Positions 1 through 44,538 of a stretch of DNA of 44,538 bases are shown here, in pieces. The translations under genes and the position numbers were made by a program. Source of the stretch: Sulfurimonadaceae bacterium (GTDB lineage: Bacteria; Campylobacterota; Campylobacteria; Campylobacterales; Sulfurimonadaceae). Below the pieces are notes generated by a model that made no database searches, was not told the origin of the DNA, and was given only the letters and a program-made list of their open reading frames with translations. Numbering within the stretch: the stretch's first letter is position 1; the number at the start of each line of letters is the position of its first letter. The DNA is taken from the NCBI GenBank assembly GCA_016744575.1, contig JADGEC010000014.1:1-44538 (forward strand), given 5' to 3'.

Positions 1-168
1 GCCTTGGGTCATGTTGATGAGAGTATGCATAAAAGAAGAGGTTTTAAGACATTAGCAAAGCTAGACTCTGTTGTGATCAGTAGACAGGCAGAGACACTCT
101 GTAAAGCTCGTGATTATCCTGTTGCTTTGACACACAGGAGCACGGCTTATCATCATCGGACAGCTTAA
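1..168 (+). CDS. 3' end of an unrecognised gene (partial)
   Basis: The first reading frame is open from the window edge to a TAA at 166-168 and encodes the last 55 residues of a protein that begins outside the window. The tail is rich in His, Arg and Ala and ends YHHRTA. I do not recognise a family. The 221 bases before the next gene hold no other convincing gene. An open frame of this length could also arise by chance, so this is only a moderate call. Confidence 0.35.
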   Translation, partial: ALGHVDESMHKRRGFKTLAKLDSVVISRQAETLCKARDYPVALTHRSTAYHHRTA

Positions 169-389
169 GACCTTGCTTCCTGTCTTATCTATTTAGAGAG
201 TCACTAGACACGATTCTACTGACTTGATGCCACCTGTCATCGACTTGCTCTAAAAGCAGTCTCTTGGAGTACACCTCGATACCGAACAACATATCAAGAT
301 GTTTAAGTGAGACGCTTCTTTTATGCTACACTGCTCTCAATAAAAAAGAGTCTCTTTAGAACCTTAGCAAAACACACTAGGACATACAT

Positions 390-728
390 ATGCAGATACG
401 GACATGGGTCATCAAGGTCGCAGATAAAAACGCATTAGAGAGGTTGATGAGACTGGTCAACAAAGGAGAGCTTGAAGAACTTTTTCTTTGTCAGGTCAAT
501 ACAGACGGTGCGGTGAACGAGCAGTATAAAAAGGATGATGTCCTTGCTATCTTGTCCTCAAAAGGTGTCAAGGTACAGAGTAGTCTGAAGAGAATAGCAA
601 AGACTTTTCTGCTCGATGACCTCAGTGATGAGATGTTTGATATTGACGAGGATGGTGCCGAGCTAAAGGGGGTCTCTTACCCCGGATCAGAAGAGGAAGA
701 GATCATACTGGTCGAAGGTCTAAAGTAG
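390..728 (+). CDS. Hypothetical protein, 112 aa, acidic C-terminus
   Basis: The start is an ATG with an AGGA about 8 bases upstream. The product is soluble, with no signal peptide or membrane segment. The N-terminal half looks like an alpha/beta fold (MQIRTWVIKVADKNALERL), and the C-terminal third is strongly acidic with an SEEEEIILVE segment. No family is recognised. It stands alone upstream of the XRE-type regulator, separated by 75 bases that contain an imperfect hairpin. Confidence 0.65.
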   Translation: MQIRTWVIKVADKNALERLMRLVNKGELEELFLCQVNTDGAVNEQYKKDDVLAILSSKGVKVQSSLKRIAKTFLLDDLSDEMFDIDEDGAELKGVSYPGSEEEEIILVEGLK

Positions 729-747
729 TAGGACTAAGACTTTCTAT

Positions 748-770
748 GGGCTCTTTTCTGATAAAAGCCC
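748..770 (+). terminator. Hairpin after the 390-728 gene
   Basis: GGGC and TTTT on the left arm pair with AAAAGCCC on the right arm, with a 2-base bulge and a CTGAT loop. There is no U-run after it, so it is a weak terminator candidate. Confidence 0.3.
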
Positions 771-803
771 AGACACCTTAGTTCGACTGGAGGGAGAGTA
801 CCA

Positions 804-1727
804 TTGAGATTTAACGAATACCTGAAGTCTTGCCGTGAACGCTACCATCTGACACAAGAACAGCTTGTTCAGGAGCTCTACAACACTGACGACTCCTTTC
901 AGGGGTTGGATGTGGGCACGCTAAGTCGATGGGAACGCGGGATGACCCGTCCAAGCATAAGGCGTCAGATAGAGATCGTTCGCCATTTCCAGCACTACAG
1001 TAAAAATGTGTTCCCCTGCTTTGATGGACTTAGTCATGATGATATCGAGGCTGAGCTCTGTAAAGCCGGTGCCCATAACCTTCTGGCAGGCAACAAGCGC
1101 TTTATCTTTGATTTCCCTTCGTATATCATGCAGGTCGGTGACCTCAAGATGACACACATTCGCCATACTGATGATGTCGATCGACTGCTTAAGATGCCCT
1201 ACTCTCTTCACCAAAGGATGATGGGTGCTCATATGAAGTTGGCTCCTGAACATCTTAAAGCCTGGGCGCTGGACCCAAGAAATCTTTTTTTGATCACTGA
1301 GTTTCAAGAACAGACCTTTGGTATGCTCTTTGCACTGCGTCTTAGGCCTGAGGTGTTTAAGCGAGTGATCGCGTTTACCTTAGCTCTCAATGATCTTGAT
1401 GAAAAAGACTTTGCCAACCTTGATGAACCCGGATGTATTCTGAGTCTAGTCTTCTTTGCATATAATGATCAGAATGCCGTACTCTTGCTCATACGTCATT
1501 ACGCCCACCTTATTGCTGAGCAAGAGTCCATAGAAGAAGTGGGAGCTTTGACGGCTCATCCTGATGGCCGCAGGTTTGTCAAACGACTACACTTTAAAGA
1601 GCATCATACACATAGCACCTTCAGTGATATCGTCTCCTATCGGGGCTCACTGGAGTCACTACTGCTTAATGAAGATGTCTTGAAGATGCTCTTTCAAAAA
1701 GATGAGTGTCCTGAAGACTCATTTTAA
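804..1727 (+). CDS. XRE-family helix-turn-helix regulator with a large C-terminal domain
   Basis: The start is a TTG, preceded at good spacing by GGAGGGAGAG. Residues 1-65 form a cI/XRE-type helix-turn-helix: a YHLTQEQLVQEL helix followed by a GTLSRWERGMTRPS recognition region. The remaining roughly 240 residues are soluble and contain hydrophobic strands (residues ~165-240) that may form an acyltransferase-like or ligand-sensing fold. I cannot assign that domain with confidence. At 307 aa it is much longer than a simple XRE repressor, which suggests ligand-controlled DNA binding. It is transcribed alone, and its target is not evident. Confidence 0.75.
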   Translation: MRFNEYLKSCRERYHLTQEQLVQELYNTDDSFQGLDVGTLSRWERGMTRPSIRRQIEIVRHFQHYSKNVFPCFDGLSHDDIEAELCKAGAHNLLAGNKRFIFDFPSYIMQVGDLKMTHIRHTDDVDRLLKMPYSLHQRMMGAHMKLAPEHLKAWALDPRNLFLITEFQEQTFGMLFALRLRPEVFKRVIAFTLALNDLDEKDFANLDEPGCILSLVFFAYNDQNAVLLLIRHYAHLIAEQESIEEVGALTAHPDGRRFVKRLHFKEHHTHSTFSDIVSYRGSLESLLLNEDVLKMLFQKDECPEDSF

Positions 1728-1795
1728 GTCTCTTCGGATCTGCTGATCACTTGATGGTGACCTCTGATGATATACATGGTTGTTAGCGTTGCCCG

Positions 1796-2122
1796 TTAGT
1801 CACAAGTAGCCGTTAGGATCTTGGTCCCGTCAGCAAAGATCGATAACGTGAGTCTAGGCGGGGTCGATAGTGTCTTGCGAAGTCTAAACTCGACTTCTGA
1901 TACTCCGACCTGAGTGATAAATATCACCTCTCCTTTATCATCAAATGACTGGAAGAACGGTCTTATTAGGTCTCCTGTGGCAGATTGGAAACCAAGTGCC
2001 ATCAGGTCACGGGTCAAATATAGTTGGCAGGGCACTCCATGTCTATCGGCCCCATTAAGTGTCCTATCTGAAAATTGCTCGAGAGCTGTTTTGGTCTTTT
2101 CTGTTTGAACGATGCTTGTCAT
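1796..2122 (-). CDS. Hypothetical protein, 108 aa
   Basis: The ATG is preceded by AAAGGA at good spacing, and a TATAAT sits just upstream on the same strand (2150-2155), so this small gene is probably real. The product is soluble. It has a helical N-terminus and a beta-rich second half (VIFITQVGVSEVEFRLR, LTLSIFADGTKILTA). No recognised domain. It is a single-gene unit between the regulator and a divergently transcribed secreted protein. Confidence 0.65.
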   Translation of the reverse strand: MTSIVQTEKTKTALEQFSDRTLNGADRHGVPCQLYLTRDLMALGFQSATGDLIRPFFQSFDDKGEVIFITQVGVSEVEFRLRKTLSTPPRLTLSIFADGTKILTATCD

Positions 2123-2149
2123 AGTGTGTCCTTTCTTAATAGATGCCCT

Positions 2150-2155
2150 ATTATA
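2150..2155 (-). promoter_or_regulatory. -10 box for the 1796-2122 gene
   Basis: On the minus strand the sequence reads CCTATAATAGG, a consensus TATAAT 28 bases upstream of the start codon. No -35 is obvious. Confidence 0.5.
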
Positions 2156-2264
2156 GGGGGTTGGAGAGCAGAACGTAAGAGCATGTTTTTAGCTCTTGTC
2201 ATCTGAAGATGCCTACAAGTCTGTAGGCTCTGTTTTCTCGTGTGTGCCCTTGAAGCTAACTAGC

Positions 2265-2270
2265 TATAAT
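2265..2270 (+). promoter_or_regulatory. -10 box for the 2297-2869 gene
   Basis: TAGCTATAATG carries a perfect TATAAT 26 bases upstream of the ATG, matching the GCTATAAT form seen before other genes in this window. Confidence 0.55.
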
Positions 2271-2296
2271 GTCGAAAAAGATCTCAAGGAATATTC

Positions 2297-2869
2297 ATGT
2301 TTAAAAATGGCATCGCGCATCTATTATTAGTCGTCTCACTTATCTCTACAAGTCATGCTGAAGATATTGAAGGGTGGGATCTGTTTGACTGGATGGAAGA
2401 GGCATTAAAAGGTGAGTGGACACTCTCAGCTGCTGATAAACAGTTAGGGACTGAATCCTATAAGCATAAAGCTTTGACATCACTGGTCGGCTCAGAGGAG
2501 ACAGGTATATCTTTTGGCCTTATTGGTAGAGAGACGACGATCCATGAAGACTTGCTGCCAGACACCCATAAGCAAATGGTGACCATGTACCACTGCAAGG
2601 ACATCGCCTGTACGACACTTAAGGCGACACACTACTGTGTCAAACAGAACCAGCCAGAGTTCATAGCAGACCTCGATAACAGTACTCCGGAGAGATTTGT
2701 CTTTGATTGTGATATGAGTACTGAGCTTTGTCAGTCAGATGAGGATCATGTACATAAGATCATTCATGAGTTGTCAGACAATGGAAAGCATTTAAAAAGC
2801 TCCTATTTAAGCTGGGAAGAGAAAAAGCCAAAAGAGATAAGCTCTATCTATCATTTCGATAGAAAGTAG
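2297..2869 (+). CDS. Secreted hypothetical protein, 190 aa
   Basis: A Sec signal peptide is visible (hydrophobic residues 8-18, likely cleavage after SHA at about residue 21). The mature part is rich in Asp, Glu, Lys and His and has several Cys residues (CKDIACTTLK, HYCVK, FDCDMSTELC) that could form disulfides in the periplasm. No family recognised. AAGGA precedes the ATG, and a TATAAT lies at 2265-2270. Confidence 0.7.
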   Translation: MFKNGIAHLLLVVSLISTSHAEDIEGWDLFDWMEEALKGEWTLSAADKQLGTESYKHKALTSLVGSEETGISFGLIGRETTIHEDLLPDTHKQMVTMYHCKDIACTTLKATHYCVKQNQPEFIADLDNSTPERFVFDCDMSTELCQSDEDHVHKIIHELSDNGKHLKSSYLSWEEKKPKEISSIYHFDRK

Positions 2870-2966
2870 TCTTAGAAGTAATTACGTTGTATGCTGATCA
2901 TTCCTGGTCTTGGAATATATTTGAACTATAACAAGACCAATCGAACGCATCAGACTTTGAGTGATA

Positions 2967-2979
2967 GTGTAACTTACAC
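2967..2979. repeat. Palindrome GTGTAA-C-TTACAC
   Basis: A perfect 6-bp inverted repeat around a single base lies between the secreted-protein gene and the DUF937 gene, about 60 bases upstream of the latter's -10. It could be an operator or part of a terminator. A second small hairpin, CTCT-CAAA-AGAG, follows. Confidence 0.3.
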
Positions 2980-3035
2980 GCTCTCAAAAGAGTGCTAAAA
3001 AGTCTAGGTGACCTTTTTCTAAACAGTCTATTTGT

Positions 3036-3041
3036 TATAAT
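3036..3041 (+). promoter_or_regulatory. -10 box for the DUF937 gene
   Basis: TTTGTTATAATC contains TATAAT 27 bases upstream of the ATG at 3069. Confidence 0.5.
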
Positions 3042-3068
3042 CATGCAACAACAAAAAAAGGAAAAATA

Positions 3069-3485
3069 ATGGATTTAAGCTCTCTAATGCAGATGGGTGT
3101 AGGAATGTTACAAGACAAAGGTATCAGTGCAGACTCTGACACGATGACATCAGCGCTAAACCAGCTCATCGGTGATGGCGACTCTATGGATATCGGTTCT
3201 TTGGTCTCTTCATTCACAGAAGGCGGACTGGGTGATATGGTCGGTTCATGGTTGGGCGGCGGCGAGAATGCAGCTATCTCAGCAAGTTCTTTGACAGATA
3301 TGCTCGGAAGCGATAAGATCGCAGCATTCGCATCACAGCTTGGTGTATCAGAAGACACTGCGCTCGACGGTCTAAGTGGTGCACTTCCACAGATGGTCGA
3401 CAATGCCAGTTCTGATGGTTCTATCCTTGATAGCATCGGTGGAGCAGAAGGTGCGATGAAGATGATAGGCAAGATGTTCGGCTAG
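3069..3485 (+). CDS. YidB-like DUF937 family protein
   Basis: The 138-aa product has the composition and pattern of the DUF937/YidB family: a Gly/Ser/Asp-rich sequence with short amphipathic helices, including LVSSFTEGGLGDMVGSWLGG and a repeated LGxDKIxxxAxxLGVSEDxA segment at residues ~80-98 that matches the family core. The family's function is unknown; YidB in E. coli is a small cytoplasmic protein. The RBS is AAAAAAGGAAAAATA. The M23 peptidase begins only 10 bases downstream, so the two are probably co-transcribed. Confidence 0.85.
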   Translation: MDLSSLMQMGVGMLQDKGISADSDTMTSALNQLIGDGDSMDIGSLVSSFTEGGLGDMVGSWLGGGENAAISASSLTDMLGSDKIAAFASQLGVSEDTALDGLSGALPQMVDNASSDGSILDSIGGAEGAMKMIGKMFG

Positions 3486-3495
3486 TCCGGTATCT

Positions 3496-4371
3496 ATGAA
3501 AAGTCTGTCAACACTTCGTATTCTCTTCCTCTTTGTAGGATCGTTACAGACACTAGCTGCACAAAGTGTCATAAACGGACAGACTGCGGTGATCGCCTTC
3601 TCGGCGATACCAAAAGAGAGTAAAGTCACCTACGGTAAAAAGAACATCCCCTTACTTCAACATCCGACCAATAAAGATAAGCGCTTTATATTGCTTCCCA
3701 TAGCCTATAGAAGTACGTCAGGTGAGAAGAAGTTACTTGTCACTTATCCAGATGGCGAGAAGCGTCTTGACCTGCATGTCGAAAAAGGAGACTATCGTTC
3801 AGAGACTATCAGCGTGACTCCTTCAAAGGTAAAGCCAAATAAAAAGCAGTCTAAACGTACCTCTGCGGAATACAAAGAGGCGATGAAGATCTATCACACT
3901 CTTACTCCTAAGCGATACTGGGACAAACCGTTTATCCACCCTATGTCAAGTCAGATCACCAGCCCTTTTGGGACAGCCAGAGTCTATAACGGTTCATTGA
4001 AGAGTTTTCACTCTGGAACAGACTTCAGAGCAGCAATCGGGACAGCGGTCCATGCTGTCAATGATGGGAAGGTCGTCCTTGCAAAAGACCGTTACTATGC
4101 AGGAAACTCCATAGTCATAGACCATGGTGAAGGTCTATACACCTGCTACTATCATCTTAGTGAGATGTCGGTCAAGAAGGGTGACAAAGTAAGTCAGAAC
4201 GATAAGCTTGGACTTAGTGGTTCGACAGGTCGTGTGACAGGTCCACATCTACATTTTGCCATCATGCTTTACGGTGTTCAGGTCGATCCGCTTCAGCTAC
4301 TTTCTCAGATAAACTCACTTTTTGACGATACAAGCAGTAAAAATGCACTTCCCATCACAGATCTAAAGTGA
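3496..4371 (+). CDS. M23 (LytM-type) metallopeptidase, secreted
   Basis: A 291-aa protein with a signal peptide (residues 1-22, cleavage near LAAQS). It has a beta-rich N-terminal region (25-105), a basic linker, and a C-terminal M23 domain (about 150-275). The zinc-site motifs are present: HSGTD (H172, D176), YYHL (H220) and HLHF (H251, H253), so it is expected to be catalytically competent. Such enzymes cut peptide crosslinks in peptidoglycan and, in Campylobacterota, often act in cell shape or division. It follows the DUF937 gene by 10 bases. Confidence 0.9.
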   Translation: MKSLSTLRILFLFVGSLQTLAAQSVINGQTAVIAFSAIPKESKVTYGKKNIPLLQHPTNKDKRFILLPIAYRSTSGEKKLLVTYPDGEKRLDLHVEKGDYRSETISVTPSKVKPNKKQSKRTSAEYKEAMKIYHTLTPKRYWDKPFIHPMSSQITSPFGTARVYNGSLKSFHSGTDFRAAIGTAVHAVNDGKVVLAKDRYYAGNSIVIDHGEGLYTCYYHLSEMSVKKGDKVSQNDKLGLSGSTGRVTGPHLHFAIMLYGVQVDPLQLLSQINSLFDDTSSKNALPITDLK

Positions 4372-4425
4372 GCCTACGACTTGACATGGTGAAAAATAGG
4401 ATATACTTACTAAAAAAGGGTACAT

Positions 4426-4830
4426 ATGTGTTATTACGATGATGCCAAAGTCGGTCAAAAGGTCTATGGACTCGTCTTTGGACGAGGCAAGATCACGGAA
4501 GTCTTTGAGGACAGTCACTTTAAAGTCTTGGTGACATTCAAGAACGGTTATGAAGTACCTTATACGGAAGATGGTGTCCCGGGCTGGGGTAACTTCAAGA
4601 CCCAAACGATGTTCTATCGTGATGATGTAGATATGAGTAAAGCTGATTTCTCACCTGTCAATATGGTCTTGCCTATCAAGAAGATCATCAAGTATCGGGA
4701 GAAGAAGATATTGGAAGTCCGATTGCCATCAGGTATGTGGGAAAATGCAAAAAGAGCGGATAGGGTCTATGTAGAAAAGTTACTTGAAGACGAAAAATAC
4801 CATCTCTTTCGTAAAAAGAGGGGTCAGTAA
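4426..4830 (+). CDS. Hypothetical protein, 134 aa
   Basis: A soluble, basic protein starting MCYYDDAKVGQKVYG. The N-terminal half (residues 8-50) is predicted beta-rich, with GLVFGRGKITEVFEDS reminiscent of a small SH3-like barrel; this is impression only. The C-terminus is basic (FRKKRGQ). It lies 54 bases after the M23 gene and converges with recQ. Confidence 0.6.
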   Translation: MCYYDDAKVGQKVYGLVFGRGKITEVFEDSHFKVLVTFKNGYEVPYTEDGVPGWGNFKTQTMFYRDDVDMSKADFSPVNMVLPIKKIIKYREKKILEVRLPSGMWENAKRADRVYVEKLLEDEKYHLFRKKRGQ

Positions 4831-4842
4831 AAAGTGAGCTCT

Positions 4843-6630
4843 TTAGCTTCCTAACTCTTGGCATAAAGCCAGGAACCGTTCGCCAAAACGCTCATACTTG
4901 ACCTCACCTACCCCGCTGATCTCCAACATCTCACTTTTACTTTGCGGTAGTCTTGATGCCATCTCGATCAGACTCTTGTCGTTGAAGATGACGTAGGCAG
5001 GTTTGTCCACCTCTTTGGAGATCTCACTTCGCAATCTTCGTAAGACTTCAAAATCCTCTGGGTTCTCAATAGACATCCTGCTCTTTACACCCTCTTGTCG
5101 CTCTTTGATCTCAAGTCTAGATCGACGGATATCTACACCCTGTTTTCCGGTAAGGATACTTTTACCCGCTTCAGTGATGACAAGGGCACGAAACTCTCCT
5201 CTGGAGACGGCACCGATCTCCATCAACCGTTCAGCAATCTGCTCCCATAGACCACGACTACCCTCTTTTCCCATACCATGGACTTTAAGGTCTGTATGTC
5301 CGTTCTCTTTGATCTTCTGGTGCTCAGAACCCCGCAGGACATCGATGATGTAGGCCTGCCCGAACCGCTGACCGGTCCGATACAAGGCAGAGAGAAACAT
5401 CTGGGACTTGGTACTCACATCGACTTTGTCATGATGGGGATGCAGACAGTTGTCACAATGGTCACCGCAAGTCTCGATCTCATCTCCAAAATACTCTGCT
5501 ATGTTCTTATGACGGCAATCCTCGCCTCCAGCGAAAAGGATCATACGCTCAAGCTGGTTATGTGAGTTGACTTTATAGGGCGAATCAGGAAGTTGCTCGA
5601 TAAGTTCACGTCGTTGGATAAGGTCGCCTACACTATAGAGCAGAAGTGTCTCTGCATCCAACCCGTCCCTACCCGCACGACCGATCTCCTGGTAGAAGTT
5701 CTCGATGGTCTTTGGCAGTGTCATATGCACGACAAAACGGATATTACTCTTGTCTATGCCCATGCCGAAAGCGATAGTAGCTACGACAAGCTGTATCTCA
5801 TCATGTACGAATTGATGATAGGTCTCCTGACGCTCATCAACAGGCAATCCAGCATGATAAGCTCTGGCCTTAATACCTTTGGTCTGTAAAAAATCACTGA
5901 GTGATTCAGTCTGTTTACGAGTAAAGGTGTAGACGATACCACTTTCATTCTCATAAGCTTTTAAGAAGGAGAGGAGTTGTCTTCGACCATCTTTCTGTCT
6001 GGGTTCGACATTGATCTGAAGGTTTTTTCGAAATACAGCTCCACGTATCTCTTTAGGCTGGTCCAGTCTAAGCGCATGGGTGATGTCATGCTGTACTTTC
6101 TCTGTCGCGGTCGCCGTAAACGCTGCGATGCTGACTTCTGGAAACGCACTCTTTAAAAAGCCGAGTTTACGGTAGTCCTCACGAAACTCATGCCCCCACT
6201 CACTCACACAGTGGGCTTCGTCGATGACGAAGAAGTTGATCTTTATCTGATGAAGCAGTTGTAGAAAATAATCAGAGGCTAAACGCTCCGGAGCGATATA
6301 GAGTAGTTTGACACTGCCTGCGAAGAGCTGCTGCTCAATATCTCTGATCTCCTCTCTGTCTTGCATAGAGGAGATCATCTGGGCATTGATATCATTGGCT
6401 TGCATCGCACGTACCTGATCATACATCAGTGCCAGAAGTGGTGATATCACGATGGTCGTACCATCCATCATCAATGAAGGCAGCTGGAAACAGAGTGATT
6501 TTCCACCGCCGGTCGGAAGGATCATTATCAGATCATCCCCAGAAGAGATGGCATCGACTGCCTCTTCTTGAAGCGGCCTGAAGGCGTCATGCCCGAAGTA
6601 CTGTTTTAAAAGTCCATATTTCTGATGCAA
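4843..6630 (-). CDS. recQ: ATP-dependent DNA helicase RecQ
   Basis: 595 aa, the normal length for bacterial RecQ, a 3'-5' helicase of recombination repair and fork processing. Visible motifs: Walker A PTGGGKS (39-45), DEAH box (137-140) followed by CVSEWGHEF, motif VI in QEIGRAGRDG, the RecQ zinc-binding cysteines (CRHK ... CGDHCDNC), a winged-helix region, and a C-terminal HRDC domain (about 515-590; MLEISGVGEVKYERFG). It is a single gene transcribed leftward and converges with the 4426-4830 gene with a 12-base gap. Confidence 0.97.
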   Translation of the reverse strand: MHQKYGLLKQYFGHDAFRPLQEEAVDAISSGDDLIMILPTGGGKSLCFQLPSLMMDGTTIVISPLLALMYDQVRAMQANDINAQMISSMQDREEIRDIEQQLFAGSVKLLYIAPERLASDYFLQLLHQIKINFFVIDEAHCVSEWGHEFREDYRKLGFLKSAFPEVSIAAFTATATEKVQHDITHALRLDQPKEIRGAVFRKNLQINVEPRQKDGRRQLLSFLKAYENESGIVYTFTRKQTESLSDFLQTKGIKARAYHAGLPVDERQETYHQFVHDEIQLVVATIAFGMGIDKSNIRFVVHMTLPKTIENFYQEIGRAGRDGLDAETLLLYSVGDLIQRRELIEQLPDSPYKVNSHNQLERMILFAGGEDCRHKNIAEYFGDEIETCGDHCDNCLHPHHDKVDVSTKSQMFLSALYRTGQRFGQAYIIDVLRGSEHQKIKENGHTDLKVHGMGKEGSRGLWEQIAERLMEIGAVSRGEFRALVITEAGKSILTGKQGVDIRRSRLEIKERQEGVKSRMSIENPEDFEVLRRLRSEISKEVDKPAYVIFNDKSLIEMASRLPQSKSEMLEISGVGEVKYERFGERFLALCQELGS

Positions 6631-6921
6631 TCGACTGCTCCCTGTCTGGAATTGAACTCATATAGTATCTACTTAGGCTATCTATTAGGCATGATAGTAC
6701 TTTAAAAAGGGCGGAAGATCACAAATTCAAGCCAAAATGACATAAAGATCTCAGAGAGAGTAAAAATCGAATCGCTTCTGCTGACATTGGAAGTAGAGGG
6801 TACACACGCAAGATAGATAAGTCGCCACGACATGACTGCCATATTATTAGGTATAGATCTTGGAAATAGCGTAAAGTAGTGTATTTTACGAAAGATGTTT
6901 GTATATATCAAAAAATAAGGC

Positions 6922-6927
6922 TATAAT
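6922..6927 (+). promoter_or_regulatory. -10 box of the cold-shock gene
   Basis: GGCTATAATTA contains TATAAT 113 bases upstream of the cold-shock start codon. It implies an mRNA leader of about 105 nt. Confidence 0.6.
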
Positions 6928-6933
6928 TACGCC

Positions 6934-7040
6934 GATGAAAGATGAGGTTCGAGTTCATCTTTTAGTATGTTACGAGTAAAATCTGCCAGACTGAAAGACT
7001 CCCCGATTTTGATTCCACTTTTAAACAACAAGGTATAACA
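6934..7040 (+). promoter_or_regulatory. Long structured 5' leader of the cold-shock gene
   Basis: The likely transcript begins near 6934. An 8-bp perfect stem, AAAGATGA (6938-6945) with TCATCTTT (6955-6962), closes a 9-nt loop, followed by about 75 unpaired-looking bases up to the AAGG Shine-Dalgarno. Long structured leaders are typical of enterobacterial cspA, where the leader controls translation at low temperature. Thermosensing here is inferred, not shown. Upstream, 6631-6900 is A/T-rich and I see no gene in it; the recQ promoter must lie there on the other strand. Confidence 0.45.
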
Positions 7041-7259
7041 ATGGCAGAACTACAAAACGGAACTGTAAAATGGTTCAACGATGAAAAAGGTTATGGATTT
7101 ATCCAACAAGACAATGGCGGTAGCGATGTGTTCGTACATTTTCGTCAAGTAAACAGTACAGGTCATGGTCGTGTCTCTCTGGCAGAAGACCAAAAAGTAA
7201 CATACGAGCTCGGTGAAGGTCAAAAAGGCCCACAAGCAGAGAACGTAACACCACTTTAA
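7041..7259 (+). CDS. Cold-shock (CspA-family) protein
   Basis: 72 aa, the typical length. A single OB-fold cold-shock domain with RNP1 (KGYGFI, residues 16-21) and RNP2 (VFVHF, 31-35). These proteins bind single-stranded RNA and act as RNA chaperones. It starts [17 protein letters not shown] with AAGG a few bases upstream. It is a single gene with its own promoter, long leader and downstream hairpin. Confidence 0.95.
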
Positions 7260-7269
7260 TCAGTACATA

Positions 7270-7289
7270 CAGGCTACGTGCCTGTAGCC
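7270..7289 (+). terminator. Alternative hairpins after the cold-shock gene
   Basis: Two mutually exclusive perfect stems overlap: ACAGGC/GCCTGT (7270-7286) and GGCTAC/GTAGCC (7272-7289). A T-rich stretch (TTATTTTTA) follows about 10 bases later. This is a likely transcription stop for the cold-shock message. Confidence 0.5.
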
Positions 7290-7403
7290 CTTAACACTTA
7301 TTTTTACTTCCTACGACCCTTCCTATTTAAGACTTGACATACATAACTAAGACTACTTGGCAATAATGCTTTACAGACACTTCATTCCTGTAAGGATATA
7401 CCT

Positions 7404-7934
7404 ATGGCCCTAAGCTCCACCATCTATAAAGTATCGCTCAACATAGCTGATATGGACCGTCATTACTATGGTGACTTTGACCTTACCATCGCCAAACACC
7501 CTTCTGAGACCACACTTCGTATGATGGTACGCATCATAGCATTCATACTGCATGCAGATGAACGGCTCACTTTTACCAAAGGATTGAGTGATGAAGATGC
7601 GCCGGAGCTGTGGCAGAAAGACTTTGGTGGTGATATCCAACGCTGGATAGACCTTGGCCAACCAGATGAGAAACGTATTCGAAAGGCATGTGGTCGTGCT
7701 GAGGAAGTGATCATCTATACTTACAATCATAAAGCTGCCTCGTCCTGGTGGAGACAAAATGAAGCAAAGCTAAGTCGTTTTAAGAATCTTCAGGTGGTCC
7801 ATCTAAACATCGAAGGAGACCTGGAGGTGGCGTCACAGCGATCCGTTCAGCTACAGGCCAATATACAAGATGGAGAGTTGATGTTACTTGATGAACAGAG
7901 TAGTCTGAGCGTGACACGAGAGGTGTGGAGTTAG
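7404..7934 (+). CDS. yaeQ: YaeQ family protein
   Basis: 176 aa, against about 181 in E. coli YaeQ. The sequence follows the family throughout: MALSSTIYKVSLNIADMDRHYY at the start and IAKHPSETTLRMMVRIIAF (residues ~29-47). The family has a PD-(D/E)XK nuclease-like fold of unknown substrate. RBS AAGGA. Single gene; it converges with the 7962-8921 gene across a short GGGG/CCCC hairpin. Confidence 0.92.
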   Translation: MALSSTIYKVSLNIADMDRHYYGDFDLTIAKHPSETTLRMMVRIIAFILHADERLTFTKGLSDEDAPELWQKDFGGDIQRWIDLGQPDEKRIRKACGRAEEVIIYTYNHKAASSWWRQNEAKLSRFKNLQVVHLNIEGDLEVASQRSVQLQANIQDGELMLLDEQSSLSVTREVWS

Positions 7935-7961
7935 GGGTCCACTCCCCTTAATATACTTTGA

Positions 7962-8921
7962 TCAGCGCCATTTTTTGGCAAGTTCTTTTATGAACTCAGT
8001 ACCTTTTTCCATCTCGTATTTACTTTTACTGGTGACCTTGCCCTCTGGGGCTACGACTTTAGTACAGATGAGGCCTTTGACACGCTTATAGATGGAGAGT
8101 GCGGTATGGACATCTCTTTGTGAAGTGCTGGAATACGCTGCGTAGTCTGTCCCTTCTATGTGAACGATCCGCTGTAAGACGGCATTGAACTCATTTAAAT
8201 AGACTTGTAATGTCTTTAGGTTGTTCTCCATCGTCTCGATGTACTCAGTCATGCTCATCGTCTTACGGTTTTGTGTGCTTTTATCCATATGTGCAGCAGT
8301 AGCCTCTGTAAAATCCACTTCTGCGCGAAGAAGGTTCTTTTTAGAGCGTGAGTTCAAGAGTAGATAACCTGTTATCAGTGTGATAATAGCCACACCACCA
8401 CCGAGAGCAGAGGCACCAATGATCTTATCTCCACCGCCAAACCACTCAAGTACGGAAGTGATCTGCTCCGGAGTAGGGATCTTCTTGGTATCTACCTCGA
8501 TACCCATCTGAGTCACTGCGACAGCGAGTGCGGCGGCAAGCGTTGCCACACCTGCGACAACTGCACCGGTAGTCGCTCCAAAAAAGCCACTGTTTACTTT
8601 TTTGATCTCGACAGGTTCGATCTCGTGTTTACAATTACAAAACTCACCACCAATATCTTCCATCTTATCATCAGTATATGTGACGATGGAGCCTTTGAAA
8701 TCGACGTTCTGGATCTGAATATAGGTATCATCGAATGTCTTTATGACGTCTGCTGTGACATCATCTCTTAGCGCAGTATAGTTGTTGATATCGCTTTCGA
8801 ACTTACTGTCTGTCTGCGCTATCTCACTATCGACATCGCCTATCATCTGCTCAGCTGACGCGACAAGCTCTTTGGCTTTTTTGTTTTTTCGTGCACTTGA
8901 TATTGCGTCGAGTAAATCCAT
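7962..8921 (-). CDS. Membrane protein with coiled-coil regions, 319 aa
   Basis: I chose the ATG at 8921, 5 bases after AAGGA, over a GTG one codon upstream. Order: helical, Asp/Lys-rich N-terminus (1-100) with a small CNCKHE motif (near 97-103), a Gly/Ala-rich hydrophobic segment (about 112-140), a second membrane helix (about 170-190, ALGGGVAIITLITGYLLL), then a helical, probably coiled-coil C-terminal half. No family recognised. The topology suggests both long ends on one side of the inner membrane. Confidence 0.6.
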   Translation of the reverse strand: MDLLDAISSARKNKKAKELVASAEQMIGDVDSEIAQTDSKFESDINNYTALRDDVTADVIKTFDDTYIQIQNVDFKGSIVTYTDDKMEDIGGEFCNCKHEIEPVEIKKVNSGFFGATTGAVVAGVATLAAALAVAVTQMGIEVDTKKIPTPEQITSVLEWFGGGDKIIGASALGGGVAIITLITGYLLLNSRSKKNLLRAEVDFTEATAAHMDKSTQNRKTMSMTEYIETMENNLKTLQVYLNEFNAVLQRIVHIEGTDYAAYSSTSQRDVHTALSIYKRVKGLICTKVVAPEGKVTSKSKYEMEKGTEFIKELAKKWR

Positions 8922-9003
8922 CACTATCCTTCGTACCTTATAATATTTGCAAAAATAGCATGATCTTTATTCACATACACTTAAAGAAACTGCTAAAAAC
9001 TTC

Positions 9004-9018
9004 AGGGCACCTCTAATA
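9004..9018. repeat. Solitary copy of the MITE terminus
   Basis: These 15 bases, AGGGCACCTCTAATA, are identical to the left end of the inverted-repeat element at 32914-33179, including the A just outside it. There is no partner repeat nearby apart from a partial AGAGGTGC at about 9375. The TAG stop of the 9013-9333 gene lies inside it (9013-9015 on the plus strand). It is probably a remnant terminus of a transposed element that now supplies a stop codon. Confidence 0.5.
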
Positions 9019-9333
9019 TTTTGCCAACATCGTCAACACACTCTTTACATCATCCTGATCAAAGAAGATATTGGTGGCAAGCTCTCTATTTATACGATGC
9101 AGTGTCCTTCTCTTCTCACTAAGACATCTCATACCGTCATCTTTATGCTCTATCAGCAGCGTTTCCATCTCGGCTTTATATCCGTTGATGATCTCCTCTT
9201 TTTTCATATCGGCAGACTTACCTGCAGTAGAAGGACTCTCTTGGTTAAAGATATACCTAGCAGAATATAAGATCATAAGGATAATAAAGATGATAAGGAT
9301 GCTAAGGATTAGCATTAAAGTCGTGATGTCCAC
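9013..9333 (-). CDS. Small single-span membrane protein, 106 aa
   Basis: GTG start with AAAGG 7-8 bases upstream and a TATAAT at 9363-9368 on the same strand. Residues 5-27 form one very hydrophobic transmembrane helix (LMLILSILIIFIILMILY). The rest is a charged helical domain rich in Lys, Glu and Arg, probably cytoplasmic. The stop codon falls within a solitary transposon-like terminus, so the present C-terminus may not be the original one. No family recognised. Confidence 0.6.
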   Translation of the reverse strand: MDITTLMLILSILIIFIILMILYSARYIFNQESPSTAGKSADMKKEEIINGYKAEMETLLIEHKDDGMRCLSEKRRTLHRINRELATNIFFDQDDVKSVLTMLAKY

Positions 9334-9362
9334 TGACGTACCTTTGTGATTAGTTGAGGGGT

Positions 9363-9368
9363 ATTATA
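9363..9368 (-). promoter_or_regulatory. -10 box for the 9013-9333 gene
   Basis: The minus strand reads GCGCTATAATACC, TATAAT 30 bases upstream of the GTG start. Confidence 0.5.
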
Positions 9369-9435
9369 GCGCAAGAGAGGTGCTTCCTACCGAGCTCTTT
9401 CCATGTACTTGAGGATGATATTATATAATATCTAT

Positions 9436-9461
9436 TGTATAAAGTGGCTCTCAAGAGTCAC
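9436..9461 (-). terminator. Rho-independent terminator of selD-mnmH
   Basis: On the minus strand GTGACTCTTGAGAGCCAC folds into an 8-bp stem with one G-U pair and a tight loop. It overlaps the mnmH stop codon and is followed by TTTATA. Confidence 0.5.
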
Positions 9462-10545
9462 GAGAACGGATAAAGGCAAGTATCTCTGAAGCATTGCCAC
9501 GAAAAAGGATAGGGATCGGACTTTTTTTGATCTGATAATCATACATCGGGTCATAATAGTCACGTAAAAGCGCTGTTATCCATTTTTTGTGCGCTTGGGT
9601 GTCAGCACTTTTTAGCTGCTCCTCATAAGCATCCCGAAGCAGCCCTTTTATCTCCTGATGACGTTCAGCACCTAGTCGTTTTCGAATACGATCAAGCCCA
9701 CCATTTAGGTCATCAAACCACTGCTGCGCTCCTGAGTCTTTAAAGCTATCAAGATAGTTTGTCAACGCAATAGTGACGTACTCGTCAAAGGTGATCTGCG
9801 TGCGTTCTTCAAGTGAGGTCTCCAATATCAGAAGTCCGCCCTGCTGAAGGTTCTCAAAGATCGGTTTAGGTATGTAGACTCTACCGATATTGTGGCTCTC
9901 ATGTTCGATGACGAGCTGCTTGTGAGCACCTGCCTCATGACGTATGAGCTCATACCCAAGCTGGTCCTCAAAGTCTATCTGTGCCGGTTGTGGTGAGATA
10001 AAGCGGCCAAAAGAGGAGCCACGGTGATTGGCTAGACCTTCTAGGTCGATGGTGTTGTCAAGCTGTTTTATCAACAATGTCTTGCCTGAACCAGTCCGCC
10101 CACCGATGATAAGGGTCTTTGCTTCAGCACTGATGCGTTCAGACTCTGTGATGAGAAAGTTTCGAAATGCTTTATAACCACCTCTGAGACGAGGGATGGT
10201 ATGCCCGGCTTCGGCTAACCATCTTTGGCTGATACCAGAGCGTTGTCCACCGCGAAAACAGTAGATATACGCTTCAGGGTCATCCTTGACAAACTGCGTC
10301 CACTGGTTCACACACCTGTCTTTTACATCTCCACTGATCAACTTGTGACCCAATTCGACTGCAGCATCATTACCGGACTCTTTGTAACGAATACCTACAA
10401 GTCTTCGCTGCTCATCATCTAGTAGCGGGAGATTGGTACTATTGGGAAAAGCCCCTTTCTCATACTCGATGGGTGCTCTGACATCGATGAGTGGTCTGTT
10501 TTCGAGCACGATCGAACGAAAATCATCTGTCAGGGGCAGTTCCAT
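9451..10545 (-). CDS. mnmH: tRNA 2-selenouridine synthase (SelU/MnmH)
   Basis: The enzyme converts 2-thiouridine at the wobble base of tRNAs for Lys, Glu and Gln to 2-selenouridine, using selenophosphate. I chose the ATG at 10545, giving 364 aa (the family's usual size), not a longer frame running back through selD. The N-terminal rhodanese domain carries the catalytic Cys96 in YCFRGGQRS. A P-loop GRTGSGKT (149-156) starts the second domain. It begins one base after the selD stop codon, so translation is probably coupled. The neighbour supplies the substrate selenophosphate. Confidence 0.96.
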   Translation of the reverse strand: MELPLTDDFRSIVLENRPLIDVRAPIEYEKGAFPNSTNLPLLDDEQRRLVGIRYKESGNDAAVELGHKLISGDVKDRCVNQWTQFVKDDPEAYIYCFRGGQRSGISQRWLAEAGHTIPRLRGGYKAFRNFLITESERISAEAKTLIIGGRTGSGKTLLIKQLDNTIDLEGLANHRGSSFGRFISPQPAQIDFEDQLGYELIRHEAGAHKQLVIEHESHNIGRVYIPKPIFENLQQGGLLILETSLEERTQITFDEYVTIALTNYLDSFKDSGAQQWFDDLNGGLDRIRKRLGAERHQEIKGLLRDAYEEQLKSADTQAHKKWITALLRDYYDPMYDYQIKKSPIPILFRGNASEILAFIRSRDS

Positions 10546-10546
10546 C

Positions 10547-11578
10547 TCAGAGGACCTCGATAAGATGTTCACTTCGTACAGTGGTCTCACCGATAGCAGA
10601 GAGTTCAAGGCCAGCAGCTTCAGTGATGGCCAAGAAATCATCAAGTGCATCTTTTCGAACAGCACATAAAAGCCCGCCAGAAGTCTGTGCATCACAGAGG
10701 ATATCTTGTTGCTGAGAGTCCATAGGTCCGATCTTATGACCATAACTCTCAAAGTTACGACGAGTCCCACCAGGTACACACTCCATGGCCAGATACTTTT
10801 TGACATTTGCTAAGATAGGCACATCATCAAAACGAATAGTAGCGCTGATATCGCTACCTTCACAGATCTCACTCAGATGACCTAGCAGACCAAATCCTGT
10901 GACATCAGTCAGTGCAGTGACACCTTCAAGTCTTGATATATCGGCGCCTATCTTGTTGAGTGTACACATAGCTTCGATCGCGACATCGATATCACTCTCA
11001 GATATCTTGCCCTGCTTTTGAGCAGTTGTAAGGATCCCGATACCGAGTGGTTTAGTCAAGAAAAGTGCACAACCTGCTTCTGCCGTATCATTACGTTTGA
11101 TATCTTTATTATCAGCTACTCCGGTGACTGCAAGACCAAAGATAGGCTCAGGTGAATCAATACTGTGTCCACCGGCAAGAGGGATGCCAGCATCTTCGCA
11201 TACCGCCCTTCCCCCTTCGATGACCTGTTGTGCGACATCAGCATCAAGTTTGTCGATAGGCCAACCAAAGATAGATATTGCCATCAGTGGTCTTCCGCCC
11301 ATGGCATATATATCGCTGATGGCATTCGTCGCAGCAATACGCCCGAAAGTGAAAGGATCATCGACAATAGGCATAAAAAAATCTGTCGTACTTAAGACCG
11401 ATGTCCCATTACCCAGGTCAAAAGCGGCAGCATCATCATTGTTGGCATTACCAACAAGAAGTTCCGGATACTCAATAGGCTCACGAGAAGTCTCCAGGAT
11501 GTTCTTTAGTAGTTTGGGTGAGATCTTACAACCGCATCCGGCTCCGTGGCTGTATTGAGTGAGCTTGATATCTTGCAT
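10547..11578 (-). CDS. selD: Selenide, water dikinase (selenophosphate synthase)
   Basis: SelD makes selenophosphate from selenide and ATP. 343 aa, the usual length. The N-terminal catalytic motif HGAGCGCK is present, with Cys15 equivalent to E. coli Cys17 and Lys18 to Lys20; Cys is encoded, not selenocysteine. ATP/metal-site motifs [11 protein letters not shown] and [13 protein letters not shown] are intact, as is the later QTSGGLL. It heads a two-gene operon with mnmH. No selA or selB is seen in the window, so on this evidence the selenium is used for tRNA; selenoprotein genes could lie elsewhere. Confidence 0.97.
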
Positions 11579-11716
11579 CGTTACCTCTATTGTGAAATGA
11601 TTTGGTCTATCTGTTTTATTGTGCGTATGGTAGTCGGGTTTGACTAAGAATATACTTTAGGTTCCCTTTAACAGCATGAAGATGGTAAGCTTCAGAAAAA
11701 ATGGAGTGCTTAAACG

Positions 11717-12187
11717 ATGAAAGAGATCACCATCGCTCACTACAAAGATCTACGACTTAAGCATATCGTGCTGGACTACAATGGTACTTTGGCTAAAGAC
11801 GGTGAACTAAAAGTAGAAGTAAGACCGCTGCTGACGTCACTACGTGAACACTATGAAGTCCACGTCATCACAGCAGACACCTTTGGCAGTGTCAAAGCAC
11901 AACTGGAAGGCTCTGATGTCACTATTAAGATCTTACAAAGTAGTGATCACACTTTTGAGAAGGCTGCCTACGTCGATGGACTCGATGCCAGTGCCTGTGC
12001 TACGGTAGGTAATGGGAACAATGATGTCATGATGTTAGAAAAGGCTGCCCTTGGTATCGCTTTGATCGGTGATGAAGGGTGTAGTACAAAGACCTTGATG
12101 AGCAGTGACATCGTCTGTAAAGAGATCGCTGATGCTTTGGAGCTGCTACTTGATGAGAAACGTCTTATTGCGACACTGCGTAAATGA
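11717..12187 (+). CDS. HAD-like hydrolase, soluble P-type ATPase-like
   Basis: 156 aa, a single HAD domain without a large cap. Motif I reads LDYNGTLAKDG (residues 19-29), with Asn where most HAD phosphatases have the second Asp. I recall the same DxNGT motif in the soluble P-type-ATPase-like HAD group. The terminal motif GNGNNDVMMLEKA (residues ~98-110) supplies the Mg-binding Asp. The changed acid/base residue suggests ATPase-like or weak phosphatase activity; the substrate is unknown. Single gene converging with the S1C protease. Confidence 0.8.
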   Translation: MKEITIAHYKDLRLKHIVLDYNGTLAKDGELKVEVRPLLTSLREHYEVHVITADTFGSVKAQLEGSDVTIKILQSSDHTFEKAAYVDGLDASACATVGNGNNDVMMLEKAALGIALIGDEGCSTKTLMSSDIVCKEIADALELLLDEKRLIATLRK

Positions 12188-12190
12188 TCT

Positions 12191-12204
12191 GCTCTTATAA
12201 GAGC
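12191..12204. terminator. Palindrome between convergent genes
   Basis: GCTCTTATAAGAGC is a perfect 14-base palindrome sitting exactly between the HAD gene and the leftward protease gene. It could serve as a weak bidirectional terminator, although neither side has a long T-run. Confidence 0.35.
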
Positions 12205-13547
12205 TAGTGCATCTCACTCATCACAAGTACGACACTGTCGGCACTGTTTCTAATAAGGTCAGGTTTTGAAAGGCGGTCTGTCTGTTGAGGCCGCTTGTAA
12301 ACGATAGCGTTCTTTTCAAGCATATTTATCGCATGACGGATCTTGACAGCATAGTTGACGTTTTGAGGCATGATACCGGTCGTCTTTAGCATCGCTGATT
12401 GATTGATGGTCGAGACCACGACACCGATGACCTCTGCACGATCATTGATAAGTGGACTTCCTGAATTGCCTGCTTGTATCGGTGCACTGATCTGGTACTG
12501 CCTTGGGTCTCCTTTGAGTCCTGAGAGTGCATTGATATAACCAAATGTCGACTTCTTCTCATTTCCTTGGATGGCGACGCTTGGGTAACCTATGACTGTG
12601 ATCTCACTACCTGTCAGTGACTTTTCCAGTTGCAGAGTCAAAGGTCTTGTCGCATGGCCTATCTTGAGAATCGCGATGTCGTTCTCGGCGTCACTGTCTA
12701 TCAACTCGGCATCGATCTTATTACCATTTATCAACACATAATGTCTCTTACCTCCGTTTACGACATGATGATTTGTCAAGAGGTATCCATCATCCGAGAT
12801 AAAGAAACCTGTTCCAGTGGCTATAGTGGACTTAGCTTCTTTTGGTGTGTTCAATGGCGTAGTGTTGATATCATGAATACCTAACAGTGCCTGATATTGC
12901 AGTCGTTCAGAGTCATCTTTGTTCTCAGCGATGATTATCTTTCCATTATAGGTAAGAAGTGAAGGGAGATCGGTCCCATACTGTCTGGAGGCATTACAAC
13001 TGGCATCGATGAGTATATCATCGAGATCTAACTCCCCTCTGCTTTCGAGCATCCTCGTCGTGGTACCAAAGAAGCTTCCAGTATCTCTATAGGTCGCATC
13101 ATTAAACATGACACCACCATAGCGGTCATAAAAACCACTTAATATGGAATCTTTAATAGTAAGGCAGTCTGCATCAGGCCCACTTGAAGTGTAAAAGACG
13201 ATCTCTTTTACTACTTTAGTCGAGGGTTCAAGCCCCATCCGAACATACCAAAGGCCTTTACCTTCGCGCTCTCCTATATCGAAACGGACATCTCCATTCT
13301 CATCGATCCGGTAGCGCCTAGTCGTCGATCTGCCACTGAACCGTTCGTTCAGTCTGACACCATAGACGCTTACTTTTCTCTCTGAACCTGCCCTTACGGC
13401 ATTTTTCTCTCCAAGCGCACGCATATAGACAGACGAGGCATTTGATGATGAGAGTCCAGGTGTTCCACTTTGCATCGTAGCACATCCATTAAAGATAGAC
13501 GCAAATAAGACAAAGGTCATGATCATGGCAATGTGATAGCGCTTCAT
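12204..13547 (-). CDS. S1C trypsin-like serine protease, predicted lipoprotein
   Basis: The start is the ATG at 13547, preceded by AGGAGATAAG; an upstream in-frame ATG lacks a signal and an RBS. 447 aa. Lipoprotein signal with lipobox FNGC (Cys21). The N-terminal domain (about 50-230) is unrecognised. The protease domain (about 243-400) has the triad His261 (TNHHVV), Asp290 (ENDIAIL) and Ser362 (GNSGSP). No PDZ domain is visible, unlike DegP/HtrA. It probably cleaves envelope proteins from a lipid-anchored position. The gene stands alone, divergent from the DUF1232 gene. Confidence 0.85.
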   Translation of the reverse strand: MKRYHIAMIMTFVLFASIFNGCATMQSGTPGLSSSNASSVYMRALGEKNAVRAGSERKVSVYGVRLNERFSGRSTTRRYRIDENGDVRFDIGEREGKGLWYVRMGLEPSTKVVKEIVFYTSSGPDADCLTIKDSILSGFYDRYGGVMFNDATYRDTGSFFGTTTRMLESRGELDLDDILIDASCNASRQYGTDLPSLLTYNGKIIIAENKDDSERLQYQALLGIHDINTTPLNTPKEAKSTIATGTGFFISDDGYLLTNHHVVNGGKRHYVLINGNKIDAELIDSDAENDIAILKIGHATRPLTLQLEKSLTGSEITVIGYPSVAIQGNEKKSTFGYINALSGLKGDPRQYQISAPIQAGNSGSPLINDRAEVIGVVVSTINQSAMLKTTGIMPQNVNYAVKIRHAINMLEKNAIVYKRPQQTDRLSKPDLIRNSADSVVLVMSEMH

Positions 13548-13792
13548 CTTATCTCCTTCTTGGGCATCTTTAAAACTCTCTTTATCGTTCTTCGCTATAC
13601 TAAAAATATCTTTATTGCTAAATAAAAAGAACAAAAGCAAACTTATTCAATTATTATATAACATAAAACATTACATTTTGTTTATATGTGACTTTTTACC
13701 AAAATTTGGCATTTTCTCTTGCCGGTCACACATCCTGACTGAGATCGATAAGAGTCATATCAAGATAGTCTTACCAGTAAAAAGGAGATAAT

Positions 13793-14149
13793 GTGAACAT
13801 CGACGATGAACAAAGAGATAAAGCTATGGTCCTCTCCTCAAGACTCTCTGAGACCTATGATGAGGAGAAGACAGAAGAGTTTGCGAAAGAGCATACGCAA
13901 AGAGCCTGGTACCATGACTTCAGACTTCTCTTTGATATGATAAGAGACAAAGAGTATGGATTGGACCCTAAAAGCTACTTGATCGTTGCCGGGGCACTGG
14001 CTTATGTCGTCTTTCCATTAGACATCATCCCGGATATGTTTCTTGGTGTTGGTTTTTTGGATGACGCATTTGTGATCGGTATAGTGATCGATCAAATGAC
14101 AGATGAGATCGCAAAGTATAAACTATATAAAGGGATGAAGAGAGCCTGA
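13793..14149 (+). CDS. YkvA-like DUF1232 membrane protein
   Basis: 118 aa. The start is GTG at 13793, as the overlapping ATG at 13791 runs straight into a stop; AAGGAG lies just upstream. The DUF1232 signature is clear: LIVAGALAYVVFPLDIIPD, then GFLDDAFVIG (residues ~63-94). The family has a short hydrophobic hairpin with a conserved P-x-D-x-x-P-D motif, present here. Its function is unknown. The N-terminal 50 residues are charged and helical. Confidence 0.85.
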   Translation: MNIDDEQRDKAMVLSSRLSETYDEEKTEEFAKEHTQRAWYHDFRLLFDMIRDKEYGLDPKSYLIVAGALAYVVFPLDIIPDMFLGVGFLDDAFVIGIVIDQMTDEIAKYKLYKGMKRA

Positions 14150-14784
14150 TAAAAAATGTCATAGTTGATGATGACCCAAAGATATCACCCTGATCTCCGC
14201 AGCAAAATAAAAACTCCCTCGCTATAATCCCTTCTAAAACATCAAGGGCTACGATGATATGACCAGTAGGTAAATTAATAGCTGTATTAGAAACGTTGGT
14301 AACCGATGATACTTCATTAGCCAATAAGACCGTTAAGTCTTTGCAAGAAGAATCCCAGTATAGATGGAGGATCAGCTCTATCATATAGATCGGAGTAGCA
14401 CATTAAAGGCTGTAAGTATGCGATATGTTCGTATGTTCGCCAAGATGAGATCGTCAATCAGTCTATAAAAAGTGTTTTTTGGGAGTCTTGTGTATGAGTA
14501 GATACCGCCTCAAGCGGTATTTGGTTTGGACTCTGAGTGGTCCAGAGATAGTCTTAGTCTCAGGCTGTGCTTTTTCAAGGCACTATGCAGATCGTCATAC
14601 CCGAAGAGTCTATACCCTTAATGTGTCACCTTTATCTAAAAAGATGACGTCTCCAACAATTGGAGATGGGCTTCACTTGCATCTTGTTTACAATACTCTC
14701 AAAGTATCAAAAGTGCATAAGTTCGGCATCGAAATAGATTCGTGCCAATAGTCGAATATCGACCGTTCACTGTACTTGAAAATA
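14150..14784. other. Gene-poor interval with hairpin and a broken small frame
   Basis: No convincing intact gene. A GCTATAAT-type -10 (14221-14228) precedes a 45-codon frame (14254-14388) that is closed at codon 3 by TGA but then runs open to a TAG. A 90-codon plus-strand frame (14479-14751) has no clear RBS or domain. A perfect hairpin ATACCGC-CTCAA-GCGGTAT lies at 14502-14520. The region may be the remains of deleted genes. Confidence 0.4.
14502..14520. repeat. Perfect 7-bp hairpin
   Basis: ATACCGC pairs with GCGGTAT around a CTCAA loop. There is no T-tail. It could be a terminator remnant or a protein-binding palindrome. Confidence 0.3.
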
Positions 14785-14916
14785 TTATAAGTGACGTTCT
14801 GTCAAATAACCCGATCTTGTATCATGCTTCAACATAACATACCTCAACTCTTTTTTAGAGGTTGCATCTGTCCATGTCACAAGACCTAAAACCATAAAGA
14901 AAAGTCGTTCTATCAT
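14785..14916 (-). CDS. Possible 43-aa secreted peptide or gene remnant
   Basis: A minus-strand frame with a good Shine-Dalgarno (AAAGGA, 5 bases before the ATG) encodes a short protein starting MIERLFFMVLGLVTWTDA. It resembles a signal peptide followed by about 25 polar residues. Without this frame the interval 14150-15088 would be empty. It may be a truncated secreted protein rather than a functional peptide. No family recognised. Confidence 0.3.
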   Translation of the reverse strand: MIERLFFMVLGLVTWTDATSKKELRYVMLKHDTRSGYLTERHL

Positions 14917-15088
14917 CGGCTTCCTTTGGTGTTGTTTTCGTACGTACAAGAGTATGATATCACTACTAATATAAAAGCAATATTAATAACTTAGGTCTAT
15001 ATCTCAGATCTCTTCTGACTGTGAGCCACCACTCTAAGTCAACTTTGTCATGCTCTTATGATCGCCACAGTGATACCTTCAAGTGGTG

Positions 15089-15721
15089 TTACTCTATAAA
15101 CTCTACTATCTCATCTAATGGTACTCTTAACTGCTCAGACTGCTCCTCGACTCTATAACCAAAAGGAAGCAGCATGGCCACTTGATACTTTGTAGTATCA
15201 AGATCGAGGATCGTCTCGACACGCTCTTTCTCAAAACCCTCTATCGGACAGGAGTCTATACCCTCGAAGGCTGCAGCTGTCATCATGTTCGCAGAGGCTA
15301 TATAAGCCTGCCTTGCTGTCCATGAGTAGGTCTCATGATCATCACTAAGTGTCTTTTCAAGATGACTGGCATAAAGCCCCAAGTACATATCCAGTTTCTC
15401 TTGAGGCATATCTCGCCTGTTAAATCGTTTTTCAGGTATGCCGCTACTTGGCTTGACACTCTCTATCCCTGCGAGGACGACGACGAGATGAGAACATGAC
15501 GTCATCTGTCCCTGGTTCCAACTAGCTTTTCTTAGCTCCTCTTTCAAAGCTTGGTTTGTGATCACTAAGAACTTCCATGCTTCCATCCCAAATGATGATG
15601 GGGACTTCCTGGCTACTTCGAGGATATAGTTCATATCCTCATCTGTGATCTTCTTTGTCTCATCAAACTTCTTACAAGCATGCCTAAAGTCCATAGCATC
15701 TAAAAACTGCTTTTTCATCAT
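15089..15721 (-). CDS. Nitroreductase-family NAD(P)H-dependent oxidoreductase
   Basis: 210 aa, within the NfsB-like range. FMN-binding features: RHACKKFDE near the N-terminus (R13 region), SPSSFGMEAWKFLVI (residues ~41-55) and a C-terminal LLPFGYRVEE. The family uses FMN to reduce nitro compounds, quinones or enones; the natural substrate cannot be read from sequence. AAAGGAT precedes the start. It lies 13 bases downstream of the ytfJ-like gene on the same strand, so they probably form an operon. Confidence 0.92.
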   Translation of the reverse strand: MMKKQFLDAMDFRHACKKFDETKKITDEDMNYILEVARKSPSSFGMEAWKFLVITNQALKEELRKASWNQGQMTSCSHLVVVLAGIESVKPSSGIPEKRFNRRDMPQEKLDMYLGLYASHLEKTLSDDHETYSWTARQAYIASANMMTAAAFEGIDSCPIEGFEKERVETILDLDTTKYQVAMLLPFGYRVEEQSEQLRVPLDEIVEFIE

Positions 15722-15734
15722 CGTATCCTTTTTA

Positions 15735-16244
15735 CTATATATTATTTTTGATCAGTGAGATGGCAGACTCTATCTGCGTCTCATCGAGTCGACCTTCATG
15801 TAGGTAGATGACCTTACCGCTTTTGTCCAAAATGATGACATCTGAGTCATCATCTGCGATCTCCCATCTCTTGACCAGTACTTTTTTAAGGTCCTTTACA
15901 TAGATGGTGTCGGGGAACTTCTTCTGTTTCTTCTCCAGTGATGATGCGATGGCCATGTTCGGAAGCCAGGTCGCGTCCATATTGATGATAGCGACTGATC
16001 CATATTTTGAGCGATCGAAGACTTCTGCCTTGAGCGCATCAGAGAGCGCGTTGTTTAGATCCTTCTCATCGGGATCGACGTAGAAGATGACATGGACCTT
16101 ATCACGCAGGATGTCACTATTGAAAGCGGTGCCATCGATCCTGCCACCCTCATCGTCTTGTAGTGTGACTGATGGAAGTGGTGAGCCTACATCAAGCGCA
16201 AAAAGGGTGATCCCTGTCATCAGTAAAGCAAGTAGTTGTCTCAT
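15735..16244 (-). CDS. YtfJ family periplasmic thioredoxin-like protein
   Basis: 169 aa with a signal peptide (residues 1-17). It aligns by eye with E. coli YtfJ along its length: GSPLPSVTLQDDEGG, DRSKYGSVAIINMDATW, SSLEKKQKKFPDTIYVKDL and DVIILDKSGKVIYLHEG. The fold is thioredoxin-like but no CxxC motif is present, so it is not a classical disulfide enzyme. A TATAAT lies at 16283-16288, 40 bases upstream. First gene of a probable operon with the nitroreductase. Confidence 0.85.
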   Translation of the reverse strand: MRQLLALLMTGITLFALDVGSPLPSVTLQDDEGGRIDGTAFNSDILRDKVHVIFYVDPDEKDLNNALSDALKAEVFDRSKYGSVAIINMDATWLPNMAIASSLEKKQKKFPDTIYVKDLKKVLVKRWEIADDDSDVIILDKSGKVIYLHEGRLDETQIESAISLIKNNI

Positions 16245-16282
16245 CTCTTCTCCTATTGACCGTCAGTCGGATACGAAGTGGC

Positions 16283-16288
16283 ATTATA
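16283..16288 (-). promoter_or_regulatory. -10 box of the ytfJ-like operon
   Basis: Minus strand GCGTTATAATGCC; TATAAT about 40 bases upstream of the start codon. Confidence 0.5.
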
Positions 16289-16383
16289 ACGCAACGAGGT
16301 CTTGTTCATGAGCATTTTTAAGATTACGCTAAAATCTCTATAGGAGACTTCATGTAACCGTTCGAAAAGAGGAGAAGATATCG

Positions 16384-16737
16384 ATGGATATTGAAAAATG
16401 GATAGCAAGACATCTTCGACTCACCGTCTCGGCTGATATCATCGTCATATTGGAAAGCCTCAGTGAAGACGAGTTACATGAAAGACTTTTGCTTAGTGAT
16501 GATGCAGCACGGATGAGTCTGATGTGTATGGACACAGCTTTGGAAAATGGGTGGAAGATGTTGACAGCGTGGTATTACCTGTCTGATACAAGGCGCTTTA
16601 CCATAGAACCTGAGAGTGACTTCTGTGTCACACTTGATGGTGTGAGCACCTGTTTCGCACTAAACCGCTATGGACAGATGCAGCTGCACCAATGGTTGCA
16701 GGAACACTTTAAAGACGTGATGATAAAAGGGAGATGA
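16384..16737 (+). CDS. Hypothetical protein, 117 aa, coupled to an SDR gene
   Basis: Soluble, mostly helical protein of no family I recognise (MDIEKWIARHLRLTVSADII). An alternating pattern in the C-terminal half (FCVTLDGVSTCFALNRYG) suggests a beta hairpin. The TGA stop overlaps the ATG of the downstream SDR by 4 bases (ATGA), so both are probably translated from one message. Confidence 0.65.
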   Translation: MDIEKWIARHLRLTVSADIIVILESLSEDELHERLLLSDDAARMSLMCMDTALENGWKMLTAWYYLSDTRRFTIEPESDFCVTLDGVSTCFALNRYGQMQLHQWLQEHFKDVMIKGR

Positions 16738-17438
16738 TGAACGTATTTATTACCGGGAGCTCCAAGGGACTTGGCAGGGCCTTCTCGGAGCATTTCTTAG
16801 AAGAGCATGCGAATGTCTATGGTCTGGGACGTACCCTTTCAACTGGTGCTATGCATGATTATCTGCAGGTAGATATTGCTGATACTGCTGCACTAGAAAA
16901 AGCACTTCAGGATGTGATGGGTGGTATCGATGTGTTTGACCTGGTCATACTCAATGCTGGGACACTAGGTCGTATACAAGACATGTCACAGTGCTCTCTG
17001 GAGCAGTTGAAGTCTGAGATGGATGTGAACATGTGGGCGAACAAGACCATCCTGGACTTTTTTATTCATAACGACATAGCAGTCAAGCAGGTCATAGCCA
17101 TCTCAAGCGGTGCAAGTGTCAACGGTTCTCTTGGCTGGAACGGTTACTCTCTTTCAAAAGCTGCGTTAAACATGCTCATCAAGCTCTATGCGACGGAGAT
17201 GAAAGAGACACATCTGTGTGCATTGGCACCGGGACTTGTCAAGACAGAGATGCTTGAGGGTATTTTATACGGAGACCATGACACGACCCGTTATACCAGT
17301 GTACAGACCTTACGTGAAAGTGATGAAGCCGGGATGGTCTTGTCACCTAAAGCGACAGTGGCAAGGGTCATGGCTGTGATGCCAAAGGTGTTAAAAAGTG
17401 AAAGCGGGGCTTTCTTGGATGTCCGTACGTTAGAATAG
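16734..17438 (+). CDS. Short-chain dehydrogenase/reductase (SDR)
   Basis: 234 aa, classical SDR size. Rossmann motif TGSSKGLG (residues 7-14), NAG (74-76), catalytic Ser near 124-125 (ISSGAS) and YxxxK as YSLSK (Y138, K142). The later LAPGLVKTEM is the usual PG segment after beta-6. Expected to be an NAD(P)-dependent oxidoreductase of unknown substrate. Start at either of two tandem ATGs. It overlaps the 117-aa gene upstream and converges with the 17451-17897 gene. Confidence 0.92.
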   Translation: MMNVFITGSSKGLGRAFSEHFLEEHANVYGLGRTLSTGAMHDYLQVDIADTAALEKALQDVMGGIDVFDLVILNAGTLGRIQDMSQCSLEQLKSEMDVNMWANKTILDFFIHNDIAVKQVIAISSGASVNGSLGWNGYSLSKAALNMLIKLYATEMKETHLCALAPGLVKTEMLEGILYGDHDTTRYTSVQTLRESDEAGMVLSPKATVARVMAVMPKVLKSESGAFLDVRTLE

Positions 17439-17450
17439 ATCTGCATCTAC

Positions 17451-17897
17451 TCAAAACGCACAACCGTTTGGCAATGGAGCCTGTTGAGCCAGATCTTTGG
17501 AAAACAGGGGAGTATGCTCACTCCGCTTTAGACCTTTAGCGACACTTCCCTTGAAGACATCACCAACATAACCAAGCTTGTTCATGTGGGCTCGTACATA
17601 GATGGTAGTGTCTTCTTTTACGACTACGTGAGCACCGGAGCGGGTAAAGGGTTGTGTGTCGGGATGTGAGTGTACAAGTATACGTCTATAAAGCAGTTTT
17701 CCCTCTTCACTGAGTACTTCCCACCAGTCAGCATACTGATCACACCCTGTCTCATCGCTCTCGATAGTCACGGCAAACGTGTAGGCTCCTGACGAGCCAT
17801 GAACAGTGACTCCTGTCACATCAGCTCTGATCTCTTCACTCTGTGAAGCCTGAGCAGTGCCATAAAACATCAGCAGTACTAAAAACAGATGCCTCAT
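17451..17897 (-). CDS. Secreted hypothetical protein, 148 aa
   Basis: Signal peptide (residues 1-17, cleavage near AQAS). The mature part is predicted beta-rich (VTGVTVHGSSGAYTFAVTIES) and contains two Cys (CDQYADWW and the near-terminal NGCAF) that could pair in the periplasm. A conserved-looking HSHPDTQPFTR segment might bind metal; this is speculative. The ATG overlaps the TGA of the upstream 5'-nucleotidase-like gene by 4 bases, so it is the second gene of that operon and may be its partner. Confidence 0.7.
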   Translation of the reverse strand: MRHLFLVLLMFYGTAQASQSEEIRADVTGVTVHGSSGAYTFAVTIESDETGCDQYADWWEVLSEEGKLLYRRILVHSHPDTQPFTRSGAHVVVKEDTTIYVRAHMNKLGYVGDVFKGSVAKGLKRSEHTPLFSKDLAQQAPLPNGCAF

Positions 17898-19495
17898 ATT
17901 GACTTCTTAGCATGAAGTATCTCTATTCTGCCATCTTTCTCTCCTGGCGTCAGTACCTTCTCTCTGCGTAGAAAATCTGCCAAAAGGGAGTAGAAGGTCG
18001 TATAGGTGTTTTTCAGCTCAGTACCATACTTGTTAAACCAGAAGTAGCCATCACCCTCCTGGTTGACTATAAATGAATTACTTAATATCGTATATTCTCG
18101 GTCGAGATCTAGTTGCTGCCACCTGTCATCGATAAGGACTTCTACCTCATCGACACGTGTCCCTTGTTTGATCACGGCTTTCTCTTTTAGAAGTTGAGGC
18201 TGCCCGGAGAGTGTGATACGATACCTCAGCCCTGATGGATGCAGGAAGCCACCCTCACCATAACTGGCAGCACTGCGCTCAAGGATCTCTTTGAGATACA
18301 GACCTTTGATCTTCAGGCTATACGCGTAGTTGCTAAACTCATCGATCTCTTGCAGCATCGTGTCAGTGACCGGCCCTGCTTTGTAGCTTTTCTGACCTCG
18401 GAAAGCACCACCATTGTTTAAGACGATATCGACCTTGAACTGTTCTCGCATCATGTCGTTTATCATGTTCGCTACCGCCGACTCATCTTGGCGGATCTCA
18501 TCTTTACTCATGTCCCATTCACGCTTTGTTTGTCCTAAGACTATGGTAGCTGGAAAACCATCTTTATATTTAACTATCTTTTTGTCGATGCTCTCATTAG
18601 GTCTGAGTGTCTGACTTACTGGTATCGCAGTCATGCTCATCTCTTTATGAAGTACCTTTAACTCTTTAGTCAGAGGGATATCGACCTTGATGACCTGACT
18701 GCCCTTCTCTCCTCCATTGACGATGGCTGTCTTACCTATACGACCCATCTTTTTGACGTAGTCATGTGAATGACCGCCAAAGATGAGGTCGATACCCTTG
18801 ACCTGTTTTGCCAGTCTCACATCAGCCTTATATCCGATGTGTGATAGTGCGACGATGACATCACTCTCTTTCTCTTTAAGTAGAATCACCATCTCTTTAG
18901 CTGTTGTGACGTTGTCAGAGATGATAGTGACGTTACGTTCGCTGGTGACCAGAGGGAGGTCCTCTGTCATCATCGAGAAGAAGCCGACTCTCACTCCATC
19001 AAACTCTTTGATGACATAGGGTCGGCACTTGCCTTTCAGTGCTGAAGTGCTGACATTCAGATCACTACATAAAGTCTGAAAAGATGTCCCTTCCAGTGCC
19101 TTGGCCAGGACCTCGCTTCCTTTATCAAACTCATGGTTACCAAAGGCATAGAGTTCGTACCCAACATCAGAGATACTCGACAAGATCGCCCTACCCTTGT
19201 AGATGTGAAAATAGCGGTTCATCAAGTCATCACCGGTAGAGACGGTCACAGTAGAAGGGTTGTCGATCTTTAGCTGCTTGAAAAGCGTCGATATCCTTGA
19301 TAGCCCTCCCAAGGTCATCTCCTCCTTATGACCATCAAAGTCCAGGTCATACTTCCCGCTCACAGGTTCGAGCATACCCTGAAGGTCTGCCGTGCCTGCG
19401 ATGGTGATCGTATGAGCTACTTTAGAGGTAGATCCTGCATAAAGGGAGACGATGAGAGAGCAGATGATAAACAGTGTCTTTAGAGAGCGTACCAT
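17894..19495 (-). CDS. UshA-like 5'-nucleotidase / metallophosphatase, periplasmic
   Basis: I chose the ATG at 19495 with AAAGG upstream (533 aa); a TTG nine codons earlier lacks an RBS. Signal peptide residues 1-20. N-terminal metallophosphoesterase domain with GDD, GNHEFD, SHIGYKAD and GGHSHDYV; C-terminal 5'-nucleotidase domain with NNGGAFRG. The first metal motif, usually DxH, reads TADLQG, so one metal ligand His is replaced by Gln. Expected to hydrolyse nucleotides or related phosphate esters outside the inner membrane, but the changed site makes the substrate uncertain. Co-transcribed with the 148-aa secreted protein. Confidence 0.85.
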   Translation of the reverse strand: MVRSLKTLFIICSLIVSLYAGSTSKVAHTITIAGTADLQGMLEPVSGKYDLDFDGHKEEMTLGGLSRISTLFKQLKIDNPSTVTVSTGDDLMNRYFHIYKGRAILSSISDVGYELYAFGNHEFDKGSEVLAKALEGTSFQTLCSDLNVSTSALKGKCRPYVIKEFDGVRVGFFSMMTEDLPLVTSERNVTIISDNVTTAKEMVILLKEKESDVIVALSHIGYKADVRLAKQVKGIDLIFGGHSHDYVKKMGRIGKTAIVNGGEKGSQVIKVDIPLTKELKVLHKEMSMTAIPVSQTLRPNESIDKKIVKYKDGFPATIVLGQTKREWDMSKDEIRQDESAVANMINDMMREQFKVDIVLNNGGAFRGQKSYKAGPVTDTMLQEIDEFSNYAYSLKIKGLYLKEILERSAASYGEGGFLHPSGLRYRITLSGQPQLLKEKAVIKQGTRVDEVEVLIDDRWQQLDLDREYTILSNSFIVNQEGDGYFWFNKYGTELKNTYTTFYSLLADFLRREKVLTPGEKDGRIEILHAKKSI

Positions 19496-19606
19496 GTAGT
19501 GCCTTTGTAGATCAGTTTTCAAGAAGATGTCTTAAATAGCAGCCAGCCATAGATGACGATGATATCACATAGACTGGAAGGGGATGTCGTTCGATATATC
19601 TACAGT

Positions 19607-19825
19607 CTACTTTACGATCTCAGTTGTAGGCTCAACATTGTTCTCTGACCCAGTACCTCTTCCCATCATGATCTCCATGAGCACCAAGATGATGATCGCC
19701 AGAAATATCCAGGGTCTAGCATTAAAGCCTTGAGGCACCTCAGCACCACAAGAAGGACATACTTTTTCATCAGAAGTCATATCTGTACCGCATTTTTTAC
19801 ACTTATCGGTTTTGAGATCAGACAT
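19607..19825 (-). CDS. Zinc-ribbon membrane protein, 72 aa
   Basis: Two CxxC pairs near the N-terminus (CKKCGTD ... CPSCGAE) make a small zinc ribbon. A single membrane helix follows at about residues 38-52 (WIFLAIIILVLMEIMM), with a short polar tail. Such zinc_ribbon-plus-TM proteins are common and mostly uncharacterised. The start overlaps the end of the upstream RHH-like gene by 8 bases. Confidence 0.7.
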   Translation of the reverse strand: MSDLKTDKCKKCGTDMTSDEKVCPSCGAEVPQGFNARPWIFLAIIILVLMEIMMGRGTGSENNVEPTTEIVK

Positions 19826-20072
19826 CTACATCATCCCAAAACTCATTAAAATCCAAATTGGTCTGAGAGTCTTTTTCAGAGAGTCGTTTCTCTAAGAGCA
19901 TCTTCTCCTGAGCGTCAAAATATAGCTGTAGTGCCTCGTTCAACATCGTATTTGAGTCTTTTTCCAGAAGCTCACCAAAAACATGTAGTCTTTCTACTGT
20001 ATCTGTATCGAGTACAAAACCAATATCTTTATCCATAAGCCGCCTGTCGTAAGAAAATATTGGTGAAATCAT
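19818..20072 (-). CDS. Ribbon-helix-helix-like small protein
   Basis: The start at 20072 has GGAG about 8 bases upstream; an alternative ATG at 20036 would begin MDKDIGFVLD, and a longer GTG frame reaches 20129. The core resembles an RHH DNA-binding fold: a strand (DIGFVLDTD), helix (TVERLHVFGELLEKD), turn, helix (SNTMLNEALQLYFDAQ). The C-terminus is acidic and charged (FNEFWDDVDV), as in some antitoxins. There is no toxin-like partner; its neighbour is a zinc-ribbon membrane protein with overlapping reading frame. The family assignment is tentative. Confidence 0.55.
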   Translation of the reverse strand: MISPIFSYDRRLMDKDIGFVLDTDTVERLHVFGELLEKDSNTMLNEALQLYFDAQEKMLLEKRLSEKDSQTNLDFNEFWDDVDV

Positions 20073-20189
20073 ATCTAAGTTCTCCATAATCATCCAGCTC
20101 CATCTATCCATTACAAATGATAAAGCCACACTTTATTGACATCCTATCTAGTCATCATATTAAAGTTTATTTCAAATAAGGACGTAAAA

Positions 20190-23129
20190 ATGATAGCAAT
20201 ACGAATAGGAGTGTTGAGTGCACTTACCGCGATGCTGCTCTTAGCATCTCCAACGAAAGAGGAGGTGGCGGAGATGAAGAAGATCGTTGGCTACTATCCT
20301 GAATGGGCTGTCTATGGAGCCCATGAGAACTATGCACCTTCGAGCATCCCTTTTGACAAGATGACCCATGTCAACTATGCTTTTGCCATCATCAAAGATG
20401 GTAAGATCGGGGTCTTTGATGATTGGGCTGCGACAGGGATAGCGTTTGATGAGGCCTGGGATAGTCCTTATAAAGGGACATTAGGGCAGTTTAAAAAACT
20501 AAAGACCTCCCATCCGGACACCAGTTTCATGATCTCGGTCGGTGGTTGGACACAGTCAGCCGCTTTTCATGATGTAGCAGCAACACCAGAAGCAAGGCAA
20601 CTCTTTGCGCAGAGTGTCGTGACTTATTTGCGTACTTGGAGTTTTGACGGTGTTGACATCGACTGGGAATACCCGGGGTCTGCCAGAGAGCCAGACTTAG
20701 TCGATAATCCAAACGACACGGGTACACCACAAGGTGATGCCAGCGAGAAAGAGAGCTTTACCCTGCTTTTAAAAGACCTTCGTAGTGCGCTTGATACTGC
20801 AGGTGAAGCAGATGGTCAGTACTACCAGTTGACGGCAGCAGTCGGAGCAAGTCCTCAAGTCATCGGGCAGACCGAACCGGTCCAGTACAGCCAGTATCTT
20901 GATTTCATCAACCTGATGACCTATGATATGCATGGTGCCTGGGACTCACAGACCAACCATCAATCACCTATCTATGCTGATGATGAGATCAGTGTCGACG
21001 GCATCGTAAGACACTTCCAGGCATTAGGCGTTAATAAACAAAAACTAGTAGTCGGTTCTCCCTTCTATTCACGAGGATGGAAAGGTGTGACATCAACTGA
21101 ATCCGGCATCTTCTCTGCTGCGACCGGTGGAGCGGATGGCATCTGGGATGGCGGCCGCGCTGCGGGTGTGAATCCCTACTATCATATCAAGTCCACACTA
21201 GAGACCGACCCCGAGTTTGTGAAATACCGGGACACTAACGCTAAAGTGCCGTATCTATATAGCAGCAGTAAAGGAGAGTTCTATACCTATGAGGATGAGA
21301 TCTCACTGGCTGAGAAGACATCATATGTAGAAGAGAACGGTTTGGGAGGTATCATCTTTTGGGAGATCACCGCAGATGCTCCAGTAAAAGGCACTTCACT
21401 TCTTGATGTTATCAACGAGGCATTCTATGGCGGTGGTCCGATACTCCCGCCAGATGATGCCGTAGACCAGAACACGACAGACACAGGTGGAGGTAGTACT
21501 GATGAGCCACCTGTCAATGCATCATCATGGGACGCGACTGCTGTTTACTTAGCTGGTGATCAGGTGCAATACGATGGCGTCCTTTATGAGGCAAAATGGT
21601 GGACACAGGGTAATATTCCTGGAACCGAAGAGTGGGGTCCATGGACTCTCATCTCAGGTGAAGTCACACCACCCGATGATACAGGGACTACTGATGACAA
21701 TACGACCACACCTGACGATGACAACACAACAGTGACACCTCCAGACCTTGGCAACTATCCTGCCTATGTCGAAGGTACTGGTTACGCGGCTGGCGATGTG
21801 GTCACAAACAACGGTGGCTATTATGCGTGTAAACCATGGCCAGCGACACCTTGGTGTGCTTCTGCAGCTTCAGCTTATGCACCGGGTGCTGGATATGCCT
21901 GGGAGGATACCTGGGATGTCTTTACCGGTACTACAGATGGCAGCACCGACAGCGGTGAGGACAACACGACTGATACAGATACGACTGTCACTGATGAGAA
22001 CGGGACCTATGTCATCTCAGCTCTGAGCTTGGCACAACAAGAGGCAGAATTGACGGACTCTGACCTGATGCGTATGGTCAAAGAGAGCATCCGTGTACGC
22101 AGTAATGATGAGGTCGATGTCATCACTGCAGGCAGTGCATCGAACCCGGCAAATGTCAAAAGAGTCGAACAGTTTGTATCACTCTCAGACTGGGATCATC
22201 TCTTTCCGGAACGTACGCAGGAGTACACTTATGATAACTTCTTAAAGGCTGTGGGTAAGTTCCCATCATTTTGTGGGGATTATGATGATGGCAAAGATGC
22301 TGATACTATCTGTAAACGCTCACTCTCTACGATGTTCGCCCACTTCACACAGGAGACCGGAGGACATAATGATTACAGTGCCATCGAGCAGTGGCGTCAG
22401 GGACTGGTCTATGTGCGAGAGGTCGGCTGGGGTGAGGAGATGCGTGATGGTTATAACGGTGAGTGTGATCCGAACCTATGGCAAGGTGAACGCTGGCCAT
22501 GCGGGACCTTCGAAGATGGCAGTTTCAAAAGCTATTTCGGTCGCGGTGCCAAACAGTTGAGTTACAACTACAACTATGGGCCGTTCTCGGAAGCGATGAC
22601 CGGTTCTGTCCATACACTTATGGATCATCCTGAACTGGTAGCGGACAGCTGGCTCAACCTGGCAAGTGCGGTCTTCTTCTTTGTCTATCCGCAGCCGCCA
22701 AAACCGAGCATGTTGCATGTCATCGACGGAACCTGGCAGCCAAATGAGCATGACATCGCAAGTGGTCTGGTACCGGGTTTTGGTGTGACGACGCAGATCA
22801 TCAATGGTGGTGTCGAGTGTGGCGGGAGCGTAGAGGTCGCTGCTTCGCAAAACCGTATCAGTTATTACCGATCTTTTAGTGATCATCTTGGATTAGACAT
22901 TCCTACTGATGAGGTGCTGGGATGTAAGTCGATGCTGCAGTTCTCATCTGAGGGTGCAGGTGCACTGCCTATCTACTGGGAGAAAGATTGGGGTTATGAT
23001 GCCAATACTCCAAATGGCGAGACCTTTAAGTGCCAGCTGGTGAACTATCAGACAGCGCACTCAGCCTTCATCGAAGGAGACTATACCAAATGTGTAGATG
23101 CCAACTTTGATGTCGTCATCGAGCAGTAA
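20190..23129 (+). CDS. Secreted dual-domain chitinase: GH18 + two CBM5/12-like + GH19
   Basis: I chose the ATG at 20190 (AAGGA 7 bases upstream; 979 aa). Signal peptide 1-20. GH18 domain about 31-415: SVGG (116-119), catalytic DGVDIDWE with Glu160, and YDMHGAW (245-251). Two chitin-binding modules of CBM5/12 type at about 445-490 (AVYLAGDQVQYDG, YEAKWWTQG) and 523-580 (longer, with two Cys), joined by Asp/Thr-rich linkers. GH19 domain about 655-910: HFTQETGGH with catalytic Glu722, YFGRGAKQLSYNYN and INGGVECGG. A Cys-containing tail follows. The two families cleave chitin by different mechanisms (retaining and inverting), so one chain may attack crystalline and amorphous chitin together. Both catalytic sites appear intact. 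It is a single gene with no transporter or GlcNAc-use genes beside it. Confidence 0.93.
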   Translation: MIAIRIGVLSALTAMLLLASPTKEEVAEMKKIVGYYPEWAVYGAHENYAPSSIPFDKMTHVNYAFAIIKDGKIGVFDDWAATGIAFDEAWDSPYKGTLGQFKKLKTSHPDTSFMISVGGWTQSAAFHDVAATPEARQLFAQSVVTYLRTWSFDGVDIDWEYPGSAREPDLVDNPNDTGTPQGDASEKESFTLLLKDLRSALDTAGEADGQYYQLTAAVGASPQVIGQTEPVQYSQYLDFINLMTYDMHGAWDSQTNHQSPIYADDEISVDGIVRHFQALGVNKQKLVVGSPFYSRGWKGVTSTESGIFSAATGGADGIWDGGRAAGVNPYYHIKSTLETDPEFVKYRDTNAKVPYLYSSSKGEFYTYEDEISLAEKTSYVEENGLGGIIFWEITADAPVKGTSLLDVINEAFYGGGPILPPDDAVDQNTTDTGGGSTDEPPVNASSWDATAVYLAGDQVQYDGVLYEAKWWTQGNIPGTEEWGPWTLISGEVTPPDDTGTTDDNTTTPDDDNTTVTPPDLGNYPAYVEGTGYAAGDVVTNNGGYYACKPWPATPWCASAASAYAPGAGYAWEDTWDVFTGTTDGSTDSGEDNTTDTDTTVTDENGTYVISALSLAQQEAELTDSDLMRMVKESIRVRSNDEVDVITAGSASNPANVKRVEQFVSLSDWDHLFPERTQEYTYDNFLKAVGKFPSFCGDYDDGKDADTICKRSLSTMFAHFTQETGGHNDYSAIEQWRQGLVYVREVGWGEEMRDGYNGECDPNLWQGERWPCGTFEDGSFKSYFGRGAKQLSYNYNYGPFSEAMTGSVHTLMDHPELVADSWLNLASAVFFFVYPQPPKPSMLHVIDGTWQPNEHDIASGLVPGFGVTTQIINGGVECGGSVEVAASQNRISYYRSFSDHLGLDIPTDEVLGCKSMLQFSSEGAGALPIYWEKDWGYDANTPNGETFKCQLVNYQTAHSAFIEGDYTKCVDANFDVVIEQ

Positions 23130-23174
23130 AAGTAGACTATCGTAGTCCTGTTCTAAATAGACTGCGATCAAATT

Positions 23175-23195
23175 CTCTGGACCCTTAGTCCAGAG
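23175..23195 (+). terminator. Perfect hairpin after the chitinase gene
   Basis: CTCTGGAC pairs with GTCCAGAG around CCTTA, 46 bases after the chitinase stop. There is no strong T-run, so it may act as an mRNA 3' stabiliser or a partial terminator. Confidence 0.4.
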
Positions 23196-23313
23196 TCCTC
23201 CCAACATAAAAAACATATTTCCAATAAAGACTACTCTCATCTATTTATAGATCATCTCTTTTGACCCAGATATACTGTGGACAGACCATCAAGAGAAAAG
23301 ATAGGAGAGAAAG

Positions 23314-23901
23314 ATGATTCCTTTTAACCATCTGGGCTGGTTCTTCAAATACCTTGGCCCTACTGCCTACCCTCGAGATGCCATCAAAGAGTTATGCCAT
23401 TTCATACGACCACTTCCTCAACAGGCATCACTTCTTGACCTCGGTTCAGGAACGGGAGTCTTAAGTGAGTTCGCATATAAGTGTAGAGATGACCTTAGAT
23501 TTGTCGCCATCGATCCATCTGAGGGTATGCTCAAGTTCTCTCCACCCTATGTCGAGACCCATACCGCACGAGCAGAGCAGTTACCTTTTGATGAGGCAGG
23601 CTTTGAGCTCGTCATCATCGGGGAAGCTCTACACCACTTTCAAGACCCAGATATAGTCATACAGGAGATAGTGCGTGTATTAAAAGATGACGGGAGACTC
23701 TTTATCTATGAGTTTGACCCCAGCAGATCTTTAGGAAAGTATATCTGTCTTGCAGAAAAGATGGCTGGTGAACCGGCAAACTTCTTCAAGCCAAAAGTCT
23801 TAAAAAATATGCTTGAGGGATATGGTTTTTCTGTAGATATTACTCTACATGGATGGCGTTATACGGTAAAGGCACAGTTGACAGGGGCCACAGACCTATG
23901 A
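23314..23901 (+). CDS. Class I SAM-dependent methyltransferase
   Basis: 195 aa. SAM-binding motif I is LLDLGSGTGVLS (residues ~39-50), an acidic residue ends beta-2 (VAIDPSEGM), and the GEALHHFQDPD segment matches UbiE/Methyltransf_11 enzymes. A strong RBS (GGAGAG) precedes the ATG. The substrate cannot be told from the sequence. Single gene between the chitinase and a two-component operon. Confidence 0.87.
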   Translation: MIPFNHLGWFFKYLGPTAYPRDAIKELCHFIRPLPQQASLLDLGSGTGVLSEFAYKCRDDLRFVAIDPSEGMLKFSPPYVETHTARAEQLPFDEAGFELVIIGEALHHFQDPDIVIQEIVRVLKDDGRLFIYEFDPSRSLGKYICLAEKMAGEPANFFKPKVLKNMLEGYGFSVDITLHGWRYTVKAQLTGATDL

Positions 23902-23994
23902 CCCATACTCTCTTTGTCTGTCCTAGGAGGATAGTAACCGGAGATACTTTTTTTGTGCTGCGATCCTCATGTCTATCTCTTTATTAGATGTGCT

Positions 23995-25191
23995 CTATAT
24001 CAAAGAGATCATAAACCTGTGCCGTCCATGCACATAGGCATAGATAAGCTTCGACTCTTGTTGTTGAAGTATCTCATCGATTATATACAGACCCAGCCCA
24101 AAACCATTCTCTGATGATACATCTTGTGTGAATGCCTGCGTATAGTAAGAAATATCATGCGCCAAAGGCTCTCCATCATTTTCAAAGATGAGTCTATCCT
24201 CTTCGATGAAGACATGTAGAGCACTGCCATACTTCAGAGCATTATCGATCAGGTTCTTAAACACTATGCCCATCATTGTGAAGTCACATCTTAAACGACT
24301 TGAACCAACATCATGCTCTACTGAAGTATCTAGGAACAGCATATCTGATGCATGATCGATGATCTCGACTATGGGGTAAGCATCAAGTGTCGGTCTATAC
24401 TGATGAGAAGTCATCTTCTCTATCTCCGCCATCTCTTTGATGTACTGTTCAAGCGAAGAGAAGACAGCATCAAGCTCATCACCAAACTGCTCACTCATCG
24501 CAGCCATCAATCTACCCTTAGTGATAGGTGTGTTCAACTCATGCAATATATTACGCATAAAAAGAGTCCGTGCGTTCACCAGAGACCGGTTTTGATCGAT
24601 GGCATCTTGAAAGGCATTAGAGAGTAAAGCGATCTCATCTTTTCGCTTTGACCTGATGTCAATATCAGTCTGATACCTCGCATACCTGTGAAGCTCATCA
24701 TAAATATGTCTTAATGGCTTTAGACTAAACATCAACGTCGTATAAAGTATGATCACAAAAAGTATCGCGATCCACAAAAGGACCGTAAGCGTATCTTGAA
24801 ACTCAAAAGTCTGCTTGATCACCTTTACAAGCTTATCTGGACTATTTAGCAGAATAAATATCGCATCCTTATCATCAGGCAATTGATAAAGTCTAAAACG
24901 CGGGTCCGTTCTACGATGTGATCTTATCTCAGATGCTTTGGCCAGCACCCCCACCTTTTGAGTCTCATCTATCAAGGTGACACCTAACTCTTTCAGTCTG
25001 TGCTGAAGTGATATCATGGAGTCACGTTCTTGCAAGATCAATGCTTCGATATAAGGTGCTTGAAGACGGGCCAGATGGTGTTCACGTTTAGTAGAAGCGC
25101 CGCTTGAGAGGAGGAGCATGAATGCCATCGCGACTAGTGCGATGACAAAGATCACATTGATCTTAAAACGAATAGAGTGATAAAAACGCAT
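23995..25191 (-). CDS. Sensor histidine kinase, ArsS-like
   Basis: 398 aa: transmembrane helix 11-30, periplasmic region about 31-133, second helix 135-155, HAMP-like linker, dimerisation/H-box with His217 in LHELNTPITKG, N-box FKNLIDNALKYG and G-box GFGLGLYI. The H-box resembles Campylobacterota ArsS-type acid-responsive kinases, by memory of the family. The start codon follows the response-regulator stop directly. With the Spy-like protein upstream it forms a complete envelope-sensing operon. Confidence 0.92.
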   Translation of the reverse strand: MRFYHSIRFKINVIFVIALVAMAFMLLLSSGASTKREHHLARLQAPYIEALILQERDSMISLQHRLKELGVTLIDETQKVGVLAKASEIRSHRRTDPRFRLYQLPDDKDAIFILLNSPDKLVKVIKQTFEFQDTLTVLLWIAILFVIILYTTLMFSLKPLRHIYDELHRYARYQTDIDIRSKRKDEIALLSNAFQDAIDQNRSLVNARTLFMRNILHELNTPITKGRLMAAMSEQFGDELDAVFSSLEQYIKEMAEIEKMTSHQYRPTLDAYPIVEIIDHASDMLFLDTSVEHDVGSSRLRCDFTMMGIVFKNLIDNALKYGSALHVFIEEDRLIFENDGEPLAHDISYYTQAFTQDVSSENGFGLGLYIIDEILQQQESKLIYAYVHGRHRFMISLI

Positions 25192-25872
25192 CTACTCTCC
25201 TATATATTGATAACCGACACCCCGTATGGTCTTGATGTAGATCGGACGTTTGATGTCATCACCGATCTTTTGCCTGATCCGTCCTATGATGACGTTTATG
25301 CTCTTGTCTGAGCTTTCCCAGTCGATGGAGCTGACACTGTTGATGATATACTCACGAGAGAGCACCATATGTCTTTTTGTCAATAACAGTGAGAACAGTT
25401 CATACTCAGCCATCGTGAGTCCGATGTCCTCCCCCTCTTTACTGATCTCAAAGCGCTTCTCATCGATAGTGAAGAGATGACTTTCATCATGAGACGGACT
25501 TTTTGGATCATGTCGTTTTATCTGATACTGTATGCGGGCGATAAGTTCTCTTGGGTCATAGGGTTTAGCGATGTAGTCATCTGCGCCAGCTTCAAAGCCG
25601 ATCACTTTATCAGTAGTGTCTCCACGAGCTGTCGAGATGATGATGGGTATTTCGGGGTACTCTTTTTTTATGAGACGGCAGAGCTCAAGCCCATCCATCT
25701 CTGGTAGTGTCAGGTCGAGCAAGATCAGATCGAACTTCGCTATACGTAACTTATCCAGAGCACTGGATGCTCTGTCTACACTAAAGAGCTCAAGACCATA
25801 GTTGAGCAGGTATTTGTCCAGAAGTGCCGTGATCTCAGCATCATCCTCTACCATCAAGATCTGTCTCATCAA
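25192..25872 (-). CDS. OmpR/PhoB-family response regulator
   Basis: 226 aa. Receiver domain with acidic pocket ED-D (residues 9-11), phospho-acceptor Asp53 (LILLDLTLPEMDG) and conserved Lys in YIAKPYDP. The C-terminal winged helix (about 130-226) ends with TIRGVGYQY. The start overlaps the end of the Spy-like gene (ATGA), and the kinase starts immediately after the stop. It is expected to be the partner of that kinase and a DNA-binding transcription factor. Confidence 0.95.
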   Translation of the reverse strand: MMRQILMVEDDAEITALLDKYLLNYGLELFSVDRASSALDKLRIAKFDLILLDLTLPEMDGLELCRLIKKEYPEIPIIISTARGDTTDKVIGFEAGADDYIAKPYDPRELIARIQYQIKRHDPKSPSHDESHLFTIDEKRFEISKEGEDIGLTMAEYELFSLLLTKRHMVLSREYIINSVSSIDWESSDKSINVIIGRIRQKIGDDIKRPIYIKTIRGVGYQYIGE

Positions 25873-26270
25873 CCCTCTTTGGACTTTTCCTTGAACTCAT
25901 CTATCACGATCTGTCGTTGTTCAGGTGTGAGTATCTTATAGGCTTTTTCCATAAAATCGACTTTTGAGCGGGTCCTCTCATCACTTGTCGATGCCAAGTA
26001 AGTAGTAAGCCCCTCTTTATCAAATGATGTCGATGTCACATATTCAGACACTTTAGAGATATCTCGCTTGAAGCCCACTTTCTCTTTTCGAAGCTCTTTG
26101 AATGACTCTTTTTGCTCATCACTCAGGTCAAGCTTCTTCATCACTGCATGCATCTGTCTAGGGTTAAAGTCACCGTCCATCATCGCATGAGGTCTATGCA
26201 TACCACAGCCACTAAATATCACTCCACCCACCATCAATGCACTTAATGCAGCTAATATTCTCTTTTTCAT
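25869..26270 (-). CDS. Spy/CpxP-like periplasmic lipoprotein
   Basis: Start chosen at the ATG at 26270 with AAGGA upstream (133 aa); a longer frame exists upstream without a signal. Lipobox FSGC gives lipid-anchored Cys22. The rest is helical with the pattern of the Spy/CpxP (LTXXQ-like) family: MKKLDLSDEQKESFKELR (residues ~47-64) and, later, ILTPEQRQIVIDEFKEKS. These proteins are envelope chaperones or metal-stress sensors that feed back on two-component systems. Being the first gene of the operon with the regulator and kinase fits that role. Confidence 0.8.
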   Translation of the reverse strand: MKKRILAALSALMVGGVIFSGCGMHRPHAMMDGDFNPRQMHAVMKKLDLSDEQKESFKELRKEKVGFKRDISKVSEYVTSTSFDKEGLTTYLASTSDERTRSKVDFMEKAYKILTPEQRQIVIDEFKEKSKEG

Positions 26271-26414
26271 CGTATATCCTTCTGTTTTGATAGTGAGAGT
26301 ATAAGTCGGATCTGAAAACTTGCGGGTAATGATCGATAAATGAAGGTAAACGAAAAAGGCGTGTCTGGACTGGGAAGTCAAAGACTCCTTCCCAGTGATG
26401 TAAAAGTCGCTATG

Positions 26415-27503
26415 TTAAGAGCCGAAGTTCCCGTCACTGATGTCTTCTAGCAAAAGAAGGTTTAACCAGCTAGCTACTTTTCTAAATCTCTTGTTCTTAT
26501 TACCATCTTCATTCAACAATCTGTTGTCAGAAGCTTCGAAACCAAGGTGATAGATACTGTCAGCTACATTGTTGATAGCGTTCTTTCCAAATATCTTAGT
26601 CTTTGCACCATCGTTTTGTACCCGATGAAAACCAGTCTCTTCGCCATCTTCATCATCGCCATGCAGCACGGCCCACTCTGCAGCATGGTTTGCGACGAGG
26701 TATTGATTGATGTTCTTGGCGTCAGTGACACCTATGGAACCATCACTGGCTGCATCAGTAGCGAAGATCGCTTCTATCAGCAGTTTGTTCATCGCGTTAG
26801 CAGATCTTGAACCTTCTCTGATGTCAGTCGTCGAGACTCTTTGTGCAAGTCTTGCATCTGAGTAGATCATCTCTATGATCTGATCAAGACCGGTACCCGT
26901 GTTTCCAACGACCTCTTGAATCGCTGAGTTCTCCAGTGTACCGCCCTCAAGATCATCGACAAGCAGATTGTCTACCCACAAGGCTACTTTTTTGAAGTTT
27001 CTATTTTTATTGCCATCTTCATTTAGCAGACGATTCTTGTGATGCGTCTCAAATCCAAGATGGTAGATGCTGTCAGCTACATTGTTAATAGCATTTTTTC
27101 CAAACAGTTTTGTTCTGGCACCGTCATTTTGGACCAGATGAAAACCTGTCTCTTCGCCATCTTCATCATCGCCGTGCAGTTCTGCCCATACATCTCTATA
27201 GTTTTCTACCAGATAGACATTGATATCACGTACATCAGCTTTTGAGATGTCACCATCATTGGCAAGTCCTCTTTCAATGATAGCTTCGATAATAAGCTCA
27301 TTCATCCCCTCAGCTACTGATACCGCTTCTGCGATGTCTTCTGCTGAGACTCTTTTATTTAACCTTACATCGCTCTTGATGATGTCCGTTATTGTGTTTA
27401 GGCCAGAATCAGTATAGACTGAACCTCCCTGTGCGTATAACGAACTTGATGCCACGATGAAAAATGCTGCAACTGCACTCGTGATCCTCTTTTTTAACTC
27501 CAT
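26415..27503 (-). CDS. Secreted protein of two tandem calcium-loop-like modules
   Basis: 362 aa with a signal peptide (1-24, cleavage near LYAQ). It contains two copies of one module: residues 35-185 and 205-352. Each copy has a NDGDISKADVRDIN-type loop resembling a dockerin/EF-hand calcium site, then GDDEDGEETGFH, VQNDGA, FGKNAINNVADSIYHLGFE and NRLLNEDGNKN. The second copy's loop (SDGSIGVTDAKNIN) is less complete. Similar modules occur, as I recall, in large secreted proteins of marine bacteria. Probably a calcium-dependent extracellular or cell-surface protein; function unknown. Single gene. Confidence 0.75.
   Translation of the reverse strand: MELKKRITSAVAAFFIVASSSLYAQGGSVYTDSGLNTITDIIKSDVRLNKRVSAEDIAEAVSVAEGMNELIIEAIIERGLANDGDISKADVRDINVYLVENYRDVWAELHGDDEDGEETGFHLVQNDGARTKLFGKNAINNVADSIYHLGFETHHKNRLLNEDGNKNRNFKKVALWVDNLLVDDLEGGTLENSAIQEVVGNTGTGLDQIIEMIYSDARLAQRVSTTDIREGSRSANAMNKLLIEAIFATDAASDGSIGVTDAKNINQYLVANHAAEWAVLHGDDEDGEETGFHRVQNDGAKTKIFGKNAINNVADSIYHLGFEASDNRLLNEDGNKNKRFRKVASWLNLLLLEDISDGNFGS
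26448..26891 (-). repeat. Module copy 2 within the 26415-27503 gene
   Basis: Encodes residues 205-352. It shares long identical peptide stretches with copy 1 (26949-27401) about 513 bases away, and the DNA is still recognisably similar around GDDEDGEETGFH. This shows an internal duplication. Confidence 0.75.
26949..27401 (-). repeat. Module copy 1 within the 26415-27503 gene
   Basis: Encodes residues 35-185, the N-terminal copy of the duplicated module. Confidence 0.75.
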
Positions 27504-27637
27504 ACTTTCCCCTATTATTGTTGTAAGTCCTACATAAGAACAAATGCCTTGTCATCTCGGCGATCTCTTCAAGTCCGTGATATATCCTTATATCATGGTA
27601 AGATCGGTATGACAAACGACTCGCGATCTTAAACTAA

Positions 27638-27658
27638 TTTTAATCACAACGATTAAAA
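27638..27658. repeat. Perfect palindrome TTTTAATC-acaac-GATTAAAA
   Basis: An 8-bp inverted repeat with a 5-base spacer lies in the divergent gap between the two-module secreted protein and the NYN protein. Its position suits an operator or a bidirectional promoter element. Confidence 0.35.
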
Positions 27659-27773
27659 ACACCAGAATTGTATCTTAACTGTATGTGTTATGTCACATCA
27701 TTAAGAACAAAAGTGTAGTTGTGTCCTGTCACTCTACGATATGATACGAATCCATACACTACAAAGGCAACAG

Positions 27774-28499
27774 ATGCAGAAGATCTTTATAGGGCGCAAG
27801 TTCAAAGGGGACATCGAGCTTCCTGAGACAAAAGAGGCAAAAGCCATCTTTCATAGAGTCAAAGATGCGTACGCGAAAAAAAAGAACCCGACTATTGATC
27901 TATTGTTTAGACCCGATAGGCTGAGACAGCTCAAGAACTATCAAAGGGGTGGTGCGCGAGAAGAGTTACTAAACCTAGAGATGTACATCGAACTCGCAGA
28001 AATACTCAAATTTGACGCCACAGATGCAAAACGGCTAAAGACCTCCATCGAGCTCATCAATGATACTGCGCATACAAATTTCAATATCACCAAGCGTGTC
28101 ACCCTCATCAACAAAAGTAAAAAAAGCAAGACCACAAAGAGCTATCTATTTTGGGATATAGAAAATTTCTCGAACATCGCTTCCATCTTCAGTGACCTCA
28201 TAGAGCCATATGAGATTCCCGATGAGCGTATTTATCTGGCAGCCAATCCTGATTCACTCTATCTAAAGAAAGCAGAGTGGGAGGCGAATCTTTTTGATTA
28301 TGGAAAGTCACTTCACTCGTTTAATTTCACCAAGTGTGATCACGGTAAAAATGTGGCAGATGATGTCTTGCTGAAACAGATGAAAGGACTTCGCCTGAAG
28401 AACAGCGATATCTATATGATGACCTTTGACCGAGAGCTAAAAGAACGCTTTCAAGATGCATGCCATAACAGCAATAATCTCTATATCATGAAAAAGTAA
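27774..28499 (+). CDS. NYN (PIN-like) domain protein
   Basis: The start is the ATG at 27774, with AAAGG 7 bases upstream (241 aa); an earlier in-frame ATG lacks an RBS. The C-terminal half has NYN/LabA nuclease motifs: FWDIENF with the first Asp (near residue 130), HGKNVADDVLL, and DIYMMTFDRELKERF. These acidic residues match a PIN-like metal site for RNA cleavage. The N-terminal 110 residues are helical and charged and may bind RNA or a partner. I infer an RNase, but no target is visible. Guanine deaminase follows 38 bases later. Confidence 0.75.
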   Translation: MQKIFIGRKFKGDIELPETKEAKAIFHRVKDAYAKKKNPTIDLLFRPDRLRQLKNYQRGGAREELLNLEMYIELAEILKFDATDAKRLKTSIELINDTAHTNFNITKRVTLINKSKKSKTTKSYLFWDIENFSNIASIFSDLIEPYEIPDERIYLAANPDSLYLKKAEWEANLFDYGKSLHSFNFTKCDHGKNVADDVLLKQMKGLRLKNSDIYMMTFDRELKERFQDACHNSNNLYIMKK

Positions 28500-28537
28500 G
28501 GTTGAGATTTTAACCTTAGTTAGTCTACAATCACACT

Positions 28538-28996
28538 ATGAACAGATGGATGAAAATAGCTTATGATGAAGCGACCAAAGGTATGTTGGCAGATGAAGGT
28601 GGGCCATTTGGTGCCGTTATCGTCAAAGATAATGAGATAATCGCGACGGCACATAATGAAGTGCTAAAAAGCAATGACCCCACCGCTCATGCGGAAGTCA
28701 ATGCCATTCGACGAGCGAGTCAGAAGCTAGGCAGCTTCGATCTCTCCGACTATGTCCTCTACACGACTTGCATGCCCTGCCCTATGTGCCTGGGCGCTAT
28801 CTTTTGGGCTCGCATCGGTACTGTCTACTACGGAGCGACCGATGAGGATGCTGCTAGAGGTGGGTTTGACGATCACCGCTTTTATGAGATGATGCGCGGA
28901 GAGAACCAAGACTTGGAGTTAAATCAGTTAGACCATCAAGAGAGTGCCAAGCTGTTTGACCAGTGGCTTGAGAAAAACGACCGTCAGCTCTATTGA
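28538..28996 (+). CDS. guaD: Guanine deaminase (CDA-superfamily, GuaD-type)
   Basis: 152 aa, close to B. subtilis GuaD (156). Zinc-site motifs HAEVNAIR (His51, catalytic Glu53) and PCPMC (Cys81, Cys84), with the GuaD-type GGPFGAVIVKD and YGATDEDAARGGFDD segments. Expected to deaminate guanine to xanthine. A tRNA adenosine deaminase (TadA) is the alternative, but the sequence between the motifs and the C-terminus fit GuaD better. It lies 14 bases upstream of the RNase H-like gene. Confidence 0.88.
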   Translation: MNRWMKIAYDEATKGMLADEGGPFGAVIVKDNEIIATAHNEVLKSNDPTAHAEVNAIRRASQKLGSFDLSDYVLYTTCMPCPMCLGAIFWARIGTVYYGATDEDAARGGFDDHRFYEMMRGENQDLELNQLDHQESAKLFDQWLEKNDRQLY

Positions 28997-29010
28997 AAGG
29001 AGCGATATAG

Positions 29011-29505
29011 ATGGATAGACTAAGAGTCTTTACCGATGGTAGTGTCAATCCCCAGTTAAAGATCGGCTATGGAGCTTGTCTTATCGTGAGAGAGGGTGAG
29101 ACATCCCTTGATTCCCTGGAAGAGAACGTACAGGTAAAACGCTTTGAACAGACCTCGTCGACCAGACTGGAACTACAGACACTTTTATGGGCACTTAGTG
29201 AGCTTAGTACATCTGAACAGAAGATCACTGTCTATACAGACTCTCAAAACATCATAGGTCTACCGGGAAGACGTGCACGATTTGAACAGAACGATTACCG
29301 CACAAAGAAAAAGAGACTGATAGACAACCATGAACTCTATAAAGCGTTTTATGCGATCACCGATCAGATCGACTGTGAGTTTGTCAAGGTCCAAGGACAT
29401 AAGAAGTCGTATCTAAAAGATGAGATAGACAGGCTTTTTACACTTGTAGACCAAGCATCTCGTGTAGCACTTCGTGAGTATCTAACTGAACATTGTGCTT
29501 ATTGA
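29011..29505 (+). CDS. RNase H-like protein
   Basis: 164 aa, an RNase H fold with four catalytic carboxylates: Asp9 (FTDGS), Glu54 (TRLELQTLLWAL), Asp77 (YTDSQ) and Asp147 (VDQASRVAL). The likely role is to degrade RNA in RNA-DNA hybrids. A longer loop between the third and fourth carboxylates sets it apart from E. coli RnhA. The organism may have another RNase H, so I give no gene symbol. Starts 14 bases after guaD, AGGAG RBS. Confidence 0.85.
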   Translation: MDRLRVFTDGSVNPQLKIGYGACLIVREGETSLDSLEENVQVKRFEQTSSTRLELQTLLWALSELSTSEQKITVYTDSQNIIGLPGRRARFEQNDYRTKKKRLIDNHELYKAFYAITDQIDCEFVKVQGHKKSYLKDEIDRLFTLVDQASRVALREYLTEHCAY

Positions 29506-29538
29506 TACGTTGATCTCAAAAATCGCACAAAGTACCGC

Positions 29539-29544
29539 TATAAT
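29539..29544 (+). promoter_or_regulatory. -10 box for the DUF302-like gene
   Basis: CCGCTATAATACT, TATAAT 39 bases upstream of the start. Confidence 0.5.
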
Positions 29545-29583
29545 ACTCCATCGATTAAAAACGGGCAAAAAGAAAGGATGAAA

Positions 29584-30558
29584 ATGAAAAAGATCACAAC
29601 GATTTTTATAGGTGTTTTTTTAGTACTGGGGATGGGCGTTTGTTCAGCAAATACTCCAAATATAGCTGAGGTCAACAAAGGTCAGAACATTCAAATATTC
29701 AGTGTTGACAATGCAGATGGCACTATTGACGCTACGAGTATAGAAAAGGCTTTTAATGCCAGCGGCGTGACCGTCGATGTCAATAACAATATGAACTCTA
29801 TCTTTGAGAAAAGATATGGTCATGTTCACCATAAGAGTTACAACCTGGCAATATTTCGTAGTGAGAAGTCGATCTTAAAGCTTATTAAAAAATACCCGAG
29901 TATTGGTCTGATAACTCCACTCTCCATGTCTATCTATTCAGATGATGCAAAAAACAGTATTAATATCTCCACACTCTCTTTGACAGGTATGGCTCGGATC
30001 ACAAAGATCCCTGCGACAGACCCAGACTTGATAGCGTATGCCAAGTCAGTGGATGCAGCACTTCATAAAGCATTGCCAAATGGTGCTTATCTACCTGTAG
30101 GTCATGCTATCGAGACTACAGACAAGCCACTGGTCACTGAGTATACAGTGGAGTTCGAACTTGAAGACGATGTGACCTATATAGAACTCAAAGATGAGTT
30201 TGCAGAGGAGTTCGAAGGGGAACTGGGGCCAGTCGGATTTTTGGTACCAAAATCTTATAAAATACAAGAAGAGCTGTTAAAAGAGAATGGTCATGATGAT
30301 TATGATTTCTTCGACACCTACTCTATCATAAGATTCAATGTGATATTCCCTGTATCTAAAGACCATCCAGATGCTGGTGCCTTTGCTCCTTTCTCATTCT
30401 CTATCTATAAGAAAAAAGATGAAGACACAGTACATGTCAGTTACCCTTCAGTCGATAACTGGATCACTGATCTTGGTATTACCGATGAAGAGTCTGTCAA
30501 GGCAGTTCGTGAGACTCAAGGTATGATCACCGATATCCTAGAAGAACTAACTGAATAA
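29584..30558 (+). CDS. Secreted DUF302-like protein
   Basis: Start at the second ATG (29584), which gives proper spacing to AAAGG; 324 aa. Signal peptide 1-23. The region YNLAIF to KALPNG (residues ~80-170) follows the DUF302 pattern (PSIGLITPLSMSIY..., then ATDPDLIAYAKSVDAAL). A second half repeats a similar hydrophobic pattern (DTYSIIRFNVIFPVSKD, FAPFSFSIYKK), hinting at two related domains. The function of DUF302 is unknown. Own promoter at 29539-29544. Confidence 0.65.
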   Translation: MKKITTIFIGVFLVLGMGVCSANTPNIAEVNKGQNIQIFSVDNADGTIDATSIEKAFNASGVTVDVNNNMNSIFEKRYGHVHHKSYNLAIFRSEKSILKLIKKYPSIGLITPLSMSIYSDDAKNSINISTLSLTGMARITKIPATDPDLIAYAKSVDAALHKALPNGAYLPVGHAIETTDKPLVTEYTVEFELEDDVTYIELKDEFAEEFEGELGPVGFLVPKSYKIQEELLKENGHDDYDFFDTYSIIRFNVIFPVSKDHPDAGAFAPFSFSIYKKKDEDTVHVSYPSVDNWITDLGITDEESVKAVRETQGMITDILEELTE

Positions 30559-30576
30559 ACGTTACCGCCACTATAC

Positions 30577-30606
30577 GTATCTGCTTGTCTATAAGCAAGT
30601 AGATAC
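30577..30606 (+). terminator. 11-bp hairpin after the DUF302-like gene
   Basis: GTATCTGCTTG pairs with CAAGTAGATAC (one G-U), loop TCTATAAG, 18 bases after the stop. No T-run follows. The rest of the interval to 30795 holds no gene that I can see. Confidence 0.4.
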
Positions 30607-30795
30607 ACTCCGAAGACCAAACAGAGACACTCATCAGACATCACCCGTCAAACATCTTACTGACAGAATAAACATCTCTGGTTCCCAGTGTGCATTATTT
30701 ATATCTATGACTGACTTAAGGGCATAAGCCTCTCAGCATTGTTCAGAGAAATCTTCTTAGATGTTCAATGACGATTTTAGCTACTACGATCTCGC

Positions 30796-30801
30796 TATAA
30801 T
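30796..30801 (+). promoter_or_regulatory. -10 box for the PEBP-family operon
   Basis: TCGCTATAATATT, TATAAT 46 bases upstream of the ATG at 30848. Confidence 0.55.
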
Positions 30802-30847
30802 ATTTTCTTAAATAGACATCCCACCAACAGACATGGAGAATAAAGTG

Positions 30848-31384
30848 ATGAAAAGATATCTTATAGCAGCTTTAGCGACAAGTGCATTACTATTTGCTGA
30901 GAGCTTTACACTTAAAAGTAGTGACCTTGAGGGTCAGCTTTCTATGACACAGGTCTTTAACGGCTTTGGTTGCAGTGGAAAGAACATCTCCCCAGAATTG
31001 AACTGGGAACATGCACCGAAAGAGACAAAGAGCTTTGCTTTGACAGTCTATGACCCAGACGCTCCTACTGGTAGTGGATGGTGGCATTGGGTAGCGTTCA
31101 ACATCCCTTCATCAGCGACTTCTCTGCCAAAAGATGCCGGCAACGTCGAGCTAAAGCTAATGCCCAAAGGCACCATCCAAAGTGTAACCGATTTTGCGAT
31201 AACAGGGTACGGCGGTGCTTGTCCGCCAGAAGGTGACAGTGACCATCAATACATCTTCACATTGCATGCGCTTGATATCGATGTTCTGCGACTTGATGAG
31301 AACGCGAGGCCAGCACTAGTCGGCTTTATGATAAACAAACACACCATTGAGAGATCATCATTGATCTCTTATTATGGAAGATAG
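30848..31384 (+). CDS. YbhB/YbcL-type PEBP (Raf-kinase-inhibitor-like) protein
   Basis: Start at the ATG at 30848, 9 bases after GGAG (178 aa); an upstream ATG lies in the RBS itself. Signal peptide 1-17. PEBP motifs YDPDAPTGSGWWHWVAFN (residues ~63-80) and CPPEGDSDHQYIFTLHALD (near 121-139) are intact. The family binds anionic ligands; the bacterial role is unknown. It likely heads a run of same-strand genes with the tautomerase-like and PhzF genes. Confidence 0.9.
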   Translation: MKRYLIAALATSALLFAESFTLKSSDLEGQLSMTQVFNGFGCSGKNISPELNWEHAPKETKSFALTVYDPDAPTGSGWWHWVAFNIPSSATSLPKDAGNVELKLMPKGTIQSVTDFAITGYGGACPPEGDSDHQYIFTLHALDIDVLRLDENARPALVGFMINKHTIERSSLISYYGR

Positions 31385-31403
31385 TCTCAAGACCATATAG
31401 AAC

Positions 31404-31793
31404 ATGGCACAGATAAAGATATATGGGTTAAAAAGTACTCTCAAGAGTAAAAAAGAATCACTCTCTTCTATCATCCATCGATGCATCATCGAAGCACTTT
31501 CGTTTCCGAAAGAAAAGAAGTTTCAACGCTTTATCGGACTCGATGAAGATGAGATGATCTTTCCCGATGATAAAAGTGAGCAGTACATCATCATCGAGAT
31601 CATGATGATGGAGGGAAGAAGTGTGGAGACCAAAAAGGCTCTTATCAAGATGTTGTTTGAAGACATCGAAGAAGGAGTTGGTATCACATCAGATGACATA
31701 GAGATCGTCATCGTGGAGAGTCTTCCATCGAACTGGGGTTTTAGAGGCATGACAGGTGATGAGATAAAGCTTGACTATGATGTCAATGTCTAA
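31404..31793 (+). CDS. Tautomerase-family protein lacking Pro1
   Basis: 129 aa, matching the tautomerase_2 group: QIKIYGLKS, LSSIIHRCIIEAL, YIIIEIMMMEGRS, and SLPSNWGFRGMTGDE near the end. Tautomerases use the N-terminal proline left after Met removal as catalytic base. Here codon 2 is GCA (Ala), so that residue is missing. It may be inactive in the usual reaction, or use another mechanism. RBS is weak. Followed 12 bases later by the PhzF gene. Confidence 0.8.
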   Translation: MAQIKIYGLKSTLKSKKESLSSIIHRCIIEALSFPKEKKFQRFIGLDEDEMIFPDDKSEQYIIIEIMMMEGRSVETKKALIKMLFEDIEEGVGITSDDIEIVIVESLPSNWGFRGMTGDEIKLDYDVNV

Positions 31794-31805
31794 AGAAACA
31801 GTAAT

Positions 31806-32585
31806 ATGAGACTAAAGATATATCAGATAGATGCCTTTGCAAATAGAGTATTTGAAGGTAACCCTGCCGCTGTCTGTCCACTCGAAGAATGGCTCGACGA
31901 TAAGACGATGCAAAAGATCGCCATGGAGAACAACCTTTCAGAGACAGCTTTTTTTATCAAAAAAGATGAGCATTATCACATTCGCTGGTTTACTCCCAGA
32001 AAAGAGGTCGATCTGTGTGGACACGCTACATTAGCAAGTGCATACGTACTCTATGAGATCCTTGGTCATAGTGATGATGTGATCACCTTTGATTCCAAAA
32101 GCGGTCTCTTACCTGTCAAAACAGAGGCTGGCTCAATCACAATGGACTTCCCTGCTTTACCGGCTGAACCGTGTCAAACTCCACAGGCGATCATGGAGGC
32201 TTTTGGAAAGAAGCCACTTGAAGTCTTAAAGGCGATGGACTATATCGTTGTCTTTGACGTGGGTGTGGACATAACAAAGCTGTCACCGGACCTTAATGCA
32301 TTAAGAAGACTGGACTTGCGTGGTGTCTGCGTCACCAATCAAAGCTGTGACTATGATTTTGTAAGTCGGTTCTTTGCCCCAAACTATGGCATAGATGAAG
32401 ACAGTGTCACTGGTTCTGCCTACACACAGTTGATGCCATACTGGGCAGAGAGACTGCGAAGAAAAAGCTTGACATCTAAACAGTTGTCTTCCCGAGGTGG
32501 TGAGTTGCGATGTACTTTACAAGGAGATCGCGTCTATATCTCTGGTAAGGCCGTCCTCTATCTCAGTGGTGAGATAGAGATCTAA
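31806..32585 (+). CDS. PhzF-family isomerase-like protein
   Basis: 259 aa. PhzF motifs: FEGNPAAVC (residues 16-24), catalytic Glu46 in NNLSETAFF, then the WFTPRKEVDLCGHATLAS segment and, near the C-terminus, EDSVTGSAYTQLMPYW. Family members are epimerase/isomerase enzymes; phenazine synthesis itself is not suggested by the surroundings. It is the last intact gene before the decayed methyltransferase and SDR genes. Confidence 0.92.
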   Translation: MRLKIYQIDAFANRVFEGNPAAVCPLEEWLDDKTMQKIAMENNLSETAFFIKKDEHYHIRWFTPRKEVDLCGHATLASAYVLYEILGHSDDVITFDSKSGLLPVKTEAGSITMDFPALPAEPCQTPQAIMEAFGKKPLEVLKAMDYIVVFDVGVDITKLSPDLNALRRLDLRGVCVTNQSCDYDFVSRFFAPNYGIDEDSVTGSAYTQLMPYWAERLRRKSLTSKQLSSRGGELRCTLQGDRVYISGKAVLYLSGEIEI

Positions 32586-32600
32586 AGAGAAAGAAGAACG

Positions 32601-32914
32601 ATGACTTTAGAAAACGTCGTCCCTTGGGGACAAGACCTTTATGAGTATATGGCTATGTTCTCTTTGACAGTGAACACTTAGATCTGGATTTTCACATCGC
32701 CTCTATCAAAGCTATGTGTAGTGTGGGAAAAGAGGTGAGACTATTTCCGCTTCTTGACCTTAAAGGCCAGAAATCGACTTATCTGGGACCGTTAATAGAT
32801 GTCTTACATCACGAAGGCTATGTGTGTAAGATAGAACGTGTGGATTATGAGTTTCTAAAAGGCGGCAACGAGATGCTAAAGATACAAAGAGAAAAAGAAC
32901 AGAGAACTATATAG
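32601..32914 (+). pseudogene. Methyltransferase pseudogene with central deletion
   Basis: The first 20 codons (MTLENVVPWGQDLYEYMAMF) fit the start of a SAM-methyltransferase-like family of roughly 250 residues. The same reading frame stops at TAG after six more codons. Immediately after, in the +1 frame, comes the family's C-terminus: SEHLDLDFHIASIKAM, KEVRLFPLLDL, a GPLIDVLHHEGY segment, then YEFLKGGNEML. About 130-150 central residues, including the SAM-binding motif, are missing. The final TAG is formed by the TATA target site plus the first G of the adjacent MITE. Confidence 0.8.
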
Positions 32915-33179
32915 GGCACCTCTAATAACCCTGTATATCATCAGAGGATAAAGAAGGTGTGAGATTATGCTTTAAGGTCTTGTAGGACTACCCGTAGGTA
33001 ATTCAAAAGACTTTAGAGCAGAAGCTTGCACCTTATTTGTCCTCCCGAAGGGCGTTACATACAACATCGTGAGTCTGCGTTAGCCTCTTGCCACCGTAAC
33101 CAGTTACGCTGACAAGAGCCTGCCTTGATCACAAAGTCGTATGTAACGCTGATGATGCACAGGGTTATTAGAGGTGCCC
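32914..33179. mobile_element. 266-bp MITE-like element with perfect terminal inverted repeats
   Basis: The ends GGGCACCTCTAATAACCCTGT (32914-32934) and their exact inverse (33159-33179) are 21-bp perfect repeats; the match continues as ATCATC after two mismatches. TATA flanks both sides (32910-32913 and 33180-33183), as expected for a target duplication, or TA within longer repeats. It encodes no transposase. Inside are nested inverted repeats: 11 bp GCGTTACATAC/GTATGTAACGC (33052-33062 and 33139-33149), CTCTTG/CAAGAG, and a central CGTAAC-CA-GTTACG hairpin. It must be moved by a transposase elsewhere in the genome. A lone end is also present at 9004-9018. Confidence 0.85.
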
Positions 33180-33218
33180 TATAGTAATGCATATAACAAA
33201 TAGAGTCGAGAAAAAAGT

Positions 33219-33470
33219 GCGCTGATAACCAGAGCGACATCAGGTCTTGGTGAAGTATGCGACTTAGGGAGTCAGACTCATCCTTGTCAGTAGAGATGGG
33301 TAAAAGTTGACAGAGTTGCAAAATCGGATTGCTGGGGATGTCTAGAGCATTTCGCTGGACTGATCGTCTATATCTTAAACGCACCGCCGCATGTCAACAT
33401 ACAAGATGTGCTTATCATGCCGACCGCACAAAGAGACCCTTATGTGTCAAGCAGGGATGAGATGACGTAG
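33219..33470 (+). pseudogene. Short-chain dehydrogenase pseudogene, gutted
   Basis: The Rossmann start reads ALITRATSGLGE (33219-33254, normally ITGATSGLGE). The frame then shifts to GVRLILVSRDG-stop-KLTELQNRIAGDV-stop-SISLD, the usual SDR region after beta-2, with a TAG just before GVRL as well. It is joined directly to the C-terminus LIVYILNAPPHVNIQDVLIMPTAQ, typical of YdfG-like SDRs, and ends at TAG 33468-33470. The middle, including the YxxxK site, is deleted. At least one frameshift and three internal stops make it non-functional. Confidence 0.8.
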
Positions 33471-33482
33471 CGAGAGGCCTCT

Positions 33483-33689
33483 CTAGATAAGTCCAAGCTC
33501 TGCAAGGAGAGGTCTGATACCTGAAGAGACTGCGAGAAGCTGCTCAGTGAGCAAGCTCATAGCCTTATCTTCGATGACCCACTCTTCAATTATCTGTACA
33601 CTCGAACTTTTCTCTTCACTACTCATGATGTCAGAACTATGTACCGCTTCTTTGATGCTTTCAAGATGACTGCTGTTTGATAGACTCAC
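33483..33689 (-). CDS. Small hypothetical protein, 68 aa
   Basis: I chose the second GTG (33689), 6 bases after AAGGA. The product is helical, Ser/Glu-rich (SIKEAVHSSDIMSSEEKSSS) and ends in hydrophobic LLAELGLI. No family recognised. The strong RBS is the main support. Confidence 0.5.
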   Translation of the reverse strand: MSLSNSSHLESIKEAVHSSDIMSSEEKSSSVQIIEEWVIEDKAMSLLTEQLLAVSSGIRPLLAELGLI

Positions 33690-33695
33690 GATCAC

Positions 33696-34126
33696 TCCTT
33701 TTTTAAATAGTATCTAAAGATATCTTCACTATTTTACTCTTAGTAAGATTAATCTCACGAGACCTGAAAGGCGATCAGAGAGTATGATCATTGTAAGTCG
33801 ACTCCATAGTCAGTTCCACGGCTGTTGACTTATCAGTCGACCTGAAGATTGAAATAGACATTCTCAAAAAGTCGTCACGACTATATGATAGACAATGGTT
33901 CCCTGTTCAATAAACACGCCTAAAAACAATAAGATCCAAATAAAAATATTTTTGTAACGTATTTTGTGATGTCTATGTTGTATGCTGTGATAACAAAAGG
34001 TGATATGATAAGTATAAGGACTACCTTGACATCTTATACAAGTATTGAGAAACAGATGCGATACATGATCATATCTTTCCAAGGGTCAACAGACCTAAGA
34101 GCACCTCATATATTAACGAGTAGCCA
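33696..34126. other. Non-coding interval before the membrane kinase
   Basis: 431 bases of A/T-rich DNA. A 72-codon minus-strand frame (33864-34082) has no domain or clear RBS, and I do not call it. Two GTCGAC hexamers flank 33797-33840. I see no clear promoter for the kinase gene. Confidence 0.4.
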
Positions 34127-35548
34127 ATGATGAGCAATAACTCTTTTTACGAAAAAGTAGAAAACACACTGATCGGTCCTTACCAGTTCGAAAGACACGA
34201 ACATGTACTGAAAGATCAGATCATGCTATTGAAGATCTTGATCATAATCTCAGGATTTCTGATTACTGTCATGGCGACCTTACGACTCCTCGACCAGAAC
34301 TTCATCCAAGCTAGTGTCGATATGATATTTGTTGTCATATTAAGTAGCAGTTACCATTTCCTACATCGAGACAAGCACCATTTCAAGGCTGTCTCCCGTG
34401 TTATCATCGGCTTTGCACTGTTCACCATCGCTACACTGATACATACCCTTCCCTACTCTTTTTCACCATTGATCTGGGTCGCTACGACGATCTATCTTAT
34501 GTTCTTTCTCCTAAGCAAGAGGGAAGCCTGGAAGTGGCTGACAATAGTCATGTCCTACCTTGCGTTCATCTACTTTTCCGGTCATGGTCTGAAGACTTTA
34601 TCACCCAGTGACCTGTTCGTCTTCTTTGGCAATGTCTTGTTACTCTCTTTAGTGTTGACCTGGTATGAGAAGATAAAAGAGGAGAATGCAGAACACTACT
34701 TACAAAAGAACCTGCGACTCAAAGCAGAAGTCGCTGAAAAGACCAAAGCGCTGCGTGAGACCAATACAAGCCTGAATGAACTGAATGAGACTCTTGAAGA
34801 GAGGATCGACGATGAGATACTCAAGAGCCGTAAGAAAGATAAGATCATGCTCTCGCAATCACGTCAAGCTGCCATGGGTGATATGATCAGTATGATCGCT
34901 CATCAGTGGCGACAACCCATCACAGTGATCGGCATGGCTACCAATAACATCCTGCTTGATCTTGAGTTCGAAGAGTATGATAAACAGCGGACGGAAGAAA
35001 AATTGAACATCATCATCGAACAGACAGAGTATCTTTCCCATACTATCGATGACTTCAGAGATTTTCTAAGACCTACGAAACGTCCCAAAAGTGCCATGCT
35101 TACCAGTATCACAGAAGGGGCTTTGAGCATAATCGGTCCAAGCCTTGAGGAGAACGGCATCACCTTAAAAAACAGTCCTGAAAGTGATATCGAACTTATG
35201 ACTTTTCCAAACGAACTGGTCCAGGTACTACTTAATGTCCTCAGTAATGCCAAGGATGCCCTTAAAAACAGACAGATAGAGGACGGCCACATCTGGCTTT
35301 ACACCAAAGCCGATGAGACTACGGCCATCTTTAAAGTCTGTGATGATGCAGGTGGTATTCCAGATGATGTACTTCCGAGGATATTTGAACCCTATTTTAG
35401 TACCAAGGAGTCAAAAGGCGGTACAGGTCTAGGGCTCTATATGTCTCAGTTGATCATAGAAAAGCGACTGGGTGGAAGTATCCAAGGTGAGAACTCCGGT
35501 GACGGAGCCTGTTTTACTATTAGCTTACCCAGAAGAGAGAAGGAGTAA
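34127..35548 (+). CDS. Membrane sensor histidine kinase
   Basis: 473 aa. N-terminal membrane domain with about six helices (roughly residues 33-53, 62-78, 90-108, 114-130, 137-150, 163-180). Then a coiled coil (185-245) and the kinase core: His259 in MIAHQWRQPITVI, N-box LLNVLSNAKDAL, G1 CDDAGGIP and G2 GGTGLGLYMSQLIIEK. There is no periplasmic sensor, so the signal is likely sensed in the membrane. The next gene starts 4 bases after the stop and is the obvious partner. Weak RBS and no clear promoter. Confidence 0.92.
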   Translation: MMSNNSFYEKVENTLIGPYQFERHEHVLKDQIMLLKILIIISGFLITVMATLRLLDQNFIQASVDMIFVVILSSSYHFLHRDKHHFKAVSRVIIGFALFTIATLIHTLPYSFSPLIWVATTIYLMFFLLSKREAWKWLTIVMSYLAFIYFSGHGLKTLSPSDLFVFFGNVLLLSLVLTWYEKIKEENAEHYLQKNLRLKAEVAEKTKALRETNTSLNELNETLEERIDDEILKSRKKDKIMLSQSRQAAMGDMISMIAHQWRQPITVIGMATNNILLDLEFEEYDKQRTEEKLNIIIEQTEYLSHTIDDFRDFLRPTKRPKSAMLTSITEGALSIIGPSLEENGITLKNSPESDIELMTFPNELVQVLLNVLSNAKDALKNRQIEDGHIWLYTKADETTAIFKVCDDAGGIPDDVLPRIFEPYFSTKESKGGTGLGLYMSQLIIEKRLGGSIQGENSGDGACFTISLPRREKE

Positions 35549-35552
35549 TATC

Positions 35553-37301
35553 ATGTCGATCGCTTCCCAACTTATGACACATGCCAAAGCGTTGTCCATC
35601 TTGTATGTAGAAGACGACAAAAAGATACGTGCTGAGATCGCTGAGTTTTTAGATCGCTTTTTTTTAACAGTCGATCTTGCAGATAATGGTAAAGAGGGCT
35701 TACTGAAGTATAAAGAAAAGCATTATGATATAGTCATCACCGATCTCAATATGCCTGTGATGGGCGGCATCGAGATGTCTAAAGCTCTCAAGAAAAAGCA
35801 TCCGGAACAACCTATCGTCATCATATCAGCACATAACGAATCGGAATACCTCTTGGAACTCATCAACATAGGTGTAGAGCATTATGTATTGAAGCCGATC
35901 GACATGAAGTCGTTTGCCAAAGCGCTCGATGTGTTAGCAGCCCACATCTACAATACTGAGCTTTTCAACAAATATCATAAAAACATCGAGCAAGACAACG
36001 AACGACTTGCCCATAAAGTCACCAGTACGACAGCTGAGCTTAAAAATCAACGTAACACAGACACCTTGACAGGCTTACAAAACCTTTCGGCCTTGATGAG
36101 TACACTCGAAGAGTTTGAAAAGATGAAAGACGGTTTCGCAGTGATCATACTACTAGACATACGGGGCTTCAGATCGATCAATGATCTATACGGCCCGGCA
36201 GCCGGGAACCAAGTCCTTATCGACTTAGGTGACTTTCTAAAAAGATTCGCTTACGACAACACTTATCGACTCTACCGTATATCCGGTGACCAGTTCGTAT
36301 TATATGAACAGACAAGCTATCTTGACACCGATAGATATGACGATCACCTCAGCGAGCTTAAGACCGAGATAAATGGTCTTAGCATCTATCTGGAAAAATT
36401 TGATAAAGAGATCAGTCTGACTATGACGATCGGTATGTCATTTGGACAAGAGAGTCCACTTGAACATGCCAACATGGCTCTCAACAATGCCAAGAAAAAC
36501 AACAAAAGTCATGCCGTCTATAACACGACACTGGATATGACCGATGAGATAAAGGCTCAGTTTGCATGGCAGCACAAGATCGATCTGGCTATCTTGAGCG
36601 ATCAGATCATCCCTGTCTATCAGCCTATCGTGGACAGCAGCGGCAATATCGTCAAATATGAGACACTTATGCGCGTCATAGAGGAGGTCGATGGTGAGAA
36701 GAGATTGATCGCCCCTTTTCATTTTCTTGATATAGCTATTGAGAACCGTCAGTATGACACGCTCTCGAGGATGGTGATCCTAAAGGCACTAAAAGGGTTA
36801 GCAGCCAATGACTACAGTATATCGATCAACCTGACCATGGATGATATCAACAATAAACCTTTTTTGGATGAGATCTACAATACGATCAAAAAAGATAAAA
36901 CGGAAAAACGGCTTATCATCGAGATCACAGAGAGCCAAAGTGTCGAAAACTATAGAAGTCTAAAAGATCTTGTAGAAAAGTTCAAGCAACTTGGTATCCG
37001 ATTTGCCATCGATGATTTTGGCAGTGGCTTTTCAAATTTTGAACGTATTCTCGAGATCCAACCTGATTACATAAAGATCGATGGTTCTCTGATCAAAGAT
37101 ATCAACACCAATACACACACGCATATCTTGACCAATGCTATAACGAGTTTTTCACATGAGCTAGGCATCAAAGTGATCGCAGAGTATGTACATTCAGAAG
37201 AGATATTCTTCATCCTCAAACAATTTGGTGTGGACGAGTTCCAAGGTTACTACTTCTCTGAACCACAGATAGAGATAAATAGAGCATCTCAAATACAGTG
37301 A
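35553..37301 (+). CDS. Response regulator with degenerate GGDEF and EAL domains
   Basis: Start at ATG 35553 with GGAG upstream (582 aa). Receiver domain 12-130: acidic pocket EDD (20-22), phosphorylated Asp64 (DIVITDLNMPVMGG), Lys in VLKPID. Helical linker, then a GGDEF domain (about 165-325) whose signature reads SGDQF, so no diguanylate cyclase activity is expected. The EAL domain (about 335-580) keeps ETLMR, INLTMDD, EITES, the double-Asp IDDFGSGFSNF, KIDGS and FQGYYFSEP, so it is expected to hydrolyse c-di-GMP. The upstream kinase would control it by phosphorylation. Confidence 0.93.
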   Translation: MSIASQLMTHAKALSILYVEDDKKIRAEIAEFLDRFFLTVDLADNGKEGLLKYKEKHYDIVITDLNMPVMGGIEMSKALKKKHPEQPIVIISAHNESEYLLELINIGVEHYVLKPIDMKSFAKALDVLAAHIYNTELFNKYHKNIEQDNERLAHKVTSTTAELKNQRNTDTLTGLQNLSALMSTLEEFEKMKDGFAVIILLDIRGFRSINDLYGPAAGNQVLIDLGDFLKRFAYDNTYRLYRISGDQFVLYEQTSYLDTDRYDDHLSELKTEINGLSIYLEKFDKEISLTMTIGMSFGQESPLEHANMALNNAKKNNKSHAVYNTTLDMTDEIKAQFAWQHKIDLAILSDQIIPVYQPIVDSSGNIVKYETLMRVIEEVDGEKRLIAPFHFLDIAIENRQYDTLSRMVILKALKGLAANDYSISINLTMDDINNKPFLDEIYNTIKKDKTEKRLIIEITESQSVENYRSLKDLVEKFKQLGIRFAIDDFGSGFSNFERILEIQPDYIKIDGSLIKDINTNTHTHILTNAITSFSHELGIKVIAEYVHSEEIFFILKQFGVDEFQGYYFSEPQIEINRASQIQ

Positions 37302-37388
37302 AGAGGGTATCGACTCTGTTCGTCCCAAAAACAGTGTGAACACGGTACCACTCTTCTATGTTTTATCCCCTTCGCATCAAGGCTTCTG

Positions 37389-37394
37389 TATAAT
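37389..37394 (+). promoter_or_regulatory. -10 box for hisG
   Basis: TTCTGTATAATGC, TATAAT 49 bases upstream of the hisG start. Confidence 0.5.
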
Positions 37395-37442
37395 GCGCGC
37401 AACAACCGGATGAGTAGCCGGTACTTTGACTAAGGATGATAG

Positions 37443-38309
37443 ATGGAACTGAAGTTAGGCATACCAAAAGGGAGTCTTCAAGACGCCACAGTAGATATCT
37501 TTAAAGAGGCTGGGTATAACATTCAGATAAGAAGTAGGAACTACTACCCTGCGATCGATGATGAGGAGATCTCCTGTATGCTTATTCGTGCACAGGAGAT
37601 GGCACGATATGTAGCTGGTGGTCAGCTTGACTGTGGATTGACAGGTCTTGACTGGATAAAAGAGAACCAGGCCGATGTCATCGAAGTAGCTGAACTCACT
37701 TACGCGAAAGCCAGCTTTTCAACAGTCAAATGGGTACTAGCAGTCAAGGAGGACTCTCCTTTCAAAAGTGTCAAAGACCTTGAAGGCAAGACCATCGCGA
37801 CTGAAGTAGTCAACCTGACCAAAGCATACCTTGCATCACATGGTGTCAGTGCCAACGTCGAATACAGCTGGGGAGCGACAGAAGTGAAAGTGCCAGACCT
37901 GGCTGATGCGATCGTCGAGATCACTGAGACGGGTTCATCTCTGCGTGCGAACAACCTCAAGGTAATAGACACTGTCCTGGAGACCACTACACGCTTTATC
38001 GCCAATAGAGAAGCTTACAAAGATCCTGAAAAACGTAAGAAGATAGAGAACATCGTCATGATGTTAAAGTCTGTCATCAACGCGGTCCCAAAAGTCAGTA
38101 TCATGATGAACGCACCGAAGGAGAACCTTGAGAGAATCCTTGAAGTGTTGCCAAGCGAGAACCCGACTATCTCTCATCTTGCCAAAGGCGATTGGGTAGA
38201 TGTCATGGCTGTCTTAGATCAGAAAAGCCTTAGAGATGTTCTTCCAAGACTCAAAGAGCACGGTGCGAAATCCATCATAGAGATGCATGTCAGCAAGATC
38301 ATAGAGTAG
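37443..38309 (+). CDS. hisG: ATP phosphoribosyltransferase, long form
   Basis: First enzyme of histidine synthesis; couples ATP and PRPP. 288 aa, the HisG long form that carries its own C-terminal regulatory (ACT-like) domain and needs no HisZ. Motifs: [11 protein letters not shown] (residues 6-16), [13 protein letters not shown] (62-74) and the PRPP loop [11 protein letters not shown] (~159-169). The C-terminal part from about 210 is the histidine-feedback domain. Other his genes are not adjacent, as in many Campylobacterota. Confidence 0.96.
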
Positions 38310-38310
38310 A

Positions 38311-38883
38311 CTACTGCGCTCTTTTTGGACCTGCTTTTCTCTCACCCAGTGTGACGAAGACCTTACCTTTGTCTATAGAGAGCGCTTTTATGGCAAAGTC
38401 CAGTTCCTCTTTCTCTTGAGTATCTAGAGTATATGCCGGGTATCTCTTATAATAAGTAAGCAGTGCCGAGTTGATCATGTCGTTGGCATAATTACTTGTA
38501 CCCGGTTCCACCCCTGAGATCACGATGTTCTCGACATTTGGGTCTTTAAGATAGACACTATCACTCGAGCGTTCATAGCGTATACCTGAACTCATACCTA
38601 CGGTCGCATCAAACTGCTTTTTTACGGTGCCTACCAGCATCGTCACTTTGGTATCTATAAGCATAGCAATACGGTCGGTCTCTTTTGGTAACTGTATCAT
38701 CGTCTTTTGTAGCTCGATCTCGAAGATATACATATACTCTATCGTAGTTGGCAGTCTTTCATTGACACTTGTCTCCAGCGTCTTGGCATCAAAACCATAA
38801 GTCTCACCGGATTTGGCATCAGTCAAAAAACCATTTGCATGAAGTTGTAGCAGTGTCAAAAATAGAAAGATCAGAGATCGCAT
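38311..38883 (-). CDS. DUF1439-like secreted protein
   Basis: Start at ATG 38883, 5 bases after AAAGG; a GTG upstream sits in the RBS. 190 aa, signal peptide 1-17 (LQLHANG). The pattern (ETSVNERLPTTIEYMYIFEIEL, RIAMLIDTKVTMLVG, SGIRYERSSDSVYLKDPNVENI) resembles the DUF1439/YceB family of lipid-binding-like periplasmic proteins, but the lipobox is absent. Function unknown. It converges with hisG, separated by one base. Confidence 0.65.
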   Translation of the reverse strand: MRSLIFLFLTLLQLHANGFLTDAKSGETYGFDAKTLETSVNERLPTTIEYMYIFEIELQKTMIQLPKETDRIAMLIDTKVTMLVGTVKKQFDATVGMSSGIRYERSSDSVYLKDPNVENIVISGVEPGTSNYANDMINSALLTYYKRYPAYTLDTQEKEELDFAIKALSIDKGKVFVTLGERKAGPKRAQ

Positions 38884-38940
38884 AGTCACCTTTTATATTT
38901 ACATATTATTTAATATCACGCTCTATTTACGATTTCTAGG

Positions 38941-39357
38941 TCACTCTTTATCGACTTTTCCACGCATCTTCTTCTTATTGCTGTGCATCTTCTTCGATTG
39001 CAGTCGTCGTTTTACGGACCCTTTTGTCGGTTTGGTCGCAACACGTCTCTTCTGTACGACCGTGACACTTTTGATGAGTTCTACCAGACGTTCTATGGCT
39101 TCATCTCTGTTTAGTTCCTGAGAGCGGTGTTGTTGAGATTTGATGACGATGATCCCATCTTTGGTGATGCGTTTGTCTTTGAGATCAAGTAGTCGATCTT
39201 TATAATAGGCGGGCAGAGATGATTCGGCAATATCAAAACGAAGGTGGATGGCGGCAGAGACTTTATTGACCTTCTGCCCACCGGAACCCTGAGCACGGAT
39301 CGCTGAGGACTCGATCTCACTCTCATCAAGTGTGACACTGTTAGATATCTTTAACAT
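38941..39357 (-). CDS. arfB: Peptidyl-tRNA hydrolase ArfB (YaeJ)
   Basis: 138 aa, start at the second ATG (39357) for RBS spacing. The GGQ catalytic motif lies at 26-28 in QGSGGQKVNKVSAAIHLRFD, and the basic C-terminal tail (KRRVATKPTKG...KKKMRG), needed to enter the empty mRNA channel, is intact. ArfB rescues ribosomes stalled without a stop codon. It lies downstream of the lipoprotein gene at 39371, 13 bases away. Confidence 0.93.
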   Translation of the reverse strand: MLKISNSVTLDESEIESSAIRAQGSGGQKVNKVSAAIHLRFDIAESSLPAYYKDRLLDLKDKRITKDGIIVIKSQQHRSQELNRDEAIERLVELIKSVTVVQKRRVATKPTKGSVKRRLQSKKMHSNKKKMRGKVDKE

Positions 39358-39370
39358 TCCCATCCTTTTC

Positions 39371-39790
39371 TTATCTACAACTCATCGTAAAAGTGGTCTG
39401 ACGGCTATCTGTTGCCACTTTTGCGTTGTACAAGATACCAGAGCCGCTAGCTCCATCACTGTCTTTCTCCCAGACTGCCATATTCTTTGTCTGGTACTTT
39501 TTTCCATGATCGACAATAGTCAGGATAAGCCTTCTGTTCATCTCTACACCCGAGACGATCAACCCATCTCCATTTGAATCTATGTCGACTGTCTTATCTG
39601 ATCTGAACTTGAAATAACTCGCATTAAGGTGAGAGCAGACGACATCGACCTCATAACTTTTCTCTCCCATCGTAGCCTTAAAACTGCCACGTTCAAGGTT
39701 GTTCTCGGCTCTACCATCACTATTACCGCAAGAAGTAAAAGAGACTACTGCTATAAGCATGCCCATATAGACCACTATCGTTCTCATCAT
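39371..39790 (-). CDS. Predicted lipoprotein, 139 aa
   Basis: Lipobox FTSC gives anchored Cys21 after a signal segment. The mature part is beta-rich (SFKATMGEKSYEVDVVCSHL, RLILTIVDHGKKYQT) with a second Cys near the end. No domain recognised. Probably on the same message as arfB, which starts 13 bases after its stop. Confidence 0.7.
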   Translation of the reverse strand: MMRTIVVYMGMLIAVVSFTSCGNSDGRAENNLERGSFKATMGEKSYEVDVVCSHLNASYFKFRSDKTVDIDSNGDGLIVSGVEMNRRLILTIVDHGKKYQTKNMAVWEKDSDGASGSGILYNAKVATDSRQTTFTMSCR

Positions 39791-39947
39791 GCATCTCTTT
39801 CTGACTAAAAGGATCTGACATTTATATATGAATATTGTATATAGCCAAGCTTAACGCCTCTTTATAGCATGCCCGTTATAGACTAGCAAGTAAAAAAGAC
39901 TTACACTTTCAGAAAAAAGCCTCAAAGGGCATGGTAGACTTTCGCCC

Positions 39948-40127
39948 ATGATAAAACTCTCATTCATACTACTGTTTCTCACCTTACCTCTACTTAGCGG
40001 TGACCCTTTATGGGGTGTGCCGCTTTGGGTCTGGGGTAGTCTGGCTCTCACACTACTTTACGCGCTAGTACTTCTCTTTGTCATCGAGAGACGCTGGGAT
40101 GACCTGAAGGAGCCTGAAGATGGATGA
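39948..40127 (+). CDS. DUF3311-like small membrane protein, 59 aa
   Basis: The ATG at 39948 opens a frame of exactly 59 codons ending in TGA at 40125-40127. It has two hydrophobic segments (FILLFLTLPLLS and WGSLALTLLYALVLLFVIE) and an acidic tail. Its last 8 bases overlap the start of the symporter gene. Small DUF3311-type proteins are commonly encoded just before sodium:solute symporters, so I infer an accessory subunit. A gene this short is easily missed by length cut-offs. Confidence 0.75.
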   Translation: MIKLSFILLFLTLPLLSGDPLWGVPLWVWGSLALTLLYALVLLFVIERRWDDLKEPEDG

Positions 40128-41559
40128 TGCGATGCTCTCAGAAGCAGGGATCTATTTTCTACTGGCCTATCTTGCGTCTATGATCCTTGTCGGGGTGGCA
40201 GGTAAGTTCGCCTCCAAAGAGGAGTCGATGAAAGACTTCTATCTTGGCGGTACAGGGTTTGGTGTCGGTATCTTGTTTCTCACAATGTATGCGACACAAT
40301 ATAGCGGGAACTCACTCATAGGTTTTGCAGGCTCAGCATATCGCAGCGGTTGGTTTTTTCTTGTCGCTGTCACTTTCATGGTAGCGATCGTAGGCGGTTA
40401 TCTGCTCTATGCTCCCCGTCTATACCCGCTGGCAAAAGCAAAAGGCTTTATCACCATCGGTGATTATATCTCTTATAGATACGACCACAAGTGGCTGACC
40501 TATATCATCGTCGCTATCGGTATCTTTGCACTTGCAAACTATATGCTTACCAATCTCAAAGCTATCGGTTATATATTGACCTATGTCACAGGTGGATGGA
40601 TAGGCTTTGCAGAGGGGATCATTGCCATGGCCTTTATCATGGTGATCTATGAGACATTAGGCGGGATGAGATCAGTAGCATGGACGGATGCCATACAGGG
40701 TGTGCTGCTATTTATTGGTGTGATCGTGATAACGGCTGTCATCTGGGTCCATTACGGCTCACTTGAAGCGAACACAGACCTGTTGATGCAGGTACGTGCT
40801 GACTTCTTTGCCGACCCGACATCCGAGCAGCAGGTCAAATGGTTCAGTGTACTGGTGCTTATCTTTTTCGGTATCTCAGTCTATCCGCAGGCCATTCAAC
40901 GGATCTACGCCGCCAAGGATGAGAAGACTTTAAAGCGCTCCTTGCAGCTGATGATAGTGATGCCCTTCCTCACCACCCTGCCCCTGATCGCCATCGCTGT
41001 CATCGGGGCTGCACATTTTCCTGATCTTGATAAAAGCTCATCAGAGCAGATCATCTTGCTAATGCTCGATGAACTCAGCGATATCGCCGGCATGCAGATG
41101 GTCCTGACACTGTTCATCGCCGCAGCGATCGCTGCGATCATGTCCACTGTTGACTCCGCCATGCTTGCCATCGCCTCACTCTTCACCCAGGACATCTATC
41201 ACCGTCAACGCCCTGATGCGTCACAAAAAGAGCTTACCTACATCGGTAAGATCTTCTCATGGGGACTGATGGCGCTTATGGTCTACCTTGCCATCTCTCT
41301 GCCATCGACCATCTGGTGGCTGATACAGATCAAACTGGAGATACTCTGCCAGATCGCTCCGGCTATCATGCTGGGAGTCTGGTTCTCGACACTCAAGCCC
41401 AAAGCAGTACTGGCGGGTCTGCTTATAGGTGTAGGTATCACCCTACTTTTCTTACTTACTCCTCTACCATCCAAACCCCTTGGTATCCATGCCGGAGTGT
41501 GGGGTCTGGCTGTGAACTTGCTCGTCGTCTGGAGTCTGCATCTTAAGCAGAGAGAGTGA
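40120..41559 (+). CDS. Sodium:solute symporter family transporter
   Basis: 479 aa with about 13 membrane helices. Family features: YLGGTGFGVGILFLTMYATQ (residues ~40-59), GNSLIGFAGSAY, LGGMRSVAWTDAIQG (the SSS signature region) and MSTVDSAMLAIASLF near helix 9. The substrate could be a monocarboxylate, amino acid or similar; it cannot be settled by eye. Overlaps the 59-aa gene by 8 bases, which suggests translational coupling. Confidence 0.92.
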   Translation: MDDAMLSEAGIYFLLAYLASMILVGVAGKFASKEESMKDFYLGGTGFGVGILFLTMYATQYSGNSLIGFAGSAYRSGWFFLVAVTFMVAIVGGYLLYAPRLYPLAKAKGFITIGDYISYRYDHKWLTYIIVAIGIFALANYMLTNLKAIGYILTYVTGGWIGFAEGIIAMAFIMVIYETLGGMRSVAWTDAIQGVLLFIGVIVITAVIWVHYGSLEANTDLLMQVRADFFADPTSEQQVKWFSVLVLIFFGISVYPQAIQRIYAAKDEKTLKRSLQLMIVMPFLTTLPLIAIAVIGAAHFPDLDKSSSEQIILLMLDELSDIAGMQMVLTLFIAAAIAAIMSTVDSAMLAIASLFTQDIYHRQRPDASQKELTYIGKIFSWGLMALMVYLAISLPSTIWWLIQIKLEILCQIAPAIMLGVWFSTLKPKAVLAGLLIGVGITLLFLLTPLPSKPLGIHAGVWGLAVNLLVVWSLHLKQRE

Positions 41560-41676
41560 GTCGCTTTAGTCATGAGCGCTTCTGACATCATCTTTAGATC
41601 CTAAAGATGATAGTATGGGTTTGAAAAGATAACTCAGTATACTGTCTCTACAGCCTGAAAAGTACAAAGGTAGACA

Positions 41677-42579
41677 ATGCAAGACTATCAAAGCCTAAAA
41701 GAACACTATAAGTTCACTGATGAGGAAGCGCAGATCCTGCAAGAGCTTCGACCCAGGATGGAGAAGCTTTCAGATAGGTTTATCGATGAGTTCTATGACT
41801 ATATCTGGGGATTTGGCAAGACAGCGCAATTTCTAAAGAACAAAGAGATAATCGCTCATCATCGTAAAAAGATAAAAGAGTGGTTCATCAACCTGTTTTC
41901 CGGCAAGTATGACCTTCCCTACTTTATGTATCTTTATAAGATCGGTGAGGTCCATGTGAGGATCGGTCTGCCGACTCATTATGTCAACTCTGCATTTACC
42001 TTTGTCAGGACCTTTGCCTTGACAAATATCGAAGAGAACTTCACAAGTAAAGAGCAGCATGTCAATGAGATAAAGGCTGTTGAGAAGATCATAGACATCA
42101 ACCTTGATGTCTTGACAAGCTCCTACAGAGAAGAGGAATTAAGTAAGTTCTTATCGCTGTCAAAGTTTGAGAAGCGAGTCTTGACAGGTCTCAAAAAGTT
42201 CAACTCTTACATCAACTTTTTTCTTGCAGGCGCTTTGGCTCTTGTCGCGTTCTTTGCTATCGGACTATTTGCTTATGACATCTATCTGCTGTTCTTCACA
42301 GACATGGGCATAGAAAAAGGCATTCTCACAATATTGGGAAGTCTGTTGGTCCTATGGGCGGCTATCGAGTTGATCCATGAAGAGATAGAACATCTTCAAG
42401 GCAAGGGTTTTGCCATAGGTGCTTTTATCATGCTGGCCATGGCGGCATTGATAAGAAAAGTGTTGATCTATTCTCTCTCCTCTGAGAAGTCTGACGAACT
42501 CCTGGTAATAGGTGCAGTCATAGTCGGTCTGGCAATCGCTTATTGGCTTGTCGGTACAAAAAGAAAGAGCATAGGTTAA
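41677..42579 (+). CDS. Protoglobin-PsiE membrane fusion protein
   Basis: 300 aa. Residues 1-165 form a protoglobin/globin-coupled-sensor domain: YKFTDEEAQILQELRPRM, then IGEVHVRIGLPTHYV with proximal heme ligand His93. A linker (166-185) leads to four hydrophobic helices (about 190-300) resembling the phosphate-starvation protein PsiE: LLVLWAAIELIHEEIEHL, then the AALIRKVLIY segment. Heme-globin sensors usually drive kinase, methyl-accepting or cyclase outputs. Here the output would be a membrane domain of unknown activity. I infer an oxygen- or NO-responsive membrane protein. Single gene. Confidence 0.82.
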   Translation: MQDYQSLKEHYKFTDEEAQILQELRPRMEKLSDRFIDEFYDYIWGFGKTAQFLKNKEIIAHHRKKIKEWFINLFSGKYDLPYFMYLYKIGEVHVRIGLPTHYVNSAFTFVRTFALTNIEENFTSKEQHVNEIKAVEKIIDINLDVLTSSYREEELSKFLSLSKFEKRVLTGLKKFNSYINFFLAGALALVAFFAIGLFAYDIYLLFFTDMGIEKGILTILGSLLVLWAAIELIHEEIEHLQGKGFAIGAFIMLAMAALIRKVLIYSLSSEKSDELLVIGAVIVGLAIAYWLVGTKRKSIG

Positions 42580-42786
42580 AGAGTACGATCGACCAAGATG
42601 AACGCTTCTGTTTTATGGCAAGGCTCATCAGATAGAACAGAGGGCTTATTCATTTGCCTCTCTGCATGATCGTTCGCAAGGCTTCATCGCCAAAATTCCC
42701 ATTAGAAGATCTTTTCACACTATTTTGCCACATCTTTAGAGTACATTTCTCTTCTAGGATACAATTGAAAGATAACAAGAGGTCAT

Positions 42787-43227
42787 ATGAAAGTCTTTAC
42801 AGCATTTAACACCGGAACTGCCGCCTTTATCCTGCTTCTAACAGGTGCTCCACTAGAGCTCCCTTTAGAGCAAGAAGTGCTCCCACGCGAATCGATGAGA
42901 CAAGAGACGAAAAGTGTTATCGCCCGTACAGCTAAACGACTTGAAGAGAATGGTCTACAAACAGAGACGGCATCCATTATAGCGACGAAGCTTTTTGCCC
43001 AAGATGCAGAGCGCACTGCTCTTCTCCTTGAGCAGATCGAGTCCCACTCTATCTTAGACCTCGAAAAGAGTGCCATTGATAAAGTATTGGCAAAACGAGC
43101 TTTACATAGACGCTCGATCGAGCTTGCTTCTTACAGTGGCATCTTAGGGTTTGTCCAAGATACGAAAGGCCGCCCACTCTATGAGATAGAAATAGAGGCA
43201 ATAGGCTTATTGGCCTCAAAGGCATAG
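42787..43227 (+). CDS. Hypothetical protein, 146 aa
   Basis: AAGAGG precedes the ATG. The N-terminus has a moderately hydrophobic stretch (AFNTGTAAFILLLTGAPLEL) that could be a signal peptide. The rest is helical and charged (SVIARTAKRLEENGL, ATKLFAQDAERTALLLEQIESH). No family recognised. Confidence 0.6.
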   Translation: MKVFTAFNTGTAAFILLLTGAPLELPLEQEVLPRESMRQETKSVIARTAKRLEENGLQTETASIIATKLFAQDAERTALLLEQIESHSILDLEKSAIDKVLAKRALHRRSIELASYSGILGFVQDTKGRPLYEIEIEAIGLLASKA

Positions 43228-43357
43228 GATCCAATGCCTTTGATCTGATCGATCACCAGTGACTCATCTCCTTTTGATCTGTATAAAAAAGCCGCACAAA
43301 GAGTTTGTAAGATAAAATCTTATGATAAACAGAGAGATAAAAAAGAGGAAAAATTTT

Positions 43358-43768
43358 ATGAAAGTGACCGAAATACCTTTTGTACGGCTCGTAGGCATAG
43401 AAGATGAGGCTAATGGACTCTCTTTATCGTTTAAAAAAGACGTACAAAACCATATAAAAAGCATCCATGCCAGTGCACAGTTCACATTGGCAGAGACACA
43501 AAGCGGTGTTCATCTACAAAAGGTTTTTTCAGAGCTCGATGGCATGGTAGTCCCTGTGCTGAGAGAGTCACATATAAAATACAAAAAGCCTGCCTTGGAG
43601 AAGATAACAGCTTACGCCGAGTGTACAAGTGAAGCAATAGAGAGGTTTAAAGAGCAGTTTGCGAAAAAAGGTAGAGGCACGATCGGGGTCACTGTCGAGG
43701 TCAGGGATATCAACGATATAGTCACTTCACAAGCGACTTTTAACTGGTTTATACAGGCACATTCATGA
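43358..43768 (+). CDS. Hotdog-fold (DUF4442-like) thioesterase-like protein
   Basis: Start at the ATG at 43358, about 9 bases after GAGG (136 aa). The pattern is hotdog-like: IPFVRLVGIEDEANGLSLSF, HIKSIHASAQFTLAETQSG (the central helix region), then strands ITAYAECTSEA and GTIGVTVEVRDINDIVTSQATFNWFIQ. Such proteins hydrolyse acyl-CoA or related thioesters; the substrate is unknown. An AlkD-family gene follows 19 bases later. Confidence 0.72.
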   Translation: MKVTEIPFVRLVGIEDEANGLSLSFKKDVQNHIKSIHASAQFTLAETQSGVHLQKVFSELDGMVVPVLRESHIKYKKPALEKITAYAECTSEAIERFKEQFAKKGRGTIGVTVEVRDINDIVTSQATFNWFIQAHS

Positions 43769-43787
43769 ATAGAGAGGGAGAATAGCC

Positions 43788-44465
43788 TTGGCAGGATCCT
43801 TTAAAGATATCTACGATCAACGATATATAAGTATGCTTTCGGAGCATATCGTCTCCTCCTACTCCAGATTTGAAAGAGATGATTTTATAAGTAACGTATT
43901 TGATGGTGATTGGGAGAGCAGAGAGCTTAAACAGAGGATGAGACACATCGCAAACACTCTTCATCTCTCTTTACCACAGGACTATTCTCAAGCGATCAAG
44001 ATACTTAGAGATGCGTTTTCCAAGATCGATGCAGGTCATGGACTGGAAAACATGATATTTCAGGACTATGTCGAGGTGTATGGCATGGAAGATGTCGAGA
44101 CATCACTTCAAGCGTTAGAACACTTTACCGTCGGTTCAAGTTCCGAGTTTGCTATCAGACGTTTTATCTTAAGATATCCGGCTCGGACAATGCAACAGAT
44201 GCGAAAGTGGGCGACTGATGATGACCACCATATCAGAAGACTCTCATGTGAGGGGTGTCGACCACGACTACCTTGGGCCATCTCTCTGCCTGCATTTAAA
44301 GAGGACCCAAAGGAGATCATAGAGATACTAGAGATCTTAAAAGATGATGAGAGTGAGTATGTCAGAAAAAGTGTGGCAAATAATCTAAACGATATATCTA
44401 AAGATAACCCTTTAGTCGTGATCGATATAGCAAAAAGATGGTTCCTTCTAAAAAAGTGTGGGTAA
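43788..44465 (+). CDS. AlkD-family DNA alkylation repair protein, C-terminally shortened
   Basis: TTG start with GGAG 8 bases upstream. The 225 residues match AlkD-type HEAT-repeat glycosylases closely: KQRMRHIANTLH, EFAIRRFILRYP, WATDDDHHIRRLSCEGCRPR and LPWAISLPAFKEDPKEI, then YVRKSVANNLNDISKDNP. The family normally continues with a TDWIVKHA-like segment of about 30 residues; here AKRW is followed by FLLKKCG and a stop. A recent frameshift or deletion is the likely cause. Activity may be reduced or lost. Confidence 0.82.
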   Translation: MAGSFKDIYDQRYISMLSEHIVSSYSRFERDDFISNVFDGDWESRELKQRMRHIANTLHLSLPQDYSQAIKILRDAFSKIDAGHGLENMIFQDYVEVYGMEDVETSLQALEHFTVGSSSEFAIRRFILRYPARTMQQMRKWATDDDHHIRRLSCEGCRPRLPWAISLPAFKEDPKEIIEILEILKDDESEYVRKSVANNLNDISKDNPLVVIDIAKRWFLLKKCG

Positions 44466-44510
44466 GTCAAAACAAGCTATGATCATTTATAAGAAAGAGA
44501 GGTCTTAAAG

Positions 44511-44538
44511 ATGATGACCAAAGATCTTTTCCAGATGG
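44511..44538 (+). CDS. Start of a further gene (partial)
   Basis: GAGG at 44499-44502 lies 8 bases before tandem ATGs (44511 and 44514), opening MMTKDLFQM at the window edge. Too short to assign. Confidence 0.35.

Follow-up and report, generated by a model that had tools for sequence, protein, structure and literature searches.

How does a single open reading frame in a Campylobacterota genome come to join two unrelated chitinase families, and what would such a chain do for its bearer? GH18 enzymes retain the anomeric configuration of the cleaved sugar and GH19 enzymes invert it. In the window, i.e., the 44,538-nucleotide stretch of a Sulfurimonadaceae genome analysed here, positions 20190-23129 (+) hold one frame from ATG 20190 to TAA 23129, with an AAGGA-type ribosome site directly 5' of the start, no internal stop and a product of 979 aa, arranged as a signal-like N-terminus, GH18, two CBM5/12 modules and GH19. 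The original prediction, of one secreted-type chain carrying both families and two chitin-binding modules, was borne out by this 979-codon frame and its Pfam domains; the frame is whole where a frameshift or break between the catalytic halves was looked for, and the catalytic residues Glu160 and Glu722 and the motifs lie where they had been placed.

The chain opens with a signal-peptide-like stretch, MIAIRIGVLSALTAMLLLAS (aa 1-20; 20190..20249, +), made up of a charged start and a hydrophobic core, and homologous chains display a similar hydrophobic N-terminus followed by SPTK. The GH18 catalytic domain (aa 31-396; 20280..21377, +) matches Pfam PF00704 (Glyco_hydro_18) over profile positions 1-317 of 317, at 282.5 bits against a curated cut-off of 29.6 (E 7.6e-84), has the multi-domain chitinase 5gzu as its best PDB match (E 6.9e-121), and carries the DxxDxDxE motif as DGVDIDWE at aa 153-160, with E160 as the catalytic glutamate. 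Two stretches match CBM_5_12 (PF02839), scoring 45.5 bits for the whole protein against a cut-off of 26.2: (i) module 1 at aa 447-485 (21528..21644, +), also recovered by blastp of the module, and (ii) module 2 at about aa 526-576 (21765..21917, +), backed by blastp and by a match of aa 526-576 to the C-terminal part of GbpA.

Profile, PDB sequence search and predicted fold all identify the C-terminal half as GH19. Its catalytic domain (aa 678-904; 22221..22901, +) matches Pfam PF00182 (Glyco_hydro_19) at 131.1 bits against a curated cut-off of 25.5 (E 7.1e-38), and it bears HFTQETGGH at aa 718-726 and INGGVECGG at aa 871-879. Aligned with papaya chitinase 3cql, E722 and the second catalytic glutamate, E744, fall on the acid and the base of that enzyme, and neither varies among 27 relatives in the GH19 alignment; as elsewhere in the family, E722 would be the acid and E744 the base. 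Alignments place an N-terminal extension at aa 611-677 (22020..22220, +), shared by the dual chains and by GH19 relatives with a single domain, and a C-terminal extension at aa 905-979 (22902..23126, +), outside the Pfam domain and likewise kept in relatives. Sequence search of the PDB returns ancestral and plant-type GH19 chitinases (8x2v, E 6.9e-46), and an AlphaFold2 model of aa 611-979 (pLDDT 85.3, pTM 0.87) is matched by Foldseek to 8x2w/8x2v at TM 0.89 and to 2baa at TM 0.87, both normalised to target; these scores are far above chance.

As the GH19 family includes endolysins (PMC8547705), the C-terminal half might instead act as a lysozyme or endolysin on bacterial walls. We regard this as very improbable: the best structural matches are GH19 chitinases of plant type or ancestral GH19 chitinases (best TM 0.85-0.89, normalised to target), the one endolysin among the sequence matches is the weakest of them, the domain is joined to chitin-binding modules, and the viral contig scan gave no relative.

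That the two halves truly belong to one gene follows from independently assembled genomes. The window genome is a fragmented draft (3.59 Mb in 228 contigs, rated 100% complete with 3.63% contamination), and in Oxalobacteraceae relatives GH18 and GH19 are encoded by separate adjoining genes; the chain could thus have been stitched together in assembly from separate GH18 and GH19 genes. Indeed, tblastn hits in Inhella, Duganella and Massilia/Oxalobacteraceae span nearly the whole query, and on inspection these candidates for dual chains proved to be separate neighbouring genes. However, the linkers in the window chain are intact and in frame, and full-length chains with GH18, CBM5/12 and GH19 in the same order in one frame are found in three further Campylobacterota genomes of two families: a Sulfurovum MAG of the same order as the window genome (L002/G575), Helicobacteraceae bacterium GLR69 of the same family (L003/G011), and L095/G132, the chain of which has three CBMs. 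(Matches listed for L002 under the handle G581 fall at positions identical to those of G575, and the two are counted once.) Kinship with the first two bears out that the window genome belongs to Campylobacterota. An assembly join is therefore scarcely credible and, for practical purposes, refuted.

The GH18-GH19 architecture is thus genuine, and it is known from earlier work and rare. The 2016 survey by Talamantes et al. reports 12,715 GH18 and 1,683 GH19 proteins, and only two proteins combining them in 11,953 bacterial genomes (PMC4928363); a natural pairing of a retaining with an inverting chitinase in one chain is rare by that count. One further such chain is described from Endozoicomonadaceae (PMC10576748) and two from the diatom Thalassiosira weissflogii, TwChi10/22 (PMC12028343). 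These published chains share with the window chain the presence of both catalytic families; they come from other organisms, or from the genomes of the 2016 survey, and are likened to the window chain by description rather than by sequence. In contrast to them, the window chain stands out for a genome lacking nagA, nagB and GH20. The dual chain had been called unexpected: the rarity holds, but several genera of the order carry the chain and earlier papers describe GH18-GH19 chains, and for the latter reason we dropped the notion of an architecture unique to Campylobacterota. For a dual chain within Campylobacterota, we found no paper, in partial coverage of the literature.

Partial counterparts are closer in sequence. 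Salmonella STM0233 (GH19 + PKD + CBM), reported to promote small-intestinal invasion in a host-glycan role (PMC9049507), has a GH19 module that shares 65% identity with that of the window across 99% of the queried part, with the extensions counted in, and a CBM of the same type as window CBM 2; however, it and related gammaproteobacterial GH19 chitinases lack the GH18 half and carry the CBM at the other end. Like the window chain, 5gzu has two catalytic domains per chain, but both are GH18. A 1127-aa chain from the Campylobacterota MAG HM1-3a (L113:6712-10095 (+), also L007; G234) has a similar start, an N-terminal GH18 about 50% identical to that of the window, and CBM5/12, in the order GH18-CBM5-GH18; i.e., a second GH18 occupies the place of GH19.

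The distribution of the chain is patchy. Seven of the 228 family genomes match the window protein at all, and three have the full chain; an order-wide sample gave matches in 5 of 399 genomes, adding G575 and G535 (other family). Of 369 genomes drawn from the class of Inhella, 11 match and none has a dual chain, nor was one found among genome-contig loci outside Campylobacterota. A phage origin was rejected, as no viral contig matches and the only match filed under phages is a Salmonella chromosomal contig.

Two relatives are broken. In G004, of the same genus (L094, G004:C464), the locus is conserved on both flanks and about 2.1 kb has shrunk to about 0.1 kb, with loss of the signal, GH18 and both CBMs; the GH19 frame that is left has no ATG before codon 73. 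(One gene upstream, this locus also carries an additional gene of GGDEF type.) In G535, a dual chain (L111:7627-10821 (-)) contains an in-frame TAG within GH19. Together, these cases indicate that either half can be lost and, on the sequences at hand, that the GH18-GH19 pairing is not always kept. Along with the patchy distribution, they could suggest a horizontally passed passenger gene of marginal use that is heading for decay. We consider this improbable, as the window copy is unbroken, retains every catalytic residue and has native codon use. Moreover, dN/dS between the GH19 of the window and that of G004 is 0.06, at a dS of 1.09 that is near saturation, which points to strong selection during most of their separation; thus, either G004 suffered its loss only recently or its contig was wrongly joined.

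As to how the fusion arose, a quick tree groups the dual-chain GH18 halves in a single clade (SH-aLRT 96). The GH19 halves group with Salmonella STM0233, Photobacterium DA100, and G876, G771 and G632, the latter three being genomes from the class-of-Inhella sample. A first GH19 tree placed the dual-chain halves in one clade (92/88), but with closer single GH19 proteins added, a single clade was not resolved (AU p 0.228), so that a single fusion is argued for solely by the GH18 clade and the shared domain order. By blastp, window CBM 1 shares its type with modules of the other Campylobacterota dual chains, whereas CBM 2 is unlike their second CBM and has its counterparts in G876 and in the GH19 chitinases of Gammaproteobacteria (Salmonella STM0233, Photobacterium DA100). 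The simplest reading would be that a GH18-CBM piece was joined to a CBM-GH19 piece and that some lineages afterwards swapped the middle module; these events may also have run in the opposite order. Horizontal gain, raised in the original prediction for the gene at large, finds support in similarity and trees for the GH19-CBM2 half. The proposed signature of that gain, codon use differing from the window, did not materialise: codon use is native and like that of the neighbouring genes (an excess distance of 0.010, no more than other long genes of the window show), which speaks against a recent transfer and implies that any transfer is old.

What the chain is used for depends on the genome around it, of which it is the sole GH18 and the sole GH19. 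Profile searches, on which the gene absences in this genome rest, gave no match to nagA, nagB or GH20 at E <= 0.001. GH3 is matched by an open frame of 377 codons, the size of NagZ. The full-chain family relatives G011 and G132 likewise lack nagA and GH20, while nagA is present in G535 and G575 of the other family, and GH20 also in G535. As had been noted from the sequence, no GlcNAc genes sit beside the chitinase gene: its neighbours encode a 5'-nucleotidase, a 103-aa protein, a methyltransferase and a two-component system. No gene recognised as serving GlcNAc or chitooligosaccharide uptake is among them, and no chitin-linked genes were seen among the sampled neighbours of other dual chains. 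The 103-aa protein (19818-20129) has no Pfam match, is divergent from the chitinase gene and holds the same place in G004. Elsewhere in the window, a histidine kinase frame overlaps a response regulator-GGDEF-EAL frame by 77 bases (34127-37301), and a 300-aa protein joins protoglobin and PsiE domains (41677-42579); near the G011 dual chitinase, an outer-membrane phospholipase A1 with a Sel1 repeat is encoded (L096:9198-10286 (-)).

The earlier suggestion of chitin use finds no confirmation in these searches, since nagA, nagB and GH20 are missing genome-wide rather than only locally, though GH3 is present. A nutritional chitinase would supply chitobiose or GlcNAc, taken up for carbon, nitrogen or wall building, with GH3 and non-standard enzymes in place of NagA, NagB and GH20. 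The GH3 itself, the nagA of dual-chain relatives (and the GH20 of G535), the two CBMs, which point to insoluble chitin, and the scope for unrelated enzymes to stand in for NagA and NagB all speak for such a role. However, the three standard genes are absent from a genome rated complete, uptake genes are not recognised nearby, and the GH3 may serve peptidoglycan recycling only. On balance, we judge a nutritional role rather unlikely.

The protein is probably a chitinase that is secreted and acts with two heads, one in each catalytic half. It would take the Sec route across the inner membrane and probably a type II secretion system across the outer one. A GspD-type secretin (TIGR02517) at G000:C3:16168-17808 scores 352.9 bits with neighbours included, just over the cut-off of 351.35; G004, G011, G535 and G575 also have one over the curated cut-off, and in G132 it falls below. 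Once outside, the two CBM5/12 modules, on acidic flexible linkers, would keep the enzyme on chitin while both halves attack: the GH18 half by retaining, substrate-assisted catalysis through Glu160, and the GH19 half by inverting catalysis with Glu722 as acid and Glu744 as base. By analogy with the families, the GH18 half may move along chains and release short sugars, and the GH19 half may cut internally, so that either half would create ends, or loosen chain, on which its partner could act. In the window genome, the products would probably bypass the standard NagA-NagB route.

Such an enzyme may perhaps be used, somewhat short of an even chance in our view, for opening or settling on chitinous surfaces, e.g., animal tubes, cuticle or detritus. 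We place this surface use slightly ahead of feeding because the usual GlcNAc route is missing; feeding stays a close second, given the GH3, a genome still in draft and relatives that bear nagA. The combined scenario, which we put forward tentatively and with some doubt, is that of one old Campylobacterota fusion, between a GH18 and a gammaproteobacterial-type CBM-GH19, kept in lineages lacking GlcNAc catabolism for opening or colonising chitinous animal surfaces and not for food.

Ultimately, this case adds to the few known GH18-GH19 chains a Campylobacterota lineage, its broken relatives and a setting in which catabolic genes are missing. The relatives that each lack one half constitute natural comparisons for what the pairing of a retaining with an inverting chitinase adds, and the presence of a chitinase where nagA and nagB are missing points to the cutting of chitin for purposes other than feeding.
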